From: Oscillospiraceae bacterium
GTDB lineage: Bacteria > Bacillota > Clostridia > Oscillospirales > UBA929
Length of the DNA: 64,000 nt
Reading direction: 5' to 3'
Assembly: GCA_031265355.1 (NCBI GenBank)
Contig: JAISCT010000047.1
Coordinates: 124,001-188,000, forward strand
Part shown: positions 1-64,000 of the stretch, piece by piece
Layout of the letters: each line of letters begins with the position of its first letter
Position numbering within the stretch: the first letter of the stretch is position 1
Notes under the pieces: model-generated
Databases searched by the model: none
Told to the model about the DNA's origin: nothing
Seen by the model: the letters and a program-made list of their open reading frames with translations, nothing else
Position numbers and translations under genes: made by a program

Positions 1-1690
1 TTTCAAAACTTTTGGACGCCGCCGCCCATTCTATGTCGCCTCTGGGCGATGAGTTGTTCTCGGTCACGTCGCCCACGTGCGACGCGCCGAAGATGTTGTA
101 CTTGGCCCTATGGGCGCCGATCCATTCGAACATGGTGCTCATGATCAGAGACCCGCCGTCGGCGCCCCTCTTGTACTGCACGTAGTACTGCGTGTCGGGA
201 ATGAACACGAAGTTGTAGTTCTCAGGCTTGCTCAAGAAACTGACGTCACCGTTGTGGCCCAGTTGATCCGTATACACCGCATCAGGGACAAGACCCTCAT
301 TGTTTGGAATCAGCAGAAAGCTGTCCGGCCTGAAGCCTTTGGTCAGGCGGATTTCCTGAATCTCGCCTCTGAACTGCGGCGCGCCCAAGCTGCCGGCTGC
401 CTCCAACGCCAGGAATTCCTCCTGCGTGAGCAGGTTGCTCGTCGTTTGGTTCCAGTTTGCCCCATTAAAGTATGTCCCTTTCAAATAACCGTAATTGGCT
501 CCTACCGCCCACCCCAAACCATCCAGCTTATCGATGCCGGGCTGCGGACGGTTGTGGTTATCGCTCCTCAACACAGGCAAACCATCGATATAGAGCACGG
601 TGGTGTCGCCGTCGTTCCTGATCACGGCATAATGCAGCCTATCCCGTGTGACGCCGTAAGGATCGCTCCAAAAACAGGATTGGTAATTGTTGTTCAAGAT
701 TCTGGGGTCATGCGTTTTTACATGGGTGTTGTTGAACGTAAGCTGCAGATCCCCGGTCACACCGGCGTTCGTGTAATCGTTGCTTCCGCCGGTGTTGAAC
801 GAACCTTGGCTTGAGCCGTCCAGCTCGTTGTGCCAGTCCGTCCTGATATCATACGCCGAATTGGGCGTGCCGCGCTTTCCGAGCATGGCGGCCCATTGGC
901 CGGAATCCCGCGCCGAAAAGATGATCTCGAAGGTGTAGCCTTCCATGAATTCCTCGTCATCCAGCTCGCCGGAGGCGGTTACGAAGTATGCGCCCTGGTT
1001 AGACATCGGCGAGAACTTCAAACTTCGCGGACTTGTGCCAAGCGGTCCGCCGCCGCCTCGTAAAACATTGTCACCGAACGAAAGTGAATCGCCCGCGTTT
1101 TGCCCGGCGGCGATTTTTTGGCTCATCAGCAACAGGTCGTTGCCGCGCCCCGTCCTGTCTGAAATCTTCAAGCTGCTGTCCGCCAACGACCCGGACGTAT
1201 ACCCTTCTTCGTCGCTAAAGACCCAATGCGCCAGCGCCTCGTATTTCGCCGCGCCCAGCGTAAGCGTCTCCGCGCCGCAGAGCGGCGTCAAGACGGTTTC
1301 GTCCCAGGCAAAGGCCCTGACGATTTCGGCCTCTTCCGCCGCTGTGTGCCGCCAGACGGCGCCGCTTTCGAGCGCGGTGAGCGGGGCCGTCTCACTGTCC
1401 AACAGCCGGCCTTCGCCGTCATAACAGGCAAGCAGCAGTACGCCGCTCATCTCTTCCGTGTGCGCACCCGATACGGCCACCTCCCGGCGCTCCGGCACAT
1501 ACGCCAGCGAGAGGGCCACTCTCGCACCGCCGTCTCGCCTGTCCGGCGTGGTAAAGCTGTCTGCCGGCTCGGTCTCGCCATTTTCCACGGCATTTCTCTG
1601 CCATCCGTTCGCCGCAGCGCCGGGCATGAGAGAGAGCAGCACAACACCCGCCAGCAACCATGCCGTCCATGACTGTACTCGTTCGTTCAT
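1..1690 (-). CDS. Secreted LamG-domain calcineurin-like phosphoesterase (3' end outside window)
   Basis: The frame is open from an ATG at 1690 to the window edge (563 codons, C terminus missing). The SD GAGGAGG lies just upstream. Residues 1-28 form a signal peptide (short charged start, hydrophobic AWLLAGVVLLSLMPGAAA). A concanavalin-A/LamG-type sandwich covers roughly residues 150-470 (RDSGQWAAMLGKRGTPNSAY, then the end motif EIQEIRLTKGFRPD). A metallophosphoesterase domain starts near residue 495 with FVFIPDTQYY and continues with the metal-binding HVGDVTENN near residue 540, where the window ends. The likely role is an extracellular phosphohydrolase bound to glycan or surface material; the substrate is unknown. 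A fragment resembling its LamG end lies at 2836-2905. The family call is fairly sure, the function is not. Confidence 0.8.
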   Translation of the reverse strand, partial: MNERVQSWTAWLLAGVVLLSLMPGAAANGWQRNAVENGETEPADSFTTPDRRDGGARVALSLAYVPERREVAVSGAHTEEMSGVLLLACYDGEGRLLDSETAPLTALESGAVWRHTAAEEAEIVRAFAWDETVLTPLCGAETLTLGAAKYEALAHWVFSDEEGYTSGSLADSSLKISDRTGRGNDLLLMSQKIAAGQNAGDSLSFGDNVLRGGGGPLGTSPRSLKFSPMSNQGAYFVTASGELDDEEFMEGYTFEIIFSARDSGQWAAMLGKRGTPNSAYDIRTDWHNELDGSSQGSFNTGGSNDYTNAGVTGDLQLTFNNTHVKTHDPRILNNNYQSCFWSDPYGVTRDRLHYAVIRNDGDTTVLYIDGLPVLRSDNHNRPQPGIDKLDGLGWAVGANYGYLKGTYFNGANWNQTTSNLLTQEEFLALEAAGSLGAPQFRGEIQEIRLTKGFRPDSFLLIPNNEGLVPDAVYTDQLGHNGDVSFLSKPENYNFVFIPDTQYYVQYKRGADGGSLIMSTMFEWIGAHRAKYNIFGASHVGDVTENNSSPRGDIEWAAASKSFE

Positions 1691-1781
1691 GACTTTTTCC
1701 TCCTCATTGTCTATATATTCCGATCGTAACGGCAAAGGAACCCCTCCGCCACCATATTTTCGTCATGTCCGTGTAAAATTT

Positions 1782-1807
1782 GTGCGCGCCAAAAGCGCCG
1801 CAAGCGT
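1782..1807. repeat. Left copy of 26-nt direct repeat flanking the HepT/MntA region
   Basis: This copy starts GTGCGCGCCAAAAGC and matches 2898-2923 at 25 of 26 positions. The right copy overlaps a strong terminator; the left copy keeps only half of that hairpin. The two copies bracket mntA, hepT and a LamG relic. Confidence 0.7.
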
Positions 1808-2088
1808 CCGCGGAGCATCACGAATTTTTATTTGATTGCTATTTTGATCGGATTGTAGTATGCTGATACTTGTCAGGGAGTGGATACCGATGCCTTTCGA
1901 CAGCAGAGATATCATCGATGAAGCCGGACGCCATTTGGCCAACTGCCTTGGATCGAGTTTTAAGAAGGCAGCTCCGAGCCACAGGAGATATGAGCGCCCT
2001 CTCCAACACCGCCGCTTTGTTCAATCAGGGCCATGCCTTTTTGATAGGGAGTATTGCAGACAAAACACACGATAAGGACATGAGATTT
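1808..2088 (+). other. Gap before mntA with decayed frames
   Basis: There is no convincing intact gene here. Two overlapping plus frames (from about 1860 and 1870) give protein-like but unrecognised peptides that end by 2075 or run into mntA, which suggests a frameshifted remnant. A weak sigma-A-like promoter (TTGATT near 1832, TAGTAT near 1856) may drive mntA-hepT. Confidence 0.3.
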
Positions 2089-2382
2089 ATGCTGACACAT
2101 GAAGATATATGCCGGGCTGTAAAAAAAGCAGCCTCGAAATACAAGATTCAAAACGCCTATTATTTTGGTTCCTATGCCAGAGGAACTCAAAATGATGAGA
2201 GCGATTTGGATTTGTTGGTTGACTTCGATGTACCTTCAATTTCTTTGTTCACTATAGCGGGTCTGGCGGCGGATTTAGAGGAAGTTTTGCATACAGAAGT
2301 GGACGTACTGAAGCTGCCCTTGCCGAAAGAAACGCATCTGCGCATAGAAAAGATGGTGAAATGCTATGGAATTGAGGGATAG
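2089..2382 (+). CDS. mntA: MntA-type minimal nucleotidyltransferase antitoxin
   Basis: This 97-residue protein has the nucleotidyltransferase motif GSYARGTQNDESDLD, an exact GSX10DXD, and a third Asp in the VDVLK strand. In HepT/MntA (type VII) systems MntA adds AMP to a Tyr of the HepT toxin and so silences it. The ATG at 2089 was chosen because AAGGA at 2074-2078 sits about 10 nt upstream; the ATG at 2080 would touch that SD. The frame continues upstream but that part does not resemble the family. The gene overlaps hepT by 17 nt, as expected for a coupled pair. Confidence 0.88.
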   Translation: MLTHEDICRAVKKAASKYKIQNAYYFGSYARGTQNDESDLDLLVDFDVPSISLFTIAGLAADLEEVLHTEVDVLKLPLPKETHLRIEKMVKCYGIEG

Positions 2383-2788
2383 ACGCATACTGGCCAAGAT
2401 GCGAGAAGAATCACGGCTTGTCAGCAAGTTCATGGACGGCGTTGAATATAACGGGTTCATGCAAAACGAAGAAAAAAAGCGAGCTGTGACACAGACTCTG
2501 GCCAACATCGGCGAGCTTTGCCATGTTTTGTCCGACGACGTGAAAGCGCAGTACAAAAATATCCCTTGGTCGGCAATTCGTAAGACAAGGAATGTCATTG
2601 CTCACGATTATGAATCCGTGGATTTTACAGACATTTGGCATTCCGCAACGATTGATGTACTTGACTTGGCGGTAGAAATTGACGCAATTGAGCGCGATAT
2701 TGGCGTAGAGCTATATAGCGATTCGGAGCGTGAAGCCAATTATAATGAAATTTTAAACGCAATCAAGGAAGCTGATGAAGCAAGATAA
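2366..2788 (+). CDS. hepT: HepT-type HEPN toxin (DUF86 RNase)
   Basis: A 140-residue helical HEPN protein. The segment RNVIAHDY fits RX4HXY exactly: Arg and His form the RNase site and the Tyr is the residue AMPylated by MntA. By family knowledge it acts as a growth-arresting RNase when unmodified. The start overlaps the end of mntA. The tail after the HEPN core (about 25 residues, acidic and helical) is longer than in many HepT proteins. The pair is flanked by 26-nt direct repeats, which fits acquisition as a small mobile module. Confidence 0.88.
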   Translation: MELRDRRILAKMREESRLVSKFMDGVEYNGFMQNEEKKRAVTQTLANIGELCHVLSDDVKAQYKNIPWSAIRKTRNVIAHDYESVDFTDIWHSATIDVLDLAVEIDAIERDIGVELYSDSEREANYNEILNAIKEADEAR

Positions 2789-2835
2789 ACGATATGCTTA
2801 TGGGACTTATAACTCCTTTGACGAATATCCCCAGA

Positions 2836-2905
2836 GCGCCATCCGGCCTGAAACCTTTGGTCAGGCAGATTTCCTGAAACTCTCCTTCTAAATTGCGGTG
2901 CGCGC
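2836..2905 (-). pseudogene. LamG-domain relic similar to the gene at 1-1690
   Basis: Read leftwards, this stretch gives FQEICLTKGFRPD, matching IQEIRLTKGFRPD in the LamG gene (bases 313-388). DNA similarity is visible over about 65 nt. It has no start and no full domain. It begins exactly at the GGCGCGC that follows the terminator at 2908-2949, so it looks like the leftover of a second LamG gene. Confidence 0.6.
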
Positions 2906-2923
2906 CAAAAGCGCCGCAGGCGT
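2898..2923. repeat. Right copy of 26-nt direct repeat flanking the HepT/MntA region
   Basis: It matches 1782-1807 at 25 of 26 positions. It overlaps the left arm of the terminator at 2908-2949. Confidence 0.7.
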
Positions 2924-2949
2924 TGTATCCACAACGTCTGCGGCGCTTT
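2908..2949. terminator. Intrinsic terminator after the GH2 gene
   Basis: A 19-bp stem (AAAGCGCCGCAG... pairing with ...CTGCGGCGCTTT, one G-T pair) closes a 4-nt loop. T or A runs lie on both sides, so it can act in both directions. It lies 53 nt beyond the GH2 stop codon. Confidence 0.85.
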
Positions 2950-3002
2950 ATGAGACATGGGTTTAGCCCAAACAGTGCCCCGTTAGGCTCTGTCAGAACT
3001 CG

Positions 3003-6000
3003 TTACGGCGTCGCCTCCGCCGCGGGGCCAAGCGGGTTGTTCTGGTCGTCCCAGACAAACAGTCCGACGGAATAGCCGGACCCAAATGCGGCTTCCGCCG
3101 CGTTGCTGAGCCTCGTGAGGTCGTCTTTCGCCGCTGTGAACGCCTCGATGTCCGTGCTGACCAGCCGTCCGGCGGGGTCATATATGGCAAGGAGACTGTT
3201 TCCGGTCACGCTGTCCGGCGTATAGTTTTCGACAAGCGTCTGGAACCTGACTTCAGATGCCGTTTGCTCAGAAGACTGCACCGTGGCGTATGCCCCCTGC
3301 TCCGCAACCGCGAGCCAGCTGATCATCGGCTGGGTGTTGCCGCCCGCCGCCGCGCCAGCCGTCTTGTACATGCTGACTTTCACGACCGTGGGCGCGCTCA
3401 GCGTGAAGAACAGGGTGTCCGTCTGGCGTGAACCAACCGCCGCGCCATTGGCTGTTGACAGCGTATTGTTCACCGTCGCCAGCAACCGCCCGTCTTCGTC
3501 GATCACATCGATCGTATACGGTCTTGCGACGTCGGCGCCCTGCGGCCAGAACTCGTGGATACCTGTCGTCAGCATGTAACTGCCGGCCGGCAGCGACAAC
3601 TCGTACGTCATAACGGCGGCGTTCGCGTCGTCCCAGGAGTACCAGCCATAATGGAATTTGTCGGTGTAGTTTGGCACCTTGTAATACTGAAGATTCTCAT
3701 TGATCGCCGGGTGCATGACCGCGCCGGTCACGCCGTAGGCCCCGGTCTCCGTCGTATAGCCCCAGGAACCGTCGCCCTTTGCCTTGTCGGGCGCATCGCC
3801 GTTGAGCAAATCTGCCACAAGGGCGCTGACGCTGTTCCAGGCGCGCGAGCCGACGGCCTTTTTCCCGTCGGCGGCCTCGACCATCGAACCCGCGTCAATG
3901 AAATACTTGAGCCCGCGCGGTACTATCTCGATATCGGCGGATACGTTGGCGGTCACGCCGTCCGCGGTCGCCGTGCCCGTGACGGTAATCGTCTGATAGG
4001 CTTTTGCCTGCGCCGGCAGCGCCGCCAGCGTATTCCAAACGACCGCGGCCGTCTTATTGCCGTGGCCGTACGTAGATACCGTCACGGTCGCCGGCAGTTT
4101 CGCCCCTATGCCGCCCGGCGTCGCTTCGTGTACATAAAGCGCCGAATGGAGGTTTGTCAAGATGCCGGTAATCTCGTCGGGATCGGTCGGAACCGCGGTG
4201 CCCGGCTGATAGATCTGCACCCACGCCACGTCTGGGCCTTGGTTTTGTGTTCTGGCGTAGAACGTCAGCGTAAGCTCACAATCCGCGGCGAGCGTAATAG
4301 CGGTCGGGCTCGCGCCGTTGTTTAGAATCTGCTGTCTGGTGGAACTGCTGACCGACGCCTGCCCCAGCGACTGTGTGCGCGCGGCGCCGTCATTCCAAGT
4401 GGCTATCATCTCCGTTGTTCTCGGTCCGGACCACCACTCGTACAGACACGCCGCCACGACATATGTCCCGGCTTTCATCGCAATTCTGTAGCGGTAGTTG
4501 ACGCCGGCGGTATTGGTATTTCCGTAAAGGCCGGTGTCAATCTTGGTTGATTCATAGGTACCTGTGCGCACGCCGAGTCCGGCGGACGGCGAACCCTCCT
4601 GATAACCCCAGGAGTTCGCGGCGTACGCCTTGTCGGAGACTGTGTTCACCAGAGCCGCTCCGACAAGACCTTTCACGGCGTCGTACAGATCGGAGCCGCT
4701 CGCCGCGGTGCCGGAGTTAATCCAGGCGACCGTGCCGGGTTTGATGACCTCGACCTTCACACCGGTGAACGTTTTGCCGCCGACCGTCACGGAAGCGTTT
4801 GTCACGGTGGCAAACGCCGCGCCGGTCACGTTGCCCCAGACGGCCGGCAGGGTGGCTTCTTTTCCCGTGGCCGTGACCACTTCGACAACCCTTGGCAGAC
4901 CGGTGAGCGCCGTGCCGGTGGGCGTTCCGCTGGTGTTGTAGGCGGCGAACGCCGTTTTCTTGAGGCTGGCGATCTCAACGTTTCTCACGGTCACGTTGTA
5001 CGTCCGTGTCGTCACACCGTCATCCGCCGTCACCGTGTACGCAGCGGCCGTACCGACGGTGAACGTCTGCGCGCCGGATGGCGCGTAGGAAGCGCCCGGG
5101 GACACAGTCACGGCTGGCGTAACACCTGCTAAGTCTGTGCCCGGAATGACGTATACCGTGATGTCGCCGCCCTCAATCACCCCATGGGCGGCGGAACCGT
5201 CCAGATCGGTCAGACTGAACGCGGTGATGTTGCATTCCGTCGATTTCGCAACCGTCACCGTCACGCTGTATTGTTTTGTGTGGCTGCCGTCGGCGGACGT
5301 CACGGAGTACGCCTTCGCGACCCCGGGGACAAACGTCACGGCGCCCGACGGGCCGTACGCCGCGCCCGCGGACACGAACACCACCGGCGTCACGTCGGCA
5401 AGGTCTGTGCCGTACGGCACGGTGACGGCGATGTCACTCCCGTCGACCACGCCGGCCGCTCCGGCCAGTGTGAAGCCGATGATGTCGCCGGCGGTGGCCG
5501 GCGAGAGCGTGATCGTGACCGTGTAGGTCTTCGTGCTCTGCGGCGTGACGACCGTCACGGCAACCGGGCCGCGCGAGAAGTCCAGCGCTCCCTCCGTTTG
5601 AAGCGTCGCGCCGAGGGATACCTCGATCTCCGGCGTGACGCTCGTGAGCGGACCGAAGTTGTCCGGCAGGCTGACGGCGATCGTACCGGCTTCGTTGTCG
5701 ACGAGGCCTGGGTTGGTCCCGATTTTGAAGCTCGTGATAAACGGCTCAATCGACTCCGCGAGGGCTTTCAACTCATTGTACGCATTCAGCGCGGCGACCG
5801 TATCGTTCGTGGGCCCGCCGACGCCTGCCGCCGTCTGATACACCGGATGCGACACCGGAACACCCATCTCACGGGCAATCGGCAGATAGTCCTGAATGTT
5901 TTGGTAGAAGTTGCGCGCCGATGTCCAGAACGCATTGGCGTCGTCGACGGTGCTGTCTTCGCCGCCGTCGATGGGTTTCAGCGAGAAGTTGTAATTGTAT

Positions 6001-9000
6001 GTCCTCACGCCGTTGATGTTAATCCTGTACTGACCCAGCGGGCGGGCGCCCCATGTATTGTCGCCGCCGGCGCCGGTGCTGGCCAGATTGACGCGCAGGT
6101 ATGTCGCGTAGGTGGCGTCATTCGCGTGGAGGTCGAGCGTCTGATACGCGTGCCTTGAGGTACTGCCCCCGGTGGCGCTGGCGCGGCTCAGCTCCCAGGG
6201 CTGGAAATGCAGCGCGTTGAACTCGATAAGGCTCGTTGCGTTGTAGGCGTTCGTGCCGCTGAACGCGTTGTTGGCGGCGAATTTGCCCGCCTTGACCATC
6301 AGACCAAACCCCGCGTCGTTTGTCAGGGTGAGCCAGCGCGTGTCGTTTTTGGTCCCCATCTCCTGAGACCTCTGGTACATGACGAAGTTTTCGGCCACCG
6401 TGTTGCGGTAGATCCCCGCGTGGACGCCGAGCCGGCGGTCGACATAGGCGTCGTTCGGGCCGCGTCCGTACCACGTGAGGTTCTCAAACCCGGGGCTGAG
6501 GGTCATGATCGTCCCGATTTCGGGGACCTCGTTTGCGCTGGACGGAGCGCCGCTGAACGCGTACGTCTCGTTCACTTTGATCTCGCCGTCTGGGTAAACC
6601 GTATACGTGGTCGTCGCCGTCAGGTTTTTGGCCGACCAGGTATTCGGCACGGTGAGGATCACAAGGTTGCCCGCATCGGTCTGCTGCCTCGTGACGGTGC
6701 CGAGCGCAAACGCCGGATTGGCCCACGACCACATATTCGTTTCGACGTTGCTGGCGGCCCGCTCGTTGTCCAACACGCCGCGGTAGAAGTTCGGCACGGG
6801 ACCGCTCGTGAGGATCTCGACGCCTTTGTACTTGTACGACGTGATGACGCCGTTTGTAAACGCAACCGAGAAATCCCGGCCGGTAATGACGGAGTTGGCG
6901 GCCGGGCCGGTCACCGTCAGGGTGTCGCCGCCGACCGGCAGGACCGCGGCGGCCGGACCGTTTGTGACGGTGAGCGCGAACTGCTCCCTGGCGATTTCAA
7001 AGCCTTTCTTCGCCCAAAGCGTGTCGTCTCTCAGTCGGTACCTGACGTTGAACAGGTATTCCGCGCCGGGCTTCGGGTTCGGGATGGCGCCGAAAACCGT
7101 CGTGATCTCCGCCGACGTGCTCTTCGCGGCGTTGATGTCCGACGGCGCCGGTCCCACATCGTGAGCGCCGGTCCCCGACAGGACGACGACGCCGTTTTCC
7201 GTCACATCCCACGCCATATCAAACTCATTGACGTTGGCAAACAGGTTTTTGTTTCTGATGTTGTAGGTGACGCTGGTGTCGTCGTTGCGCACGCGGGTGC
7301 CGCGGATCATCTGGTTGTAGTACTTCAGCTCGCCAATCGACTCTTTTGGGGTGCCGTCGGCAAACAGCACGCCGTCGCCGATGAACCAGCCGTCGTTTGA
7401 AGTGTCCTGCCAGTCGCCGCCGACCGCCAAGTATCCCACCTCAGGGAATTGGCCGCGTTTGTTGGGCTGCGGCGTCCATATCGACTGATCGATCCAGTCC
7501 CAGACGGCGCCGCCGATACATCTGTTGTTGTTTTCGAACACATCGATGTACTCGCGGTAGTTGCCGTTCGAGTTGCCCTCACCGTGCGAATATTCACACA
7601 GGTACTGCGGCCTGCTCCCGCCTCTGCTGTTCCAGGCGGAAGCGGTGTCGTACATGTAACTCAGCACGTCGCCCACGGCGGTGCTGCTCTGGCCGCTGGG
7701 TACGCTCTGATTCTCGAACTCACAGTGAATCGGCCGGCTCGTTTCGCGGGCCCTGATCCAATCTTTTCCATATGTGTTCATTCCGGTGCCGCCGCCGGAC
7801 TCGTTGCCGAGCGACCAACCCCATATGCAGGCGTAGTTTTTGTCGCGCTCGTACATGTTCACCTGGCGGTCGCGGATGGCCTGGCCCCAGATGGCGGAGT
7901 TCGTACTGACCGTTATGTTGCGGTACTGATGTGTCTCCAGGTTTGCCTCGTCAAGTATGTAGATGCCGTATTCGTCCGCGATGTCATAGTACATCGTGCT
8001 GTGCGGGTAGTGCGACATGCGGATATGGTTGAAGTTGTTCTCCTTCATGATGCGAAGGTTCTGCCTGATCAGCGCTTCCGGCATGTAGCGGCCCGTATAC
8101 GGGTTCAGCTCATGGGTATTCGTTCCGTGCAGCAAGATGCGCTGGCCGTTGATGAAAACACGCGGGCTTGTGCTGTTGTTTGTGAACGAAATGACGCGGA
8201 AACCGACGCGTATGCAGATATACTCGTCTCCGACGCGCAGCACCAGTTTGTACAGATTGGGGTGCTCGGCCGACCAGGGCTTCACGTCCAGGTTTGTGAA
8301 ATTCAGCGTCCTTCTCGCGCCCTGCAGCGACAGGTTCCTGTAGCCCATGCCGATCTGCCAGCCGGTGTACGTCGTGCCCGTGCTTGTCTCAACCGTCTCG
8401 AACGCCCCGGCACTGCTGGAGAGCTCGTCCGAGACCGGATTGCCCTCCGCATCATACAGCCGCGCGTAGACCGTCGTGCCCTCGCGGCCCTCCGTATCGG
8501 CCGCGGCCCAGTCGCGCAGGAAGGCCGTCACCGACAGATCCCAACGGCCGTTGTAGCCGCCCGCCACCGTCGGGGCCGGCACGGCTTGGAAGTCGTACAC
8601 GTCAACCTTACGCCTGGCAAGCAGGTATATGTCGCGGAATATGCCCGAGATACGGATCATGTCCTGGTCTTCCAGCCATGATCCGGTCGTCCAGCGGATG
8701 ACCTGAACGACGATGATATTGTCGCCGTCAAAGTTCAGCGCGCCGGTGATGTCGAACTCCTTGTGCGTCATCGTGTCTTCGGAATACCCGATTGGAACGC
8801 CGTTTAGCCACACATAGAAGCCGTCCGCGCCGTCGAGGTTCAGCGTGACCGTGCGGCCGGCCCAGCCGGCGGGCACCGTGAAGTGACGCCTGTAGGTACC
8901 GACGCCGTTGTAGTTCTGCGGGGCGTTCTGGTTGTTGATGCCGTTGCTCATCGAGTTTGCATAGTTTGTCCCGTTGATTGTCTCGCTGTTGCCCCAGCCG

Positions 9001-9497
9001 TAGCCGTTGTTTTTGTACGTGATCTTGTCGTACTTCGTGATCTTCGTCGATGTCCCCAAGAGATAATCCGGGTTCCAGTTGATCTGCCAGTTGCTCGGAA
9101 CCGCCATGTTGTCCCAGCCGCTGTCGTCGAAATCCGGTTCCAAGAAGCGGCTCTCCCGACCGATCTGCGGCGCTGTCTCGGGCCAGGGGCGCTGCGACGG
9201 GTTGATTGAGTAAAGGAATTTCCACGCGCCCTCGTCGGTGGCGCGCAAGTCGCTGAGCGTCATATAGTACGTGTTGCCGTCGCTCTCGGGATACATCGTG
9301 TACCCGTCGAGCGCGCTTTTCAGCGAATCATAGGTGTAGTAGTGGGCGCGGGCGTTCTCGCTGCCCTTCGCGAATGTGGTCGAGTTGCCGGTCCACTCGC
9401 CGCCGGTCAGCGTCACGGCCGCATTGGCCGTGACAGCCGGCAAAACAAACAGAGCGACCGCCATGACCGACATTGCCACGAAAAACTTTACCCTCAT
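3003..9497 (-). CDS. Secreted multidomain GH2 beta-galactosidase
   Basis: A 2164-residue exported enzyme that should cleave terminal beta-galactosides or related glycans outside the cell. Residues 1-26 are a signal peptide. Then come the GH2 sugar-binding domain (about 70-290, EPDFDDSGWDNMAVPSNWQ), the Ig-like domain (300-430) and the TIM barrel (440-745), with acid/base Glu near 566 in GNES and nucleophile Glu near 635 in CEYSHGEGNS. A beta-galactosidase small-chain domain follows at about 870-1130. The last 1000 residues hold three cadherin-like/DUF5018-type repeats, Ig-like domains and two malectin-like carbohydrate-binding modules. No LPXTG, dockerin or SLH anchor is visible. The SD is GAAAGGT. 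Its start overlaps the stop of a short upstream frame (ATGA). LacZ itself is about half this length. Confidence 0.92.
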   Translation of the reverse strand: MRVKFFVAMSVMAVALFVLPAVTANAAVTLTGGEWTGNSTTFAKGSENARAHYYTYDSLKSALDGYTMYPESDGNTYYMTLSDLRATDEGAWKFLYSINPSQRPWPETAPQIGRESRFLEPDFDDSGWDNMAVPSNWQINWNPDYLLGTSTKITKYDKITYKNNGYGWGNSETINGTNYANSMSNGINNQNAPQNYNGVGTYRRHFTVPAGWAGRTVTLNLDGADGFYVWLNGVPIGYSEDTMTHKEFDITGALNFDGDNIIVVQVIRWTTGSWLEDQDMIRISGIFRDIYLLARRKVDVYDFQAVPAPTVAGGYNGRWDLSVTAFLRDWAAADTEGREGTTVYARLYDAEGNPVSDELSSSAGAFETVETSTGTTYTGWQIGMGYRNLSLQGARRTLNFTNLDVKPWSAEHPNLYKLVLRVGDEYICIRVGFRVISFTNNSTSPRVFINGQRILLHGTNTHELNPYTGRYMPEALIRQNLRIMKENNFNHIRMSHYPHSTMYYDIADEYGIYILDEANLETHQYRNITVSTNSAIWGQAIRDRQVNMYERDKNYACIWGWSLGNESGGGTGMNTYGKDWIRARETSRPIHCEFENQSVPSGQSSTAVGDVLSYMYDTASAWNSRGGSRPQYLCEYSHGEGNSNGNYREYIDVFENNNRCIGGAVWDWIDQSIWTPQPNKRGQFPEVGYLAVGGDWQDTSNDGWFIGDGVLFADGTPKESIGELKYYNQMIRGTRVRNDDTSVTYNIRNKNLFANVNEFDMAWDVTENGVVVLSGTGAHDVGPAPSDINAAKSTSAEITTVFGAIPNPKPGAEYLFNVRYRLRDDTLWAKKGFEIAREQFALTVTNGPAAAVLPVGGDTLTVTGPAANSVITGRDFSVAFTNGVITSYKYKGVEILTSGPVPNFYRGVLDNERAASNVETNMWSWANPAFALGTVTRQQTDAGNLVILTVPNTWSAKNLTATTTYTVYPDGEIKVNETYAFSGAPSSANEVPEIGTIMTLSPGFENLTWYGRGPNDAYVDRRLGVHAGIYRNTVAENFVMYQRSQEMGTKNDTRWLTLTNDAGFGLMVKAGKFAANNAFSGTNAYNATSLIEFNALHFQPWELSRASATGGSTSRHAYQTLDLHANDATYATYLRVNLASTGAGGDNTWGARPLGQYRININGVRTYNYNFSLKPIDGGEDSTVDDANAFWTSARNFYQNIQDYLPIAREMGVPVSHPVYQTAAGVGGPTNDTVAALNAYNELKALAESIEPFITSFKIGTNPGLVDNEAGTIAVSLPDNFGPLTSVTPEIEVSLGATLQTEGALDFSRGPVAVTVVTPQSTKTYTVTITLSPATAGDIIGFTLAGAAGVVDGSDIAVTVPYGTDLADVTPVVFVSAGAAYGPSGAVTFVPGVAKAYSVTSADGSHTKQYSVTVTVAKSTECNITAFSLTDLDGSAAHGVIEGGDITVYVIPGTDLAGVTPAVTVSPGASYAPSGAQTFTVGTAAAYTVTADDGVTTRTYNVTVRNVEIASLKKTAFAAYNTSGTPTGTALTGLPRVVEVVTATGKEATLPAVWGNVTGAAFATVTNASVTVGGKTFTGVKVEVIKPGTVAWINSGTAASGSDLYDAVKGLVGAALVNTVSDKAYAANSWGYQEGSPSAGLGVRTGTYESTKIDTGLYGNTNTAGVNYRYRIAMKAGTYVVAACLYEWWSGPRTTEMIATWNDGAARTQSLGQASVSSSTRQQILNNGASPTAITLAADCELTLTFYARTQNQGPDVAWVQIYQPGTAVPTDPDEITGILTNLHSALYVHEATPGGIGAKLPATVTVSTYGHGNKTAAVVWNTLAALPAQAKAYQTITVTGTATADGVTANVSADIEIVPRGLKYFIDAGSMVEAADGKKAVGSRAWNSVSALVADLLNGDAPDKAKGDGSWGYTTETGAYGVTGAVMHPAINENLQYYKVPNYTDKFHYGWYSWDDANAAVMTYELSLPAGSYMLTTGIHEFWPQGADVARPYTIDVIDEDGRLLATVNNTLSTANGAAVGSRQTDTLFFTLSAPTVVKVSMYKTAGAAAGGNTQPMISWLAVAEQGAYATVQSSEQTASEVRFQTLVENYTPDSVTGNSLLAIYDPAGRLVSTDIEAFTAAKDDLTRLSNAAEAAFGSGYSVGLFVWDDQNNPLGPAAEATP

Positions 9498-9703
9498 TCA
9501 ATATCATACCTTTCAGCAAGAATATCGCACAAACTCTCTAACGTCCATGGCAATCGGGGATCGGTTCGGGGCGGAACCGTCTGCACAAACAGTTCCGCCG
9601 GCGATTGCTTGCCCTGCACACAAAGTAACCGCCCTGCTTCCGGACGCACCTCCTCGACCCGCACAAACCCGCTGGGCCGCAACTCTTTCGACGGTCCCCG
9701 CAT
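9494..9703 (-). CDS. Possible 69-residue leader protein coupled to the GH2 gene
   Basis: The frame lies downstream of a good promoter (9756-9784) and its TGA overlaps the GH2 ATG as ATGA, the usual sign of translational coupling. The C terminus reads WTLESLCDILAERYDIE, a plausible helix. There is no strong SD before the ATG and no family is recognised, so it may be chance. Confidence 0.35.
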   Translation of the reverse strand: MRGPSKELRPSGFVRVEEVRPEAGRLLCVQGKQSPAELFVQTVPPRTDPRLPWTLESLCDILAERYDIE

Positions 9704-9755
9704 GGCCTGCTACGCGCGATCTCACCAAGAGCGTGCCACAGATGCCGACACCCCT

Positions 9756-9784
9756 ATTATATTACGCGAAATTTGTAGAATCAA
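9756..9784 (-). promoter_or_regulatory. Sigma-A-type promoter for the GH2 transcript
   Basis: On the minus strand TTGATT (9784-9779), 17 bp, then TATAAT (9761-9756). The predicted start is near 9748, about 250 nt before the GH2 ATG. The rest of 9498-9994 holds only this promoter, the possible leader frame and two terminators. Confidence 0.65.
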
Positions 9785-9885
9785 GGGCTAAGATAGATGT
9801 TTTTTTTGTGTATTTCGACCGCGCAAGGTGTGATAAATTTTAAAAATCGGCAATTTTAACAGGGCATATACCTCGTTAAAATCCT

Positions 9886-9925
9886 CAAAAAGCGCCGTTT
9901 TCCCCCATAAAAACGGCGCTTTTTG
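9886..9925. terminator. Bidirectional intrinsic terminator
   Basis: CAAAAAGCGCCGTTTT pairs perfectly with AAAACGGCGCTTTTTG across an 8-nt loop, with a T-rich run (TTTTTGTTTTTT) on the plus side and T-rich sequence on the minus side. It separates the tRNA-Arg transcript from the GH2 promoter. Confidence 0.8.
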
Positions 9926-9957
9926 TTTTTTGTCAACAGGGCGCCTCCGATCAAATA

Positions 9958-9993
9958 CAGGCGCCGTCAAATCCTGTGATCTGACGGCGCCTG
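9958..9993 (-). terminator. Hairpin directly after tRNA-Arg
   Basis: Perfect 12-bp stem (CAGGCGCCGTCA / TGACGGCGCCTG) with a 12-nt loop, one base beyond the encoded CCA end of tRNA-Arg. The T tail is poor, so it may serve as a processing or pause hairpin, with the terminator at 9886-9925 as the real stop. Confidence 0.55.
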
Positions 9994-9994
9994 T

Positions 9995-10071
9995 TGGCAC
10001 GCCCGGAGGAATTCGAATCCCCGACCTACCGCTTAGGAGGCGGTCGCTCTATCCTGCTGAGCTACGGGCGC
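9995..10071 (-). tRNA. tRNA-Arg (anticodon CCT)
   Basis: A cloverleaf can be drawn. The acceptor stem GCGCCCG pairs with CGGGCGT with a G-T pair at the end. The D arm starts AGCTC. The anticodon loop is CTCCTAA inside stem ACCGC/GCGGT. The T arm is GGGGA-TTCGAAT-TCCTC. G discriminator and encoded CCA (9995-9997). It reads AGG codons. Confidence 0.95.
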
Positions 10072-10124
10072 TCATCGGCGTATCCGGCGGCATGTTTTAG
10101 CATTCCGGCCGTCTATCGTGGGAA

Positions 10125-11006
10125 TCATGGGGACTCTGGCCCTTTGGGGCGGGTGAGCGTCACCGAGACGACCTCGGGGCGGTTGAAGAGACGGACCGGC
10201 CAACCGCCCACCCCGCCCAGACCGCGGCTCGTCACCATGGCCGTCGTACCCTCCCACGTGACGCCGGAGGTGTGTTGCGGAAACAGCACGCGCCCGGGAC
10301 CGACGAGACCGTCCGTGAACGGGAGACGAATGACCCCGCCGTGGGCGTGCCCGGTGAACACCACGTCGACACGCTGGGCGACATAGTCTGAAAACCGGTC
10401 GTACCGGTGGCTGAGCATCACCAAAAAAGGATCTCCGCTTCGCCGCGCCAGCGCCGTCACCTCCGACACCGTCAACTGTGTGCGCGGGCCGTTCGGGTCC
10501 ATGAGGCCGACCAAACAGATCTGCTCGCCGCCCCGCGAGAGAAAGAGATAGTCGTTGTCCAGATAAACGATGCCGGTCTCCCGCAGCACCGGACGCAATT
10601 GATCCACAATGCGGCCAGCCCACTCGTGGTTGCCGGTCACATAATAGACCGGGGCGATCGCCACGAGGTCCCGGCAGAGCGCCTCCATGAGCGGCAGCTC
10701 CTTGGGGCGCTGGATAAAGTCCCCCGTCAGCACAATGATATCCGGCGTCTGGCGCCGCGTCATCTCTACGAGATCCCGGTTCTCGGGCCCGAATTCGGCG
10801 GCGTGCCAGTCGGAAAGATGAACAATCCGAAACCCGTCGAAAGCCGCGGGCAACCGCGCGTGCGCCAGCGTGTACGCGCCGAGCTCCAGTACGGTGTTGC
10901 TGACAACCAGATCCGCGGCCAAAAAAACCGCGACGCAGAGCAGCAGGACCGGCGTCCGGCGCACGCGCCCTCGGCGGCGGGGCGGCGGCACAGGGGCTTT
11001 GTTCAT
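10125..11006 (-). CDS. Membrane-anchored calcineurin-like metallophosphoesterase (YkuE/YaeI type)
   Basis: A 293-residue protein with a basic N terminus (RRRGRVRRT) followed by one membrane segment (VLLLCVAVFLAADLVV, about residues 20-35), then a metallophosphoesterase domain. Metal-binding motifs are visible in order: LSDWHAAEFG, LTGDFIQRP, VTGNHEW and GHAHGG. Relatives act on phospholipid headgroup or UDP-sugar phosphates at the membrane; the substrate here is unknown. The ATG at 11006 is preferred over 11060 because GGGGAG lies 6 nt upstream, while the earlier ATG abuts its SD. The next gene upstream, the NYN protein, reads in the same direction 58 nt away, so the two may be cotranscribed. 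Confidence 0.85.
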   Translation of the reverse strand: MNKAPVPPPRRRGRVRRTPVLLLCVAVFLAADLVVSNTVLELGAYTLAHARLPAAFDGFRIVHLSDWHAAEFGPENRDLVEMTRRQTPDIIVLTGDFIQRPKELPLMEALCRDLVAIAPVYYVTGNHEWAGRIVDQLRPVLRETGIVYLDNDYLFLSRGGEQICLVGLMDPNGPRTQLTVSEVTALARRSGDPFLVMLSHRYDRFSDYVAQRVDVVFTGHAHGGVIRLPFTDGLVGPGRVLFPQHTSGVTWEGTTAMVTSRGLGGVGGWPVRLFNRPEVVSVTLTRPKGPESP

Positions 11007-11064
11007 GGGGCACTCCCCGCCCGGGGCTCGGCGTCCGGTACGCCGCCCACCCCCGGACATCTCC

Positions 11065-11868
11065 TCACTTTTTGTTCCGGATGAAAATTAATTTTCCATT
11101 ATTTTCCAGCACATTGTCTCGAAAATCCATTTCGATGCTGTCGATGGCGTCGATGAGGAGGGTCAGCTTTTTATAGCCGTAGTTGCGCGCGTCGAAGTCC
11201 GGCTGCTTTTTGCTGATCAGGTTGCCCACCCCGCCGAGATAGGCCCAGCCATCGTCGCCGGCCACGTCGTCGATGGCGGTGGTGATGAGGTCGACGATCT
11301 CCTCTGGGATCTGGTTGGCCGGGGGCGCCTTGGCGGCCGCCTTGGGGGTCTTCGCGGGTTTCGGCTGGCTCTCCGGTTCAGTCGGGGGCAGCGCCTCTTT
11401 GGTCTTGGTTTTTCTCTTCTCGCCCCCGATGATCTCGATATACAGGAATTTGTCACAGGCCACGATGAAGGGATTGGGTGTCTTCTTCTCTCCAAACCCA
11501 AACACCTTCATGCCAGCCTCTCGCAGACGGGTGGCCAGCCGGGTGAAGTCGGAGTCGGAGGAGACGATGCAAAACCCGTCTACCCGCCCGGAGTACAAGA
11601 TATCCATGGCGTCGATGATCATCGCGGAGTCCGTGGCGTTCTTCCCCGTCGTATACCCGTACTGCTGAATGGGTGTAATGGCGGTTTCAAGCAGGGGCTT
11701 CTTCCACCCCGCCAGATTGGGAGACGTCCAGTCGCCGTAAATGCGCTTGACGGTCGGCGTACCGTATACGGCAATCTCCTCCATAATCTCCTTGAGTTGG
11801 CGGCGCGGCGCGTTGTCGGCGTCGATCAGCACCGCCAGCCTCAATTCATCTTGCCTTTGCATATCCAT
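11065..11868 (-). CDS. NYN-domain (LabA/DUF88) protein with C-terminal LOTUS/OST-HTH domain
   Basis: About 267 residues. The N-terminal NYN/PIN-like RNase domain (about 8-150) shows the acidic site residues LIDADNAP, TDSAMIIDAMD and SSDSDFTRLA. A charged Pro/Lys-rich linker (about 155-180) leads to an OST-HTH/LOTUS domain (about 185-265) of the kind that binds RNA. Family knowledge suggests RNA processing or decay; the target is unknown. The Met at 11868 (MDMQRQDE) is chosen because AAGGA lies 6-7 nt before it; longer frames start further upstream without support. Confidence 0.85.
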   Translation of the reverse strand: MDMQRQDELRLAVLIDADNAPRRQLKEIMEEIAVYGTPTVKRIYGDWTSPNLAGWKKPLLETAITPIQQYGYTTGKNATDSAMIIDAMDILYSGRVDGFCIVSSDSDFTRLATRLREAGMKVFGFGEKKTPNPFIVACDKFLYIEIIGGEKRKTKTKEALPPTEPESQPKPAKTPKAAAKAPPANQIPEEIVDLITTAIDDVAGDDGWAYLGGVGNLISKKQPDFDARNYGYKKLTLLIDAIDSIEMDFRDNVLENNGKLIFIRNKK

Positions 11869-12010
11869 GGCCATTCCTTTCACACTGCGCGCGTCCGCGG
11901 CGCATCGCTTCTCTCTTCTATTGTACACCACCTTGTCAACAGGAGGTGCTGGGAAAAAGAGGCACTGGGAAAAATCTGCGTCCGGCGCGGGATTTTCTCA
12001 CGGGCCCATC

Positions 12011-12039
12011 TTGACCCGCCTCCCCATCGGGGGTACAAT
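12011..12039 (+). promoter_or_regulatory. Promoter of pyrG
   Basis: TTGACC (12011-12016), 17 bp, TACAAT (12034-12039). The predicted start is near 12046, leaving a leader of only about 45 nt. There is thus no room for the reiterative-transcription attenuator known from Bacillus pyrG. Confidence 0.65.
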
Positions 12040-12089
12040 AAGAAAGATCATGGACCGGGGGCCAAACAACAGACGGAGGTTATGGCGGC

Positions 12090-13706
12090 ATGGCGGTAAA
12101 ATTCATCTTTGTAACAGGCGGCGTGGTATCCGGCCTGGGAAAAGGCATCACGGCGGCGTCGCTGGGGCGGCTTCTCAAAGCCAGGGGGCTGCGCGTGACA
12201 CTGCAGAAATTCGATCCCTATCTCAATGTGGACCCGGGTACGATGAGCCCCTATCAGCACGGCGAGGTTTTTGTCACCGACGACGGCGCCGAGACCGACC
12301 TGGACGTGGGCCACTACGAGCGCTTTATCGACGAGAGCCTCAGCGTGAACTCCAACGTCACGGCCGGCAAGGTCTACTGGTCCGTACTCTCGCGCGAGCG
12401 CTCGGGCGACTTTTTGGGGGGCACCGTACAGGTGATCCCACACATCACAAACGAGATCAAAGACCGCATCTACCGCGTGGCGCGGGACGGCACGGACGTG
12501 GTGATCACCGAGATCGGCGGTACGGTGGGTGACATCGAATCCCAACCCTTTCTGGAGGCCATCCGTCAGGTGTCGGTGGACGTGGGCAAAGAGAACGTGC
12601 TCTATGTCCATGTGTCGCTCATTGTCCACCTACCCGGCTCCCACGAGGCAAAATCCAAACCCACTCAGCACTCCGTAAAGGAACTGCTGAGCCTCGGCAT
12701 CCAACCCGACATCATCGTCTGCCGCACGGAGCACCCGCTGAGTCGCGACATCCGCAGCAAGATCGCGCTGTTTTGCAACGTGCCGTCCGAATGCGTGATC
12801 GAAAATCGAAACGCCGACTCGCTCTACCAAGTCCCGCTGATGCTGAAGGACGAGGGCTTCGACGCGGTGGCCTGCCGCCGGCTGGGCCTGCCGCCGGTTA
12901 CTCCCGATCTCACACAGTGGCAGGAGACCGTAAACCGGCTCTCCTGCTGCCAGCGCACGGTGACGATCGGCCTCATCGGCAAATACGTGGCGCTACGCGA
13001 CGCCTACCTCAGCGTGGCCGAAGCGCTGGGGCACGCCGGCATTGAAAACGGCGTATGCGTGGACATTCGCTGGATAGGCTCGGAGGAAATCACGGCGCAA
13101 AACGCCGACGACCGGCTCGCCGGGCTGGACGGCATTCTCGTCCCCGGCGGTTTCGGCGACCGTGGTATCGACGGTAAGATCCTCGCCGCGGGTCATGCCC
13201 GCACTCGGGGCATCCCCTACTTCGGCATCTGCCTTGGCATGCAGATGGCGGTCGTCGAGTTCGCCCGCTCTGTCTGCGGCCTGCCCCGGGCGCACTCGAC
13301 GGAGCTCGACCCGGAGACGCCGCACCCGGTCATCTATCTCATGCCGGAACAGCAGCACATCGTCAAAAAGGGCGGTACCATGCGCCTCGGACTGTACACC
13401 TGCCGGTTGGAACCCGGTACGCGCGTCAGCGAATGTTACGGGAACATCGAGGCGGTGGACGAACGCCACCGCCATCGTTACGAATTTAACAACGAATACC
13501 GCGACGTCGTGGAACAGCACGGGATGAAACTCTCCGGACTCTCTCCCGACCGTTTCCTCGTCGAGACCATCGAGCTGCTGGACCACCCGTGGTTCGTAGG
13601 CGTGCAGTTCCACCCGGAGTTCCGCTCCCGCCCCGGCCGGCCCCATCCTCTGTTTTTCCGTTTCATCGAGGCGGCCAAAAAGCGTTCCCTGGGCAACCGG
13701 CACTGA
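12090..13706 (+). CDS. pyrG: CTP synthase
   Basis: A 538-residue cytosolic enzyme making CTP from UTP, ATP and glutamine. The N-terminal synthetase domain begins with the hallmark [16 protein letters not shown] and carries [13 protein letters not shown]. The C-terminal class I amidotransferase holds the catalytic Cys in GICLGMQ and the His/Glu pair in VGVQFHPEF. Length is normal for the family. GGAGG lies 10 nt before the ATG. It stands alone with its own promoter and converges on the HPr-like gene. Confidence 0.97.
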
Positions 13707-13783
13707 GTACCGACCGCCCGGCCCGAGACACGGACCGGTCTATCCTCTCATCGCCTCATCGATCTCGCGTCGGTTCGGCCCGT

Positions 13784-14047
13784 TCAGTCCCGTTCCACGT
13801 CCGATACGACAAATTCCTGGACCCTCTGGCGAAACGCCAGGCCCTCTTCCTCGGTACCGTGGACCTCGACGAGGATGGGCTTTGCCAGCTCGACGCTGAA
13901 CAAACCCATGATGGATTTCGCGTCAATGATGTACCGTCCGGATAAGATATCGATGTCAACGGGCTGATCGCACGCCGCCGTGACAAAGGTCTTCACATCG
14001 TTGATGGAGGACAGCAGTACATGAAAATAATACTTCAAAACATTCAC
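13784..14047 (-). CDS. HPr-family protein lacking the phosphorylatable histidine
   Basis: 87 residues, the size of HPr. The regulatory-Ser motif DAKSIMGLFS (Ser45, equivalent to Ser46) is intact, but the segment that should read like GLHARPA is SINDVKT, so the PTS-phosphorylated His and its neighbouring Arg are absent. It therefore cannot carry phosphate for sugar transport. It resembles Crh of Bacillus in principle, a Ser-only regulator of CcpA, though the two need not be orthologous. It is monocistronic, facing pyrG. Confidence 0.8.
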   Translation of the reverse strand: MNVLKYYFHVLLSSINDVKTFVTAACDQPVDIDILSGRYIIDAKSIMGLFSVELAKPILVEVHGTEEEGLAFRQRVQEFVVSDVERD

Positions 14048-14214
14048 TCCTTTTTCGTTTTTTTCGTCGCGTCTGCTCGCGCCGCACCTGCCTCGCGCCC
14101 GCCAGACGGGACACGCTTTTTATTATACGCACATCACACACAAAAGGCAATGCGTTTTTTGACGGCGCGCCCAAAAAACACCGGGTGTACGCCGGCATGC
14201 GCTCGGTCCGTGCG

Positions 14215-15501
14215 ATGAAAGTGGCGCTCTACACCCTCGGCTGCAAAGTGAACCAGTGGGAAACCGGCGCGCTGGCGCAGCTTCTGCGCGCGCGGGGGCA
14301 CGGCGTCGTCCCCTGGGAGGCGCCGGCCGACGCCTATGTGATCAACACCTGTACGGTCACCGCCGTCAGCGACCAAAAGTCGCGCCGCATGATCAGACGG
14401 ACACGCCGGGAACACCCCGGCGCGTTGCTCTGTGTATGCGGCTGCCTGCCGCAGTCCGACCCCGAGGCCACCCTGGCCATCGCCGACATCGACCTGCTGA
14501 CCGGCGCCGGCGACCGCGCCGGTTTTGTGGACCGGCTCGAGGCGCTCCACATCCATCGGATACAGACGGTCGCGGTGGACAACGCCGCCCGGCGCACCCA
14601 GTACGAGCAGCTGCCCGGCGGCGTGGGCGGGCGCACGCGAGCCCTGCTCAAGGTGCAGGACGGCTGCGACAACCGCTGCACCTACTGCGTCATCCCTTCG
14701 GTGCGCGGCCCGGCGCGCTCTCTGCCGCTCGAAGCCGCCGCCGCGGAAGCCGCCCGACTGGCCGGCGAGGGTTACCGCGAACTCGTGATCACCGGCATCG
14801 AGATCTCCTCCTACGGCCGTGACCTGCCGGCCGGCGCCGGACTCGCGCCGCTCACCGAGGCGATCTGCCGCGCGGCTCCCGCCCTGCGGGTACGCCTCGG
14901 CTCCCTGGAGCCCCGCACTCTGGATGCGGAGACGGCGGCGCGGCTCGCCGCACTGCCCAACCTGTGCCCCCACTTCCATGTGGCGCTGCAGAGCGGCTGC
15001 GACGAGACTCTGCGGCGCATGGGCCGCCGCTATGACACGGCACACTACACCGGCGCGCTCGCACGGCTGCGGGCGGCCCTGCCCGGCTGCGCCGTCACGA
15101 CGGACCTCATCGTGGGTTTTCCGGGGGAGACGGAGGCGGAGTTTGCCGGCACGCTCTCGTTCGTCGAGGCGCGCGCCTTCTCGGGAATGCATATTTTCCC
15201 CTATTCGCGCCGCCCCGGCACGCCGGCGGCCGACATGCCGGGGCAGGTACCCCGGGCGGAGAAACGGCGCCGGGCGGCCGTGGCCGGCCGGCTGGCCGCA
15301 CGGATGGGCGACGCCTACCGGGCCGGCTGTGTGGGACGCACGGTCCAAGTTCTCTTCGAGACGGAGATGGACGGCGTCTGCACCGGGCACGCGGAAAACT
15401 ACCAGCCCGTCCGCTGCGCCGCCGCGGGCCTGCGCGGGCAGCTGCGCCCCGCTCTCGTCACATCCGTCTCGGACGGCGCGCTGGTGGGGCAATTGATTTG
15501 A
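14215..15501 (+). CDS. mtaB: tRNA threonylcarbamoyladenosine methylthiotransferase MtaB
   Basis: A 428-residue radical-SAM enzyme that adds a methylthio group to t6A37 of tRNA. The N-terminal UPF0004 domain has three cluster cysteines (YTLGCKVNQ, INTCTVT, VCGCLPQ). The radical-SAM domain has KVQDGCDNRCTYCVIPSVRG (CX3CX2C). A TRAM-like tail follows. The start MKVALYTLGCK at 14215 fits the family; in-frame ATGs at 14185 and 14197 are possible and no site has a strong SD. Only 21 nt separate it from purL, so the two are probably cotranscribed. Confidence 0.9.
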   Translation: MKVALYTLGCKVNQWETGALAQLLRARGHGVVPWEAPADAYVINTCTVTAVSDQKSRRMIRRTRREHPGALLCVCGCLPQSDPEATLAIADIDLLTGAGDRAGFVDRLEALHIHRIQTVAVDNAARRTQYEQLPGGVGGRTRALLKVQDGCDNRCTYCVIPSVRGPARSLPLEAAAAEAARLAGEGYRELVITGIEISSYGRDLPAGAGLAPLTEAICRAAPALRVRLGSLEPRTLDAETAARLAALPNLCPHFHVALQSGCDETLRRMGRRYDTAHYTGALARLRAALPGCAVTTDLIVGFPGETEAEFAGTLSFVEARAFSGMHIFPYSRRPGTPAADMPGQVPRAEKRRRAAVAGRLAARMGDAYRAGCVGRTVQVLFETEMDGVCTGHAENYQPVRCAAAGLRGQLRPALVTSVSDGALVGQLI

Positions 15502-15522
15502 TTTTGTCGTGGGAGGGTCGTC

Positions 15523-18500
15523 ATGAACGTGTATCGGTGCTATGTGGAGAAAAAACCGGGCTTCGACGGGGAGGCCCGGGCACTTTTGGCTGACTACCGG
15601 GGATTTTTACAGCTTCGTACGCTGTGCGGCGTGCGGCAGTTTCACCGGTACGACATCGAAGGGATTGACGAGGCCACCTACGCGGCGGCGCGGTCGGTCG
15701 TGTTGTCCGAACCTGTGTGCGACAACCTCTACGAGGAGACGCTGCCGCCGCTGTCGGACACCGTACGGCTGCTGGCTTACGAGTCTCTGCCCGGGCAGTA
15801 TGACCAGCGGGCCGACTCCTGCGCCCAGTGCATCCAGATGATCACGGGCGGTGAAAGGCCCCTGGTGCGCACAGCCCGCGTGCTGGCGCTGGATGGCATC
15901 TCGCAGGAGGAGCTGGCCGTCCTCGCCGCCTATGTGATCAACCCTGTCGAGTGCGGCGAGGCCCCGCCGGAAAAGCCCGCGACCTTGCGCCGGGTCCTCG
16001 ACCCGCCCGCACCGGTGGCGATCCTCGACGGTTTCACCGCGTTGGGCGAAACAGGTCTTTCCTCGCTGCACGCCGCCCACGGACTTGCGATGGACATGGC
16101 GGACCTGTTATATCTTCAGGCGTATTTTCGCGCCGAGGAGCGCGACCCTACGGTGACCGAGCTCAAGGTGGTGGACACCTACTGGTCGGACCACTGCCGC
16201 CACACGACCTTTCACACGCACCTGAGCCGGATTGCCATCGGCGACGCCCGCGTGCGGCAGGCCTATGACGCCTACCTGGCGGCGCGGCGGGACCTCTACG
16301 GCGCCGAGGCCAAAAATCGTCCGGTGACCCTGATGGACATCGCCACCTGCGGCACGAAGTGGCTGAAAAAGCAGGGCCGCCTGCCCTGCCTGGACGATTC
16401 GGCCGAGGTGAACGCCTGCACGGTGCGCGTGCGGGCCGACGTGGACGGGCGCGAGGAGGACTGGCTCCTGCTGTTTAAAAACGAGACCCACAACCACCCC
16501 ACGGAGATCGAACCTTTCGGCGGCGCCGCCACCTGCATCGGCGGCGCGATTCGCGACCCGCTCTCGGGGCGGGCCTATGTGTATCAGGCCATGCGCGTGA
16601 CCGGCAGCGGCGACCCGCGCGCGCCGGTGTCCGAGACTTTGCCCGGTAAGCTGCCGCAGCGCAAGCTGACCGCCACGGCGGCGGCCGGCCACTCGTCTTA
16701 CGGCAATCAGATCGGCGTCGCCACGGGCCTTGTGCGGGAGATCTACCACCCCGGCTATCTCGCCAAACGCATGGAATTGGGCGCGGTGGTGGCGGCGGCG
16801 CCCGCCGGGGCTGTCGTCCGGGAGACGCCCGCGCCGGGCGACCTCGTGATCCTGCTCGGGGGCCGCACCGGCCGGGACGGGATCGGGGGGGCCACGGGTT
16901 CCTCCAAGAGTCACAACACTCAGTCCGTCTCGGACTGTGCCGCCGAGGTACAAAAGGGCAATGCCCCGGAGGAGCGCAAGCTGCAGCGGCTGTTCAAAAA
17001 TCCCGAGGTTATCCGCCTCATCCGCCGCTGCAACGACTTCGGCGCGGGCGGCGTCGCCGTGGCCGTCGGCGAATTGGCCGATGGGCTCCTCATTCGGCTG
17101 GACCGGGTCCCCAAGAAGTACGAGGGCCTGACCGGCACGGAACTCGCGATCTCGGAGTCACAGGAGCGCATGGCGGTCGTCGTGTCGCCCGGCGACGCCG
17201 CGCGGTTTGTCGAGGCGGCCGAAACAGAGAACTTGGAAGCCACCGTGATCGCCGAGGTGACGAAAGCGCCCCGGCTCGTGATGGAACACGAGGGCCGCGT
17301 GATTGTGGACCTCGCGCGTGTTTTTCTAGACACAAACGGCGCGGCGCGGCGGGCCAAAGTGCATGTCGCCCCCGTGCCGTCGAACCAGCCCAACCCCGCG
17401 CCGGACGCCGGCGAATTGGCGGAACGTCTGCTGCTGCTTGCCTCCGACCTCAACTTTTGCTCCCAGAAGGGCCTGGTGGAACGATTCGACAACACCGTGG
17501 GCGCGGGTTCCGTGCTCATGCCCCACGGCGGCCAATGCCGACTCACCCCCACACAGGTCATGGCGGCGCTGCTGCCGGTGCCGGTCGGGCACACCACTGG
17601 CACGGCCAGCGTGATGAGCCACGCATTTGACCCATACCTCGCGGAGAGCGACCCGTTTGACGCCGCGCGGCGGTCGGTGATCGAATCGGCGGCCAAACTG
17701 GTGGCCGCCGGGTGCTCCCATCGGGATGCCTATCTCACGTTGCAGGAATATTTCCCGCGGCTGCGTGAAGACGCGGATCGGTGGGGCCTGCCCTTCGCCG
17801 CGCTGCTGGGCGCCTTTGAGGCCCAGTGCGCACTGGGCATCGCCGCCATCGGGGGCAAGGACTCGATGTCCGGATCGTTTTTGGACCTGGACGTGCCGCC
17901 CACGCTGGTTTCGTTCGCCGTCGCGCCGGGCCGGGCCGCGGATCTCATCTCCCCCGAATGGAAGGACGCCGGGCATCCTGTGAGCCTGCTGTGCGCGCCG
18001 GCCGGCATTGGCAGCCCGGATTATCGGGGCCTTTCCGCTCTCTGGGACCGCTTCCACGCCCTGTGCGCCGAGGGGCGGATCTTGTCCGCCTGGGCGCTTG
18101 AGACCGGCGGCGCGGCCGGCGCGCTGTGCATGATGAGCCTCGGCAACGGCATCGGCTTTGAGGCCGCGCCGGAAGCCAAGGGATACGATTGGTTCGCCCG
18201 GCACTCCGGCGCGCTCGTCGTCGAAAGCGAAGCGCCCCTCGAGGGCGCACGGCTGCTCGGCCACACAACGGACACGGGCAAGCTCGTCGTCGGCGACACC
18301 ATCCTGCCGCTCTCCGCGCTGCGCGCGGCCTGGGAGGCACCGCTGGAACACGTCTTCCCCACCCGTGTGTCGGACGGCGCCGGTCCGGCGCCTGAGCCCG
18401 CCGCCGTCACATACGGCGCGCGTGCGGCGCTGCGGCCCCGCACTAGGCTGGGGCGTCCACGCGCCGTCGTTCCCGTCTTCCCTGGCACCAACTGCAAGTA

Positions 18501-19254
18501 CGACACCGCCCGTGCGCTGGCGGAGGCGGGGGCGGAGCCGGAATTGCTCGTGGTGCGTAACCTGACGCCGGCGGCGCTGGCCGACTCGGAGCAGGCCATG
18601 GATCATGCGCTGCGCCGGGCGCAGATGTTGGTGCTTCCGGGCGGATTCTCCGCCGGCGACGAACCGGACGGTTCGGGCAAATTCATCGCCGCCTTCTTCC
18701 GCAGCCTGCGCCTGTCCGACGCGGTCCGCACGCTGCTCTATCAAAACGACGGGCTCATCCTCGGCATCTGTAACGGGTTCCAAGCCCTCATCAAACTCGG
18801 CCTCGTCCCCTTCGGGGACATCCGCCCGCCCGAGGAGGCCGACTGCACATTGACGTTCAACACCATCGGCCGCTACCAGTCTCGCTATGTGGAGACGCGC
18901 ATGGCCTCCGTGCTGTCGCCGTGGCTGCGGCGCTGCGAACCGGGCGCCGTACACACCATCGCCGTGGCCCACGGAGAGGGGCGTTTTGTCGCCTCGCCGG
19001 AGGCGCTGGAGCGTCTTGTGTACAGCGGGCAGGTGGCGTTTCAGTACTGTGACCCGGACGGGCATGTCTCGATGGACATCGCCCACAACCCCAACGGCTC
19101 CCTGCTGGCCATTGAGGGGATCACAAGCCCCGACGGCCGGGTTCTCGGCAAGATGGGCCACACGGAGCGGGCCGGCCGATACCTGGCCAAAAATATCCCC
19201 GGCGAGAAGGCGCAGCCCCTCTTTGCCGGCGGCGTGGACTATTTCCGCCTATGA
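15523..19254 (+). CDS. purL: Phosphoribosylformylglycinamidine synthase, single-chain
   Basis: 1243 residues. It makes FGAM from FGAR, ATP and glutamine in purine synthesis. An N-terminal linker domain is followed by two AIRS-like halves (VDTYWSDHCRHTTFHT, FKNETHNHPTEIEPFGGA, and the second half from about residue 640). The C-terminal class I amidotransferase has PGTNCKYDTA, LPGGFSAGDE and the catalytic Cys in LGICNGFQALI. Length and layout match the long clostridial type rather than the three-subunit PurLQS of Bacillus. SD GGGAGG before the ATG. No other pur gene is nearby. Confidence 0.96.
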   Translation: MNVYRCYVEKKPGFDGEARALLADYRGFLQLRTLCGVRQFHRYDIEGIDEATYAAARSVVLSEPVCDNLYEETLPPLSDTVRLLAYESLPGQYDQRADSCAQCIQMITGGERPLVRTARVLALDGISQEELAVLAAYVINPVECGEAPPEKPATLRRVLDPPAPVAILDGFTALGETGLSSLHAAHGLAMDMADLLYLQAYFRAEERDPTVTELKVVDTYWSDHCRHTTFHTHLSRIAIGDARVRQAYDAYLAARRDLYGAEAKNRPVTLMDIATCGTKWLKKQGRLPCLDDSAEVNACTVRVRADVDGREEDWLLLFKNETHNHPTEIEPFGGAATCIGGAIRDPLSGRAYVYQAMRVTGSGDPRAPVSETLPGKLPQRKLTATAAAGHSSYGNQIGVATGLVREIYHPGYLAKRMELGAVVAAAPAGAVVRETPAPGDLVILLGGRTGRDGIGGATGSSKSHNTQSVSDCAAEVQKGNAPEERKLQRLFKNPEVIRLIRRCNDFGAGGVAVAVGELADGLLIRLDRVPKKYEGLTGTELAISESQERMAVVVSPGDAARFVEAAETENLEATVIAEVTKAPRLVMEHEGRVIVDLARVFLDTNGAARRAKVHVAPVPSNQPNPAPDAGELAERLLLLASDLNFCSQKGLVERFDNTVGAGSVLMPHGGQCRLTPTQVMAALLPVPVGHTTGTASVMSHAFDPYLAESDPFDAARRSVIESAAKLVAAGCSHRDAYLTLQEYFPRLREDADRWGLPFAALLGAFEAQCALGIAAIGGKDSMSGSFLDLDVPPTLVSFAVAPGRAADLISPEWKDAGHPVSLLCAPAGIGSPDYRGLSALWDRFHALCAEGRILSAWALETGGAAGALCMMSLGNGIGFEAAPEAKGYDWFARHSGALVVESEAPLEGARLLGHTTDTGKLVVGDTILPLSALRAAWEAPLEHVFPTRVSDGAGPAPEPAAVTYGARAALRPRTRLGRPRAVVPVFPGTNCKYDTARALAEAGAEPELLVVRNLTPAALADSEQAMDHALRRAQMLVLPGGFSAGDEPDGSGKFIAAFFRSLRLSDAVRTLLYQNDGLILGICNGFQALIKLGLVPFGDIRPPEEADCTLTFNTIGRYQSRYVETRMASVLSPWLRRCEPGAVHTIAVAHGEGRFVASPEALERLVYSGQVAFQYCDPDGHVSMDIAHNPNGSLLAIEGITSPDGRVLGKMGHTERAGRYLAKNIPGEKAQPLFAGGVDYFRL

Positions 19255-19320
19255 GGGAATATTGGTAAATTTTTACAAAAAATGTCTCCCTATGCGGCCG
19301 TAAACAATAGTAACTCATTA

Positions 19321-19349
19321 TGGACAATGTGATACAAATATGCTATAAT
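19321..19349 (+). promoter_or_regulatory. Promoter of the diaminopentanoate-dehydrogenase-like gene
   Basis: TGGACA (19321-19326), 17 bp, TATAAT (19344-19349) in an AT-rich gap. The predicted leader is about 60 nt. Confidence 0.65.
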
Positions 19350-19414
19350 AGTTTTAGATACTCATCATTTATCGCCCTTATTTACAATTTTCATCAAGAA
19401 AAGAGGTTTCTCGC

Positions 19415-20443
19415 ATGCGAAAGATCAAAGTGGTGCAGTACGGGTGCGGCAAGATGGCCAAGTACACCCTCCGCTACCTTCATGAAGTCGGTGCGGAGAT
19501 CGTGGGGGCAATCGACGTGAATCCGGACATCGTGGGTATGGACGTGGGTGACTACGCGGAACTGGGTTTCAAACTGGGCGTCCCGATCCGCAGTGACGCC
19601 GACGCGGTGCTCAGTGAGTGCGACGCCGATGTGGCCGTGCTCACCCTGTTCAGCTTCATGTCTGACGTCTACCCGCACTTTGAACGCTGCGCGAAGCGCG
19701 GCATCGACGTGGTGACGACCTGTGAAGAAGCCATCTACCCCTGGACGACGTCGTCGGCCATCACCAATAAGTTGGACAAGCTGGCCAAGGAGACCGGCTG
19801 CACGATCGTCGGCTCCGGCATGCAGGACATCTTCTGGGTCAACCTGGTCGCGTTGGTGGCGGCCGGCACGCACCGAATCGACAAGATCGAGGGCGCGGTC
19901 AGCTACAATGTGGAGGACTACGGTCTGGCGCTGGCCCAGGCCCACGGCGTGGGCCTCACACCCGAGCAGTTTGAGAAGGACATCGCCCACCCCGAGACGC
20001 TGGAGCCCTCTTACGTGTGGAATTCCAACGAGTCCCTCTGCGCCAAGATGGGTTGGACGATCAAATCCCAGACGCAGAGATGCGTACCCTATTTCTACGA
20101 CAAGGATCTGCGCTCCGAGACCTTGGGCAGCGTGATCCCGAAGGGCCACTGCATCGGCATGAGTGCCGTCGTCACCACGGAGACCTTCCAGGGACCGGTG
20201 ATCGAGACCCAATGCATCGGCAAAGTGTATGGTCCCGACGACGGGGACATGTGCGACTGGAAGATCCTCGGCGAGCCGGACACCGTCTTCTACGTCCAAA
20301 AGCCCGCCACGGTGGAGCACACCTGCGCGACCATCGTGAACCGCATTCCCTCCGTCATCAATGCGCCCGCCGGTTATGTCACGGTGGATGAACTGGCGGA
20401 GATCGCCTACGCCGCCTATCCGCTGCATTTCTATGTCGAATGA
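19415..20443 (+). CDS. 2,4-diaminopentanoate dehydrogenase-like NAD(P)-dependent oxidoreductase
   Basis: 342 residues. An N-terminal Rossmann fold ([18 protein letters not shown], then [11 protein letters not shown]) is followed by a DapB/Ord-like catalytic part with the family segment [12 protein letters not shown] and [10 protein letters not shown]. The family includes Ord, which oxidises 2,4-diaminopentanoate during clostridial ornithine fermentation. No other ornithine-pathway gene (orr, oraE/S) is in this window, so the true substrate could be another amino acid. It has its own promoter and a strong terminator 22 nt after the stop. Confidence 0.75.
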
Positions 20444-20465
20444 CCCGCCGGCCGGTTTGGCTGAC

Positions 20466-20511
20466 AAAGGGCCGGTTCCGTTTCGCTTGGGCGAAACGGA
20501 ACCGGCCCTTT
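20466..20511. terminator. Strong terminator, left member of a duplicated pair
   Basis: A 20-bp perfect stem (AAAGGGCCGGTTCCGTTTCG and its complement), 6-nt loop, T run after it. It ends the gene at 19415-20443. It is nearly identical to 27379-27424, and the shared block runs on into the bases beyond the hairpin. Confidence 0.88.
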
Positions 20512-20610
20512 TCGCGGGACCGTGGGCACTGCGTTGCTCCTCAGTCTGCTTCTTGTCCGCAAAGGTCCCGAAGACATGCAACCCTCGGAGGCCACCATGA
20601 ACATCGAACA
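20512..20610 (-). pseudogene. Internally deleted relic of htpG
   Basis: On the minus strand the stretch carries pieces of htpG in the correct order. A 20-nt exact block starting at CCTCGGAGGCCACC (20583-20602) matches htpG near 28965. A 33-nt block with two differences (CTTCTTGTCCGCAAA...) matches 27912-27944. A weaker block matches near 27845, and the stretch directly after the terminator matches the htpG 3' flank. It lies in the same relation to the terminator as in the intact gene. It has no coding capacity. Confidence 0.75.
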
Positions 20611-20688
20611 AAAACCTCATGGCCACGCATAGAATTTGTCGATTTTTTGTGAAATGTGCCGAAAATGCAATAAGTGTAGATTTATCTC

Positions 20689-20718
20689 TTGACGTTGGTA
20701 AATTTTTCATAATATAGT
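20689..20718 (+). promoter_or_regulatory. Orphan promoter pointing at the 3' end of the HD-GYP gene
   Basis: TTGACG (20689-20694), 18 bp, TATAGT (20713-20718). No plausible plus-strand gene follows. A transcript would be antisense to the end of the response-regulator gene. The remainder of 20611-20805 shows no gene. Confidence 0.4.
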
Positions 20719-20805
20719 GGAGAAGCTCAAGGCCTCTGATAAGCCCAAATCAAGTTTGATGGGAAATGATTGTGTTTTCAGTGCAGCCGGTAACGCCCCC
20801 GAATC

Positions 20806-21972
20806 TCATACGGCGGCACGCTGTCTCGCTGACATGTAGCGTTGATTCTGGTGAGTCCCTTCGCCCTTCTTCCGCCTGTCCAGCATGTTCATCTCCTCCC
20901 GGTACTGATTCACGATCCCTGCGAAACGCCCGGCGGCCGAATGGAATACATCCACCAGCACCGGGTCAAAATGTACGCCGCGCCCCTCCTCCATGATGCG
21001 CTCGGCCTCATTTGCGGTGAACGCTTTCTTGTAAGGGCGAGCTGAAATCAGCGCGTCATACACGTCGGCGACGGCCATGAGCCGACCTTCCAGCGGGATA
21101 CTCTTGCCGCTCAAGCCTCGGGGGTAGCCGGAGCCGTCCCATTTCTCATGATGCGTGCTGGCGATGATCTTCGCGTGATGCAAGAACTCATGCTGCGACG
21201 TGGTTGCCTCGATCCGTTCTATGGCGTTCACTCCAATCTGGACGTGCGTCTTCATGATTTCAAATTCCTCATCCGTCAATTTGCCCGGTTTGTTTAGAAT
21301 CACGTCGCTGATGGCAATTTTCCCCACATCGTGCAATTGCGCCGAGCTAAAAACGAAATCCAAATCCCATCTGGAAATCTCGTCGATATAGATATTTTCT
21401 TTGATCAGCCGCTCAATGAGAAATTGCAGATATTTCTGAGTGCGGTACACATGACCGCCCGTGATGCCGTCACGGAACTCCACCAGCTCCGCCACAATGT
21501 TCAGCACCGCGTTTTGCAAACCGGTCACCTGACGGGTTTTTTGCAATACCGTCTCCTGAAGGCTGTCGTTGCTGCGCTTTAACGCCCTCTTCTGCGCCGC
21601 GATCAGCAGATGCGTCTCAATACGTTTGAGTAAGAGCGGCGTCGAAAACGGCTTGGACACATAGTCCACCGCGCCCAGATTGAGCCCTAACAATTCGCTG
21701 CCCTCGTCATTCTTTGTCGTGAGAAAGATCACCGGTATGTCGATGAAGGCGTCCGTCCTTTTTAACCGTTTGATCGTCTCATATCCGTCCATCACCGGCA
21801 TCTCAATGTCCAAAAGAATCAGATCTGGGACAAATCGTCCCAGGCACTCGAACAGCTTCTCCGCCGAAGGCACCGAATACACCTCATAAAACATCTTCAG
21901 CATGTTCTTCCCCATAAACAGATTTGCCATATTATCGTCCACCAGAATGATCGTGTCGCGCCTGTTTCTCAT
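20806..21972 (-). CDS. Response regulator with HD-GYP c-di-GMP phosphodiesterase domain (RpfG type)
   Basis: 388 residues. Receiver domain (about 8-125) with the acidic pocket VDDN, phospho-acceptor Asp in LILLDIEMPVMDGYE, the conserved Thr (FLTTKND) and Lys (SKPFS). A short helical linker leads to an HD-GYP domain (about 170-350) with HDVGKIAISD and HHEKWDGSGYPRGL. It should hydrolyse c-di-GMP when phosphorylated. The ATG at 21972 follows GGAGGG by 7 nt; a longer frame to 22041 lacks an SD. No histidine kinase is adjacent. It is divergent from the two MalT-like regulators. Confidence 0.92.
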   Translation of the reverse strand: MRNRRDTIILVDDNMANLFMGKNMLKMFYEVYSVPSAEKLFECLGRFVPDLILLDIEMPVMDGYETIKRLKRTDAFIDIPVIFLTTKNDEGSELLGLNLGAVDYVSKPFSTPLLLKRIETHLLIAAQKRALKRSNDSLQETVLQKTRQVTGLQNAVLNIVAELVEFRDGITGGHVYRTQKYLQFLIERLIKENIYIDEISRWDLDFVFSSAQLHDVGKIAISDVILNKPGKLTDEEFEIMKTHVQIGVNAIERIEATTSQHEFLHHAKIIASTHHEKWDGSGYPRGLSGKSIPLEGRLMAVADVYDALISARPYKKAFTANEAERIMEEGRGVHFDPVLVDVFHSAAGRFAGIVNQYREEMNMLDRRKKGEGTHQNQRYMSARQRAAV

Positions 21973-22272
21973 TCGAAGCCCTCCTTGCTTATAAAAAACG
22001 GTAATGATCTCGTCGATCCCAATCCGTATCGCAATCCTCACAGCATGTCCTCAGCTTATCCGGCATGGCCGCCTGCCGGCGTATTTGAATGGAAAGTCTC
22101 CTGTCACTATCATGCCATCTTGCGCAATCACGCGATATATCCGAATTCAAATAAATCAGAATCACAAAATTCGCCATCGAACTCGTTTCGCGAATCACGT
22201 TTTCACTCCCGAATCCTGTTTTTTTAAATCGCAAAATACACCCCAATCTACAAAGAAGTGTGATCAACGCCC
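21973..22272. other. Intergenic region between divergent regulators
   Basis: 300 nt, more AT-rich than the genes around it. It must hold the promoters for the HD-GYP gene (leftward) and the MalT-like pair (rightward). No clear -35/-10 pair, riboswitch or RNA gene was found by eye. Confidence 0.4.
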
Positions 22273-24831
22273 ATGAATACTCACATATATCACAGTGGAT
22301 TGCCCATCGCCCCGGAGAACCGTGCATATTTGGAACGGCCCCGGGTCCATACGCTGCTGGAGGACGCCGTGCAAAGCCCCCTCGTCGCCGTTTCCGCCGG
22401 CGCGGGATACGGCAAGACCCAGGCGGTCTATTCCTTTCTTCAGCGATATGGCGCCGTCACCACATGGATACAATTGTCCGAACGCGACAATCTGAGCGCG
22501 CGGTTTTGGGAGAACTTCGCGCGGACCATCATGCTGTACGACAAGCGTTTCGCGGAGCGTCTTCTGGACGTGGGTTTCCCCGATACGGAAGATCAGTTCA
22601 TGAATTATCTGTCGATTCCGGAGGATGAAATTCCGTTCAACGAAAAAAATGTGATTGTGTTTGATGATTTCCATTTATTGGAAAATAAATCCGTTCTACG
22701 CTTCATCAGCCGTTCCGTCCAGACTCCCTTCCCCAATTTGACGACGATTGTGATTTCACGGGCGGAGCCCGACATCAATATCGTCGGCATGCTGTCAAGA
22801 GGGCTTGCGGTCGGCGTCAGCGAGGACGATCTGCGCTTTACCGAAGAAGAAACGGCACGGTATTTCCAATTGCTCGGCGTCCCCCTGACCGCCCAGAGCC
22901 TCGCCAATATTTATCACGATACCTCCGGATGGGCCTTTGCCATCAGTCTGGTGGGCCTGTCTCTGAAAAAAGCGCCGTCCCAGGAGCGGGAGGCCCGCGC
23001 CGCGATGAAGCTGAATATCTTTAACATGATCGAGGACGAGTTTTTTCTCGTCGTCTCGGAAAGGCTGAGGCGTTTTCTGATCCGCCTGTCGCTGATCGAC
23101 CATCTCTCTACAGATTTGGTTCCCATTTTGGCCGAAGACCAGAGCCTGGTAGACGAAATAAAAAAAATCAGCGCCTTTATCCGCTACGATATTTATACGC
23201 AAGCGTACCTGATCCATCAGTTGTTTCTTGACTATTTGCGACAAAAACAGCATACCCTCACGGAAAAGGAAAAGCGCGATACGTATCTGAAAGCGGCGCG
23301 CTGGTGCGACGCGAACGATTACAAGATGGACGCGATCTCTTACTATGACAAGGCCGGAAAATACGAGCCAATCATTGACATCGTATACCAATTCCCGCTG
23401 CAGATTCCGACGGACCCGGCCAGATTCATACTCGGCGTCTATGACGGCGGTCCCAAGCGGCTGCTGGAAAGCAACGCCCGTTACCACCTTCAGCATACGC
23501 GCCTTTTACTGAGTCTGGGCCGCTACGCGGACGCTGTCGCAGAGATCGACCGCCGCATCAGCAAGTATTCCGCCTTGCCCGCTTCCGATTTCAAACACCA
23601 AGTGCTTTGCGGCGCCTATGAGGCCCTAGGTTTTGCCCATTATCTGGATTCGCCCCGCACCGGCCGCTATGACTTCGATCTGGCGCTGGCAAAAGCGGAC
23701 GAATACTACCGGCTCAGCCCTTACCCCGAATTCGGAGCCGTCACCAGCATGAGTGTAGACGCCTGGGCTTCCAAGGTAGGCACGGCGCAAAGCGGCGCGA
23801 TGGAAGAATACATAACCGTGCTGGAGCGCGCGATTCCCCATGTGGAAAATCTACTGAACGGATGTATGTCCGGGTTGGACGATCTGGCCAAAGGCGAACT
23901 GGAGTTTTACAAGGGCCGTCTCGAATTGGCCGAGAAATTCATCGGGCAGGCGCTGCATAAATCAGAAGCGCGTAAACAGTACGAAGTGCGCAACCGGGCG
24001 CTGTTTTATCTCCTGCGCATCGGCATGGCACAGGGAGATTATGAAAAAACCCGGAGAATATTCAAACAGCTGGAGGCGCAGCTGGAATTCGCCGAATATT
24101 CGCCCCGTTTTATCACCTTTGAAATCGTGTCCAGCTGGTATTACACGGCAATCAGTCAGTCTCAAAACGTAACCGCCTGGATCAAAAGCAATTTTGCCCA
24201 AGGCGCGCTTGGTTCTTTCAACGCGATCTTCGGCAACGTGGTCCGGGCAAAATATTATTATACCGACCGCCGTTATGACGAGCTGCTGGCCTTTATTCAG
24301 GGCGAACAGAGCCTGAGCGCCGTATTGTTCGGCAAATTGGAGATGAAGGTTCTGGAAGCCGTCTGCCGCTACCAAACCAAACAAAGAGACGCGGCGCTGA
24401 CCGCGCTGGGAGAGGCTTATGACCTGGCGCTGTCCAACGAGCTGATCATGCCCTTTATCGAGCTGGGCAAGGATATGCGTACGCTGACCGCCTCGGCCAT
24501 GCGCGACAAAGACTGCTCGATCCCCAGACAGTGGCTGGAAACGGTCGGCCGGAAGGCGGCGACCTACGCCAAGCATCTGGCGATTGTGGCTTCGGACTAC
24601 AAAATAGCGAACAATATCAGCGACGACGTGCATCTGTCCTCTGTGGAGCTGGAGATTCTAAACGAGCTGTACCAGGGGGGATCCCGGTCACAGATCGCCG
24701 CGGACCGGCACTTGACGGTAGGTACGGTGAAGATGATACAAAATTCCATTTACATGAAGCTGGACGCGGATAATCCGGCGGATCTGATCCGCGCCGCGCT
24801 GAGTCGGAATTTGATAAGGGATACGCTATGA
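22273..24831 (+). CDS. MalT-like LuxR-family ATP-dependent transcription regulator, copy 1
   Basis: 852 residues. N-terminal NTPase with Walker A AGAGYGKTQAV (about 36-46) and Walker B VIVFDDFHLLE (about 128-138), then a long helical, TPR-like sensor region (about 330-770), and a C-terminal LuxR helix-turn-helix (about 785-845, LSSVELEILNELYQGGSRSQ, GTVKMIQNSIYMKL). MalT-type proteins bind an inducer and ATP, oligomerise and activate transcription. The recognition Lys/Ile-rich helix is typical. Its stop overlaps the next start (ATGA). The partner genes it controls are not evident; the HD-GYP gene is divergent. Confidence 0.88.
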   Translation: MNTHIYHSGLPIAPENRAYLERPRVHTLLEDAVQSPLVAVSAGAGYGKTQAVYSFLQRYGAVTTWIQLSERDNLSARFWENFARTIMLYDKRFAERLLDVGFPDTEDQFMNYLSIPEDEIPFNEKNVIVFDDFHLLENKSVLRFISRSVQTPFPNLTTIVISRAEPDINIVGMLSRGLAVGVSEDDLRFTEEETARYFQLLGVPLTAQSLANIYHDTSGWAFAISLVGLSLKKAPSQEREARAAMKLNIFNMIEDEFFLVVSERLRRFLIRLSLIDHLSTDLVPILAEDQSLVDEIKKISAFIRYDIYTQAYLIHQLFLDYLRQKQHTLTEKEKRDTYLKAARWCDANDYKMDAISYYDKAGKYEPIIDIVYQFPLQIPTDPARFILGVYDGGPKRLLESNARYHLQHTRLLLSLGRYADAVAEIDRRISKYSALPASDFKHQVLCGAYEALGFAHYLDSPRTGRYDFDLALAKADEYYRLSPYPEFGAVTSMSVDAWASKVGTAQSGAMEEYITVLERAIPHVENLLNGCMSGLDDLAKGELEFYKGRLELAEKFIGQALHKSEARKQYEVRNRALFYLLRIGMAQGDYEKTRRIFKQLEAQLEFAEYSPRFITFEIVSSWYYTAISQSQNVTAWIKSNFAQGALGSFNAIFGNVVRAKYYYTDRRYDELLAFIQGEQSLSAVLFGKLEMKVLEAVCRYQTKQRDAALTALGEAYDLALSNELIMPFIELGKDMRTLTASAMRDKDCSIPRQWLETVGRKAATYAKHLAIVASDYKIANNISDDVHLSSVELEILNELYQGGSRSQIAADRHLTVGTVKMIQNSIYMKLDADNPADLIRAALSRNLIRDTL

Positions 24832-27377
24832 AACCTCATATATTTCGCAGTGACGCGGCCATCCATCCCGAGAACCGCGCCTATCTGGAACGACCGCGCA
24901 TCAACAAGCTGCTGGAAAACGCCGTGAAAAGCCCCTATGTTACGGTTACCGCCGGCGCGGGCTATGGAAAGACCCAAGCGGTCTACGCCTTTCTCCAACA
25001 TTACGGCGCGCCCACAGCGTGGATGCAGCTCTCCCAACGCGACAATCTGGCTACGCGGTTTTGGGAAAATTTTGCGCGCACCATAGCGCTTTATAACAGG
25101 CATGTAGCGGAGCGTATGCGGGAATTGGGCTTCCCGGAGACGGACGATCAGTTCGCCAGGGTGCTTTCCATCCCCGAGGACGAACTGGCGCTCAACGAAA
25201 AATATGTGCTGGTGTTTGACGATTTCCACTTCATAGAAGACGAGGCGGTGCTGCGATTCATCAAACGCGCCATCCAGGCGCCTTTTCCAAACATCACGAT
25301 GATGCTGATTTCACGGGTGAATCCGGATATCAGCACCGTCAGTTTGCTGTCGAAGGGACTTCTGGTCAATATCAATGAGAATGAGCTGCGTTTCACCGAG
25401 GAGGAGACGGCCCAGTATTTTCAATTGCTGGGCCGTCAGCTGTCTTCACAGAGCGTTTCCAATATCCACAGCGACACATTGGGATGGGCTTTTGCCATAA
25501 ACCTGGTGGGACTGTCTCTGAAAAAAGCCCCCGCCCACGAACGAAACGCTCGCATCGCCATGAAGCTGAATATATTTAAAATGATCGAGGACGAAATATT
25601 TTTCGAGATCTCGGAAAGACTGCGGCGGTTTCTCGCCCGGTTATCGCTGATCGACCATCTCTCCGCGGATTTGGTTTCAATTCTGGCCATGGATGAAACC
25701 TTGGTGGACGAAATGAAAAAGGTCAGCTCGTTTATCCGCTATGATATCTATTCGAGCGCATATTTGATCCACCACTTGTTTCTTGATTATCTGAGACAAA
25801 AGCAAAACATCCTGACCGAGGAGGAAAAGCGCGACACTTACCTGAAAGCGGCGGGCTGGTGCAACGAAAACAATTACCAGACGGACGCCATCTCTTATTA
25901 TGATAAGGCGGGCGAATACGCGGCGATCGTCAGGATCGCGCACCATTTTCCGTTGCAGATCCCCTTTGAGCAGGCTAAATTTGTCCTCAGCGTATACGAC
26001 AGCGCGCCGGCGGAACGATTGGAACGGATTGCTCATTACCATTCCCAGCGCTCCCGTCTTCTCATGAGTATGGCCCGTTATGATGAGGCCGCCGCGGAAA
26101 TAAACGAACGCATCCGTAAGTTCTCCGCCTTGCCGGCCTCCGCTTTCAACAACCAAGTTCTTTGTGGGGCGTATAAAGAGTTGGGGATCATAGATTACCT
26201 GATGAGTCCTTATACCGATCGCTATGATTTTGACCTTATGCTGAAGAAAGCCTATGATTGTTACATGCTCAGTCCATATGACGTAAACGCCGCCCTAACC
26301 AGCGTCAGCATGAACGCTTGGGCGTCTAAGGTGAGCGGCACAAGGCGGGGCGCGATGGAAGAGTACATAGCCGCCTTGACCCGGGCCATTCCTTACGCGG
26401 CGACTGTTTTGAACGGCTACATGTGTGGATTGGATGATTTGGCCAAAGGTGAGCTTCTGTTTTATAAAGGCAGCTTGAAGGCCGCCGAGGTCTCCATCAC
26501 GCAGGCGCTGCGCAAGGCGGAAGCGCGGGATCAATATGAAATCAGGAACCGGTCGCTGTTTTATCTCATACGCGTCGGGGTCGCTCAAGGCAAATTTGAA
26601 AAAATGCAAGAATTGTTTGGCGCTCTGGAAAAACAACTGGAAATCAGCGAGTATGTCCTCCGCTTCACATCCTATGACATCGTGTCCAGTTGGTACTATG
26701 CTATGATTGGCAAGCCGCGGCTTGCGGCGACTTGGCTCAAAGAAAATTTTACCTGTGACTCCATCGGCGCCCTGATCGCGGGATTTGGGAATTTTGTCAA
26801 AACGAAATTTTACTATGCCGACAAGCGGTATCATGAACTGCTGTCCTTCATTGAGGACGGGCAAGGCACGGATTCGGTGCTGTTTGGAAAACTGGAAATG
26901 AAGGCGTTGGAGGCCGTTTGCCACTATCAGATCAAGGATACGGCCGCGGCGCTGGCCGCTCTGCGGGACGCCTATGATTTGGCTTCGTCCAACGATTTGG
27001 TCATGCCCTTCATTGAACTGGGCAAGGATATGCGTACGCTCACCGCCGCGGCGTTGCGAAGCGACGGCTGTGACATCCCCCGCCCGTGGCTTGAAATGAT
27101 CAACCGGAAGGCGGCCACTTACGCCAAGCGCCTGACCCAAGTGATCTCTGCCTATAACAGGATGAATAACATAAACGACGACGTGCGCCTGTCGCCCCGG
27201 GAAACGGCGGTGCTGAACGATTTGTACCACGGCCTTTCCCGATCGGAGATTGCCGCCGGCCAGGGTTTGTCGATCAATACAGTGAAGATGGTGCTGAACA
27301 CAATTTACACAAAGTTAGGTGCGGATAGTATGGCGGATGTGCTCCGCGCCGCCCTGGAACGAAAATTGATTCAGTAG
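24828..27377 (+). CDS. MalT-like LuxR-family ATP-dependent transcription regulator, copy 2
   Basis: 849 residues, a close paralogue of the preceding protein along its whole length (same Walker A AGAGYGKTQAV, Walker B VLVFDDFHFIEDE, TPR-like region and C-terminal LuxR HTH with LSPRETAVLNDLYHGLSRSE). The 4-nt overlap means the pair is translated together. A tandem duplication followed by divergence is the simplest origin. The HTH recognition helices differ (GTVKMIQNSIYMKL against NTVKMVLNTIYTKL), so DNA targets may overlap but need not be identical. A terminator follows 2 nt after the stop. Confidence 0.88.
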   Translation: MKPHIFRSDAAIHPENRAYLERPRINKLLENAVKSPYVTVTAGAGYGKTQAVYAFLQHYGAPTAWMQLSQRDNLATRFWENFARTIALYNRHVAERMRELGFPETDDQFARVLSIPEDELALNEKYVLVFDDFHFIEDEAVLRFIKRAIQAPFPNITMMLISRVNPDISTVSLLSKGLLVNINENELRFTEEETAQYFQLLGRQLSSQSVSNIHSDTLGWAFAINLVGLSLKKAPAHERNARIAMKLNIFKMIEDEIFFEISERLRRFLARLSLIDHLSADLVSILAMDETLVDEMKKVSSFIRYDIYSSAYLIHHLFLDYLRQKQNILTEEEKRDTYLKAAGWCNENNYQTDAISYYDKAGEYAAIVRIAHHFPLQIPFEQAKFVLSVYDSAPAERLERIAHYHSQRSRLLMSMARYDEAAAEINERIRKFSALPASAFNNQVLCGAYKELGIIDYLMSPYTDRYDFDLMLKKAYDCYMLSPYDVNAALTSVSMNAWASKVSGTRRGAMEEYIAALTRAIPYAATVLNGYMCGLDDLAKGELLFYKGSLKAAEVSITQALRKAEARDQYEIRNRSLFYLIRVGVAQGKFEKMQELFGALEKQLEISEYVLRFTSYDIVSSWYYAMIGKPRLAATWLKENFTCDSIGALIAGFGNFVKTKFYYADKRYHELLSFIEDGQGTDSVLFGKLEMKALEAVCHYQIKDTAAALAALRDAYDLASSNDLVMPFIELGKDMRTLTAAALRSDGCDIPRPWLEMINRKAATYAKRLTQVISAYNRMNNINDDVRLSPRETAVLNDLYHGLSRSEIAAGQGLSINTVKMVLNTIYTKLGADSMADVLRAALERKLIQ

Positions 27378-27378
27378 G

Positions 27379-27424
27379 AAAGGGCCGGTTCCGCTTCGCC
27401 CGGACGAAGCGGAACCGGCCCTTT
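27379..27424. terminator. Bidirectional terminator between MalT-like copy 2 and htpG
   Basis: 20-bp perfect stem, 6-nt loop CCCGGA, T run on the right and A run on the left. It serves both convergent genes. Compared with 20466-20511 the stem differs at one base pair by a compensatory change (T-A to C-G). Confidence 0.88.
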
Positions 27425-27468
27425 TCGCGGGACCGCGGGCACCGCGCTTCGGCGCGCCCGCTTTTGTC

Positions 27469-29361
27469 TCAGAGCCCCTCCGCGAGGAGAGCGCACACGG
27501 CCTCGGCGTGAGCGGCGGGGTCCTCGATCGGCAGACCCTCTACCAGGCGCGCCTGGTCGTAAAGGACTCCCGTCACGGTCTTCAGCTTGTCGCGGTCCGA
27601 TCCGTAGAGCCGGTCCAGCACGGCAAACAGCGGGTGGGCGGCGTTGACCTCCAGCACCTTCTGTGCGGCGACCTTGTCGGGCGTCGGCATGGCATTGAGC
27701 ACCTTTTCCATCTCGATCGACACCTCGCCCCGGCTGGTGAGACAGACCGAGTGCTTCTTCAGCCGACTGGAGAGGGTCACGTCGGCCACCTTGTCGCCCA
27801 GCGCGTCCTTCATAAACCGGAACAGCTCCGCATGTGTGCGCGTCTGCTCCTCGACCTGCTTTTTCTCCTCCTCGGTGGTGAGATCCAGACCGCTTTCTGA
27901 CACGGACTGGAACTTCTTGTCCGCAAATGTCCCGAAGACACGCAACACAAACTCGTCCACATCGTCGGTCAGGTAGAGGATGTCAAACCCGCGTTCACGC
28001 ACGAGTTCCGCCTGCGGCATCCGGTCGAGAGCCGCCACACTGGCCCCGGCCGCGTAGTAGATGACCTCCTGCCCCTCCTGCATGGCCTCCACATACTCCG
28101 TCAGCGTGATCCGCTTTTTCTGCGCGGCGGAGTGAAACAACAACAGGTCCTGCAGCAGCTCCCGGTTTGTGCCGAAGCCGGTGTACGCACCCACTTTGAG
28201 CTGCAGGCCAAAGGCTTCAAAAAACGTGTCGTACGTCTCGCGCTCCTCGCGCAGCATCTTGAGCAGATCGTTCTTGATGCGTTTTTCAAGGCCCGCGGCG
28301 ATCACCTTGAGCTGCCGATTGTGCTGGAGCATCTCGCGCGAGATGTTGAGGGAGAGATCCTGCGAGTCCACGAGACCGCGCACGAAGCTAAAGTGGTCGG
28401 GCAGCAGGTCGGCGCACTTCTCCATGATCATCACGCCGGACGAATACAGCGCCAGCCCCTTTTCAAACTCCTTTGTGTAGTAGTTGTACGGCGCCTGTTT
28501 CGGGATGAAGAGCAGCGCGTGGTAGGTGGCCACACCCTCGTTTGTCGCATGGATCACACGCAGCGGGGGCGTGTAGTCGTAGAATTTATCCTGATAGAAC
28601 CGGTGATATTCCTCCTCGGTGACCTCGCTCCGGTTTCGGCGCCAGAGAGGCACCATGCTGTTGACGGTCTCGGTCTCCACCACGGTCTCGTACTCGGTAT
28701 CGGACCCCTCCTTGAGATGACTGTGCTCCAGATCCATCCGGATGGGGTAGCGGATGTAGTCGGAATACTTCCGAACCAGCTCCGCCAGGCGCCGCGTCTC
28801 CAGGAATTCGTCGTAGTGTTCGTCCGGCTCGTCCGCCTTTACGGTGAGCACGACGTCCGTGCCGACCTCCTCCTTCTCGCAGGGCTCAATAGCGTACCCC
28901 TCGGCGCCGTGCGAGTGCCAGCGCCAGGCGTCACAGGCCCCGTATGCGCGCGAGGACACGCTGACCTCGGAGGCCACCATGAACGCCGAGTAAAATCCGA
29001 CCCCAAACTGGCCGATCACGTCCAGGTCGTCCAGCTTCTCCGCGTTTTCGCGGCGAAAATCCAGCGTTCCGCTCCGGGCAATGACGCCCAAGTTCTGTTC
29101 CAGCTCATCCTTGGTCATGCCAATGCCGTTGTCCGACAGCGTGATTTGCCGTTTGGCCCTATCCACTGTCAATCGGATCCGGAAATCGTCCCGGGTCTTG
29201 CCCACGTCCGGATCCGTCAGCGAGCGAAAGTAGAGTTTGTCGATCGCGTCGCTCGCGTTGGAGATGAGCTCCCGCAGAAAGATCTCCTTGTGTGTGTAGA
29301 TCGAGTGGATCATCAGGTCAAGCAACCGCTTCGACTCGGCCTTGAACTGTCTGACGGCCAA
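27469..29361 (-). CDS. htpG: Hsp90-family chaperone HtpG
   Basis: About 630 residues, normal for the family. GHKL ATPase domain (1-220: FLRELISNASDAIDKLYF, LSDNGIGMTKDEL, GQFGVGFYSAFMV), middle domain with NISREMLQ, and C-terminal dimerisation domain. The start is taken as TTG at 29361, giving MAVRQFKAESKRLL; it follows GAGGAG by 8 nt, and the ATG at 29409 would add residues not seen in HtpG. A CIRCE operator and promoter lie 70-130 nt upstream, so HrcA control and heat induction are likely. Confidence 0.95.
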   Translation of the reverse strand: MAVRQFKAESKRLLDLMIHSIYTHKEIFLRELISNASDAIDKLYFRSLTDPDVGKTRDDFRIRLTVDRAKRQITLSDNGIGMTKDELEQNLGVIARSGTLDFRRENAEKLDDLDVIGQFGVGFYSAFMVASEVSVSSRAYGACDAWRWHSHGAEGYAIEPCEKEEVGTDVVLTVKADEPDEHYDEFLETRRLAELVRKYSDYIRYPIRMDLEHSHLKEGSDTEYETVVETETVNSMVPLWRRNRSEVTEEEYHRFYQDKFYDYTPPLRVIHATNEGVATYHALLFIPKQAPYNYYTKEFEKGLALYSSGVMIMEKCADLLPDHFSFVRGLVDSQDLSLNISREMLQHNRQLKVIAAGLEKRIKNDLLKMLREERETYDTFFEAFGLQLKVGAYTGFGTNRELLQDLLLFHSAAQKKRITLTEYVEAMQEGQEVIYYAAGASVAALDRMPQAELVRERGFDILYLTDDVDEFVLRVFGTFADKKFQSVSESGLDLTTEEEKKQVEEQTRTHAELFRFMKDALGDKVADVTLSSRLKKHSVCLTSRGEVSIEMEKVLNAMPTPDKVAAQKVLEVNAAHPLFAVLDRLYGSDRDKLKTVTGVLYDQARLVEGLPIEDPAAHAEAVCALLAEGL

Positions 29362-29430
29362 TTTCCTCACTCCTCTTCCGGGCCCCCGCGCGCCCAGCCG
29401 CCGTTTCATCCCCCGGGGGCCTCTTGTGGT

Positions 29431-29457
29431 TTGGCACTCTCTTTATACGAGTGCCAA
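29431..29457. promoter_or_regulatory. CIRCE operator (HrcA site) of htpG
   Basis: TTGGCACTC-N9-GAGTGCCAA, a perfect 9-bp inverted repeat with the 9-nt spacer of CIRCE and one base change per arm from the consensus TTAGCACTC. It lies between the htpG -10 box and the start codon, the usual place for HrcA repression. Confidence 0.9.
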
Positions 29458-29461
29458 TACT

Positions 29462-29489
29462 ATTGTACCCAATCCGGCAGAAATTGCAA
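29462..29489 (-). promoter_or_regulatory. Promoter of htpG
   Basis: On the minus strand TTGCAA (29489-29484), 16 bp, TACAAT (29467-29462), directly before the CIRCE box. Confidence 0.7.
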
Positions 29490-29534
29490 GAGAAAAATTC
29501 GACCGCCCGCTCGGCGCCGGCGAGAAGTTGGTGT

Positions 29535-29563
29535 TTGACAATTTCGTACCAATCGTGGATAAT
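29535..29563 (+). promoter_or_regulatory. Promoter of the DUF1015 gene
   Basis: TTGACA (29535-29540), 17 bp, GATAAT (29558-29563). The leader of about 65 nt contains near-tandem repeats of AAACGACTCAGAGA (29588-29616). Confidence 0.7.
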
Positions 29564-29634
29564 AGAGGGGCGGCGCGAAACGATTCCGCGAAACGACTCA
29601 GAGAAATGACTCAGAAGAGAGGGGACGTCTGTCT

Positions 29635-30918
29635 GTGGCTGTCATAAAACCTTTCGCGGCACTCCGATACGACTATGGCCGGGCCGGCGCGGCGGAGACG
29701 CTGTGCTGCCCGCCTTATGACGTCATCTCCCCCGACGTGCAGGCGGAGATGGAGCGGCAAAACCCATACAATGTGATCCGGCTGGAGCGTCCGCTGGGGA
29801 ACGACCGATACGCCGAAGCCGGCCGGCGCCTGCGCGCCTGGCTGCGTGACGGCGTGCTGTATCGGGACCCGGCCCCGGCCTACTATGTCTACCGGCTGTC
29901 GTTCGACGACCGCGGCGTTCCGAACGCCGTCCACGGTTTCTTTGCCCGGGTGCGCCTCACGGACTTTGCGGCCGGCATTGTGCTGCCCCACGAGGAGACG
30001 CTCTCCAAAGATAAGTCCGACCGCTTCTCCCTGATGGAACACACACTGTGTAACATCAGCCCGGTCTACGCGCTCTACGAGGACGGCGCGCAGACGGCGG
30101 AGGCGGTGCTCGCGGCGGCGATGGACGCGCCGCCCGCCGTGCGCTTCACGGATTCGGACGGCGTGACCCACGAGATGTGGCCCGTCACGGCGCCGGACAC
30201 GCAGGCGGCGCTCACGGCGGCGCTGGCGCCGGAGCGGATCTTGATCGCCGACGGGCACCACCGTTACGAGACGGCGCTTGCCTTCCGGGACGCGCGGCGC
30301 GCGGCCGACCCGTCCCTCCCGCCGGAGGCGCCCTCCGACCACATCATGATGATGCTGGTGAATCTGCACCACCCCGGTCTGGTGGTCTGGCCCACCCACC
30401 GGCTTGTGCGGAGGCTGCCGTCCTTTTCGGAGGCGGACACGCTGGCGCGGCTGGCCGACGCCTTTGAGATCACGCACGGTATAGCTCCGGAGGAGGTGGA
30501 AGCCGCGCTGGCGGCGCGCCCGCACATGGTGGCGCTTTACGCCGGCGGCGGCGAGGCGGCGCTGCTCACACTCCGGGACACGGACGCGCCGGCCCGCCTG
30601 CTGCCGGACCGGAGCCCGGACTACCGCGCGCTGGACGTGACGCTGCTGCACACGATGATTCTGGCGCCCCTGTTCGGCATCGACCGAGACAACATGGCCC
30701 GCCAGGAAAATCTCGTCTATACGCGCAGCCTGGAAGAGGCGCTGGGCGGCGTGCGGAGCGGGGCCTTCCAGTGCGCCTTCCTGCTCGCCCCCACACCGGT
30801 CTCCGCCATCGGGCGCGTCGCCGGGGCCGGGGAACGGATGCCGCAGAAATCCACCTATTTTTATCCGAAACTCACAACCGGGCTTGTGATTCACCCGCTG
30901 TCGATCGATCTTATATAG
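29635..30918 (+). CDS. DUF1015 family protein
   Basis: 427 residues. The N terminus AVIKPFAALRY and LCCPPYDVIS, and the middle motif ADGHHRYETALAF, identify the DUF1015 family, widespread in Clostridia, often near serine or phosphoglycerate genes; its function is not established. The start is a GTG, with GAGGGG about 12 nt before it. It is divergent from htpG and has its own promoter. No such metabolic neighbour is seen here; pyrC follows after 82 nt. Confidence 0.85.
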   Translation: MAVIKPFAALRYDYGRAGAAETLCCPPYDVISPDVQAEMERQNPYNVIRLERPLGNDRYAEAGRRLRAWLRDGVLYRDPAPAYYVYRLSFDDRGVPNAVHGFFARVRLTDFAAGIVLPHEETLSKDKSDRFSLMEHTLCNISPVYALYEDGAQTAEAVLAAAMDAPPAVRFTDSDGVTHEMWPVTAPDTQAALTAALAPERILIADGHHRYETALAFRDARRAADPSLPPEAPSDHIMMMLVNLHHPGLVVWPTHRLVRRLPSFSEADTLARLADAFEITHGIAPEEVEAALAARPHMVALYAGGGEAALLTLRDTDAPARLLPDRSPDYRALDVTLLHTMILAPLFGIDRDNMARQENLVYTRSLEEALGGVRSGAFQCAFLLAPTPVSAIGRVAGAGERMPQKSTYFYPKLTTGLVIHPLSIDLI

Positions 30919-31000
30919 AGGAACTGTTCAACAATCACTTCACAAGTGAGACATTGAACCACTCTTAAAGGCATCGATTAAGAACAAGGAGGCGGCTAGC

Positions 31001-32233
31001 ATGCCTGTGCAGCCCATGCCCTATCTGCTGAAAGGCGGCCGGGTCATCGATCCGGCGTCCGGTTTTGACCGCGTGGCCGACGTGTACCTGCGCGACGGCG
31101 TGATCGAGGCCGTCGAGGCGCCCGGGAAAATCGCGCCGGTCGGTACGTTTGAGACGATTCACGCCGCGGGGCTCGTCGTGGCGCCGGGGCTTATCGACAT
31201 ACATGTGCACCTGCGCGAGCCGGGCGAGACGCACAAGGAGGACATCGCCTCCGGCACCCGGGCCGCCGCCGCAGGCGGTGTGACGACAGTGGCCTGCATG
31301 CCAAACACCAAGCCGGTGCTCGACACCCCGGATCAGATCTCCTGGGTCCGGGCGCGCGCCGCCGACACGGGCGTCGTCAAGGTACTGCCCATCGCCGCGC
31401 TCTCCGAGGGGCAGCACGGCGAGCGGCTGACCAACGGCAAGGCGCTGCGGCAGGCCGGCGCCGTCGCACTGAGCGACGACGGCAGGCCGGTGGCGGACGA
31501 CGCCCTGATGCGCGCGGGCCTCACGGCGGCGGCCGCGCTTCCGCTCCCCGTCATCTCCCACTGCGAACCCGAGACGGCGCAGGCGCTGCGGGACATCGCG
31601 CTGGCCGAGGAGACCGGCTGCCCGGTGCACATTGCCCACGTCAGCCGGCGGGAGACGCTGGACGCCGTGCGCGCCGCCCGGGCGCGGGGCGTCCCGGTCA
31701 CTTGCGAGACGTGCCCGCATTACTTCTGGTTCACCGAGGCCGACTTTCGGCGGATCGGCGCAAACGCAAAAATGAACCCGCCGCTGGCCGCGGAGGAGGA
31801 TCGCGCGGCCATCCTCCAGGGGCTGGCCGACGGGGACATCCAGGTCATCGCCTCCGACCACGCGCCGCACCATCCAAGCGAAAAGGCGGGCCCCCTGGAG
31901 CGCGCGCCGAACGGCGTCGTGGGCCTTGAGACACTGCTCGCCGCGTCGCTGACGGCACTGGTCCACACAGACCGGATGACGCTGCCGGCGTTGCTGCGCC
32001 TGCTGACCGCCGCACCCGCCGACCTGCTGCGCATCCCGGCGGGCCGCCTGACTCCCGGACGTCCGGCGGATCTCACTCTCTTCGACCCGGAGGCCCGCTG
32101 GCAGGTGGAGGCGCGCCGCCTGGCCTCCAAGTCGCAAAACACGCCCTTCGACGGTCTGACGCTGCGCGGCCGTGTACTCCACGTATTCGTAGACGGCGTC
32201 GCCGTCGTGGGCCACGGACGGCTGCTGCTCTGA
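31001..32233 (+). CDS. pyrC: Dihydroorotase, class I
   Basis: 410 residues, cytosolic, closes carbamoyl-aspartate to dihydroorotate in pyrimidine synthesis. Metal ligands are visible in DIHVHLREPG (two His), HCEP, HIAHVS and the catalytic Asp in ASDHAPHH. The substrate loop GVTTVACMPNTKP is present. AAGGAGG lies 8 nt upstream. It is a lone pyrimidine gene here, with pyrG 17 kb away. Immediately downstream is an IS66 scrap. Confidence 0.94.
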   Translation: MPVQPMPYLLKGGRVIDPASGFDRVADVYLRDGVIEAVEAPGKIAPVGTFETIHAAGLVVAPGLIDIHVHLREPGETHKEDIASGTRAAAAGGVTTVACMPNTKPVLDTPDQISWVRARAADTGVVKVLPIAALSEGQHGERLTNGKALRQAGAVALSDDGRPVADDALMRAGLTAAAALPLPVISHCEPETAQALRDIALAEETGCPVHIAHVSRRETLDAVRAARARGVPVTCETCPHYFWFTEADFRRIGANAKMNPPLAAEEDRAAILQGLADGDIQVIASDHAPHHPSEKAGPLERAPNGVVGLETLLAASLTALVHTDRMTLPALLRLLTAAPADLLRIPAGRLTPGRPADLTLFDPEARWQVEARRLASKSQNTPFDGLTLRGRVLHVFVDGVAVVGHGRLLL

Positions 32234-32270
32234 ACCCCGCCCGCATCCGCAGGAAAAGGCACCGTGTAAC

Positions 32271-32627
32271 AACTGGGCGGACCGTTATGGAGCTGTATCC
32301 AAAACCGGATTGGGTTTGGCCATTCACTATGCGCTCTCGCAACGCAAATATCTGGAGCATTTTTTGCTCGACGGTCGGCTCGAAATCTCGAATAATCGTG
32401 CCGAGCGCAGCATCAAGCCGTTTGTGATAAGCCAGAAGAATTTTCTCTTCGCAAACACCCCACGCGGAGCAAAAGCCTCCGCAGTTATGTTCAGCCTCAT
32501 CGAAACCGCGAAAGAAAATCGTCTGAATCCATATGAATACCTGACTTACATCTTCAAAAATGCTCCAGGTTGGAATATCCGTAACGACATCAATGCGCTG
32601 CAACTCCTTTTGCCTAACTCGGCATAG
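32271..32627 (+). mobile_element. IS66-family transposase remnant (C-terminal end)
   Basis: Open without a start from about 32271. It reads LGLAIHYALSQRKYLEHFLL, DGRLEISNNRAERSIKP and FLFANTPRGAKASA, the conserved C-terminal part of IS66 TnpC. The first 75 percent of the transposase and both IS ends are missing, so it is dead. It shows past insertion after pyrC, at the edge of an AT-rich patch. Confidence 0.85.
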
Positions 32628-32861
32628 CCGGAACCAAAAAGTTGGACTATTGCCTTTGCGCTCTGAAATCATTGCTATCACTGCGTTTCAAGGATCGCTG
32701 AAAAATTTTCTGCGCAAAACGTGCAGAGATTAACTGCTTAGGTACTAATACACCGCCGTCCTGCAAAGTACACACTCCCACATAGACACACTCCCTTGCC
32801 TCCTCTTTGACGCTTACTCCTTTCTTCTACTGGATGAATAGCGAAAGGAAGGAAAACCTAT
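32628..32861. other. Short gap, no feature seen
   Basis: 234 nt between the IS66 scrap and the unknown gene at 32862. AT-rich. No gene, hairpin or clear promoter was recognised. Confidence 0.4.
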
Positions 32862-33554
32862 ATGATTGAGATAATTCGTTCGGTTCATATGTTGGAAATA
32901 CTGAAAGCATATTCATGGAAAACAATCCATCTTGATAATCCTCGGGAGATTGTTGCAAAGGGCGACATGGCGAATTCTGTTCAGGATATTGTTGTCCAAA
33001 TCTGTTTAACATATATGTTTGTGATGGGTTCTAATATGGCTCATGTCATCGTGCCAGAAACGATTCTTGATGTATCCATCGATCACTTATCCTGTTTTTT
33101 CAAATTCGTTATGGTAATCGGCGCCAGGGATCATTGCAAATTGCTACAAGTGTCTCATATCAGAGATATGACGCACGAAGTGTACGACGATGCCATAAAA
33201 AGAAAGAAAATACACCCGCTCTTCATCAACAAGAGCGGGTGCAACTGGCAGCTGTCCATTCGCAATACGCATGCGTCGACAGATGTGTATGTTGTGTATC
33301 AGCCTGCAAATACAAATAGAATGAATGCGCCCAACAGGGAGGATCCGTTGCTGCAGTATGTCTTGAGCATGCCCACATCTGAGCTGGTTGGTTTTCCGAT
33401 CTATCTTTTAGAAAATGAAATTGATACCTGTGAACTGCTTTACGCTTGCGCCGCTCGCGGATTTCGTGTATTTCTCAATGGTCGTATGGGAGATGATATG
33501 CGTTTTATGAGCCATTCGGTGACTATTCTTCCAAAACCCGGACTTAACGGATAA
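32862..33554 (+). CDS. Protein of unknown function
   Basis: 230 residues, preceded by a good SD (AAGGAAGG) so it is probably real. Base use is much more AT-rich than the neighbours, which suggests recent transfer. No membrane segment or signal peptide. One stretch, ICLTYMFVMGSNMAHVIVPE, is hydrophobic but too short and mixed for a clear helix. No family is recognised. A perfect 11-bp hairpin lies inside the gene at 33213-33241. Neighbours are an IS66 scrap and uvrA, which do not hint at a role. Confidence 0.6.
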   Translation: MIEIIRSVHMLEILKAYSWKTIHLDNPREIVAKGDMANSVQDIVVQICLTYMFVMGSNMAHVIVPETILDVSIDHLSCFFKFVMVIGARDHCKLLQVSHIRDMTHEVYDDAIKRKKIHPLFINKSGCNWQLSIRNTHASTDVYVVYQPANTNRMNAPNREDPLLQYVLSMPTSELVGFPIYLLENEIDTCELLYACAARGFRVFLNGRMGDDMRFMSHSVTILPKPGLNG

Positions 33555-33708
33555 AAAGATGGTCGAGTAGGTAGACATCTCACAGCATCTACACGGAAGT
33601 GTACAGTGGATCGCGTAATTGGCATTATTTACCATAAACACCCGGCAATGTGTAACATCCCAAACTTTACATTAGACCCAAAGAGATTAAAAATTTTCCC
33701 TGCACGGC

Positions 33709-33737
33709 TTGACGGAACATTTGTTCCGCTTTATAAT
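33709..33737 (+). promoter_or_regulatory. Promoter of uvrA
   Basis: TTGACG (33709-33714), 17 bp, TATAAT (33732-33737), close to the sigma-A consensus. The LexA box fills the spacer. Predicted start near 33744. Confidence 0.85.
33713..33728. promoter_or_regulatory. LexA (SOS) box
   Basis: CGGAACATTTGTTCCG, a perfect 6-bp dyad containing the Firmicute LexA core GAAC-N4-GTTC, placed between the -35 and -10 of uvrA. LexA bound here would block RNA polymerase until DNA damage. Confidence 0.88.
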
Positions 33738-33755
33738 GGTTGAGAGGTCGGACAG

Positions 33756-33798
33756 AACCCTGCCGCGCGGCCGGATCGCGCGGCAGGGTTTTTGATTT
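33756..33798 (+). terminator. Intrinsic terminator inside the uvrA leader
   Basis: A 14-bp perfect GC stem (AACCCTGCCGCGCG and complement), 7-nt loop, then TTTTTGATTTTTT. It begins only about 12 nt after the predicted start of the SOS promoter and 100 nt before the uvrA start codon. Confidence 0.85.
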
Positions 33799-33820
33799 TT
33801 TCAGGGGATGCGCTCAATCC

Positions 33821-33853
33821 CGCCGAAACTGTAAATATTTTACAGTTTCGGCG
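33821..33853. promoter_or_regulatory. Perfect 15-bp inverted repeat in the uvrA leader
   Basis: CGCCGAAACTGTAAA, TAT, then the exact complement. There is no T run, so it is not a terminator. It could be an operator or an RNA hairpin; no known box was recognised. It ends 45 nt before the uvrA ATG. Confidence 0.6.
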
Positions 33854-33898
33854 CCCGGCCTGTCGGGAGGCGCGGCGCCCCGGGGAAGGGACAACCGT

Positions 33899-36757
33899 AT
33901 GCGCAACAGCATCTTTGTCAAAGGCGCGCGCGAACACAATTTGAAAAACATCGACATCGAGATCCCGCGGGACAAGCTTGTCGTGCTGACCGGGCTGTCC
34001 GGCTCCGGCAAGTCGTCTCTCGCGTTCGACACCATCTACGCCGAGGGGCAGCGCCGCTACATCGAGTCCCTCTCCTCCTATGCCCGTCAGTTTCTGGGTC
34101 AGATGGAAAAGCCGGACGTGGACTACATCGAGGGTCTCTCGCCGGCCATCTCCATCGACCAGAAAACCACCTCCAAAAACCCGCGTTCTACGGTGGGAAC
34201 CGTCACGGAGATCTATGACTATCTGCGCTTGCTCTGGGCGCGCATCGGCGTGCCGCACTGCCCCCGCTGCGGGAAGGTGATCCGCCAGCAGAGCATCGAC
34301 CAGATCATCGACCAGCTGCTGGCGCTGCCGGAGGGCACGCGCCTGCAGGTCCTGGCTCCCGTGGTGCGGGCGCGGAAAGGCGAGTACCAAAAGGTCTTCG
34401 AGGACGCCCGCCGATCCGGGTATGCGCGTGTGCGGGTGGACGGGCAGCTCTACAACTTGAGCGAGGAAATCCGACCGGAAAAAAACAAAAAACACACGAT
34501 TGAGATCGTCGTCGACCGGCTGGTCGTGCGCGACGGCGTGCGTCCACGGCTCACCGACTCGGTGGAGACCGCGGCGGCGCTCGCCGGAGGGCTCGTCGTG
34601 GCCCACCTGCCCGAGGTGATCGGCGCGGACGGTGCGGAGACGACCCCCGAACAGTCGCTGCTGTTTTCTCAAAACTATGCCTGCGAGGACTGCGGCGTCT
34701 CGATCGAGGAGCTCACGCCGCGCATGTTCTCCTTCAACAATCCCTACGGCGCCTGCCCCACCTGTACGGGTCTGGGGGAACAGCGCAAAGTGGACCCGGA
34801 CCGGATTTTGCCGAACCGCGCGCTCTCACTGGCGCAGGGCGCCGTAAAGGCCTCCGGCTGGAGCGGCGCCGAGGAGGGCACCATCGCCCACATGTACTAC
34901 TCGGCGCTCGGCCGCGCCTATGGTTTCACACTGAACACGCCGCTGCAAAAATTCTCTCCCGAGGCGATGGACGCGCTGCTCTACGGCACCAAAGGGACAA
35001 AACTGGAGATCCGCTACCGCACGGAGCGCGGCGCGGGTCTCATGCAGCAGGTCTTTGAGGGCCTTGTGAACAATTTGGAGCGCCGCTACCGGGAAACGCA
35101 GAGCGACTGGGCCCGCCAGGAGATTGAGGACTGCATGTCGTCCGTCCCCTGCCCAGACTGTCACGGACGCCGGCTGAAGAAAGAGAGTCTCGCCGTCACG
35201 GTGGGCGGACTGTCCATCGCCGATTACACCCGCCGCACCGTCACCGAGGCGCTGGCCTTCTGGGACACGCTGGCGCTGACGGAGAAGGAGACCATGATCG
35301 CCGAACGCATTTTGAAAGAGATCCGGGAACGCCTCGGCTTCCTGATCAGCGTGGGGCTCCAGTATCTGACGCTGTCTCGGCACGCCGGCACGCTGTCCGG
35401 CGGCGAGAGCCAGCGCATCCGGCTGGCCACGCAGATCGGATCGTCGCTGATGGGCGTGCTTTACATCCTGGACGAGCCGTCCATCGGGCTGCACCAGCGG
35501 GACAACGACAAACTGCTGGGCACGCTGCGGCGCCTGCGCGACCTGGGCAACACTCTCCTGGTCGTCGAACACGACGAGGACACGATGTACGCCGCCGACC
35601 ACATCATCGACGTGGGTCCGGGCGCCGGCGTCCACGGCGGGCACATCATCTGCGCCGGCACGGCAGACGACATCCGCGCCTGTGAAAACTCCATCACCGG
35701 GCAGTACCTGGCCGGGAAGCGCAGCATCCCGGTGCCGGCGCAGCGCCGCCGGGGCTCCGGGCGCACGCTGACTGTCCGGGGCGCGGCGGAAAACAATCTG
35801 CAGCATATCGACGTCGACATCCCCCTCGGCACCTTCACCTGTGTGACGGGGGTGTCCGGTTCCGGCAAGTCGTCGCTGGTCAACCAGATTTTGTACCGGC
35901 GGCTGGCCGCCGACTTGAACGGCGCGCGGATCCGCGCGGGCGCGCACGACGCCATCGAGGGGAAGGAATATCTCGACAAGGTCATCGACATCGACCAGTC
36001 CCCCATCGGGCGCACGCCCCGCTCCAACCCGGCCACCTACACCGGCGTATTCGGCGACATCCGCACGCTGTTCGCTTCCACCGCCGACGCCAAGGTGCGC
36101 GGTTACGGTCCCGGCCGCTTTTCGTTCAACACCCGCGGCGGGCGCTGCGAGTCCTGCGCGGGCGACGGGCTGGTGAAGATCGAGATGCACTTTCTGCCGG
36201 ACATCTATGTCCCCTGCGACGTCTGCAAGGGCCGCCGCTACAACCGGGAGACACTGGAGGTGCATTACAAGGGCAAAAACATCTTCGATGTGCTCGAACT
36301 CACCTGCGAGGAGGCGCTGGCCTTCTTCGAAAACGTGCCCAAGATCGCCCGCAAGCTGCGGACGCTGAACGAGGTGGGCCTCGGCTACCTCCGGCTGGGG
36401 CAGCCCTCGACCACGCTGTCGGGCGGCGAGGCGCAGCGCGTCAAACTGGCCAGCGAGCTGACCCGGCGCTCGACCGGCAGCACGATTTATATCTTGGACG
36501 AACCGACGACAGGGCTGCACATCGCCGACGTGCACCGGTTGATCGAGGTGCTGGACCGCCTGGTGGAGGGCGGCAACACGGTGGTCGTCATCGAGCACAA
36601 TCTGGAGGTCATCAAGACGGCCGACCACATCATCGACCTCGGGCCCGAAGGCGGCGACGGGGGCGGTCGGATTGTCGCCGCCGGCACCCCGGAACAGATC
36701 GCCGCCCACGCGTCGTCCTACACCGGTCAATACTTGCGGGCCAAACTGAACCTGTGA
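33899..36757 (+). CDS. uvrA: UvrABC excinuclease subunit A
   Basis: 952 residues, the usual length. DNA-damage recognition ATPase of nucleotide excision repair. Two ABC ATPase units: Walker [15 protein letters not shown] and [14 protein letters not shown]; signatures LSGGESQRI and LSGGEAQRV; Walker B ILDEPS and ILDEPT. Zinc fingers CPRCG...CEDC region and CESCAGDG...CDVCKG. The ATG at 33899 follows GGGGAAGGG; the open frame to 33740 runs through the terminator and is not coding. SOS control by LexA is likely. uvrB and uvrC are not in the window. Confidence 0.97.
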
Positions 36758-36780
36758 CGTACACGACCCTTTGCATGCAA

Positions 36781-36831
36781 ACACACGCCGGCCTCTGCCC
36801 CGCGGTCGCTTGGGCAGTGGCCGGCGTGTGT
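36781..36831. terminator. Terminator between convergent uvrA and dut
   Basis: A 13-bp perfect stem (ACACACGCCGGCC / GGCCGGCGTGTGT) with an inner CTGCCC/GGGCAG stem. Little T tail on either side. It lies in the 93-nt gap between the two stop codons. Confidence 0.7.
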
Positions 36832-36850
36832 TCCTGCCTGACCGCCGCGG

Positions 36851-37300
36851 TCAGCGGCCGGTTGAACCGAACCCGCCTTGGCCGCGCGCGGTGGGTGGCA
36901 GTTCCTCAGCCCAGACAACGGACGCGTGACAGACCGGCAGCACGGCGAGCTGCGCGATGCGGTCGCCGGAACGCACGGTGTAGGGCATCTCACCGTGGTT
37001 GACAAGCCCCACGGCGATCTCGCCCCGGTAGTCGGCGTCGATCACGCCCACCGCGTTGGAGAGCGTCACCCCATAGGCAAACCCCATGCCGCTGCGTCCG
37101 AAGACCAGCGCCACATACGCCTCCGACGGCAAGGCAATGGCCAGCCCCGTGGGGATCGCCGTCCGTCCGCCCGGCGGGATTTTCACCGGCGCCTCCAGCA
37201 GCGCGCAGAGGTCCATCGCGGCCGCCCCCGGCGTGGCATACGCCGGCTCCCACGCCCCCGGCCGCAATTTTTTCACTGTAACTGTGATGTCGTTTGTCAT
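36851..37300 (-). CDS. dut: dUTP diphosphatase
   Basis: 149 residues, trimeric dUTPase fold, converts dUTP to dUMP. The five motifs are visible: AAMDLCA, GRSGM, GVIDADYRGEI, GDRIAQLAVLPV and the C-terminal GQGGFGSTGR. The ATG at 37300 follows GAGGAAG by 9 nt; a longer frame to 37405 overlaps the HipA-like gene and is not family-like. It is the last gene of the leftward run from 51516. It may once have been preceded directly by another gene, since the HipA-like gene upstream is flanked by repeats that carry its SD. Confidence 0.95.
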   Translation of the reverse strand: MTNDITVTVKKLRPGAWEPAYATPGAAAMDLCALLEAPVKIPPGGRTAIPTGLAIALPSEAYVALVFGRSGMGFAYGVTLSNAVGVIDADYRGEIAVGLVNHGEMPYTVRSGDRIAQLAVLPVCHASVVWAEELPPTARGQGGFGSTGR

Positions 37301-37325
37301 GGATTCCCATCTTCCTCTCGGTTCT
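37301..37325. repeat. Direct repeat carrying the dut SD (copy 1)
   Basis: A 25-nt stretch matching 38503-38527 at 21 of 25 positions (core ATCTTCCTCTCGGTTCT). Together they bracket the HipA-like gene. Confidence 0.6.
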
Positions 37326-38499
37326 ATTTTTTCATGCTCTGTTCGGGCCGCGGTTCCCGGGCGATTTCCTTCAGCATCCCGACGCGGGTCCGTAACGCAA
37401 AACACAGGGCGTCCCGCCGGGCATCGTCGATGTAGGGGCTTTGCCGCAGAAGTTCCGCGTACTCCTCATCGACGCCCTCCAGCGCGCCGAAATCCAGCCA
37501 GTCGAAGCTCGTCACCAACTTGATCTGCTCCGCGTGCCTGGAACGAAACGGCTTGCTCGCCTGCTCCGCGCGGGGCCGGATCATATGCGGGTTCTGGTCA
37601 TACCACAGGGAGGTGCCGCAGTCGAACACCGGGGCCAGCCCCAGCCACACCAGCGTTTCGGCGTCTCGGAGCGCGCCGAAGTTGTTGAAATGCCTGTCCT
37701 GGTTGGCAATGAGGAAATCCACCGCCAACATCCGGTCAAGACTCTCCCGCGCGCCGGGAATTCCGAGAGCCTCACAGCGGCTGAGAAAGTGCTGATATTC
37801 AGACAGATGCCCCGGTTTTTTGCCCGTGGAACGGACATACCATGCGCTGACCAAGTCTGTGTCTTTGGTCACAAAGTCCTCGCAGGCCGAGAGAGGCTGC
37901 ACCCCGTCCCACGTCAGGGCATAGGGCACATGCGGGATGTCCAGGCGCCGCATCATGGCCGAAGCGATCACTTCATTCAGCGGTTCCTGATAGTTTGGCA
38001 AGCTGCCGCCTTTGAGCAGCAGGCATTTGCCGTCCGCCGCCGCCCACTTCTTTTTCAGCCAGCCGTCCGAAGTGTTGTCGGGCGACATCAGATCCAGTTC
38101 CGCGTCCTCCGGCGCCCTGCCAAACAGTGCGTTGCCCACGTCTTCCGAGAACTCGTTCTCAAAAAAGTTGACATCCGCCCATGCGAGCGGTTTCCCTTTC
38201 GGCTTCACCCAATACTGATCGGAGAGGGAGAGCCCGTAACATTTGGTCAAAAGGAACTGCGGCGAGGAGACGCGCAACGCCTCCAGCGCGTCCCTGAGTC
38301 CGCTTCGGCTGGCCGGGATGGAGCGCCCAATCCACCATTCGTGCAAGGCTCTCCGGTCCGGTTTGCCGCTTTTGACCGGAACGCCGACCGGGATATGCGC
38401 CGGATGATAGACCTCGTCGATCTCCGTGACGGCTGCGATGGTCTCGTCAATCGTCAGCTCCACCACCGGAACCGTCTTGTGCATCAAAATAAATTCCAT
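37324..38499 (-). CDS. HipA-like protein kinase
   Basis: 391 residues with a HipA-C/phosphatidylinositol-kinase-like fold: ATP-side Lys in KCLLLKGG, catalytic loop DFLIANQDRHFNNFGALRD (Asp, His, Asn) and metal-binding Asp in APVFDCGTSLW. HipA toxins phosphorylate GltX, but this protein lacks the usual HipA N-terminal subdomain-1 pattern and no HipB-type HTH antitoxin is adjacent, so the target is open. It sits between a PstS-like lipoprotein gene and dut with gaps of 32 and 23 nt. Direct repeats of 25 nt flank it. The SD AGGAAG is rather far (about 14 nt) from the ATG; Met6 is an alternative start. Confidence 0.75.
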   Translation of the reverse strand: MEFILMHKTVPVVELTIDETIAAVTEIDEVYHPAHIPVGVPVKSGKPDRRALHEWWIGRSIPASRSGLRDALEALRVSSPQFLLTKCYGLSLSDQYWVKPKGKPLAWADVNFFENEFSEDVGNALFGRAPEDAELDLMSPDNTSDGWLKKKWAAADGKCLLLKGGSLPNYQEPLNEVIASAMMRRLDIPHVPYALTWDGVQPLSACEDFVTKDTDLVSAWYVRSTGKKPGHLSEYQHFLSRCEALGIPGARESLDRMLAVDFLIANQDRHFNNFGALRDAETLVWLGLAPVFDCGTSLWYDQNPHMIRPRAEQASKPFRSRHAEQIKLVTSFDWLDFGALEGVDEEYAELLRQSPYIDDARRDALCFALRTRVGMLKEIAREPRPEQSMKK

Positions 38500-38502
38500 A
38501 TA

Positions 38503-38527
38503 GGACGCCTATCTTCCTTTCGGTTCT
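38503..38527. repeat. Direct repeat carrying the HipA-like gene's SD (copy 2)
   Basis: Matches 37301-37325 at 21 of 25 positions. Each copy supplies the SD of the gene to its left. Confidence 0.6.
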
Positions 38528-38531
38528 GTTC

Positions 38532-40547
38532 TTACTCGTTTATCAAATTTTTAAAATCATAGATGGTCGCCTGTAATTTTCGACCGTCGGGTTCGGTGAC
38601 ATACAGACCGAGCGAATTGTCCAACAGCCACGCCGACGTGATCACCGACCCCTCGGCGGGGGTGTAGTCATTCTCATAAATGGTTCGCAAAAAGCGTTCC
38701 CCTTCCTCCATCTGCGTAATCATCGAGTCAAATACCATTGCCATGCCTCTCAGATACGGAATGTCCTGCGGAAGTTTGTCAGCCAAAGTGATCTCCTGGC
38801 CGGTGACCAGACTGAAGCCTATGGTATATACCATGGGCGCATTGTTCGCTGGGCCGTCGTAGTTTTGCAGAACGTATGACACTGACAGGTAGTCATCCCA
38901 CTGCCCATATAAGGGCTGGAAGTTGTAGACATAGTCCGGATTATCCTTCAATTTTACAAACTTATCGATGAGCTCCACCTTGTCGTCTTGGCGCGGGAAC
39001 CCGTCGTACCACGCGGCCAACTGCTCATTGATGCGTTCGGCGACCTCGGGTGATTGCGGCATACTTACGCGCATGGTGTAGATATTGACGTTGGGGAGCA
39101 ACCGTCCCGCATAGTCATACATGACACGCAATGGCCACTCATCGGCCGCGGTCCCATAGGGACTGATGTCGCCGGTCAGACGGACGTCAAACCCGATGGT
39201 TCTGTTGAAAAACGGATTGCCCTCTGGCAAGATGATGCGAAGATACTTGATGCGGCGATACGTGTCGTCCCACAGCTCATAATTTGTGTAGTTGTTCGGA
39301 ATGCCGGTGAACGGACGTTTCACGCTTTCAGACAAGAGCGGCAGGTCCGGCAATTCGCTGTATGCATATGCGCTTTTCGGTGCGTTCATATGGTTCACTA
39401 TCTCGCTGTTGATGTATCGGATGTAGTTGAACCCATCGTAAAAAATGTCGGACAGCGGCTCGCGAACGCCGTTCACAACCATCTCGTCCGCCTCGTCGGG
39501 TTTTGGTTTCGTGCCGCCCGTACCGCTAGAATTGTCGACGTCGCCGAGATAAATCGGGTCGATTGACGCGTCGGGGAATATGTTCTCAAGCGGTCTGAGC
39601 GGAATGTAACCGGCTTTTGCAATCAATGTCTGGCCCTCGTCGGTGAGCAGCCAAGCTACCAACTTACGCGCCGGGCTGTCGGCCGGCGTGTTCTTGCGTA
39701 TGACGGCGTAATAATGATCCTCAAGCGGATACGCACCGCGCGTAATCGTGTCGCGCGACGGCTTTACGCCGTCCACGCTGAGCAGTTTAAAACGGTCGCT
39801 GCCATACATATTGTTTACATAGTAGAACATCGAGTAGCCGACCGCGTTTTGTGCGTTATCGTAACCCGACACGGCCTCGACCAATCCGCCCATCGTTTCG
39901 GCTATCCACTCGGTGGGCGGGCGCATGGGCTCCAAATCGCCCATCAACAGTTTGATAAACAGCGTCTGACTACCCGAATTGGATGTGCGCTGGTACGGTA
40001 CAACGCTTTCGTCCAAGCCGCTCAACGTTTTCCAGTTTGTAATTTCCCCTGTGTATATGCCGCGCAGTTGTTTTTGCGAAACCCCGTCGAGCGGATTTTC
40101 GGCGTTCACGAGGAACACCAGCGCGTCTTTGGCAATCGGTACGATCTCCAATTCCACATTCTGTCCGCGCGCCTCGACGAGCTCGTCCTCGGACGGATAT
40201 GTGGCAAAAATGATGTTGGCTCTGCTATCACACAAGTTATGATACGCATCCGGTGTTGTGTAATGCGTGGGCGGGTCGCCCACGCCGCCGAAGTGATCAT
40301 GCAAGGCGGTGGTCAGCGGTATGGTGGCGGTCGAACCGTCAATTCTGCGCCAAAGGTCCTGCAGTTCATCACCTTTCAACGCAATCGGCTGTGCCGTTGG
40401 ATCAGGTGTCGCCGCCGCTTTGGGCGACGCCGTGACCGTTTCAGACGGCGCGCCAAAGGGACTCACCTGTTCCGCGTCGCCGCCGCACGAAGTCAGTAAA
40501 AGCGCAGCAAACACGGCGGCGAGTACTATGGCCGTACGCCTATTCAT
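38532..40547 (-). CDS. PstS-like substrate-binding lipoprotein with C-terminal DUF3298-like domain
   Basis: 671 residues. The signal peptide ends in the lipobox LTSC with Cys21, followed by a Thr/Pro/Ala-rich linker to about residue 55. Residues 55-315 resemble a PstS-type periplasmic-binding fold (STATIPLT, NIIFATYPSEDELVEA, LRGIYTGEITNWKTLSG, TSNSGSQTLF, NAVGYSMFYYV). The C-terminal half (about 430-670) resembles DUF3298/DUF4163 domains of cell-surface sensors. It should sit on the outer face of the membrane. Its SD GGAGGAG begins inside the stop of the helicase-nuclease gene, so translation is coupled. No ABC permease or ATPase is adjacent, so it is probably a sensor or scavenger rather than part of a transporter. 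Confidence 0.8.
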   Translation of the reverse strand: MNRRTAIVLAAVFAALLLTSCGGDAEQVSPFGAPSETVTASPKAAATPDPTAQPIALKGDELQDLWRRIDGSTATIPLTTALHDHFGGVGDPPTHYTTPDAYHNLCDSRANIIFATYPSEDELVEARGQNVELEIVPIAKDALVFLVNAENPLDGVSQKQLRGIYTGEITNWKTLSGLDESVVPYQRTSNSGSQTLFIKLLMGDLEPMRPPTEWIAETMGGLVEAVSGYDNAQNAVGYSMFYYVNNMYGSDRFKLLSVDGVKPSRDTITRGAYPLEDHYYAVIRKNTPADSPARKLVAWLLTDEGQTLIAKAGYIPLRPLENIFPDASIDPIYLGDVDNSSGTGGTKPKPDEADEMVVNGVREPLSDIFYDGFNYIRYINSEIVNHMNAPKSAYAYSELPDLPLLSESVKRPFTGIPNNYTNYELWDDTYRRIKYLRIILPEGNPFFNRTIGFDVRLTGDISPYGTAADEWPLRVMYDYAGRLLPNVNIYTMRVSMPQSPEVAERINEQLAAWYDGFPRQDDKVELIDKFVKLKDNPDYVYNFQPLYGQWDDYLSVSYVLQNYDGPANNAPMVYTIGFSLVTGQEITLADKLPQDIPYLRGMAMVFDSMITQMEEGERFLRTIYENDYTPAEGSVITSAWLLDNSLGLYVTEPDGRKLQATIYDFKNLINE

Positions 40548-40559
40548 ATAACTCCTCCG

Positions 40560-43500
40560 TCAACACAGAGAGCACAGCGTCGCGTAGCCGCGGTCGTCCC
40601 ATACAATGCGGCCCGTATGCTTTGCGTAGTTCATCCCTCTCTCAACCGTTTCCACCACCAGCGGGCCGCTTCTTGTATACCCGAGCTTTTTTGCGGTTTC
40701 CCGGATCAGATCCTCTTTCGGGAGACCGATCTGCTCTTCCAGCACCGCACAAACGGCATTGGCTGACTCCTCTGTAGATACGTCCTTTGCGTCGCGTCTG
40801 TGATGGCCCTCGCCCGTCGCCCGAAATCCGAGATAGGCCGACGGTTCCTGGCCGTCATTCCAATAGAATTTCTGTCCCGCCCACTCGGTATACTTGACCC
40901 CCATGCTTTGCAGAATGTCTGTGCTCCGTGCCTGCACGCGATTGCCTGCACGCGCAATGCCACAACTTTGCAGCACACGTCGAATCAGCAATGTTTCGGA
41001 TATGGGCGCTTCTCTTCGAAGCGTGAGGCGGAATCTGTCCGCAATATGACTCGTGGATTCCGGCAGGACATACTCATCCGCGGAAATGGGCATATTCGGC
41101 AGAGACACCGCCAGATAGACTGTCCCTTGAGACACTGCCGCGCGGTCTTGACTCACAGGCGGTGCCGGCTGGCAGCGGCCCATCACAAGGGTGTTTTCAT
41201 TTGCGACGGTTTCCTCTTCCGACATCGCGGCGGATGGGTTCTCCGCCGCGGCGGTTTCCTGGGGTGGTTCTCTCCTCAGCGTCTCCAACCGCGCCAACAG
41301 CTTGTCTCTCTCTTTCCGGCTGTTATCCCACCAGTCCATGGACCAAATGCGATGCGTTTCCCAGCCGAGTCCATGCAGTACAGAAACCTGTGCGAGTTCC
41401 CGGTCACGCGTGGTTTTTGCCTTGCCGTACAGAGGACCATCCAGCAGAATCCCCAGCAGATAGCGGTTCGGATGGTCCGGATCCACAACGCCCACATCAA
41501 TCCGATATTCCGAATGTCCAACCGATCGCTGTGTTTCATACCCGGCCTCGCCGAGGAAATCACAAATGCTGCCGGCAATCCCGGCCTGCTGCGCAGTCTT
41601 TTGCGGAGAAGCGACTTCCTCCGCAGAGACCCGCCCGCTCTGCGCATACGCAAGAAACGCTTTTAACGCCGCCACGCCCCTTGCGTTGGTTTTCGACAGG
41701 TTGATCTGATCCGGCTGGAGAGATGAAAACACGACCATATCATCCCGTGCCCGCGATACGGCCACGTTGAGCCTGCGCCATCCGCCGTCCCGATTGAGAG
41801 GACCGAAATTCATAAATATTTTCCCCTCCTGGTCGGGGCCAAATCCGATGGAAAATAAGACGACGTCCCGCTCATCGCCCTGTACGTTTTCAAGATTTTT
41901 TACAAACAGCGGTTCTTCCGAATCATATGCCCACGCTTCGAGTCCGCTGTCTGATTTGCAGGCCTCGGTAAACAGATCGTCTATCAAGTTTTGCTGAGAG
42001 ATGTTGAAGGTGACCACACCCACACTGCATTTGCGCAGCGCCGGGTCTTGATAGCGGCGTACCAGTTCCGCAACGACTCTCTCCGCCTCAACCCGATTCT
42101 CTCTGCTTTTGCCGCGATCAAAACATCCGTCCACCGGGACCAGCCTGACCCTCGATTCGCGGTCATTCACCGATGGGAAGGTGTACAGTTTGTTCTCGTA
42201 AAATTGACTGTTGCTGAACGCGATCAGGCTTTCATGGCGGCTGCGGTAGTGCCAAAGCAGATGTGTCTGCGGCATGCCAAGCGCAAGGCAGTCGTCCAAA
42301 ATACTCTCAAGATCTTCCACATCCAGGTTGTCCTCGTCCACTGTACCGCCTGAAAAAAAGCTGGTCGGCGGCATCTGGTTCGGGTCCCCGACCACAATCG
42401 CCTCTTTGCCGCGCGCCAAGGCGCCCACGGCTTTGCATGTCGGCAACTGAGACGCCTCATCAAAGACCACGATATCAAACAGCGGGCGTTTGGGATCGAG
42501 ATACTGCGCGGCTGAAATGGGACTCATCAGCATGCATGGACAGAGGCGCGGCAGCAGATTGGAGATTTGCTCAAACAGCCTTCTGATGCTGAGGCCCCGC
42601 CCCCCGCTGCGGATCGCCCGCTGCAAAATGCTCAGTTCCGAACTCTGCGCCGCTTCTCTTGAAAAGTCCGGTACCTTGGCCGCGAGGCGGCCAAAAATCT
42701 CCTGTTTCGTGACCTCTGTGAGCTCGCGATCAATTCGTTTGAATTGTTCAATCTTTTCGTCGAAAACCGCACCGGAAAACCGATTCAACGTCTCATCCGA
42801 TTCCACGACCGCGACAATCATGGCGGCGTACAGCGCCTTTCGATACGAGGGGAGCACAGCGGCGTGCGCCAATCCGGCCTCATAGCTGTCAACGACATGG
42901 CCGAGGCCCGTACGGCGTACGTCCTGAGCCATGCCTTTCCACACCATCCATTCCCGCAGCGCATCCGCGTGGCCGACGATATCCGCACCGATGGCGCTCT
43001 GCGCGGGCATCCAGTCGGAAAGCCCGTAGCAGTCAAAATCCACAGCAAGCAGGACTCCCAAGCTCTTCTGTGCGTCCAGGAACTCGCGCCAGGCCGCCAC
43101 AAAGGAGTCTATGTCCGAAAACCCCTCTCCGTTGGCCGCAAACAACAGACGCATATGGTCAGACCCCGTCAGCGTCCGCAGTGCCTGGCTGCTCTCTCTC
43201 GCCTCGGCGCACAGGCCTATGATACGCTCCCAATCGGTATTCTCAAAAGCGTGCAGCGCCGCAAGGCTGTCTGTGTTGTGCCGCAGCCACGCGTCCGCGG
43301 CCTGACTCTCTCGCTGGTACTCGGCCAGCAGGGCAAATGCGTCGGAGAGCGTGTTTTTTTCGACAGCGCCAACACAAAAGGGACGAAGGCGTTTTATGAG
43401 CTGGCTTTGCCCAAGCGTTTTGGGCAAAGCCCACTTGGCGGACGCCGCCTTCCACTCCGCCTCCAGCGCCTGCCCATCCTGCTGCAAAAAGTCGGGCGCC

Positions 43501-46370
43501 CAGCGGGCCGTCAGGCGCTTTTTGTTTTCCGCCGCTTTTTGAGCATGCCGGACAAATGTCTGCACTTCTTCCAAGTAGTTCGCGAACGACTCTTTTTGCG
43601 CCCAGCTGCGGGGTATCGCCTCCCACCGTTTGAGTTCCGCCGCGACACGGGCGAGTCTCTCCCATCCGGCTTTCGCGCGCGGCGGATCGACTTGCAGCCA
43701 GGCGGACAGACGCTTGCCCAATGTTTCGGCTTTGGCGGCGGACGCCCGGTACCTGTTGACCGCATCCGGCAGCCCGACACGAACCTGCTGCGAGTAGTCG
43801 AACCGGCCAATGGCGCGAAGCTTGTGCCCGTGCGGATGGCCCACCGCTCTCGCGGCCGCCGTCAGCCGCTCCAGCAACAACTCTTTTTCTTGCAAATCAT
43901 CCGCATGCAAGGCCTCGGCAAACTCCTTGTCAAGGAGAACCGTACCCTCTGCCTGACGGTTGGCCTCGTACAGATTCACCATGTCACAGAGGCTGAGGCC
44001 CGATTGACGCACCGCGTGCAGACTGTGCGCATACGCATTCAGTTCCGCGCGAAGACCCGCCGCGCGTTCGGCGATTTTTTCATACGCCTCCGTGGTCCTG
44101 GCGCCGCGGATCTCCGTCGCGGCGCGCAGCTGTTCCAACACGTCTTTTTTTCTCGATTTGTTGGAATGGAGCTCCAGACAAAACGGGCCGATTCCCAAAT
44201 GATCCAGCCTCTTTTGCACCACGGACAGCGCGGCCATTTTTTCCGCCACAAACAAAACCGTTTTCCCCTGCGCCAGGGCGTTGGCAATGAGGGCGGTGAT
44301 CGTCTGTGACTTGCCGGTCCCCGGAGGTCCGTGGAGCACAAAACTCTCGCCTTTGACCGCGGATGCGATGGCAAACAGCTGGGACGCGTCGGCAGCCATA
44401 GGAAGATACACATCCCCTTCCGGCACCCGGCCGCCTATGTGCATGCCGCCCGCTTCCCACTGCAGGCGCCCCTCCATGAGACTCTTGACCACCTTGCTTT
44501 TCTCCATGTCCTGATAGCGGTTGCGCATGTCGTTCCACATGACGAATTGCGAGAAAGAAAAGATCCCCAAAAACGCCGACTCAAGCACATCCCATCTCGG
44601 CTGCGCCATGATGGCGTGCCGCAGCACCGCAAACACCTCGCGCATGTTTACGCCATGTTCGTCAAGCGGCAGGGGGTCAAGCCCGCCGACCGCGATGCTA
44701 AAGTCCTGCTTTAACATTTCCAGCAGGGTGATGTTCATCTGCGCCTCCTCGTCGCGCAGGCGCATGACATACCCTTTCAGCGCCGATTTCCGGACAATCT
44801 CCACCGGCAGCAGCACCAGCGGCGCATAACGGGCTTTTTGGCTGGCGTTTGTCTCAAACCAGCGCAGGAGCCCGCAGGAGAGATACAATGTGTTTGATCC
44901 ATTTTCTTCCAGTGACGTTTTCGAGGTTCTATACAGGTTGACAATGGCCCGGTTCAGGTCGCTTTCAGACAGGGGAGACCGAAGCCGTCTGTTGGCAAAC
45001 TCGGCCTGTATGAGCTGGGCATACGGACCGACGTCGCAAATGTCTTCGAAATCCTCTGAAACTTTTCCCCGCTGTGCCCATTCCACCGGGCGCGGCATCA
45101 CACCAAATTCGGCGCCGCTCGCAAGTGCGTCTTCCAAATCGGCCAGAGAGGAGGAAAAGATCGGGATAAGCGTTCGGGAGAGTCGCATGTTGATCAGCGT
45201 ATTGCGAAGCCCTAAATCCAACAATTTCCGTTCCCATTGCATCCGCTTGGTCACAGGTGCGGCCGCACCCTCCGTCACGGCGACAGCGCCTCTCATCGTT
45301 TCAGGCGCCGCGGTGAGTTCGGAGGCGTCCCGTTTGTCGAATGCCACAACCCATCCCTGCTCCGTTCGAACGCGCAAGGGCAGAGGGCGGATGCCGGAAA
45401 GCCTGGCCCGGTGGACATCGATGATGTATTCCAGCGCGTCGATTCCTTGCAGAGACTGTATGGCGGCCTTTTCCGCCTCGCTGAAACTGATGTCCTTCCC
45501 GGCGGTCAGCGCCGTGCATTCCACCACGGCGATTTCGCCAATATCCTCGGAAACGCGTTTCGTAATCAACGAGGGGTCGTCCGAGACGGATTCCGGGAAC
45601 GACAAGTCCTCCAGCCAAACGCCCAAAAAGATATGCCCCTTCTGCAAGATCAGCAGCGGACAAAGCCCCATGGCCTCCAGACAGGAGGCATAAAAGAGCG
45701 TGATGTCAAGACAAGTCCCCATGTGCTGCTGCATGACCGCGTCACACAACCGCACGCGCTGCCCCCCGGCTTCAAAGCTGGCCGGCGGGACAGAATAAAC
45801 GATGTTCTGTTCCTGCAGGGCGCCGTATACGGCCGCGGCCTGTTTCTTGACACGGTCAGGATCTCTGCTTTGGTAGGCGTCCAACGACCGGTTGCCCGTC
45901 CACACTCCCAGCAGTTCGGAGGCCCTCGCATTGATCGTCACCACCTCAGGATGGTTGGGCATGACAAAAGCGGCCAGCAGCTCCGGGAAAAAGGCGGATC
46001 CATGCCACTCGTCGTAGGCAAGCGCAACAATTTCTTCCGTGTAGGCTGACAATTCCTCGCCGTTTTGGTGGAGTGAGATCTGCAGAATACCTGTGAGCCG
46101 CTCCGTCAAACCGGCGAGCATCTCCGCGTTTAAATGCAGGGATATGTTTTTGAGTACAACAACCTGCTTTCCGGGCAGCTGCCGCAGCACCTGTTCATAT
46201 GGAATCGAAAGTTCCGGGTTCGTGGTGATGCGGAGGGTAACATCTTCCAACAACTCCGCGCCAAGGTGACAGAGAGAGAGTTCTCTGACAACAGGGATGC
46301 GATTTTGCTGCAATGCAAAATTGACTACGCTCGTGACATCCGGTTTGATCGAGACATCTGCCTTTCCCAC
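40560..46370 (-). CDS. DUF4011 / SF1 helicase / Vsr-like nuclease / DUF3320 protein
   Basis: 1936 residues, GTG start with GGGAGG about 8 nt before it. A transglutaminase-like segment near 205-260 has Cys220 in GTCLD, His246 in KGHIFLG and an Asp in WLED. DUF4011 starts near 375 (RKLLDLGLRNTLINMRLSR). The SF1 (AAA_11/AAA_12, COG1112) helicase has Walker A HGPPGTGKSQT near 680, a long insert, DEASQL near 1303, GDPNQMPP, and motifs VQGDERDVV and NVAVSRARD near 1500-1530. A Vsr/MTES_1575-type endonuclease lies at about 1590-1690 (YRIDVGVVD, GILLDG, TTRDRE, RIWSMDWW). DUF3320 forms the C terminus. Related proteins occur in defence islands. The usual Glu in the GIECDG motif is Leu here, so nuclease activity is uncertain. 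Confidence 0.88.
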   Translation of the reverse strand: MGKADVSIKPDVTSVVNFALQQNRIPVVRELSLCHLGAELLEDVTLRITTNPELSIPYEQVLRQLPGKQVVVLKNISLHLNAEMLAGLTERLTGILQISLHQNGEELSAYTEEIVALAYDEWHGSAFFPELLAAFVMPNHPEVVTINARASELLGVWTGNRSLDAYQSRDPDRVKKQAAAVYGALQEQNIVYSVPPASFEAGGQRVRLCDAVMQQHMGTCLDITLFYASCLEAMGLCPLLILQKGHIFLGVWLEDLSFPESVSDDPSLITKRVSEDIGEIAVVECTALTAGKDISFSEAEKAAIQSLQGIDALEYIIDVHRARLSGIRPLPLRVRTEQGWVVAFDKRDASELTAAPETMRGAVAVTEGAAAPVTKRMQWERKLLDLGLRNTLINMRLSRTLIPIFSSSLADLEDALASGAEFGVMPRPVEWAQRGKVSEDFEDICDVGPYAQLIQAEFANRRLRSPLSESDLNRAIVNLYRTSKTSLEENGSNTLYLSCGLLRWFETNASQKARYAPLVLLPVEIVRKSALKGYVMRLRDEEAQMNITLLEMLKQDFSIAVGGLDPLPLDEHGVNMREVFAVLRHAIMAQPRWDVLESAFLGIFSFSQFVMWNDMRNRYQDMEKSKVVKSLMEGRLQWEAGGMHIGGRVPEGDVYLPMAADASQLFAIASAVKGESFVLHGPPGTGKSQTITALIANALAQGKTVLFVAEKMAALSVVQKRLDHLGIGPFCLELHSNKSRKKDVLEQLRAATEIRGARTTEAYEKIAERAAGLRAELNAYAHSLHAVRQSGLSLCDMVNLYEANRQAEGTVLLDKEFAEALHADDLQEKELLLERLTAAARAVGHPHGHKLRAIGRFDYSQQVRVGLPDAVNRYRASAAKAETLGKRLSAWLQVDPPRAKAGWERLARVAAELKRWEAIPRSWAQKESFANYLEEVQTFVRHAQKAAENKKRLTARWAPDFLQQDGQALEAEWKAASAKWALPKTLGQSQLIKRLRPFCVGAVEKNTLSDAFALLAEYQRESQAADAWLRHNTDSLAALHAFENTDWERIIGLCAEARESSQALRTLTGSDHMRLLFAANGEGFSDIDSFVAAWREFLDAQKSLGVLLAVDFDCYGLSDWMPAQSAIGADIVGHADALREWMVWKGMAQDVRRTGLGHVVDSYEAGLAHAAVLPSYRKALYAAMIVAVVESDETLNRFSGAVFDEKIEQFKRIDRELTEVTKQEIFGRLAAKVPDFSREAAQSSELSILQRAIRSGGRGLSIRRLFEQISNLLPRLCPCMLMSPISAAQYLDPKRPLFDIVVFDEASQLPTCKAVGALARGKEAIVVGDPNQMPPTSFFSGGTVDEDNLDVEDLESILDDCLALGMPQTHLLWHYRSRHESLIAFSNSQFYENKLYTFPSVNDRESRVRLVPVDGCFDRGKSRENRVEAERVVAELVRRYQDPALRKCSVGVVTFNISQQNLIDDLFTEACKSDSGLEAWAYDSEEPLFVKNLENVQGDERDVVLFSIGFGPDQEGKIFMNFGPLNRDGGWRRLNVAVSRARDDMVVFSSLQPDQINLSKTNARGVAALKAFLAYAQSGRVSAEEVASPQKTAQQAGIAGSICDFLGEAGYETQRSVGHSEYRIDVGVVDPDHPNRYLLGILLDGPLYGKAKTTRDRELAQVSVLHGLGWETHRIWSMDWWDNSRKERDKLLARLETLRREPPQETAAAENPSAAMSEEETVANENTLVMGRCQPAPPVSQDRAAVSQGTVYLAVSLPNMPISADEYVLPESTSHIADRFRLTLRREAPISETLLIRRVLQSCGIARAGNRVQARSTDILQSMGVKYTEWAGQKFYWNDGQEPSAYLGFRATGEGHHRRDAKDVSTEESANAVCAVLEEQIGLPKEDLIRETAKKLGYTRSGPLVVETVERGMNYAKHTGRIVWDDRGYATLCSLC

Positions 46371-46409
46371 GTGGATACACCTCCCAGCTCTTCTTTTTGC
46401 ATGGGGCTT

Positions 46410-48572
46410 TCACCTCCCCGTGGGCAGCATGAACGCCTCCTGCATGTCCGCTATGTCAATATATCTGTCCGCAAACTGCTTGCGCAACAATTCCGAGGGA
46501 ACAAATTCACCATATTTGCCTATGGGCGCCACCTCACTCGGCAGCGCCAAATCATCAATGGTCAACTCCCATGCCTTTATTGCCCGCAATTCCGCTGTCA
46601 ATTCACTGCGAGAGACTCCTTTAATGAGCATCATCGGCCAATGGTGCGGCACGAACTGTCTGTGTTTCAATTTCTTGTTCAACGCAAAATCCAGCGCATT
46701 GAAGGCTCTTGTGCCAAGCCACGGAAACACGCCGCATGTATCCGGTGAAATTTCAAATATTCCCTCATGCAAAGCACCGGTTTGTCCGATGAGCCGGCGT
46801 ATTTCCTCTAAACGTTTCGCCGCGTTTGGATGCAAGTACGGGTATTGACCATCCGTCGCAATCACTTCCCGCATCTTTTGCAACACTTTTGTATGCTCTA
46901 ATCCCTCACCGGGGCCGCGCCATATAGTTGGCGGTTTGCCTTGCACTTTTTCTACATATATGATCTTTTGTTCCCTATCAAGTTCAGTCACAACCCATGC
47001 GATTCCCGCAAGCACAAATGTGGTATCCGGGGGCATTGGGTCGTTTAACACACCGATTTCGTGTGATTTATCGCGTACAGAGTATTCAACCGGCGTTTCA
47101 AAAACCGAATAAAATTCATAATGGTTGGTCAAATGTTCACCATTTTCACCGACCAGCAAAGTGTTTCCAAATTTTTCTATCTGTTTCTTTTCAAGCATAT
47201 ACCGCAACAGCTGTCTATAATCTTCCTGTGTTATAAAAGCGAATGCGTTTTTCGTCAACATTGTCTGTGCCAACAATTCTGCGGTCGCTTCGCCGCGCGA
47301 AAATAAAAAACTCATGGTCTGATGAAACAAAACACCAAACGGATATTTTTCTATAAAAATAGGCTCCAGCCAATTTTCTCGATACAACTCTATCAGCGCA
47401 ATACATTTTACGAACAACCAATTGATATGTTTATAAAATTCACTGCCCGCGTCATGTTTTTCCTCGTTAAAAATAAAGCACATCTCAGAAATACCACTGC
47501 GTCTCCCGCTTCTTCCAAGCCGCTGTGCCAAACTGGAAACAGTGTGCGGACACCCTGTCTGTACAATCCTTTCCAAATCGCCCAAGTCTATGCCCAGTTC
47601 CAAAGTGACAGTGGCGCCGGTCACCAAAGGCAAATCTGAAGTTTTCATCTGCGTTTCAGCGTATTCACGGTTCGAGGCGGAAACGCTTCCATGATGTACC
47701 AGAAACGTGTCCCTCTCTTTTTTTCTGCCTGCCAGCTCTCTTAGATTTACGATGTTTCGCTCTACGTCCGCACGAGAGTTGGAAAAAATGATACTCTTTC
47801 TCCCCTGTGTCAGACTGTACAGCGTCTCGTAGTAATCTGTCCAACTGGTCCCTTCGGCATCCAATTTCAGCGGGAGCGTATAAAAATGGCTCGCCATAAT
47901 CCGCGCTTTGCGTCGTTCGGCGGAAACGGATGGCGTGACGCATTTTCGTTCTGTGCCCCCGTTTAACCATTTTTCAGCGGCCACCAAATCGCCCAATGTA
48001 GCGGAGAGCCCAATCCTTCTTGGTACAGAATCTATCAATGCTTGTATGCGCTCCAAAATGGACGACAGCTGCACACCCCTGTCCTCGCCAAGAAAATTGT
48101 GCACTTCATCTATCACGACAAATCTCAAATCGGAAAACAACGCGACAATGTCCTGCTTCCGTTTCATCAGCATTGCCTCTAAAGATTCAGGGGTTATCTG
48201 CAAAACACCTTTCGGATTTTTCAGCAATCTGTTCTTTTTTGTTCGCCCAACATCGCCGTGCCATTTTGTTACAGGGATATATGCCTCTTCCAGAAGCACC
48301 GCAATTCGTCCGAATTGATCATTGATAAGCGCCTTAAGCGGAGCGATATACAACACACCCACTCCGTTTGGCGGCTTGTTGTATATCTCTGTGATGATCG
48401 GAAGAAACGCCGCCTCTGTTTTGCCCGAAGCGGTGGGCGTAGCCATGAGCAAATTGCCGTCGCTGTTAAAAATTACATCGCAAGCCGCCACTTGGATTTC
48501 GTGTAGTTCTTCCCAACGGTTGCGATAGATATAATCTTGTATAAACGGAGCGAGTTTCTCAAATGTGCTCAT
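46410..48572 (-). CDS. Lhr-type DEVH-box helicase (BrxHI-like)
   Basis: 720 residues, superfamily 2. Motif I MATPTASGKTEAAF (about 43-56), Ia APLKALINDQ, motif II IDEVHNF (about 157-163), motif III GLSATLGD, IV IIFSNSRADVE, V ELGIDLGDLE and VI QRLGRSGRRSG. Lhr-like helicases of this size occur in BREX and in TerB-linked clusters beside DUF2791 ATPases. The first four bases overlap the ATPase stop (ATGA) and 39 nt separate it from the giant helicase gene, so all are one operon. It likely unwinds DNA or DNA:RNA in the complex. Confidence 0.88.
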   Translation of the reverse strand: MSTFEKLAPFIQDYIYRNRWEELHEIQVAACDVIFNSDGNLLMATPTASGKTEAAFLPIITEIYNKPPNGVGVLYIAPLKALINDQFGRIAVLLEEAYIPVTKWHGDVGRTKKNRLLKNPKGVLQITPESLEAMLMKRKQDIVALFSDLRFVVIDEVHNFLGEDRGVQLSSILERIQALIDSVPRRIGLSATLGDLVAAEKWLNGGTERKCVTPSVSAERRKARIMASHFYTLPLKLDAEGTSWTDYYETLYSLTQGRKSIIFSNSRADVERNIVNLRELAGRKKERDTFLVHHGSVSASNREYAETQMKTSDLPLVTGATVTLELGIDLGDLERIVQTGCPHTVSSLAQRLGRSGRRSGISEMCFIFNEEKHDAGSEFYKHINWLFVKCIALIELYRENWLEPIFIEKYPFGVLFHQTMSFLFSRGEATAELLAQTMLTKNAFAFITQEDYRQLLRYMLEKKQIEKFGNTLLVGENGEHLTNHYEFYSVFETPVEYSVRDKSHEIGVLNDPMPPDTTFVLAGIAWVVTELDREQKIIYVEKVQGKPPTIWRGPGEGLEHTKVLQKMREVIATDGQYPYLHPNAAKRLEEIRRLIGQTGALHEGIFEISPDTCGVFPWLGTRAFNALDFALNKKLKHRQFVPHHWPMMLIKGVSRSELTAELRAIKAWELTIDDLALPSEVAPIGKYGEFVPSELLRKQFADRYIDIADMQEAFMLPTGR

Positions 48573-49897
48573 ATCTCAAACCCTTTAAATTCCGTGTGTA
48601 TGCTTGTCTCGTTTTCAGAGACTGAAGTGTATTCAAACCCATCGCCTCTCAAAATGCTCTGCACGGTTTTATTGGGATTTTGCAACAGGATGTTCAACAC
48701 TTCAATGAAGTCGCGAATGATCTCGCGGGGCGTGATGTTTTGCCCCGCGCCGATGCGCTCATATTCTGTCTGGATAAAAAACTGGAGCTCGTTTGGCAAC
48801 ATTTGTGGCGCATACTGATACACCTGACTGTGAATCAGTTCCAACTTTTGCATCAAAAAGTACATCTCTTCCGGTGTGAGTGTTTTGAGCTTGATGATGG
48901 GTGAGAGTAGATCGCGCGTAGTTTCGTCCGAAAAACGGCTGCTCTCCAGCCGTGATTTAAGCGCTTCATAGCTAAACACCCCCCGGCGGGTATCTGTAAT
49001 GCTCTGCGGCGTTCCGCTCATAATAACGCCAATATGCTGCGCTTTGCCCTGCATAATGTCATTGTACATAGTCAGAATCTTCTCATAGTTATACTGGCGG
49101 GAAATCGTGCTTGGAATCTTAAACAAATTCACCAATTCGTCAACGATCATCAGCATCCCTTTGAACCCTGCCCTGACGACAAACATCGCAAATAGCTTGG
49201 TATATTCATACCAGTCATCGTCCGTAATGATGACCCCAATGCCCAGTTCCCGCCGCGCCTCTGTTTTTGTCGAATATTCACCTCTGAGCCATTTGAGGGT
49301 CTTTCTTTTCAGTTCATCGTCCTCTGTCATGATTGCTTTCCAATATAGAGAAATAATCCGCGCAAAGTCAAACCCGTGGACAATCGTCTCAAGCTCGTTG
49401 ATCGTCCGATGGATTTTGATCTCCACCAACGGATTCAAGCGCGCATCGTCCGCGGTCAGCGATGCCTCCTGCATCACTTCCGTTTTCAGAGTAGCAACCC
49501 ATCTTTGCAACAAGAGGCTCAGCGCGCCGCCGTCCGGCAATGTCTGTGTAGACAAATTTTTCATCAATTCCCGGTAGGTAGCAAGCCCCTCGCCTTTGTG
49601 CCCCATCAATCGCCTCTCGGGAGACAAATCTGCATCGACGACGACAAAACCGCGTTCCATAGCGTAGTTTCGGATGGTTTGGAGTAAGAAGCTCTTTCCT
49701 GCCCCATATCTACCGACGACAAAGCGAAATGACGCTCCGCCTACGGCTATGGTCTCCACGTCATGCAGCAGCGCATCAATTTCGTCCTTTCTGCCGACAG
49801 TGATATAGCCAAGACCTGTACGCGGTACAACGCCGCCTTTCAACGCGTTCAGCAACGTATTCGCAATACGGAGCGGTATTTTATTGGCAAGGCTCAT
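48569..49897 (-). CDS. BrxD-like (DUF2791) P-loop ATPase
   Basis: 442 residues. Walker A GRYGAGKSFLL (62-72), Walker B GMLMIVDELVNL (about 246-258), sensor-like GVIMSGTPQS. The family (DUF2791, BREX ATP-binding proteins BrxC/BrxD) forms AAA+-type ATPases acting on DNA in phage defence. It starts and ends with 4-nt overlaps with its neighbours, a strong sign that the TerB protein, the ATPase and the helicase are made in fixed proportion and act together. No PglZ, PglX or BrxL is present, so this is not a complete BREX system. Confidence 0.85.
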   Translation of the reverse strand: MSLANKIPLRIANTLLNALKGGVVPRTGLGYITVGRKDEIDALLHDVETIAVGGASFRFVVGRYGAGKSFLLQTIRNYAMERGFVVVDADLSPERRLMGHKGEGLATYRELMKNLSTQTLPDGGALSLLLQRWVATLKTEVMQEASLTADDARLNPLVEIKIHRTINELETIVHGFDFARIISLYWKAIMTEDDELKRKTLKWLRGEYSTKTEARRELGIGVIITDDDWYEYTKLFAMFVVRAGFKGMLMIVDELVNLFKIPSTISRQYNYEKILTMYNDIMQGKAQHIGVIMSGTPQSITDTRRGVFSYEALKSRLESSRFSDETTRDLLSPIIKLKTLTPEEMYFLMQKLELIHSQVYQYAPQMLPNELQFFIQTEYERIGAGQNITPREIIRDFIEVLNILLQNPNKTVQSILRGDGFEYTSVSENETSIHTEFKGFEI

Positions 49898-51516
49898 TGG
49901 TTTTGACCTCCTGCCGCCGTTTTTAAATCATCAAAGTAAAAGTCATTGATGCACACCACGCCTTCCGCACAATCAATCACGTTATCGGCGATGACCGAAA
50001 GGGCCTTGCCGTTGATCGCTTCTATCAGCATTTCACTATTGGCGGGCGCCTGTCCGCCCGCCAGTAAGGTTGACACAAGAACAAGCTCCTCACGCGACAA
50101 TACATTCACAAATCCGTCCACCCCCGACATTTCTCCGGTCCCTACCGTCGCCGGCGGCGACTGTTTGAATGTCTGTTCTTCTTGCATATCCTCGGACAGG
50201 ATCAGCTTTTGTGCCGTTTCCTCATGGTCTCTTTTGATCTCCGCCAGTTTGCTCATGTCTATGGTCACAAGCCTTGCCTGCATTATCTCCTCATCTTTGA
50301 TCGCAACATGCGCCATTTGACAGTATTCTAAGATCGCCTTGACAATGGTCTGCTCAAACGCCGGACTGATTATGACGCCGTATGCCTTGCCCTTCCAAGT
50401 CTTCAACTGACGCAACGAATGACGTCCTCTGTACGTAGGCGGCGATAGAAAACCGTTCTCCAGCTGTGATATACTCGGCATCTGCAAGCTTTTCTTGTAA
50501 CCGAAAGCCTTCCGCATCTTGATTTCGATGCATTTCATTATATATCCAACGACCGATTTATAGGCATCAAATGAAAGGTATTCACGATGCCATCCTCGTG
50601 CGCTGCGTTTGATGGATTCCAGTGCATCAATTTTTACGACAGCAGGGGGCATAGAAACAGTCTTATGCGGAATGTTTTTAAACAGCGACGACATCCTCTC
50701 CCGACACATTTTATGAAACATCTTGCGAAAGTCCACGCCATTATCTTTGAAGAGCTTTGCAAGAGAGCGAACTACATAGCATGCACATTTTTCAACTGTC
50801 ATTGCATCATTCGCCTTGTAAAACCGTCCATTTGTTATCTTAAACGAAGACGACAGTTCGATCGTCTTCAAATCATCCCAATCACAAGAGATGGTTTTCT
50901 TAATTTGTTCCACATCCATAGTGTAACAAGGAACAGGGAAACGACGGCTGACGACCGCAAATTGTTCTGTCAATTCCGCGTGATGAACCACAAAATAATC
51001 TCTGATCCACTCCAAAAGGCAAGAATCCAACCGATCACTATACTTTTTAAAGGCCGACCAAAATGCTATCAGTTTATTGATTCCATCTGTCGCGTCTATC
51101 ACGCCTATATCATTGAGCAGTTCGTACAAATAGCAAAAGGCATATGAAATCGAAATGTTCTCAACATGGCCCTGACGGACCTTTGTGCGCCAAGTGAAAT
51201 ATGTGCGCAATTGAGAATCGTCCATTTTAGAGTATGAGGAATAAGCGGCATCAAAAGGCACTATCTTATCATAATCGTCTATGAAATCTTGCATAAAAAC
51301 AGCTTCTTTATAAAAAGTATTTCCGTCGTCCATATAATATCTATAATGTCCATATTCATACTCAGCCCCGCCAATTTTTCGCATTTTTGCAAATGTGTTA
51401 TACGGTTCGGACAATTGTTTTGGATGCAACTTCTCCGCTTCGTAGGAAGAGGGTTTCTTATATCCCGCAATAATGGCAGCGAAGAGCTGTTCTATTCCTT
51501 CATTGAATATCGTCAT
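49894..51516 (-). CDS. TerB-N / TerB-C domain protein
   Basis: 540 residues. The N-terminal TerB-N domain (about 60-215) is recognised by MDDSQLRTYFTWRTKVRQG and SYAFCYLYELLNDIGV. The C-terminal TerB-C domain (about 440-535) is recognised by LSREELVLVSTLLAGG, LIEAINGKALSVIADNVID and FYFDDLK. The middle is helical with a basic patch. No central TerB helix bundle is evident. TerB-N/TerB-C proteins have been linked by comparative genomics to ATPase-helicase pairs in predicted DNA-processing systems. It is the first gene of the leftward operon; SD AAAGGG, about 10 nt from the ATG. It may be the scaffold or sensor. Confidence 0.85.
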   Translation of the reverse strand: MTIFNEGIEQLFAAIIAGYKKPSSYEAEKLHPKQLSEPYNTFAKMRKIGGAEYEYGHYRYYMDDGNTFYKEAVFMQDFIDDYDKIVPFDAAYSSYSKMDDSQLRTYFTWRTKVRQGHVENISISYAFCYLYELLNDIGVIDATDGINKLIAFWSAFKKYSDRLDSCLLEWIRDYFVVHHAELTEQFAVVSRRFPVPCYTMDVEQIKKTISCDWDDLKTIELSSSFKITNGRFYKANDAMTVEKCACYVVRSLAKLFKDNGVDFRKMFHKMCRERMSSLFKNIPHKTVSMPPAVVKIDALESIKRSARGWHREYLSFDAYKSVVGYIMKCIEIKMRKAFGYKKSLQMPSISQLENGFLSPPTYRGRHSLRQLKTWKGKAYGVIISPAFEQTIVKAILEYCQMAHVAIKDEEIMQARLVTIDMSKLAEIKRDHEETAQKLILSEDMQEEQTFKQSPPATVGTGEMSGVDGFVNVLSREELVLVSTLLAGGQAPANSEMLIEAINGKALSVIADNVIDCAEGVVCINDFYFDDLKTAAGGQNQ

Positions 51517-51600
51517 ACCCGCTCGTTCCCTTTCATCTGCCCCGCAGTCACAATATCCGCAGGGGGCATGGAATTTTCACACCCTGTTCGCCGCCGGCGA

Positions 51601-51771
51601 CTACCGCGAACTTTCACGATAAAGTCCCGTTCCGGAATCCGACAACTTACTGAAAAGAACAGAATTATAAAGGATATTCATTGCTTGTTGAATGACGATA
51701 TTCTTGTCCTCAACCAAATACGCGATAATGTCTTGTGTTACACCTTCGATAAGCGCATCTATTTTATCCAT
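51601..51771 (-). pseudogene. C-terminally cut third gene of a DUF3990/DUF3791-type module
   Basis: A 56-residue frame (MDKIDALIEGVTQDIIAYLV...) with a good SD (GGAGGGG). It ends abruptly at ...GLYRESS plus one residue, where relatives carry on with a YVYDL-like tail. The module is known from gut Clostridia as a set of small genes with DUF3990. Probably truncated. Confidence 0.6.
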
Positions 51772-51790
51772 GACTACCCCTCCAATGCTT

Positions 51791-51952
51791 TCAAGTACTG
51801 CAAAGCTTTTTGCGTATGGAATGAGTATTGCTACGAACCGCTTGTTCCTCAATGTCAGTCAAATAGAATCCACATCCGAAGTCCTTATATGGTCTACATT
51901 TCAAGAGATCAACTTTGGACACTTTCATATTTGATCCATGATATAAAATCAT
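51791..51952 (-). pseudogene. Truncated DUF3990 protein
   Basis: The 53-residue frame begins MILYHGSNMKVSKVDLLK and continues CGFYLTDIEEQA, the N terminus of DUF3990, a family I recall as ADP-ribosyltransferase-like. It then shifts frame and stops. The next bases in another frame (KSFAVLESIGGVV) resemble the end of the same family, so an internal deletion removed most of the domain. The ATG overlaps the DUF3791 stop (ATGA). As a toxin it would be dead. Confidence 0.65.
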
Positions 51953-52176
51953 GACAAGAACCCTCCATTATTCGAGCATATTCTCGCCAAGTCGTCAATG
52001 GCATCATCTAGACTAAGCGTATGCTCAATCTCATAATGCTCCAACAAAAATGATATGCCGCCATATTCGGACAAGAATTGATATGCCGATTTTGCATCCA
52101 AGCCGAAGCGCCCAGCAAAATCATTTATACAAATGACAAGGTAATTTATGATGTTTATTTGCTGTTTAGTAATCAC
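51949..52176 (-). CDS. DUF3791 small protein
   Basis: 75 residues from a GTG, SD GGGGTG 6 nt before it. Text such as INYLVICINDFAGRFGLDAK and FLLEHYEIEHTLSLDDAIDD matches the DUF3791 family, which pairs with DUF3990 in predicted toxin-antitoxin modules. It appears intact while its partner is broken, as when an antitoxin outlives its toxin. Confidence 0.75.
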   Translation of the reverse strand: MITKQQINIINYLVICINDFAGRFGLDAKSAYQFLSEYGGISFLLEHYEIEHTLSLDDAIDDLARICSNNGGFLS

Positions 52177-52405
52177 ACTATCACCCCAACTAATTTGGAA
52201 ATCGGTGCACTCATCAGCACTATACCTAAAAACCCTTCATACTGCATTGGTACACCGTTCCGCCATTCTTGAGCACAGCTTAAAGAATAATTCCCTTGAT
52301 ACTGCGACCGCCAAAAAGAATCATCTCCTTGACGAGGATGTCACAATGGTTCGCCGGTGCAGGTTAAGACCAAAACTTCTCACCCCATCTCTTACCACCG
52401 AATTT
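52177..52405. other. AT-rich gap upstream of DUF3791, nothing identified
   Basis: 229 nt. Several short frames on both strands but none with an SD or a recognisable family. Presumably contains the promoter of DUF3791. Confidence 0.3.
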
Positions 52406-52441
52406 GATTTTAACCTCCACATTTATGTGGAGGTTAAAATC
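52406..52441. repeat. Perfect 17-bp palindrome
   Basis: GATTTTAACCTCCACAT, two bases, then its exact complement. There is no T run and no gene starts nearby, so a terminator is unlikely. Possible operator, recombination site or end of a lost small element. Confidence 0.6.
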
Positions 52442-52509
52442 CGGATTGTGCAAAGTCTCCCGGGAAAATTAGCGGCTATTCCGGCGTCCTATTTTCCAAT
52501 ATCTGTATT

Positions 52510-52626
52510 CTAATATCTCGCTTTGCACAGATATTCTTCGATATCGTCGTGCTGTTCAAGCGTTTTTACTATATCAGCATAATTGTTGCGTAAATCCCGC
52601 GATGGCCTGATTTGTGCGTTTAACAT
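52510..52626 (-). pseudogene. Shortened Phd/YefM-type antitoxin
   Basis: 38 residues: MLNAQIRPSRDLRNNYADIV, then KTLEQHD joined to DIEEYLCKARY. The first part is the DNA-binding N terminus of Phd/YefM antitoxins. The usual middle (an ...ITNNGRG-like strand) is missing, and the end looks like the later helix, so an in-frame deletion is likely. AAAGG precedes the ATG by 10 nt. No RelE/Doc toxin gene is beside it. Confidence 0.6.
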
Positions 52627-52635
52627 ATTGACCAT

Positions 52636-52962
52636 ACCTTTCTGGCACCAACGAGGGATGAAACGGGGTTGGGTGCCACTTTGCAAAGAATGTGATATAA
52701 TTTAAGCGGAGAGGCAGGCACACTACAGAGCACGAAGAGGTAGGTGGTGCGCGTCCGCATAAGCCCGCCATATTATAAGTCGCCGGTGGTGGTTCTTTCA
52801 AGCGCCAAAGAGTTGGACATGTGCGCACCCTGCGCACAGTAGCCTGCTGTTCTTGCATAGCTCTTTCGGCGAATCCCCCTTAAATTACTCACCCGACGTG
52901 GCGATTTAAGGATACCACATCCAGGCCCTCCTGATGTGCTCAAGACCTGAACAGTAACTAAT
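52636..52962. other. Gap between the nitroreductase and the antitoxin remnant
   Basis: 327 nt. A TATAAT-like box lies at about 52694-52699 on the plus strand but has no -35 at the right distance. No gene, RNA or repeat could be identified. Confidence 0.3.
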
Positions 52963-53544
52963 CTACTTAATATAATTAACAGCATTTTCTTTTCTTGCTG
53001 TTGCCTGCGCCGGACTATCGGCTCTTTCGCCGATTAAAATAATATGGGAAGGGGAATACCCCTGTGGTATCTGCAATATCTCCAAATACTCATTTCTTTT
53101 GGCACCGTTAAACAGCCAGCCCACAGAACCTATCCAGCACGAACCCAGTTCAAGCGCATGGGCGGCAAGCATAATGTTTTCAGATGCCAGAGCTGCGTCA
53201 ATCATTGGAAAAAATCCACCTTCCGGTTGTGAAACCAAAATAAGTGTTGGCGCTCCATAAAAAAGGTTCGTGGCATCATTACTGGCAGTAGCTTTTACTT
53301 TGGACAGCATAAATTCCGGCAGATTGTCGGAAGACTTAATAGCCTCTTTCAAATCTTCGTTCATTTTGCGGATTACTTCTTGATTCTGTATTACTGTAAA
53401 GTGCCATGATTGTGCATTGTTACCGCTTGGTGCATACAGCCCAGCTTCGATGATAGCGTTCAGCTTATCTTGATTGACTTGTTCAGGTTTGAACTTCCTT
53501 GTGCTGCGGCGGCTTTTTATTAGCTCTAAAAACTCATTGGTCAT
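52963..53544 (-). CDS. Nitroreductase-family FMN oxidoreductase
   Basis: 193 residues. The FMN-binding start IKSRRSTRKFKPEQVNQDK and the segment APSGNNAQSWHF are typical, as are the middle DAALASENIMLAAHALELGS (helix at the dimer interface) and the end SPSHIILIGERAD. Length is normal. It would reduce nitro compounds, quinones or flavins with NAD(P)H. SD AAAGGGG. It lies 29 nt after the BRO gene and is a cargo-like gene among mobile remnants; AT-rich base use supports transfer. Confidence 0.9.
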   Translation of the reverse strand: MTNEFLELIKSRRSTRKFKPEQVNQDKLNAIIEAGLYAPSGNNAQSWHFTVIQNQEVIRKMNEDLKEAIKSSDNLPEFMLSKVKATASNDATNLFYGAPTLILVSQPEGGFFPMIDAALASENIMLAAHALELGSCWIGSVGWLFNGAKRNEYLEILQIPQGYSPSHIILIGERADSPAQATARKENAVNYIK

Positions 53545-53573
53545 TTGAATACCCCTTTTCGTAATAATTTGTA

Positions 53574-54194
53574 TTACAACTCGTGAGTCAAGAGTTCTAT
53601 AAAAGCGGGGCTGATACTCGGCCCATCATCCGATTTTTGTAATTTGACCATAATCGCTTCATCCGTCAGGATCGCGTATTCGATGCCCTTTTTAACGCCA
53701 CGATCTTGCCATTCGTCGGTTAGCTCTTTGCGGACTTGAATTGCCTGTAGACGCTGATTGATCCATTCTCTTGAGTAACCCTTTTTAAGATAAGTTTCAA
53801 GAGCGCGGTCTATGGTTAACTCCGGGTCGACGGTCTCATCTATCCGTTCACGTCCAACCGTAGCCAACCACATCTTAAAAGGTTCGGCTTTGGGAGACGG
53901 TATGGACTGGATAATCCGTAGAAGTTGCTCTGTATTGGCGACATCAGTATTATACCGCTTACCGTCTGCCGCTTTCATTTTCAGTTGCTTACAATTTGTA
54001 AGCAACTGATCTTCACCCTCTTCATTCAAGCGTTTTTTCATAACTGCCCAATAAGTGCTCGCATTACGCTGTGTAGATTGATCGGTTAAAACGGCGACCA
54101 CATCGACCACCGAGAACAACCACTCCCCGTTTTCCTCGTCCCATGCGGTACGGATGCGTTTGTCTTCAAATAATTGAATATTATCTCCGCTCAC
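53574..54194 (-). CDS. BRO-N phage antirepressor, C-terminally altered
   Basis: 206 residues. The BRO-N domain (about 1-105) shows IRTAWDEENGEWLFSVVDVV, the TYWAVMKKRL segment and QLLRIIQSIPSPKAEPFKMW. The C-terminal part is conserved up to RGVKKGIEYAILTDE. Relatives then continue for about 70 residues (a TRQYKNLKGL-like stretch), but here 26 unrelated residues follow, so the end has been replaced or frameshifted. The GTG at 54194 is used because the promoter start point falls near 54217, which excludes the longer frame; GGTGG is 6 nt upstream. Prophage or mobile-element origin. Confidence 0.78.
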   Translation of the reverse strand: MSGDNIQLFEDKRIRTAWDEENGEWLFSVVDVVAVLTDQSTQRNASTYWAVMKKRLNEEGEDQLLTNCKQLKMKAADGKRYNTDVANTEQLLRIIQSIPSPKAEPFKMWLATVGRERIDETVDPELTIDRALETYLKKGYSREWINQRLQAIQVRKELTDEWQDRGVKKGIEYAILTDEAIMVKLQKSDDGPSISPAFIELLTHEL

Positions 54195-54223
54195 TGTATC
54201 CACCCGTCTTATATACAATATGT

Positions 54224-54252
54224 ATTATACGTCTAAACCCGCAAAAATACAA
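54224..54252 (-). promoter_or_regulatory. Promoter of the BRO gene
   Basis: Minus strand TTGTAT (54252-54247), 17 bp, TATAAT (54229-54224). Leader about 23 nt. Probably also reads the nitroreductase gene. Confidence 0.65.
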
Positions 54253-54383
54253 GCAACAGCGCCGATTTTGGTGTGGCTAAAGCGCTTGGGCCACATGGCT
54301 CGTAGCTCCGCAGATCTTTTCCAAAATAAAAACTGGCCATAAAATCGCTAATTTTTTTACTGCCGGTTTAAGTATGGACATTT

Positions 54384-54467
54384 TGGTGCGGGCGGCGGGA
54401 TTTGAACCCGCACGCCTTGCGGCACAAGAACCTAAATCTTGCATGTCTGCCATTCCATCACGCCCGC
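54384..54467 (-). tRNA. tRNA-Leu (anticodon TAG)
   Basis: 84 nt with CCA encoded (54386-54384). The acceptor GCGGGCG pairs with CGCCCGC, discriminator A. The anticodon stem CAAGA/TCTTG encloses TTTAGGT, anticodon TAG. A long variable arm, as expected for Leu, and a T loop TTCAAAT. Mobile remnants begin on its 3' side, which is a common integration site. Confidence 0.95.
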
Positions 54468-54480
54468 ATCTCCACCGCTT

Positions 54481-54506
54481 CGGGATTGGCCACAAGACCA
54501 ATCCCG
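54481..54506 (-). terminator. Hairpin between the 14-residue frame and tRNA-Leu
   Basis: CGGGATTGG pairs perfectly with CCAATCCCG over an 8-nt loop. There is no T run. It may be a processing signal or an attenuator rather than a full terminator. Confidence 0.4.
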
Positions 54507-54511
54507 ATACA

Positions 54512-54556
54512 CTATGCTGAAAGACCCTCCCATAAAATCCCATGTTTTTTCTTCAC
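54512..54556 (-). CDS. 14-residue leader peptide upstream of tRNA-Leu
   Basis: GTG start with a very strong SD (CAGGAGGAGA, 6 nt away), then MKKKHGILWEGLSA and TAG. It follows a consensus promoter and is followed by a 9-bp hairpin, all within 140 nt of the tRNA gene. Such mini-frames can act in attenuation. Function unknown. Confidence 0.45.
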   Translation of the reverse strand: MKKKHGILWEGLSA

Positions 54557-54614
54557 AGTGGCTCTCCTCCTGTCGGAATAGGTGCCTCTGTCGCCTTGTC
54601 ACCCTTGTCGCTTT

Positions 54615-54643
54615 AGTATATCACGCCGACGCAGACCCGTCAA
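54615..54643 (-). promoter_or_regulatory. Promoter of the tRNA-Leu leader
   Basis: Minus strand TTGACG (54643-54638), 17 bp, TATACT (54620-54615). Just after the start come three near-repeats of GCGACAAGG. Confidence 0.7.
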
Positions 54644-54682
54644 TCAGATCCGCAAAGCCCACGGGGCCGCGGGACTGCAAAC

Positions 54683-54728
54683 AGGACCCACTATATGTCA
54701 TGGTGCGCCACAACATATAGCGGGTCCT
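54683..54728 (-). terminator. Terminator of the ribosomal-protein operon
   Basis: A 16-bp stem with one mismatch (AGGACCCGCTATATGT against ACATATAGTGGGTCCT), 14-nt loop, 37 nt after the rplQ stop. Modest T tail. Confidence 0.65.
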
Positions 54729-54765
54729 TGTGTTTTCGAAAGCCGGGCCGTGCCCTGGGCTGCGT

Positions 54766-55101
54766 TTAGACGAGCTCAAGGACCGCCATCTCGGCGGCGT
54801 CGCCGCGGCGGGGACCAAGGCGCGTCAGACGGGTGTAGCCGCCGTTGCGGCCGGCATAACCGGGCGCCGTCGTGTCGAAGAGCTTCTTCACGGCGTCTTC
54901 CTTTGTGATGAAAGCCAAGGCGGCGCGGCGTGTGGCGAGCGTGTTTTGCTTGCCCAAGGAGATCATCTTCTCCACCAGGGGGCCCACTTCCTTCGCCCGG
55001 GTGACCGTGGTCTCGATCCGCCCGTATTCGATCATATTCGTCACCATCGCGCGCAGCATTGCCTTGCGCTGGTCCGTGGTGCGTCCCAATTTTCTTGGCA
55101 T
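54766..55101 (-). CDS. rplQ: Ribosomal protein L17 (bL17)
   Basis: 111 residues of the large ribosomal subunit. [20 protein letters not shown] and [20 protein letters not shown] are diagnostic. The ATG at 55101 follows GAGGGAGGGC. A longer frame to 55182 is not family-like. It is the last gene of the operon, right after rpoA, as in most bacteria. Confidence 0.97.
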
Positions 55102-55178
55102 TGTAATGCCCTCCCTCATGGGTGGTATCATCGCCGCCCGATCCCCGGGGGCGCGTCGGTTGCGCTGAGCCGGAAGAC

Positions 55179-56126
55179 TCAAAGCTCCTCGATGGCCAGA
55201 GACAATCCCATCGCCGACAACTTGTTGATGACTTCCTCCAGCGACTTGCGGCCGAGGTTTCTTACCTTCATCATGTCCGCCTCCGTCTTGCCCACCAGGT
55301 CCTCCACGGAATTGATGCCGGCGCGCTTGAGACAGTTGAAACTGCGCACAGACAGGTCGAGCTCTTCAATCGTCATCTCCAGCACTTTGTCCCGGTGGGA
55401 CTCCGCCTTCTCCACCACCGTGGAGCGGCTGCCCACATTGTCGGACAGGTCGGCAAAGAGCATCATATGGTCCGACATGATCTTGGCGCCCAAACTCACG
55501 GCATCCCGCGCCGAGATCGTACCGTCTGTCCAGACCTCCAGCGTAAGCATGTCAAAATCCGTCATGTGACCCACGCGCGTGTTGCCCACCGTGTAGTTCA
55601 CCTTGAGCACCGGCGTGTAGATCGAATCGATCGGAATGAGCCCGATCACCGACTGGGCCGGCTTGTTGCGTTCGGCGGACACATACCCGCGGCCCCGAGA
55701 CAATGTGAGCTCCATCTCCAAGCTGGCGTCCGGTCCCAGCGTGGCAATGTGAAGTTCCGGGTTTAAAATCTCCACCTCGCCGTCGCTTTTGATGTCGCCC
55801 GCGCGCACCACGCCTTCCCCGTGCGCCTCGACATAGATCGTCTTTGTCCCGGGACTGTGCAGCCGCGCCGTGATGCCCTTGATATTGAGCACAATCTCGG
55901 TCACGTCCTCCTTGACGCCCGGAATGGTAGAAAACTCGTGTTGTACGCCGGCGATCTTCACCGTGGTCACCGCCGTACCGGGCAGAGACGAGAGCAAAAT
56001 GCGCCGCAGCGAATTGCCCAGCGTCGTCCCATAACCGCGCTCCAAAGGTTCCACAATGAATTTGCCGTACGACGGATCCTCTTGGTTTTCCATGCATTCA
56101 ATGCGCGGCTTTTCAATTTCTATCAT
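55179..56126 (-). CDS. rpoA: RNA polymerase alpha subunit
   Basis: 315 residues. The N-terminal assembly domain ([20 protein letters not shown]) dimerises and seats beta and beta'. A linker leads to the C-terminal domain (about 245-310, [28 protein letters not shown]), which touches UP elements and activators. Normal length and position between rpsD and rplQ. SD AGGAGGG. Confidence 0.98.
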
Positions 56127-56216
56127 GAAGCATATAACCCTCCTTCAGCCAGACAACGGAGCGGCCGGACGGCCACACACAGCGATTTCGGCTCTCGCAG
56201 CCCCCACCGGCGCCTC

Positions 56217-56843
56217 TTACTTGGAATACAACTCGACAATGAGATGTTCTTCCACGGGAAGGTCAATGTCATCGCGCTCCGGCACGCCGGTGACCGTGGC
56301 GGTAAAGGCTTCCCTGTCAAAATCCAGCCACTTGGGCGGCACACGCGAGGCGTTGTTCTCAAGAGAGGTCTTGATCTTGTCGATGCTGCGGCTCCGAGTG
56401 CGAAGCGCCACCACATCGCCCGTCTTGATAAGGGCGGATGGGATGTTTACCTTGTGCCCGTTCACCGTAAAATGTCCGTGGCCCACGAGCTGGCGCGCCT
56501 CGGGGCGCGACATGGCAAAACCCAGCCGATACACCACGTTGTCCAGGCGGGACTCCAAAATCCGAAGCAGATTTTCGCCCGTGACGCCCTTGGCCTTGGC
56601 CGCCATGTCAAAATACTTCTCGAACTGGCTCTCCAGCACGCCGTAGTAGCGGCGCGTCTTCTGCTTCTCGCGGAGCTGGAGGCCGTATTCGGAATTCTTT
56701 TTGCGGCCCTGCCCGTGCTGTCCGGGCGGATAGGCGCGGCGCACGATGCTGCATTTATCGGAATAACAGCGGTCGCCTTTCAAAAAGAGCTTCTGCCCCT
56801 CGCGGCGGCATTGACGGCAAACCGCGTCCACATATCTTGCCAT
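56217..56843 (-). CDS. rpsD: Ribosomal protein S4 (uS4), zinc-binding form
   Basis: 208 residues. The N terminus [20 protein letters not shown] with four cysteines (CRQC and CYSDKC) is the zinc-binding C+ form. The S4 RNA-binding domain follows ([32 protein letters not shown]). It nucleates 30S assembly and, in relatives, represses its own operon. The ATG at 56843 fits the family; the longer frame to 56897 does not. Confidence 0.97.
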
Positions 56844-56862
56844 AGTCTCTCTCCTCCTGCCT

Positions 56863-57264
56863 TTACACGCGCCGTCTCTTGGGCGGACGGCAGCCATTGT
56901 GGGGGATCGGGGTCACGTCTTTGATCAGGCTGACCTCAAGCCCCGCGGCCTGCAGCGCGCGGATCGCCGCCTCGCGGCCCGAACCCGGCCCCTTGACGTA
57001 CACCTCGACAGTCTTAAGCCCGTGCTCCATCGCCGCGCGCGCGGCGGTCTCCGCCGCCATCTGCGCCGCGTACGGCGTCGATTTGCGGGAGCCGCGGAAG
57101 TTGAGCGACCCGGACGAACACCACGAGAGGGCGTTGCCCGACAGGTCTGTGAGCGTCACCATCGTGTTGTTGAAGGAGGAGCGGATATGCGCCGCGCCTT
57201 TCTCAATGTTTTTTCTCTCACGGCGCTTGCGCGAAACCGTGCGTTTTGCCTTTGGTGCTGCCAT
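56863..57264 (-). CDS. rpsK: Ribosomal protein S11 (uS11)
   Basis: 133 residues of the 30S platform. Basic N terminus, then [39 protein letters not shown] and the C-terminal [18 protein letters not shown]. Lies 12 nt after rpsM and 19 nt before rpsD. Confidence 0.98.
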
Positions 57265-57276
57265 GCCTCTTCCTCC

Positions 57277-57645
57277 TTACTTCTTCTTGTTGGCAATCGT
57301 GCGCTTCGGACCCTTGCGGGTGCGCGCGTTGGTCTTTGAACGCTGCCCGCGCACCGGCAAACCCCTGCGGTGACGCAGGCCCCGGTAGCTTCCGATCTCG
57401 ATGAGGCGCTTGATGTCCATCGCTACGTCGCGGCGCAGGTCGCCTTCCACGTGGTATTCTTTTTCGATGATCTCGCGCAGGCGCGCGGTCTCCTCCTCGG
57501 TGAGGTTCTTGACACGGGTCTCCGGGGGCACGCCCGTCGTCTTCAAAATGCCGCTGGCCGTCTTGCGCCCGATGCCGTAGATGTGCGTGAGTCCGATATC
57601 GATCCGTTTGTCGCGGGGCAGGTCCACGCCGGCAATACGCGCCAT
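57277..57645 (-). CDS. rpsM: Ribosomal protein S13 (uS13)
   Basis: 122 residues of the 30S head. [53 protein letters not shown] and a Lys-rich tail. The ATG at 57645 is the family start; an SD (GGAGGTG) lies upstream. The long frames further upstream come from the 72-bp repeat, which has no stop in this frame. Confidence 0.97.
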
Positions 57646-57661
57646 ACTTGCTGCACCTCCA

Positions 57662-57805
57662 TAGTACCTTGTTGCCGCGAAGCGGCAACAGAAAACAAGA
57701 ATTTGGGTTGTGGGTTGCAGGTGCAACCCACGTTAGTGCCTTGTTGCCGCGAAGCGGCAACAAAAAACAAGAATTGGGGCTGTGGGTTGCAGGTGCAACC
57801 CACAT
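57662..57805. repeat. 72-bp tandem repeat with two hairpins per unit, between rpmJ and rpsM
   Basis: Units at 57662-57733 and 57734-57805 differ at only a handful of positions. Each holds GTTGCCGC-GAA-GCGGCAAC and GTGGGTTGCA-GG-TGCAACCCAC, joined by a short A-rich linker (T-rich on the transcribed strand). The unit is 24 codons long and has no stop in one minus frame. Most ribosomal-gene gaps here are under 30 nt, so this 180-nt gap is an insertion. It may be a REP-like element or a transcript-processing or regulatory array. Confidence 0.85.
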
Positions 57806-57825
57806 TAGAATGATACGATAACTAA

Positions 57826-57939
57826 CTAGCCCTGCTTTTGTTTGTGTTTGGGGTTTTGACAGATCACCATCACGCGGCCATGCCGCTTGATGATCTTACA
57901 CTTCTCACACATGGGCTTCACACTGGGTCTGACTTTCAT
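57826..57939 (-). CDS. rpmJ: Ribosomal protein L36 (bL36)
   Basis: 37 residues: [20 protein letters not shown], then [17 protein letters not shown]. Cys11, Cys14, Cys27 and a C-terminal His bind zinc. Exact family length. Position between infA and rpsM is standard. SD GGAGG. Confidence 0.97.
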
Positions 57940-57956
57940 GTCGGCTGCCTCCTTTT

Positions 57957-58175
57957 CTACTTGCTCCGCCAGGTGATCCGTCCGCGCGACAAGTCGTAGG
58001 GCGACATCTGCACCGTGACTTTGTCGCCGGGCAGAATGCGGATGAAATTCATGCGGAGCTTGCCCGAAATGTGGGCCAGAATCTTGTGTCCGTTTCCTAT
58101 GTCCACGGAGAACATGGCGTTCGGCAACGCATCCAAAACGATCCCTTCGGCTTCGATCATGTCGTCTTTCGCCAC
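57957..58175 (-). CDS. infA: Translation initiation factor IF-1
   Basis: 72 residues, a single OB fold: [20 protein letters not shown], then [20 protein letters not shown] and [20 protein letters not shown]. The start is a GTG at 58175, 7 nt after AGGAGG; the longer frame to 58310 is spurious. It binds the ribosomal A site during initiation. Normal place before rpmJ. Confidence 0.97.
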
Positions 58176-58260
58176 GTGGATTCCTCCTCTTTTCCCACCG
58201 GCCTCGGAGGCCGCCGTGTTGATGTTACATATAGCGTCGGCTGTCTTTATCTCTGTCCTC

Positions 58261-58554
58261 TCACCCGGGCCCGGCGCCGGGATCCTCCGGGTGTGCGCTC
58301 TCGTCTTCAAAATCCGCCAGCGCGCGGCGCAGCTCGTTGTTGGTCACTTTCTCGCCCGCCCGGATCTTGCCCGCTGCGCGGGCGTCCGACGACGTCACAA
58401 AGACAACGTGCTTGCGCTTCTTCCGCTTGGGTGTTTCCACCCGCCGACGGCGCCCGTCGGCCAGAATGACGTATTCTTCGTCGATGTCCAATATAAAAAA
58501 CAATCCTCCGGCGTCATGACCGCGCAGAGACCGGACTATGTCGGAGGCCTTCAT
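58261..58554 (-). CDS. KOW-domain (L14e/YlxQ-like) RNA-binding protein
   Basis: 97 residues. N-terminal KOW/SH3-like barrel ([35 protein letters not shown]), then an acidic tail. This small protein is typically found between map and infA in Clostridia and is thought to bind ribosomal RNA; its exact role is not established. 3 nt separate it from the map stop. Confidence 0.88.
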
Positions 58555-58557
58555 GGA

Positions 58558-59316
58558 TCACTCTTCCTCTTGCCAGGCGGTGAGCCGCTCCGGCTCCCCG
58601 CGGGTGATGAGCACGGTGTGCTCATAGTGGGCCGACAGCCGTCCGTCCCGCGTCACGACGGTCCACCCGTCGGACAGGACCCGCACGGCAAAGCCGCCTG
58701 CGTTTACCATCGGTTCGATGGCCAGCGTCATGCCGGGCAGCAACCTCGGCCCTCGGCCGGGCGGCCCGAAATTTGGCACGTCCGGGTCCTCGTGGAGCTG
58801 TGCGCCCACACCGTGGCCGGTGAAAGCCCGCACCACCGAAAACCCGTTTGCCTCCGCATGCTGCTGGACGGCGTGGGAGATATCCGACACGCGGGCGCCT
58901 TCGCGCGCCGCGGCGAGCCCTTTGTAAAAACAGGTTCGCGTCTCCCGGATGAGCTTCAGCGCCTCCTCGGACACCCGCCCCACCGGGAAAGTGGCCGCCG
59001 CGTCGCCGTGAAACCCGTCCAGATAAGCGCCCGCGTCAACGCTCACGATGTCCCCCTCCCGGAGGACGCGCGGACCGGGGATGCCGTGGATGACCTCCTC
59101 GCCCACCGACACGCAGGCAGAGGCGGGGAAACCCCGGTACTGCAGAAACGACGGCACGGCGCCGGCCTTTTGGATGGTCTCGCGCACCACGCTATCTATC
59201 TGCTCCGTTGTCACGCCGGGGGCTACCATACGGCGAGCCGCCCGCAGCGCCTGCCCCGTGACCGCGCCGGCCCGGCGCATGGCGCCTATCTCCCGCGCGG
59301 ATTTGATTTGGATCAC
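58558..59316 (-). CDS. map: Methionine aminopeptidase, type I
   Basis: 252 residues. Removes the initiator Met from nascent proteins. Metal ligands appear in SVDAGAYLDGFHGDAAAT (two Asp), GHGVGAQLHEDP (His), and the Glu in LAIEPMV and VLITRGEPE region. Its ATG overlaps the adk stop (ATGA at 59313-59316), so the two are coupled. There is no N-terminal zinc finger. Confidence 0.97.
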   Translation of the reverse strand: MIQIKSAREIGAMRRAGAVTGQALRAARRMVAPGVTTEQIDSVVRETIQKAGAVPSFLQYRGFPASACVSVGEEVIHGIPGPRVLREGDIVSVDAGAYLDGFHGDAAATFPVGRVSEEALKLIRETRTCFYKGLAAAREGARVSDISHAVQQHAEANGFSVVRAFTGHGVGAQLHEDPDVPNFGPPGRGPRLLPGMTLAIEPMVNAGGFAVRVLSDGWTVVTRDGRLSAHYEHTVLITRGEPERLTAWQEEE

Positions 59317-59951
59317 GACAGCGCCTCCAGCACTTCCAGGCAGTGCTCCGTGACCTTCTCGATGGCGTCCCGCGCCGCGACGACCCGCAGCAGGCCGCGC
59401 GATTCGTAGTGGCCTTTCAGCGGTTCCGTGTTCTCGTGGTAAGTGATGAGCCGCGCGCGCACCACCGCCGGAACATCGTCGTCGCGCTGGTAGAGCTCTC
59501 CGCCGCAGCTGTCACAGACGCCCTCGACGGCGGGGGGATTCACTTGCACATGGTAGGTGTTCCCGCACAGGCGGCAGGAGCGCCGCCCCGCCATGCGCCG
59601 TTCGATGTCTTCGTCCGGCACTTCGAGGCTGAGCACCGCCTGCACCGTCACGCCAATGCCGTCCAGCGCGACGGCCTGGGCGATCGTGCGCGGGAAACCG
59701 TCCAAAATGAAGCCCCGGGCGCAATCCGGCGCGGCGAGACGTTCCCGGACGATACCGACCATCACTTCATCCGGCACCAGCTGCCCGGCGTCGATGTAGC
59801 TCTTGGCGGCCAAACCCACCTCGGTGCCCTGGCGCATGGCCTCGCGCAGGATGTTGCCCGTGGAAACGGCGGGGATACCGAGCCGGCGGCTGAGCACTTC
59901 CGCCTGCGTGCCCTTGCCCGAACCGGGCGAACCCAGCAAAACAATGTTCAT
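59313..59951 (-). CDS. adk: Adenylate kinase
   Basis: 212 residues. P loop LLGSPGSGKGTQAE, AMP site STGNILREAM and DGFPRTIAQA. LID domain with a CX2C...CX2C zinc knot (CRLCG, CDSCGG), as in Gram-positive enzymes. Balances AMP, ADP and ATP. Placed between secY and map as usual. Confidence 0.98.
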   Translation of the reverse strand: MNIVLLGSPGSGKGTQAEVLSRRLGIPAVSTGNILREAMRQGTEVGLAAKSYIDAGQLVPDEVMVGIVRERLAAPDCARGFILDGFPRTIAQAVALDGIGVTVQAVLSLEVPDEDIERRMAGRRSCRLCGNTYHVQVNPPAVEGVCDSCGGELYQRDDDVPAVVRARLITYHENTEPLKGHYESRGLLRVVAARDAIEKVTEHCLEVLEALS

Positions 59952-59979
59952 GGCAAACCCTTTCTGCCGCGCTGCAGCT

Positions 59980-61275
59980 TTATTCCAGGAAGCCCTTGTA
60001 GTGGCGCATGAGCATCTGGGACTCGATGGCCTTGACCGTCTCCAGCGCCACGCCGACGACGATGAGCAACGAAGTGCCGCCCAGCGCCAAATTGAGGTTT
60101 GGGAAGGCGATGCCCATGACAGCCGGCATCACGGCGATGACGCCAAGGAAGATAGCGCCGAAGAGCGTCACCTTGTAGAGCACCTTCCGGATGAAGTCGG
60201 CGGTGGGCTTGCCCTGGCGGAAACCGGGAATGGAGCCCCCGTTTTGCTTGAGGTTGTTCGACACCTCGATGGGGTTGAACTGCACGGAGGTGTAAAAATA
60301 GCTGAACGCAATGATGAGCAGAAAGTACACGACGTTGTAGAGCACCGACTGCGAACCAAACCACGAGAGTTTGTCGCCCGCGCCGAAGAAGGCCGCGATG
60401 GTGGACGGAAACGCCGTAATGGAACTGGCGAAGATGATGGGCATGACGCCCGACATATTGACCTTGAGCGGCAGATAGGTGCTCTGCCCGCCGTACATCT
60501 TGCGCCCGACCACCCGTTTGGCGTACTGCACCGGGATGCGCCGTTCAGCATTTGTGATGAAGACGACAAAGGCCACCACCGCGGCCATTCCGATGAGAAT
60601 GAGCGGCACAAAGATCCACGAGAGCTGCCCCTGCGTGATCTGCAGGATGATCCGTCCGATCGCGTTCGGGCCGCGGGAGACGATGGAGGCAAACAGGATG
60701 ATGGAGATGCCGTTTCCGATGCCGAACTCGGTGACCTGCTCGCCGAGCCACATGATGAAGGCCGAACCGGCCGTGAATGTCAGGATGATGATGGAGGCCG
60801 TGAAGAACGAGTGGTCGGACACCGCGTACGCGGTGCTGCCGTCGGCCATCTGGATCGGCTGGTTGCGCAGCAACATGTAGTAGGAGAAGCCCATGAGCAG
60901 CCCCAACGCCACAGTGGCATACCGGGTGATGGCGGCGATCTTCTTGCGGCCCTCCTCGCCGCCCTCTTTCTGCAGCCGCTCCAGCGCCGGGATGCCGACG
61001 GTGAGGAGCTGCATGATGATGGAGGCGTTGATGTAGGGCTGGATGGAGAGGGCAAACACCGTCGCCTGCGAGAAGCTGCCGCCCGACATCATGTCGATGA
61101 GACCCAGCATGGTGTTCGAGAGCTGCGAACTGAAGAGCTGTGAGAGCACGGTGGAGTCGATGAACGGCACCACGATGTTGGCGCCGAAGCGATAGACAAG
61201 CAGGATGAACAGCGTGAAGATCATCTTGTTGCGCAGGTCGCGGATGCGCCACGCGTTTCTCAATGTCTCAAGCAT
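59980..61275 (-). CDS. secY: Protein translocase subunit SecY
   Basis: 431 residues with ten hydrophobic segments; the channel of the Sec translocon in the cell membrane. Family segments include FALSIQPYINASIIMQLLTV (plug/TM2 area), the cytoplasmic loop NAERRIPVQYAKRVVG and FLLIIAFSYFYTSVQFNP. Lies 3 nt after rplO and 28 nt before adk. Confidence 0.98.
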   Translation of the reverse strand: MLETLRNAWRIRDLRNKMIFTLFILLVYRFGANIVVPFIDSTVLSQLFSSQLSNTMLGLIDMMSGGSFSQATVFALSIQPYINASIIMQLLTVGIPALERLQKEGGEEGRKKIAAITRYATVALGLLMGFSYYMLLRNQPIQMADGSTAYAVSDHSFFTASIIILTFTAGSAFIMWLGEQVTEFGIGNGISIILFASIVSRGPNAIGRIILQITQGQLSWIFVPLILIGMAAVVAFVVFITNAERRIPVQYAKRVVGRKMYGGQSTYLPLKVNMSGVMPIIFASSITAFPSTIAAFFGAGDKLSWFGSQSVLYNVVYFLLIIAFSYFYTSVQFNPIEVSNNLKQNGGSIPGFRQGKPTADFIRKVLYKVTLFGAIFLGVIAVMPAVMGIAFPNLNLALGGTSLLIVVGVALETVKAIESQMLMRHYKGFLE

Positions 61276-61278
61276 CGC

Positions 61279-61719
61279 CTACACCACCTCCGCCTTCCCG
61301 CCGAGCGCCTCGATACGGGCGACCGCGCTCGCCGAGAAGGCGCGCGCGCGGATGGTCAGCCGCTTTGTCAGGTCGCCCTGCCCCAGCACCTTGACGCCGT
61401 TTTCACATTTGCGGACGATGCCGCGTGCGAGCAGTTCGACTTCAGAGACGACGGCGTCGTCGTCAAAGACCTCGAAGGCCGAGAGATTCACGATGGCCGG
61501 CGGCTTTGCAAAGATATTGACAAAACCCCGCTTCGGCAGACGGCGGGCCAGCGGCATCTGTCCGCCTTCAAACCCGCGCTTGCGCGAGTACCCGGACCGT
61601 GCCTTCTGCCCCTTGTGACCGCGGCCGGAGGTCTTCCCGTTGCCGGACCCGTGGCCGCGTCCCACCCGAAAGCGCTCCTTCACGGCGCCCGGTACGGGGG
61701 ACAATTCACTGAGTTTCAT
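61279..61719 (-). CDS. rplO: Ribosomal protein L15 (uL15)
   Basis: 146 residues. [20 protein letters not shown], then [20 protein letters not shown] and [17 protein letters not shown]. The ATG at 61719 is the family start. 14 nt after rpmD. Confidence 0.98.
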
Positions 61720-61733
61720 GGTGGTTTCCTCCC

Positions 61734-61937
61734 TCACGCCTCACTGGTCACCCGGATGAGGTAACCGATGTGGGCGATTTTCCCCCGTGTGGCCTCGTTG
61801 TCGGGCTGCACCGTCGCATGGCCGATGCGCCGCAGACCCAGGGAATGCGCCGTGGCGATGTGCGAATCCTTTCGTCCGGTCAGGCTTTTGACCAGGGTGA
61901 TCCGCAGTTTGGCCGCCTCGTTTGCCTTGGTCGCCAT
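61734..61937 (-). CDS. rpmD: Ribosomal protein L30 (uL30)
   Basis: 67 residues: [54 protein letters not shown]. Slightly longer than the usual 60 residues at both ends. Lies between rpsE and rplO. Confidence 0.96.
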
Positions 61938-61950
61938 AGATAAGCCCTCC

Positions 61951-62460
61951 CTATTTCAGAATACTGCCGGGGGAACGGCCGCGCACCCTGGCAACCTCCT
62001 CCAGACTTTTGAGGGATTTGAGCCCCTCCATGGTGGCCGTGACGACGTTCTGCGGGTTGTTGGAGCGCAGGCACTTGGTCCGCACGTCGTGGATCCCCGC
62101 CATCTCCATGACGGCGCGCACCGGACCGCCGGCGATGACGCCGGTCCCCTGCGCGGCCGGCTTGATGACGACCCGGCCGGCACCGAACTTGCCGAGCACC
62201 TCGTGCGGGATGGTCGTGCCCTTGAGATTGATCACCACAAGATTCTTCTTGGCGTCTTCGATGCCCTTCCGGATGGCGTCGGGCACTTCGGACGCCTTGC
62301 CCAGACCGAACCCCACGGTGCCGTTGCCGTCCCCGACAACCACCAGCGCGGAAAATTTGAAAATACGACCGCCCTTGACCGTCTTGGACACGCGATTCAG
62401 CGCCACCACTTTTTCGCGAAGTTCCACGGCCTGGGAATCGATCTTGGAATTTTGCGGCAT
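61951..62460 (-). CDS. rpsE: Ribosomal protein S5 (uS5)
   Basis: 169 residues. Double-stranded RNA-binding part ([40 protein letters not shown]) and C-terminal fold ([20 protein letters not shown]). The ATG at 62460 follows GGGAGGG; the frame to 62529 is not family-like. An unusually wide gap of 123 nt separates it from rplR, with a GC-rich 6-bp hairpin near 62555-62573 but no clear promoter. Confidence 0.97.
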
Positions 62461-62583
62461 ACGTTTTCCCTCCCAATGGAATGGGCCGCCCTCTCCCCCG
62501 CGCCCGACGGCCGCCGGAACAGGGCCCATTTGTTGTCAATCGGTCCGTCTGTCAGCCGCCCTCACGCGGCGGCCAAACTCCGC

Positions 62584-62943
62584 TCAGAACTTGAGCCCGC
62601 CCTCGCGGGCGCCGTCGGCCAATTCTTTGACGCGCCCGTGGTAGAGGTACCCCCCACGGTCGAACACGACCTCGGAGACGCTCTGTTCTTTGGCGCGCGC
62701 CGCGAGCAGTTTGCCCACCTCCCGGGCCGCCGTCTTGCCGCTGCCGGACGCCTCGACCGCTTTGTCCTGAGACGAGGCGGCGGCCAAGGTCCTGTGCGCG
62801 GTGTCGTCGATGAGCTGCGCATAGATGTGATGCAGGCTGCGAAATACGTTGAGGCGCGGCCGTTGGGCGGTGCCGCTGATGACGGCGCGCACTCTCTTAT
62901 GGCGCTTTTGCCGCTGCTTGTTGGTATTGGGCCTCGAGACCAT
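62584..62943 (-). CDS. rplR: Ribosomal protein L18 (uL18)
   Basis: 119 residues: basic N terminus ([20 protein letters not shown]), [17 protein letters not shown], and [20 protein letters not shown]. Binds 5S rRNA. 15 nt after rplF. Confidence 0.98.
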
Positions 62944-62958
62944 GTTGGCGCACCTTCC

Positions 62959-63507
62959 TTATTTCTTCTTGCCGCCCGTCTTGCCTTCCTTGCGGCGGAT
63001 AACTTCGGCGGCGTACTTGATGCCCTTCCCCTTGTAGGGCTCGGGCGGGCGTTTCTCGCGCACCTCCGCGGCAAACTGCCCGACTTTCTGCCGGTCGCAG
63101 CCGGAGATGACCACCCGGTTCGGAGCGGGCACTTCGATCGACACGCCGTCGATCTCCTCCACGATCACCTGGTGCGAATAACCCAGGTTCATGATGAGCT
63201 GCTTGCCTTGTTTCTGCGCGCGGTAACCCACGCCGTTGATCTCCAGATCTTTTTTGAAGCCCACGGTCACACCCGTGACCATGTTGTTGAGCAGCGCCCG
63301 GGTGAGACCGTGCAGCGCCTTGTGGCGCTTGGCCTCGGAGGGCCGCTTTACATGATAGACATTTTCCTCCCGCTCGAGGATCATCTCGGGGTGGAGGACC
63401 TGTGTCAAAACGCCCTTCGGACCCTTGACCGTCACCCGGTTGCCCGGCTCGACCGTCACATCGACGCCGGCGGGGACGACAATGGGCATTCTGCCGATAC
63501 GTGACAT
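62959..63507 (-). CDS. rplF: Ribosomal protein L6 (uL6)
   Basis: 182 residues. [40 protein letters not shown], and the C-terminal [20 protein letters not shown]. Ordinary length. 15 nt after rpsH. Confidence 0.98.
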
Positions 63508-63522
63508 GTTGTTTCCTCCCCC

Positions 63523-63921
63523 TTACCAGACAAAGGCCAGCACTTCGCCGCCCACATGTTCGGCGCGCGCTTTCCGGTCCGTCATAATGCCTTTGGATGT
63601 CGAAACGATGGCGATGCCGAGCCCGCGCAGCACGCGCGGCATCTCGTCGGCGCCGGCGTATACGCGCAGGCCAGGCTTCGAGACCCGGCGCAGGCCGGTG
63701 ATGGCTTTTTCTTTGCCGCCCACATACTTGAGCGTGACGCGCAAAACGCCCTGCCCGCTGTTGGCGATGTGCTGGACATTTTTTACATAGCCCTCTTCGA
63801 GCAAAATGTCGGCGACGGAACGCTTTAAGTTGGACGCGGGGATATCGACCGTGTCGTGCCGCGCCGCATTGGCGTTGCGAATGCGGGTGAGCATGTCGGC
63901 CACGGGATCGGTGATTTGCAT
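63523..63921 (-). CDS. rpsH: Ribosomal protein S8 (uS8)
   Basis: 132 residues. [20 protein letters not shown], then [20 protein letters not shown], and the end [20 protein letters not shown]. Binds 16S rRNA; in other bacteria it represses the spc operon. SD GGAGG. Confidence 0.98.
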
Positions 63922-64000
63922 CTTGTTACCTCCTTTGGCGCGAGAGGTATACAGGCGGCCGGTTTTTCGGCGGACGCGCCGCCGGAACCTCTTCCCCCTG
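63922..64000. other. Right edge upstream of rpsH
   Basis: 79 nt without the end of rpsN, which usually precedes rpsH closely. Contains the rpsH SD and a GC-rich CGGCGG/CCGCCG hairpin. Nothing else is seen before the window ends. Confidence 0.4.

Follow-up and report, generated by a model that had tools for sequence, protein, structure and literature searches.

What does a strong intrinsic terminator do when it stands directly behind a LexA-box promoter and in front of uvrA? This arrangement was noticed in an Oscillospiraceae bacterium (contig JAISCT010000047.1), in a stretch of 64 kb that we call the window. From its letters an initial annotation had proposed that a LexA box fills the promoter spacer, that the transcript meets a terminator about 12 nt from its start and later a perfect dyad, and that uvrA may therefore need both release of LexA and escape from termination. 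We analysed the anatomy of this leader (Table 1), its conservation and the ways in which it may work.

Table 1. Features of the uvrA leader and of its second copy in a related species (window positions, except in the last row)
Feature	Position	Strand	Basis or remark
Sigma-A-type promoter, TTGACG-17 nt-TATAAT	33709-33737	+	11/12 consensus matches; near-consensus
LexA (SOS) box CGGAACATTTGTTCCG, perfect 16-bp palindrome within the promoter spacer	33713-33728	.	sequence
Initial transcribed sequence, expected start near 33744 (predicted)	33738-33753	+	14/16 columns invariant
Hairpin 1, stem of promoter-proximal intrinsic terminator (predicted)	33754-33792	+	fold, conservation
Terminator T-rich tract TTTTTGATTTTTT	33788-33805	+	9/11 columns invariant at 33789-33799
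Second perfect dyad (dyad 2), 15-bp arms, 3-nt loop TAT, core TGTAAATATTTTACA at 33830-33844	33821-33853	.	
Shine-Dalgarno sequence GAAGGGA (probable)	33885-33891	+	sequence
uvrA	33899-36757	+	matches NCBIfam NF001503 and TIGR00630 far beyond their cut-offs
Second leader copy, L009 (G002:C149, 6905-10085)	1501-1681		nuclease-like YhcG/DUF1016 gene at 392-1417, minus strand

Promoter, LexA box and terminator

The LexA box does lie where it had been placed, inside the TTGACG-17-TATAAT spacer. Its core (GAACN4GTTC) reads GAACATTTGTTC, at 33715-33726, within the 16-bp palindrome, and a box of this kind overlapping the promoter is the mark of Gram-positive-type LexA promoters (consensus as cited in PMC4234289). 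The core alone is at chance level, with 29 sites genome-wide against 33 for the reversed control pattern; what distinguishes this box is its place within the promoter together with its full palindrome. The complete pattern (TTGACNGAACN4GTTCN{4,6}TATAAT) has a match in 9 of 245 genomes of the order, and its reversed control in none. In four genomes of another genus of the order (g70; L155-L158) a box-in-spacer promoter stands directly 5' of a Y-family polymerase gene, whose identity comes from a Pfam IMS match in the one genome of the four that was tested. The recurrence of the same design before such a gene in four genomes indicates that this class of box is real, and supports its identity as an SOS box. 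A viral origin of the promoter was considered and dropped, with 0 exact matches in viral_contigs.

Another perfect box-in-spacer promoter, in genome G050 (L154, 1501-1529), has a hairpin of -20 kcal/mol soon after its start. No frame of more than 80 aa starts in the next ~270 nt and the unit has no tRNA, tmRNA or Rfam match, which makes it a candidate SOS-driven non-coding transcript.

The genome of the window (G000) carries an intact lexA gene (PF01726; TIGR00498 at 167.3 bits against a cut-off of 110.95). A box with one mismatch (GAACN4GTTT) is found upstream of lexA in this genome and in two other species of the genus, G003 and G004, and the same form is listed for lexA of C. difficile (PMC4234289). 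Upstream of recA, no exact or one-mismatch box was found in the loci fetched; at the recA locus of G000 the single site with one mismatch or better sits downstream of the gene.

Hairpin 1 begins about 12 nt past the expected start near 33744. It is made of 14 perfect Watson-Crick pairs (33756-33790), and the stretch from 33754 to 33792 folds with -32.0 kcal/mol. Among the 83 terminator-like sites of the window (both strands, -12 kcal/mol or lower) it ranks at the top, the runner-up reaching -24.1 kcal/mol. A G+C-rich stem with a U-run directly after it, the classical form of an intrinsic terminator, is kept in all five leaders compared below, and the RNA 3' end is expected in the T-rich tract near 33794-33800. 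As anatomy, the early strong terminator is thus as first described, although a small correction applies further downstream: uvrA starts at the ATG at 33899.

The whole leader RNA is also unusually stable (z = -5.06; 0 of 200 shuffles equally stable). In the consensus fold, the initial sequence GAGGUCGGA is predicted to pair with the U-run UUUUUGAUU, so that the predicted 56-mer RNA would shut into one closed hairpin of -35.3 kcal/mol, almost fully paired and with its 5' end bound to its own U-tail. According to this model, pairing with the U-run may explain part of the invariance of the initial sequence, in which 14 of 16 columns are invariant among four leaders and likewise among five.

Conservation and genomic setting of the leader

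A DNA search found the leader in three more species of the same genus as G000, namely G002, G003 and G004; G001 and G005, of this genus too, are without it, as are 12 other genomes of the family (14 family genomes in all), and a match in G052 is merely a 26-base stretch of the stem. Comparison of leaders in relatives had been suggested as a check: all four leader-bearing species have retained the promoter with its box, the initial sequence, and the hairpin with its T-run, and so has a second leader copy in G002. The two leaders of that species are 2.9 kb apart and 89.9% identical over 179 columns. One stands before uvrA; the other precedes a gene whose product has YhcG_C and DUF1016_N domains. 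The two copies are separated by an HTH gene and a further ORF. Since the duplicated stretch holds the promoter, the box, the terminator and dyad 2, the nuclease-like gene may share the same control, as far as can be read from sequence.

To describe conservation we divided the leader into blocks, which were chosen after the alignment had been seen; the four-way counts omit the extra G002 copy, and five-way counts were computed alongside. The promoter (33709-33737) has 27 of 29 columns invariant across the four uvrA leaders, and the same holds with the fifth copy added. For hairpin 1 the count is 27 of 35, and for three leader spacers it is 6/18, 8/21 and 9/28. Hairpin and T-run together (36/46) are more conserved than these neighbouring spacers (23/67; Fisher P = 4e-6), and so is the core of dyad 2 (11/15, P = 0.008), the arms of which have 6 of 18 columns invariant. 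We also used the fourfold-degenerate sites of uvrA as a reference (234/329 invariant). Against these sites the promoter block alone is significantly more conserved (P = 0.004); no significant excess was found for the hairpin (P = 0.28), the T-run (P = 0.34) or the dyad core (P = 0.55). The argument for purifying selection on the terminator therefore comes from the post hoc comparison with leader spacers.

Pairing is well preserved. In the five leaders 96.7% of the cells of hairpin 1 are paired, and changes in its stem mostly keep the pair (C-G to U-G, G-C to G-U); for the whole leader structure the value is 92.8%, against 40 to 48% when the structure is slid along the alignment. In a sample of close species (four, plus one extra copy) such conservation is supportive, not proof. 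The z-scores of the full-leader folds are -5.06, -3.72, -4.88 and -3.98, and only -1.11 in G004. A closing stem joining the 5' end to the sequence after dyad 2, suggested by the single-sequence fold of G000, was rejected: its shuffled-partner control gave 2 of 300 in G000 and a marginal 22 in G002b, and failed in the remaining three (104, 177 and 160).

We then asked how particular this architecture is among 98 uvrA leaders, made up of 80 named records (the best 80 of 586) and 18 family genomes, the window's own leader included. A perfect box within 300 nt was present in 8 of them and a terminator-like site in 21. The order perfect box, terminator, uvrA ATG was confined to the four leaders of this clade, i.e. 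half of the eight with a perfect box. With one box mismatch allowed, 18 of the 98 have a box and five of these show the order box-terminator-uvrA; the additional one, L108, has its one-mismatch box 297 nt and its hairpin 72 nt before uvrA.

The genomic setting differs too. uvrA and uvrB are separated in all four leader-bearing species (in G000 uvrB lies on the same contig, 46 kb from uvrA and 12.7 kb to the left of the window start), and no box with at most one mismatch was found in the stretch searched upstream of uvrB in any of the four. In several other genomes of the family (e.g. L117, L118, L120, L122 and L126) uvrB, judged by eye, ends directly 5' of uvrA. In this clade of closely related, gut-type Clostridia uvrA is thus separate from uvrB and has its own LexA promoter and terminator. 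Between pyrC and the leader, the window contains a C-terminal remnant of an IS66 transposase (32310-32627) and a 230-aa frame (32862-33554) that matches nothing in Pfam or NCBIfam. Since pyrC is directly next to the leader in G003, this spot takes up insertions.

The second dyad

The 15-bp perfect dyad before the Shine-Dalgarno sequence was reproduced with exactly the coordinates first given for it. Perfect dyads, defined by arms of at least 11 and a loop of 2-12, are scarce: the window has 11 distinct ones, two of them in the uvrA leader, and five mononucleotide shuffles of it have 0, 0, 2, 1 and 0. Dyad 2 has no U-run after its 3' arm, and in G004, one of the four species, its arms are broken and one core base is different. 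The idea that this second hairpin is a second terminator does not hold on this evidence.

The core motif TGTAAAN3TTTACA is nearly unique in these genomes. It occurs twice in G000 (in the leader and inside polA), twice in G002 (in both leaders), once in G003 (in the leader), three times in G004 (never at the leader) and not at all in G001 or G005, and its reversed control is absent from all six. Such rarity points to a cis element or to nothing, rather than to the operator of a regulon; this last possibility was examined through the three core sites of G004, which showed no shared theme, and is unlikely. The polA site (L027 1501-1515; G000:C17:40303-40317), the sole other one of its genome, falls inside the start of this repair gene, probably by chance.

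In dyad 2 90.3% of cells are paired, and it is the only helix changed on both sides, at three pairs. We do not take this as compensatory evolution of an RNA, since 101 of 500 shuffles reach the same number of two-sided changes. Leaders differ in the centre of the dyad, which reads either TAT or ATA, and template-switch correction of the palindrome could equally account for both the symmetric changes and this flip.

Other dyads of the window deserve mention. Two long perfect ones, nearly identical (AAAGGGCCGGTTCCG...CGGAACCGGCCCTTT; 20466-20511 and 27379-27424, with arms of 21 and 20 bp), are candidates for a repeated palindromic element or for bidirectional terminators. A third, at 52406-52441, is a perfect 17-bp dyad with a 2-nt loop and A+T-rich ends.

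How the leader may work

The explanation that we favour, with a probability of about 0.58, combines LexA repression with a constitutively active terminator close to the promoter, which would reduce uvrA expression and yield a short folded RNA. LexA would bind in the spacer and shut the single strong promoter of uvrA. Upon DNA damage LexA would be removed and RNA polymerase would start near 33744, to meet after some 50-57 nt a strong intrinsic terminator that is presumably always on. Most complexes would stop there, setting free a fully folded RNA of ~50-57 nt, and a minority fraction would read through into uvrA. The terminator would hence be a fixed attenuator, lowering the basal leak and capping the induced level. 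This explanation is supported by the anatomy of the leader, by a lexA gene in the genome, by conservation among relatives and by the lack of any obvious antiterminator or leader peptide. As a counterpoint, a terminator this strong could leave a needed gene almost unexpressed, in which case one would have to assume a missed promoter or an antitermination factor.

The same point lends some appeal to regulated antitermination, in which damage or a factor (a processive antiterminator, or the state of the polymerase during repair) would raise read-through and uvrA would need two signals: so strong a terminator right behind a strong promoter fits a needed gene poorly unless it is lifted, and the nearly invariant initial sequence (14/16) is what the entry site of a factor might look like. 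Yet promoter function and pairing with the U-run explain this invariance at least in part, and the leader offers little to work with. The RNA upstream of the hairpin is just ~10-11 nt long, and its best pairing with the 5' arm is worth -7.1 kcal/mol, compared to -33.5 for the true partner of that arm; the only better competitor (-21.3 kcal/mol) is still weaker than the terminator, lies downstream of the stop point and would be made too late. We consider this distinctly unlikely. A bolder version, which we hold as little more than a long shot, takes the 190-bp unit of LexA promoter, initial sequence, terminator and dyad 2 as a portable SOS leader cassette served by a putative antitermination factor of its own, for which the initial sequence would be the target, so that uvrA, and the YhcG-type nuclease gene in one species, would depend on loss of LexA plus a second signal. 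Switchable attenuators of the riboswitch, T-box or leader-peptide type were examined and set aside as unlikely, there being no room for an upstream antiterminator that could form first and no known family or conserved peptide. Indeed, no Rfam family reached its gathering score for the leader in the sources searched, the weak match to rnk_pseudo (22.2 bits vs 55, E 0.37) being at chance level. The search for a conserved leader peptide was equally negative: the frames starting after 33744 begin at a TTG (33792) and at an 8-codon ATG (33808), and the aligned relatives lack the latter ATG. Of the original claim that uvrA needs both LexA release and escape from termination, the LexA box and the early terminator thus stand as conserved anatomy, seen at the level of sequence, but regulation of the escape loses ground, with too little RNA upstream and no conserved peptide.

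Hairpin 1 could instead serve mainly as a 5' stabiliser, or to give the full-length uvrA mRNA a structured leader, with termination playing a minor part. This is unlikely: a hairpin near the 5' end and a full leader that is unusually structured in four of the five leaders folded are in agreement with it, but a stabiliser could do without a U-run, and here the T-run is conserved (9/11 columns). The short RNA might also be the main product, a small RNA of ~50-57 nt induced by SOS, with uvrA expressed through incidental read-through or from another promoter. A short promoter-to-terminator unit is indeed kept in five of five leaders. However, the unit stays before uvrA in all four species, its sole extra copy is again a leader (of the YhcG-type gene), and no alternative + strand promoter was found, with no promoter-like site of that strand listed between hairpin 1 and uvrA. 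Moreover, the 56-mer is predicted to close on itself, the U-tail holding its 5' end, so that no seed stays free; judging from this predicted fold, action in trans is disfavoured. We judge the small-RNA reading very unlikely, and the SOS-induced RNA of about 55 nt that had been offered as an alternative finds its place as a by-product of the same terminator model, more probably than as a trans-acting regulator. Finally, the hairpin might terminate transcription arriving from the pyrC side and be downstream of the uvrA promoter by chance. In G003 pyrC is just upstream and in the same direction, but the hairpin is located past the promoter and must also act on the uvrA transcript, and in G002 it is kept although the adjacent gene on the 5' side of the uvrA copy faces away. 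This origin seems extremely improbable.

If the terminator works as predicted, the SOS output of uvrA would be the product of two factors, the occupancy by LexA and a constant share of read-through. In this simple way a gene that is perhaps wanted at a low level could have a strong, fast-induced promoter. The split of uvrA and uvrB, with a LexA box only on uvrA in this clade, offers a clean comparison with relatives that keep both genes together.

Among known systems, the Y-family polymerase promoters of g70 share the box-in-spacer design (TTGACAGAACN4GTTCN6TATAAT), but there the coding sequence follows ~22 nt after the -10 element with no intervening terminator, which shows that SOS promoters of this kind do not generally include one. 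In Clostridioides difficile, as described in PMC4234289, the uvrBA operon has a GAACN4GTTC box at -30 of uvrB, with LexA binding measured by SPR. The likeness is a box of this type on clostridial UvrAB genes; the difference is that the C. difficile uvrB box serves an operon, whereas here uvrB has no box with up to one mismatch in the stretch searched upstream of it, and uvrA, standing alone behind pyrC-side DNA, has its own box and terminator. Among open-licence papers we found none on a uvrA leader with LexA plus an attenuator. The principle, however, is not new, to judge by the title of Easton and Kushner 1983 (cited in PMC7835731), which places E. coli uvrD under LexA and attenuation. Going by this title, both cases have a repair gene under LexA and attenuation; uvrD, too, would have a LexA box and a terminator between promoter and gene. 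The two differ in the gene, the phylum and the type of box. The leader described here is a clade-specific uvrA case, with the terminator very near the start, and a new instance of this known principle of LexA combined with attenuation.

Follow-up and report, generated by a model that had tools for sequence, protein, structure and literature searches.

Do four neighbouring genes, all read in the same direction, form one defence system or two? The question is raised by a locus of the window, the stretch of 64,000 nucleotides of an Oscillospiraceae bacterium analysed here. An earlier note had proposed a single new four-gene system, with a giant helicase-nuclease as its effector. That the locus has a role in defence is well supported. 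Profile matches name the first three genes as Shango and the giant as ProA, each of which already stands as a separate entry in defence libraries. It is very probable that two independent, already named anti-phage systems adjoin here, in a variable site anchored by a tRNA-Leu gene, with Shango placed ahead of a resident single-gene ProA. A supposed new system is replaced by two exact names, and the window holds two known defences that are intact and otherwise unremarkable.

Layout of the locus

The locus consists of four intact leftward open reading frames, and both their coordinates and their open frames, as first described, were confirmed (Table 1). The sngA/sngB and sngB/sngC junctions are ATGA overlaps of 4 nt. 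The fourth gene follows after a gap of 39 nt (46371-46409), with a Shine-Dalgarno-like stretch, GGGAGG, ahead of its GTG start. This succession of SngA, SngB, SngC and ProA on one strand is operon-like. A pattern scan on that strand found no terminator-like site between sngC and proA, so that read-through transcription is possible, and it may serve both Shango and ProA. Profile searches with Pfam recovered the domains previously named: TerB_N, TerB_C, BrxC_BrxD (previously DUF2791), DEAD/Helicase_C of the Lhr-like type, DUF4011, AAA_11/AAA_12, MTES_1575 with its Vsr-like nuclease fold, and DUF3320.

Table 1. Features of the locus and of its surroundings, in window coordinates
Feature	Position	Strand	Evidence
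sngA, Shango TerB_N/TerB_C protein, 540 aa	49894..51516	-	PADLOC SngA 7.8e-57; Pfam TerB_N 7e-33, TerB_C 7.8e-06
sngB, Shango BrxD-like ATPase, 442 aa	48569..49897	-	PADLOC SngB 1e-181 vs BrxD 1.3e-46; NCBIfam BrxD 158 bits, below the cut-off of 350
sngC, Shango Lhr-like DEAD/DEAH helicase, 720 aa	46410..48572	-	PADLOC SngC 5.4e-226 vs BrxHI 8.2e-135
proA, anti-phage protein ProA / PDC-S37, 1936 aa, GTG start	40560..46370	-	NCBIfam NF058533 2044.5 bits, cut-off 1500; PADLOC PDC-S37 E=0, 1162 bits
Junction of the two modules, past the sngC stop and before the shared DNA starting at 46385	46386..46409	.	blastn; G+C step 0.468 to 0.58
ProA residues 1-378, predicted Ig-like and transglutaminase/PNGase-like domains, invariant C220, H246, E284	45237..46370	-	32-sequence alignment; AlphaFold2; VIA-align
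ProA MTES_1575 (Vsr/PD-(D/E)XK-like) domain, residues 1601-1695, Glu position 1642 = Leu	41286..41570	-	Pfam 8.5e-24; residue survey; fold match
tRNA-Leu (TAG), anchor of the variable site by rplQ/rpoA	54384..54467	-	ARAGORN; orthologous site in L058/L144
Bro-N phage-type gene between tRNA and Shango	53574-54218		phrog_15286, 2e-82; Pfam
HipA_C-like gene, just below the Pfam cut-off	37324-38499		30.2 bits vs 30.5

The first three genes as a Shango system

As judged from profile matches, genes 1-3 are SngA, SngB and SngC of Shango, a three-gene phage defence named and tested in Escherichia coli and Pseudomonas aeruginosa PA14 (PMC10250203). PADLOC finds all three components. Their order, A-B-C on a single strand, is identical in the plasmid records checked, and the protein types – TerB, ATPase and DEAD/DEAH helicase – are those of the published system (PMC10250203). 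The window departs from it in two respects: its SngA has diverged and gives a weaker profile match than SngB or SngC do, and a ProA gene comes after SngC. The expected motifs can be read in the sequence, with Walker A as GRYGAGKS and Walker B as LMIVDE in SngB, and DEVH and QRLGRSGR in SngC. A sequence search of the PDB with SngA and SngB returned no match, as did searches for Shango by DNA similarity in E. coli and in phage records.

The ATPase and the Lhr-like helicase have homologues in BREX, and SngB does match BrxD, as SngC matches BrxHI. The triad could then be read as BrxD, BrxHI and a TerB protein, in a locus that resembles BREX type 2 or descends from BREX. This is next to impossible. 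The BREX scores are much the weaker ones, with SngB and SngC both lying far above them on the Shango profiles and SngB falling well short of the NCBIfam cut-off for BrxD. None of the core genes of BREX (PglZ, PglX or another methylase, BrxL, BrxC) was found among the locus proteins scanned. The earlier note had already set BREX aside, and rightly so.

Might these genes instead encode housekeeping helicases of DNA repair? In one family of genomes, discussed below under its code f154, a block made of Shango and a ProA-like gene does adjoin genes of housekeeping look. The idea is nevertheless highly improbable: relatives of Shango protect against phages, and the three PA14 genes alone give PAO1 modest protection against several of them (PMC10250203). 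Furthermore, SngB has a patchy distribution, being present in 86 of 394 genomes sampled from the order, and plasmids commonly carry it (681 records). The locus of the window, too, sits in a variable, tRNA-anchored site. Going by the families to which the Shango proteins belong, SngA, with its TerB-N and TerB-C domains, would be a sensor or adaptor, SngB a BrxD-like AAA+ loader, and SngC an Lhr-like SF2 helicase that might move on invading DNA and block phage replication.

ProA, a helicase with a probably inactive nuclease domain

Profile assignment also identifies gene 4: it is the anti-phage protein ProA (NCBIfam equivalog NF058533), PADLOC candidate PDC-S37. The NF058533 match is full-length (residues 17-1900) and above the curated cut-off, with no difference of note from the family. 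Hhe was considered as another identity, because it shares the DUF4011 domain, the SF1 helicase and the MTES/Vsr-like fold, and was rejected: its NCBIfam score of 762.4 bits is below the cut-off of 2000, and its PADLOC E value is 6.9e-164, against 0 for PDC-S37. A literature search found no origin or test behind the name ProA, no mechanism for the protein and nothing for PDC-S37; nor did it establish a possible identity of ProA with the 'Prometheus' of DefenseFinder.

How does the protein fit the role of helicase-nuclease effector that had been proposed for it? The helicase half stands, with the SF1 motifs of the window protein intact (Walker A, Walker B, IV, Va and VI), and this DUF4011/SF1 helicase may sense or unwind foreign DNA. 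The nuclease half fares less well. The fold of the Vsr-like domain is kept, its best structural matches being the catalytic domain of I-Bth0305I (3r3p, Z 11.3) and 3hrl (Z 11.2), and the window protein retains Asp1625 and Asp1644. The conserved glutamate of the ExDG motif that marks an active nuclease of the MTES_1575/PD-(D/E)XK type is, however, a leucine in the window (residue 1642, encoded at about 41445-41447). At this position, 84 of 85 sequences of the ProA clade have L, M or I, and all 12 outgroup DUF4011 proteins have E. The histidine that comes after the motif is nearly always lost in the clade as well. With the glutamate and usually the histidine gone, the nuclease half of the effector idea is weakened. 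We infer that the domain no longer cuts DNA; it looks catalytically dead, and DNA binding may be its sole remaining role. Some PD-(D/E)XK enzymes relocate their catalytic residues, and for this reason the reading of a dead nuclease stays provisional.

The opposite end of the protein is more promising. Its 378 N-terminal residues have no Pfam match above cut-off, but an AlphaFold2 model (pLDDT 86.6) predicts an Ig-like domain followed by a second domain. With Foldseek alone, the list of matches was filled by Ig-like domains. VIA-align aligned 157 residues of the second domain (model residues 123-328) with yeast PNGase 3esw (Z 9.4, rmsd 4.0), the only one of the structural matches listed to cover this domain. 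Yeast PNGase is an enzyme of the transglutaminase fold. The likeness comes from predicted structure alone, a sequence search of the PDB with this region having returned no match. Cys220, His246 and Glu284 are invariant in all 32 sequences aligned. The N-terminus is predicted to combine an Ig-like domain with a transglutaminase/PNGase-like domain that carries a candidate Cys-His-Glu triad, and the output of ProA would more likely come from this domain than from the Vsr-like one. ProA offers testable points here, with a nuclease that looks dead at one end and a Cys-His-Glu domain that looks active at the other.

Probably two systems side by side

On sequence grounds, Shango and ProA in the window are of separate origin. 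A genome of the same genus (G002, contig JAIRTA010000120, loci L058/L144) has, at the orthologous site, a ProA 83% identical to that of the window and no Shango there; SngB was not found in this genome. There, rpoA and rplQ are followed by tRNA-Leu, by a RhuM gene and a DUF3791 gene and, after 42 nt that copy the 3' end of the tRNA, by ProA; the comparison covers the rpoA side of the site, the contig ending about 417 nt past ProA. With blastn, window positions 40579-46385 align with L058 15792-9985 at 81.9%. The shared DNA stops at 46385, 24 nt past the sngC stop and ahead of the start of proA. Base composition changes across the same gap: G+C is 0.442 in SngA, 0.487 in SngB and 0.468 in SngC, against 0.58 in both ProA and rpoA. 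In trees, the window SngB groups with that of genome G384 (locus L138), its nearest relative at 79% identity, in which no ProA lies beside Shango and ProA is found 190 kb away. The window ProA groups with stand-alone ProA proteins.

Surveys of neighbourhoods tell the same story. Among 80 ProA loci from genome contigs, the 57 with at least 2.5 kb of upstream sequence were counted, and Shango is upstream of ProA in none. A sample of the order, 394 genomes in all, has SngB in 86 and ProA, over its cut-off, in 15; four have both, against a chance expectation of 3.3. Leaving aside the genome of the window, SngB and ProA lie on different contigs in the remaining three. Plasmid-borne copies, in records inspected one by one, are also apart. 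Canonical ProA is not linked to Shango beyond chance, and they do not travel together as a conserved four-gene unit, the very outcome that the earlier note had named as speaking against its proposal.

We may now weigh one cooperative four-gene system, in which Shango would sense or remodel phage DNA and ProA would be the helicase-nuclease effector. It draws on the single strand, the short gap and the missing terminator-like site, on six Shango loci of family f154 that carry a ProA-like fourth gene, spaced at -64 to +31 nt, and on the large multi-domain helicase that also adjoins Shango in PA14 (PMC10250203). Yet the three PA14 genes, cloned without that helicase, still protected (PMC10250203). 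ProA stands alone at the orthologous site, co-occurrence is at chance, the two systems are catalogued separately and the nuclease glutamate is lost. The cooperative system is quite improbable, and two adjoining systems remain our preferred explanation.

The site in which they adjoin is variable. At L058:8001-9889, a RhuM/DUF3791 island lies between tRNA-Leu and the copy of the tRNA 3' end (36/42 identical), which suggests that tRNA-Leu is an insertion site in the genus. A similar duplication was looked for in the window and no copy was found. Decayed toxin-antitoxin and phage genes had been reported nearby. The phage part holds, with a Bro-N phage-type gene, while the toxin-antitoxin part comes down to a HipA_C-like match under the cut-off.

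A degenerate relative of ProA behind Shango

Including the window, 109 Shango loci were surveyed, and a large helicase of the DUF4011/ProA type, or similar, directly follows SngC in eight: the window, six genomes of f154, a family within the same taxonomic order, and one locus with an unrelated helicase of 922 aa (L149). Within f154, this is the case in half of the 12 Shango loci (L237, L242, L251, L254, L257 and L258), where the gene codes for a diverged relative of ProA, 1453-1713 aa long. At about 20-27% identity, it is collinear with the whole of ProA or the greater part of it. The ProA-like proteins of f154 form one clade (SH-aLRT 100). Those behind Shango occupy four different flanking contexts, and two related genomes have the ProA-like gene at the same flank without Shango there. 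All eight f154 proteins compared, six from behind Shango and two from loci without it (L288, L289), are degenerate, being altered at Cys220, the first Arg of motif VI, the Gln of motif Va and the Glu of Walker B. The window ProA, whose motifs are intact, does not share this degeneration.

That six of the 12 f154 Shango loci carry a ProA relative means that the two families may be linked in function; these six loci represent one family, not independent events, and their pattern hints at a fourth Shango subunit in that family only. A broader version would make ProA-family proteins functional partners of Shango, with the degenerate f154 homologue as a fixed, scaffold-like fourth subunit and the window as an independent joining of both families. 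We consider it unlikely. The degenerate proteins behind Shango in f154 would exemplify something rare, a defence helicase put to new use as a pseudoenzyme.

Other genes are found next to SngC in the Shango loci. A second SngC-like helicase apparently lies in tandem in L201, L211, L212 and L214 (the copy checked, in L211, matches PADLOC SngC at 3.7e-223). In L219, L222 and L223, a gene for a helicase of about 613-632 aa directly follows SngC, and the L222 copy is RecQ/DpdF-like (PADLOC DpdF 1.2e-191).
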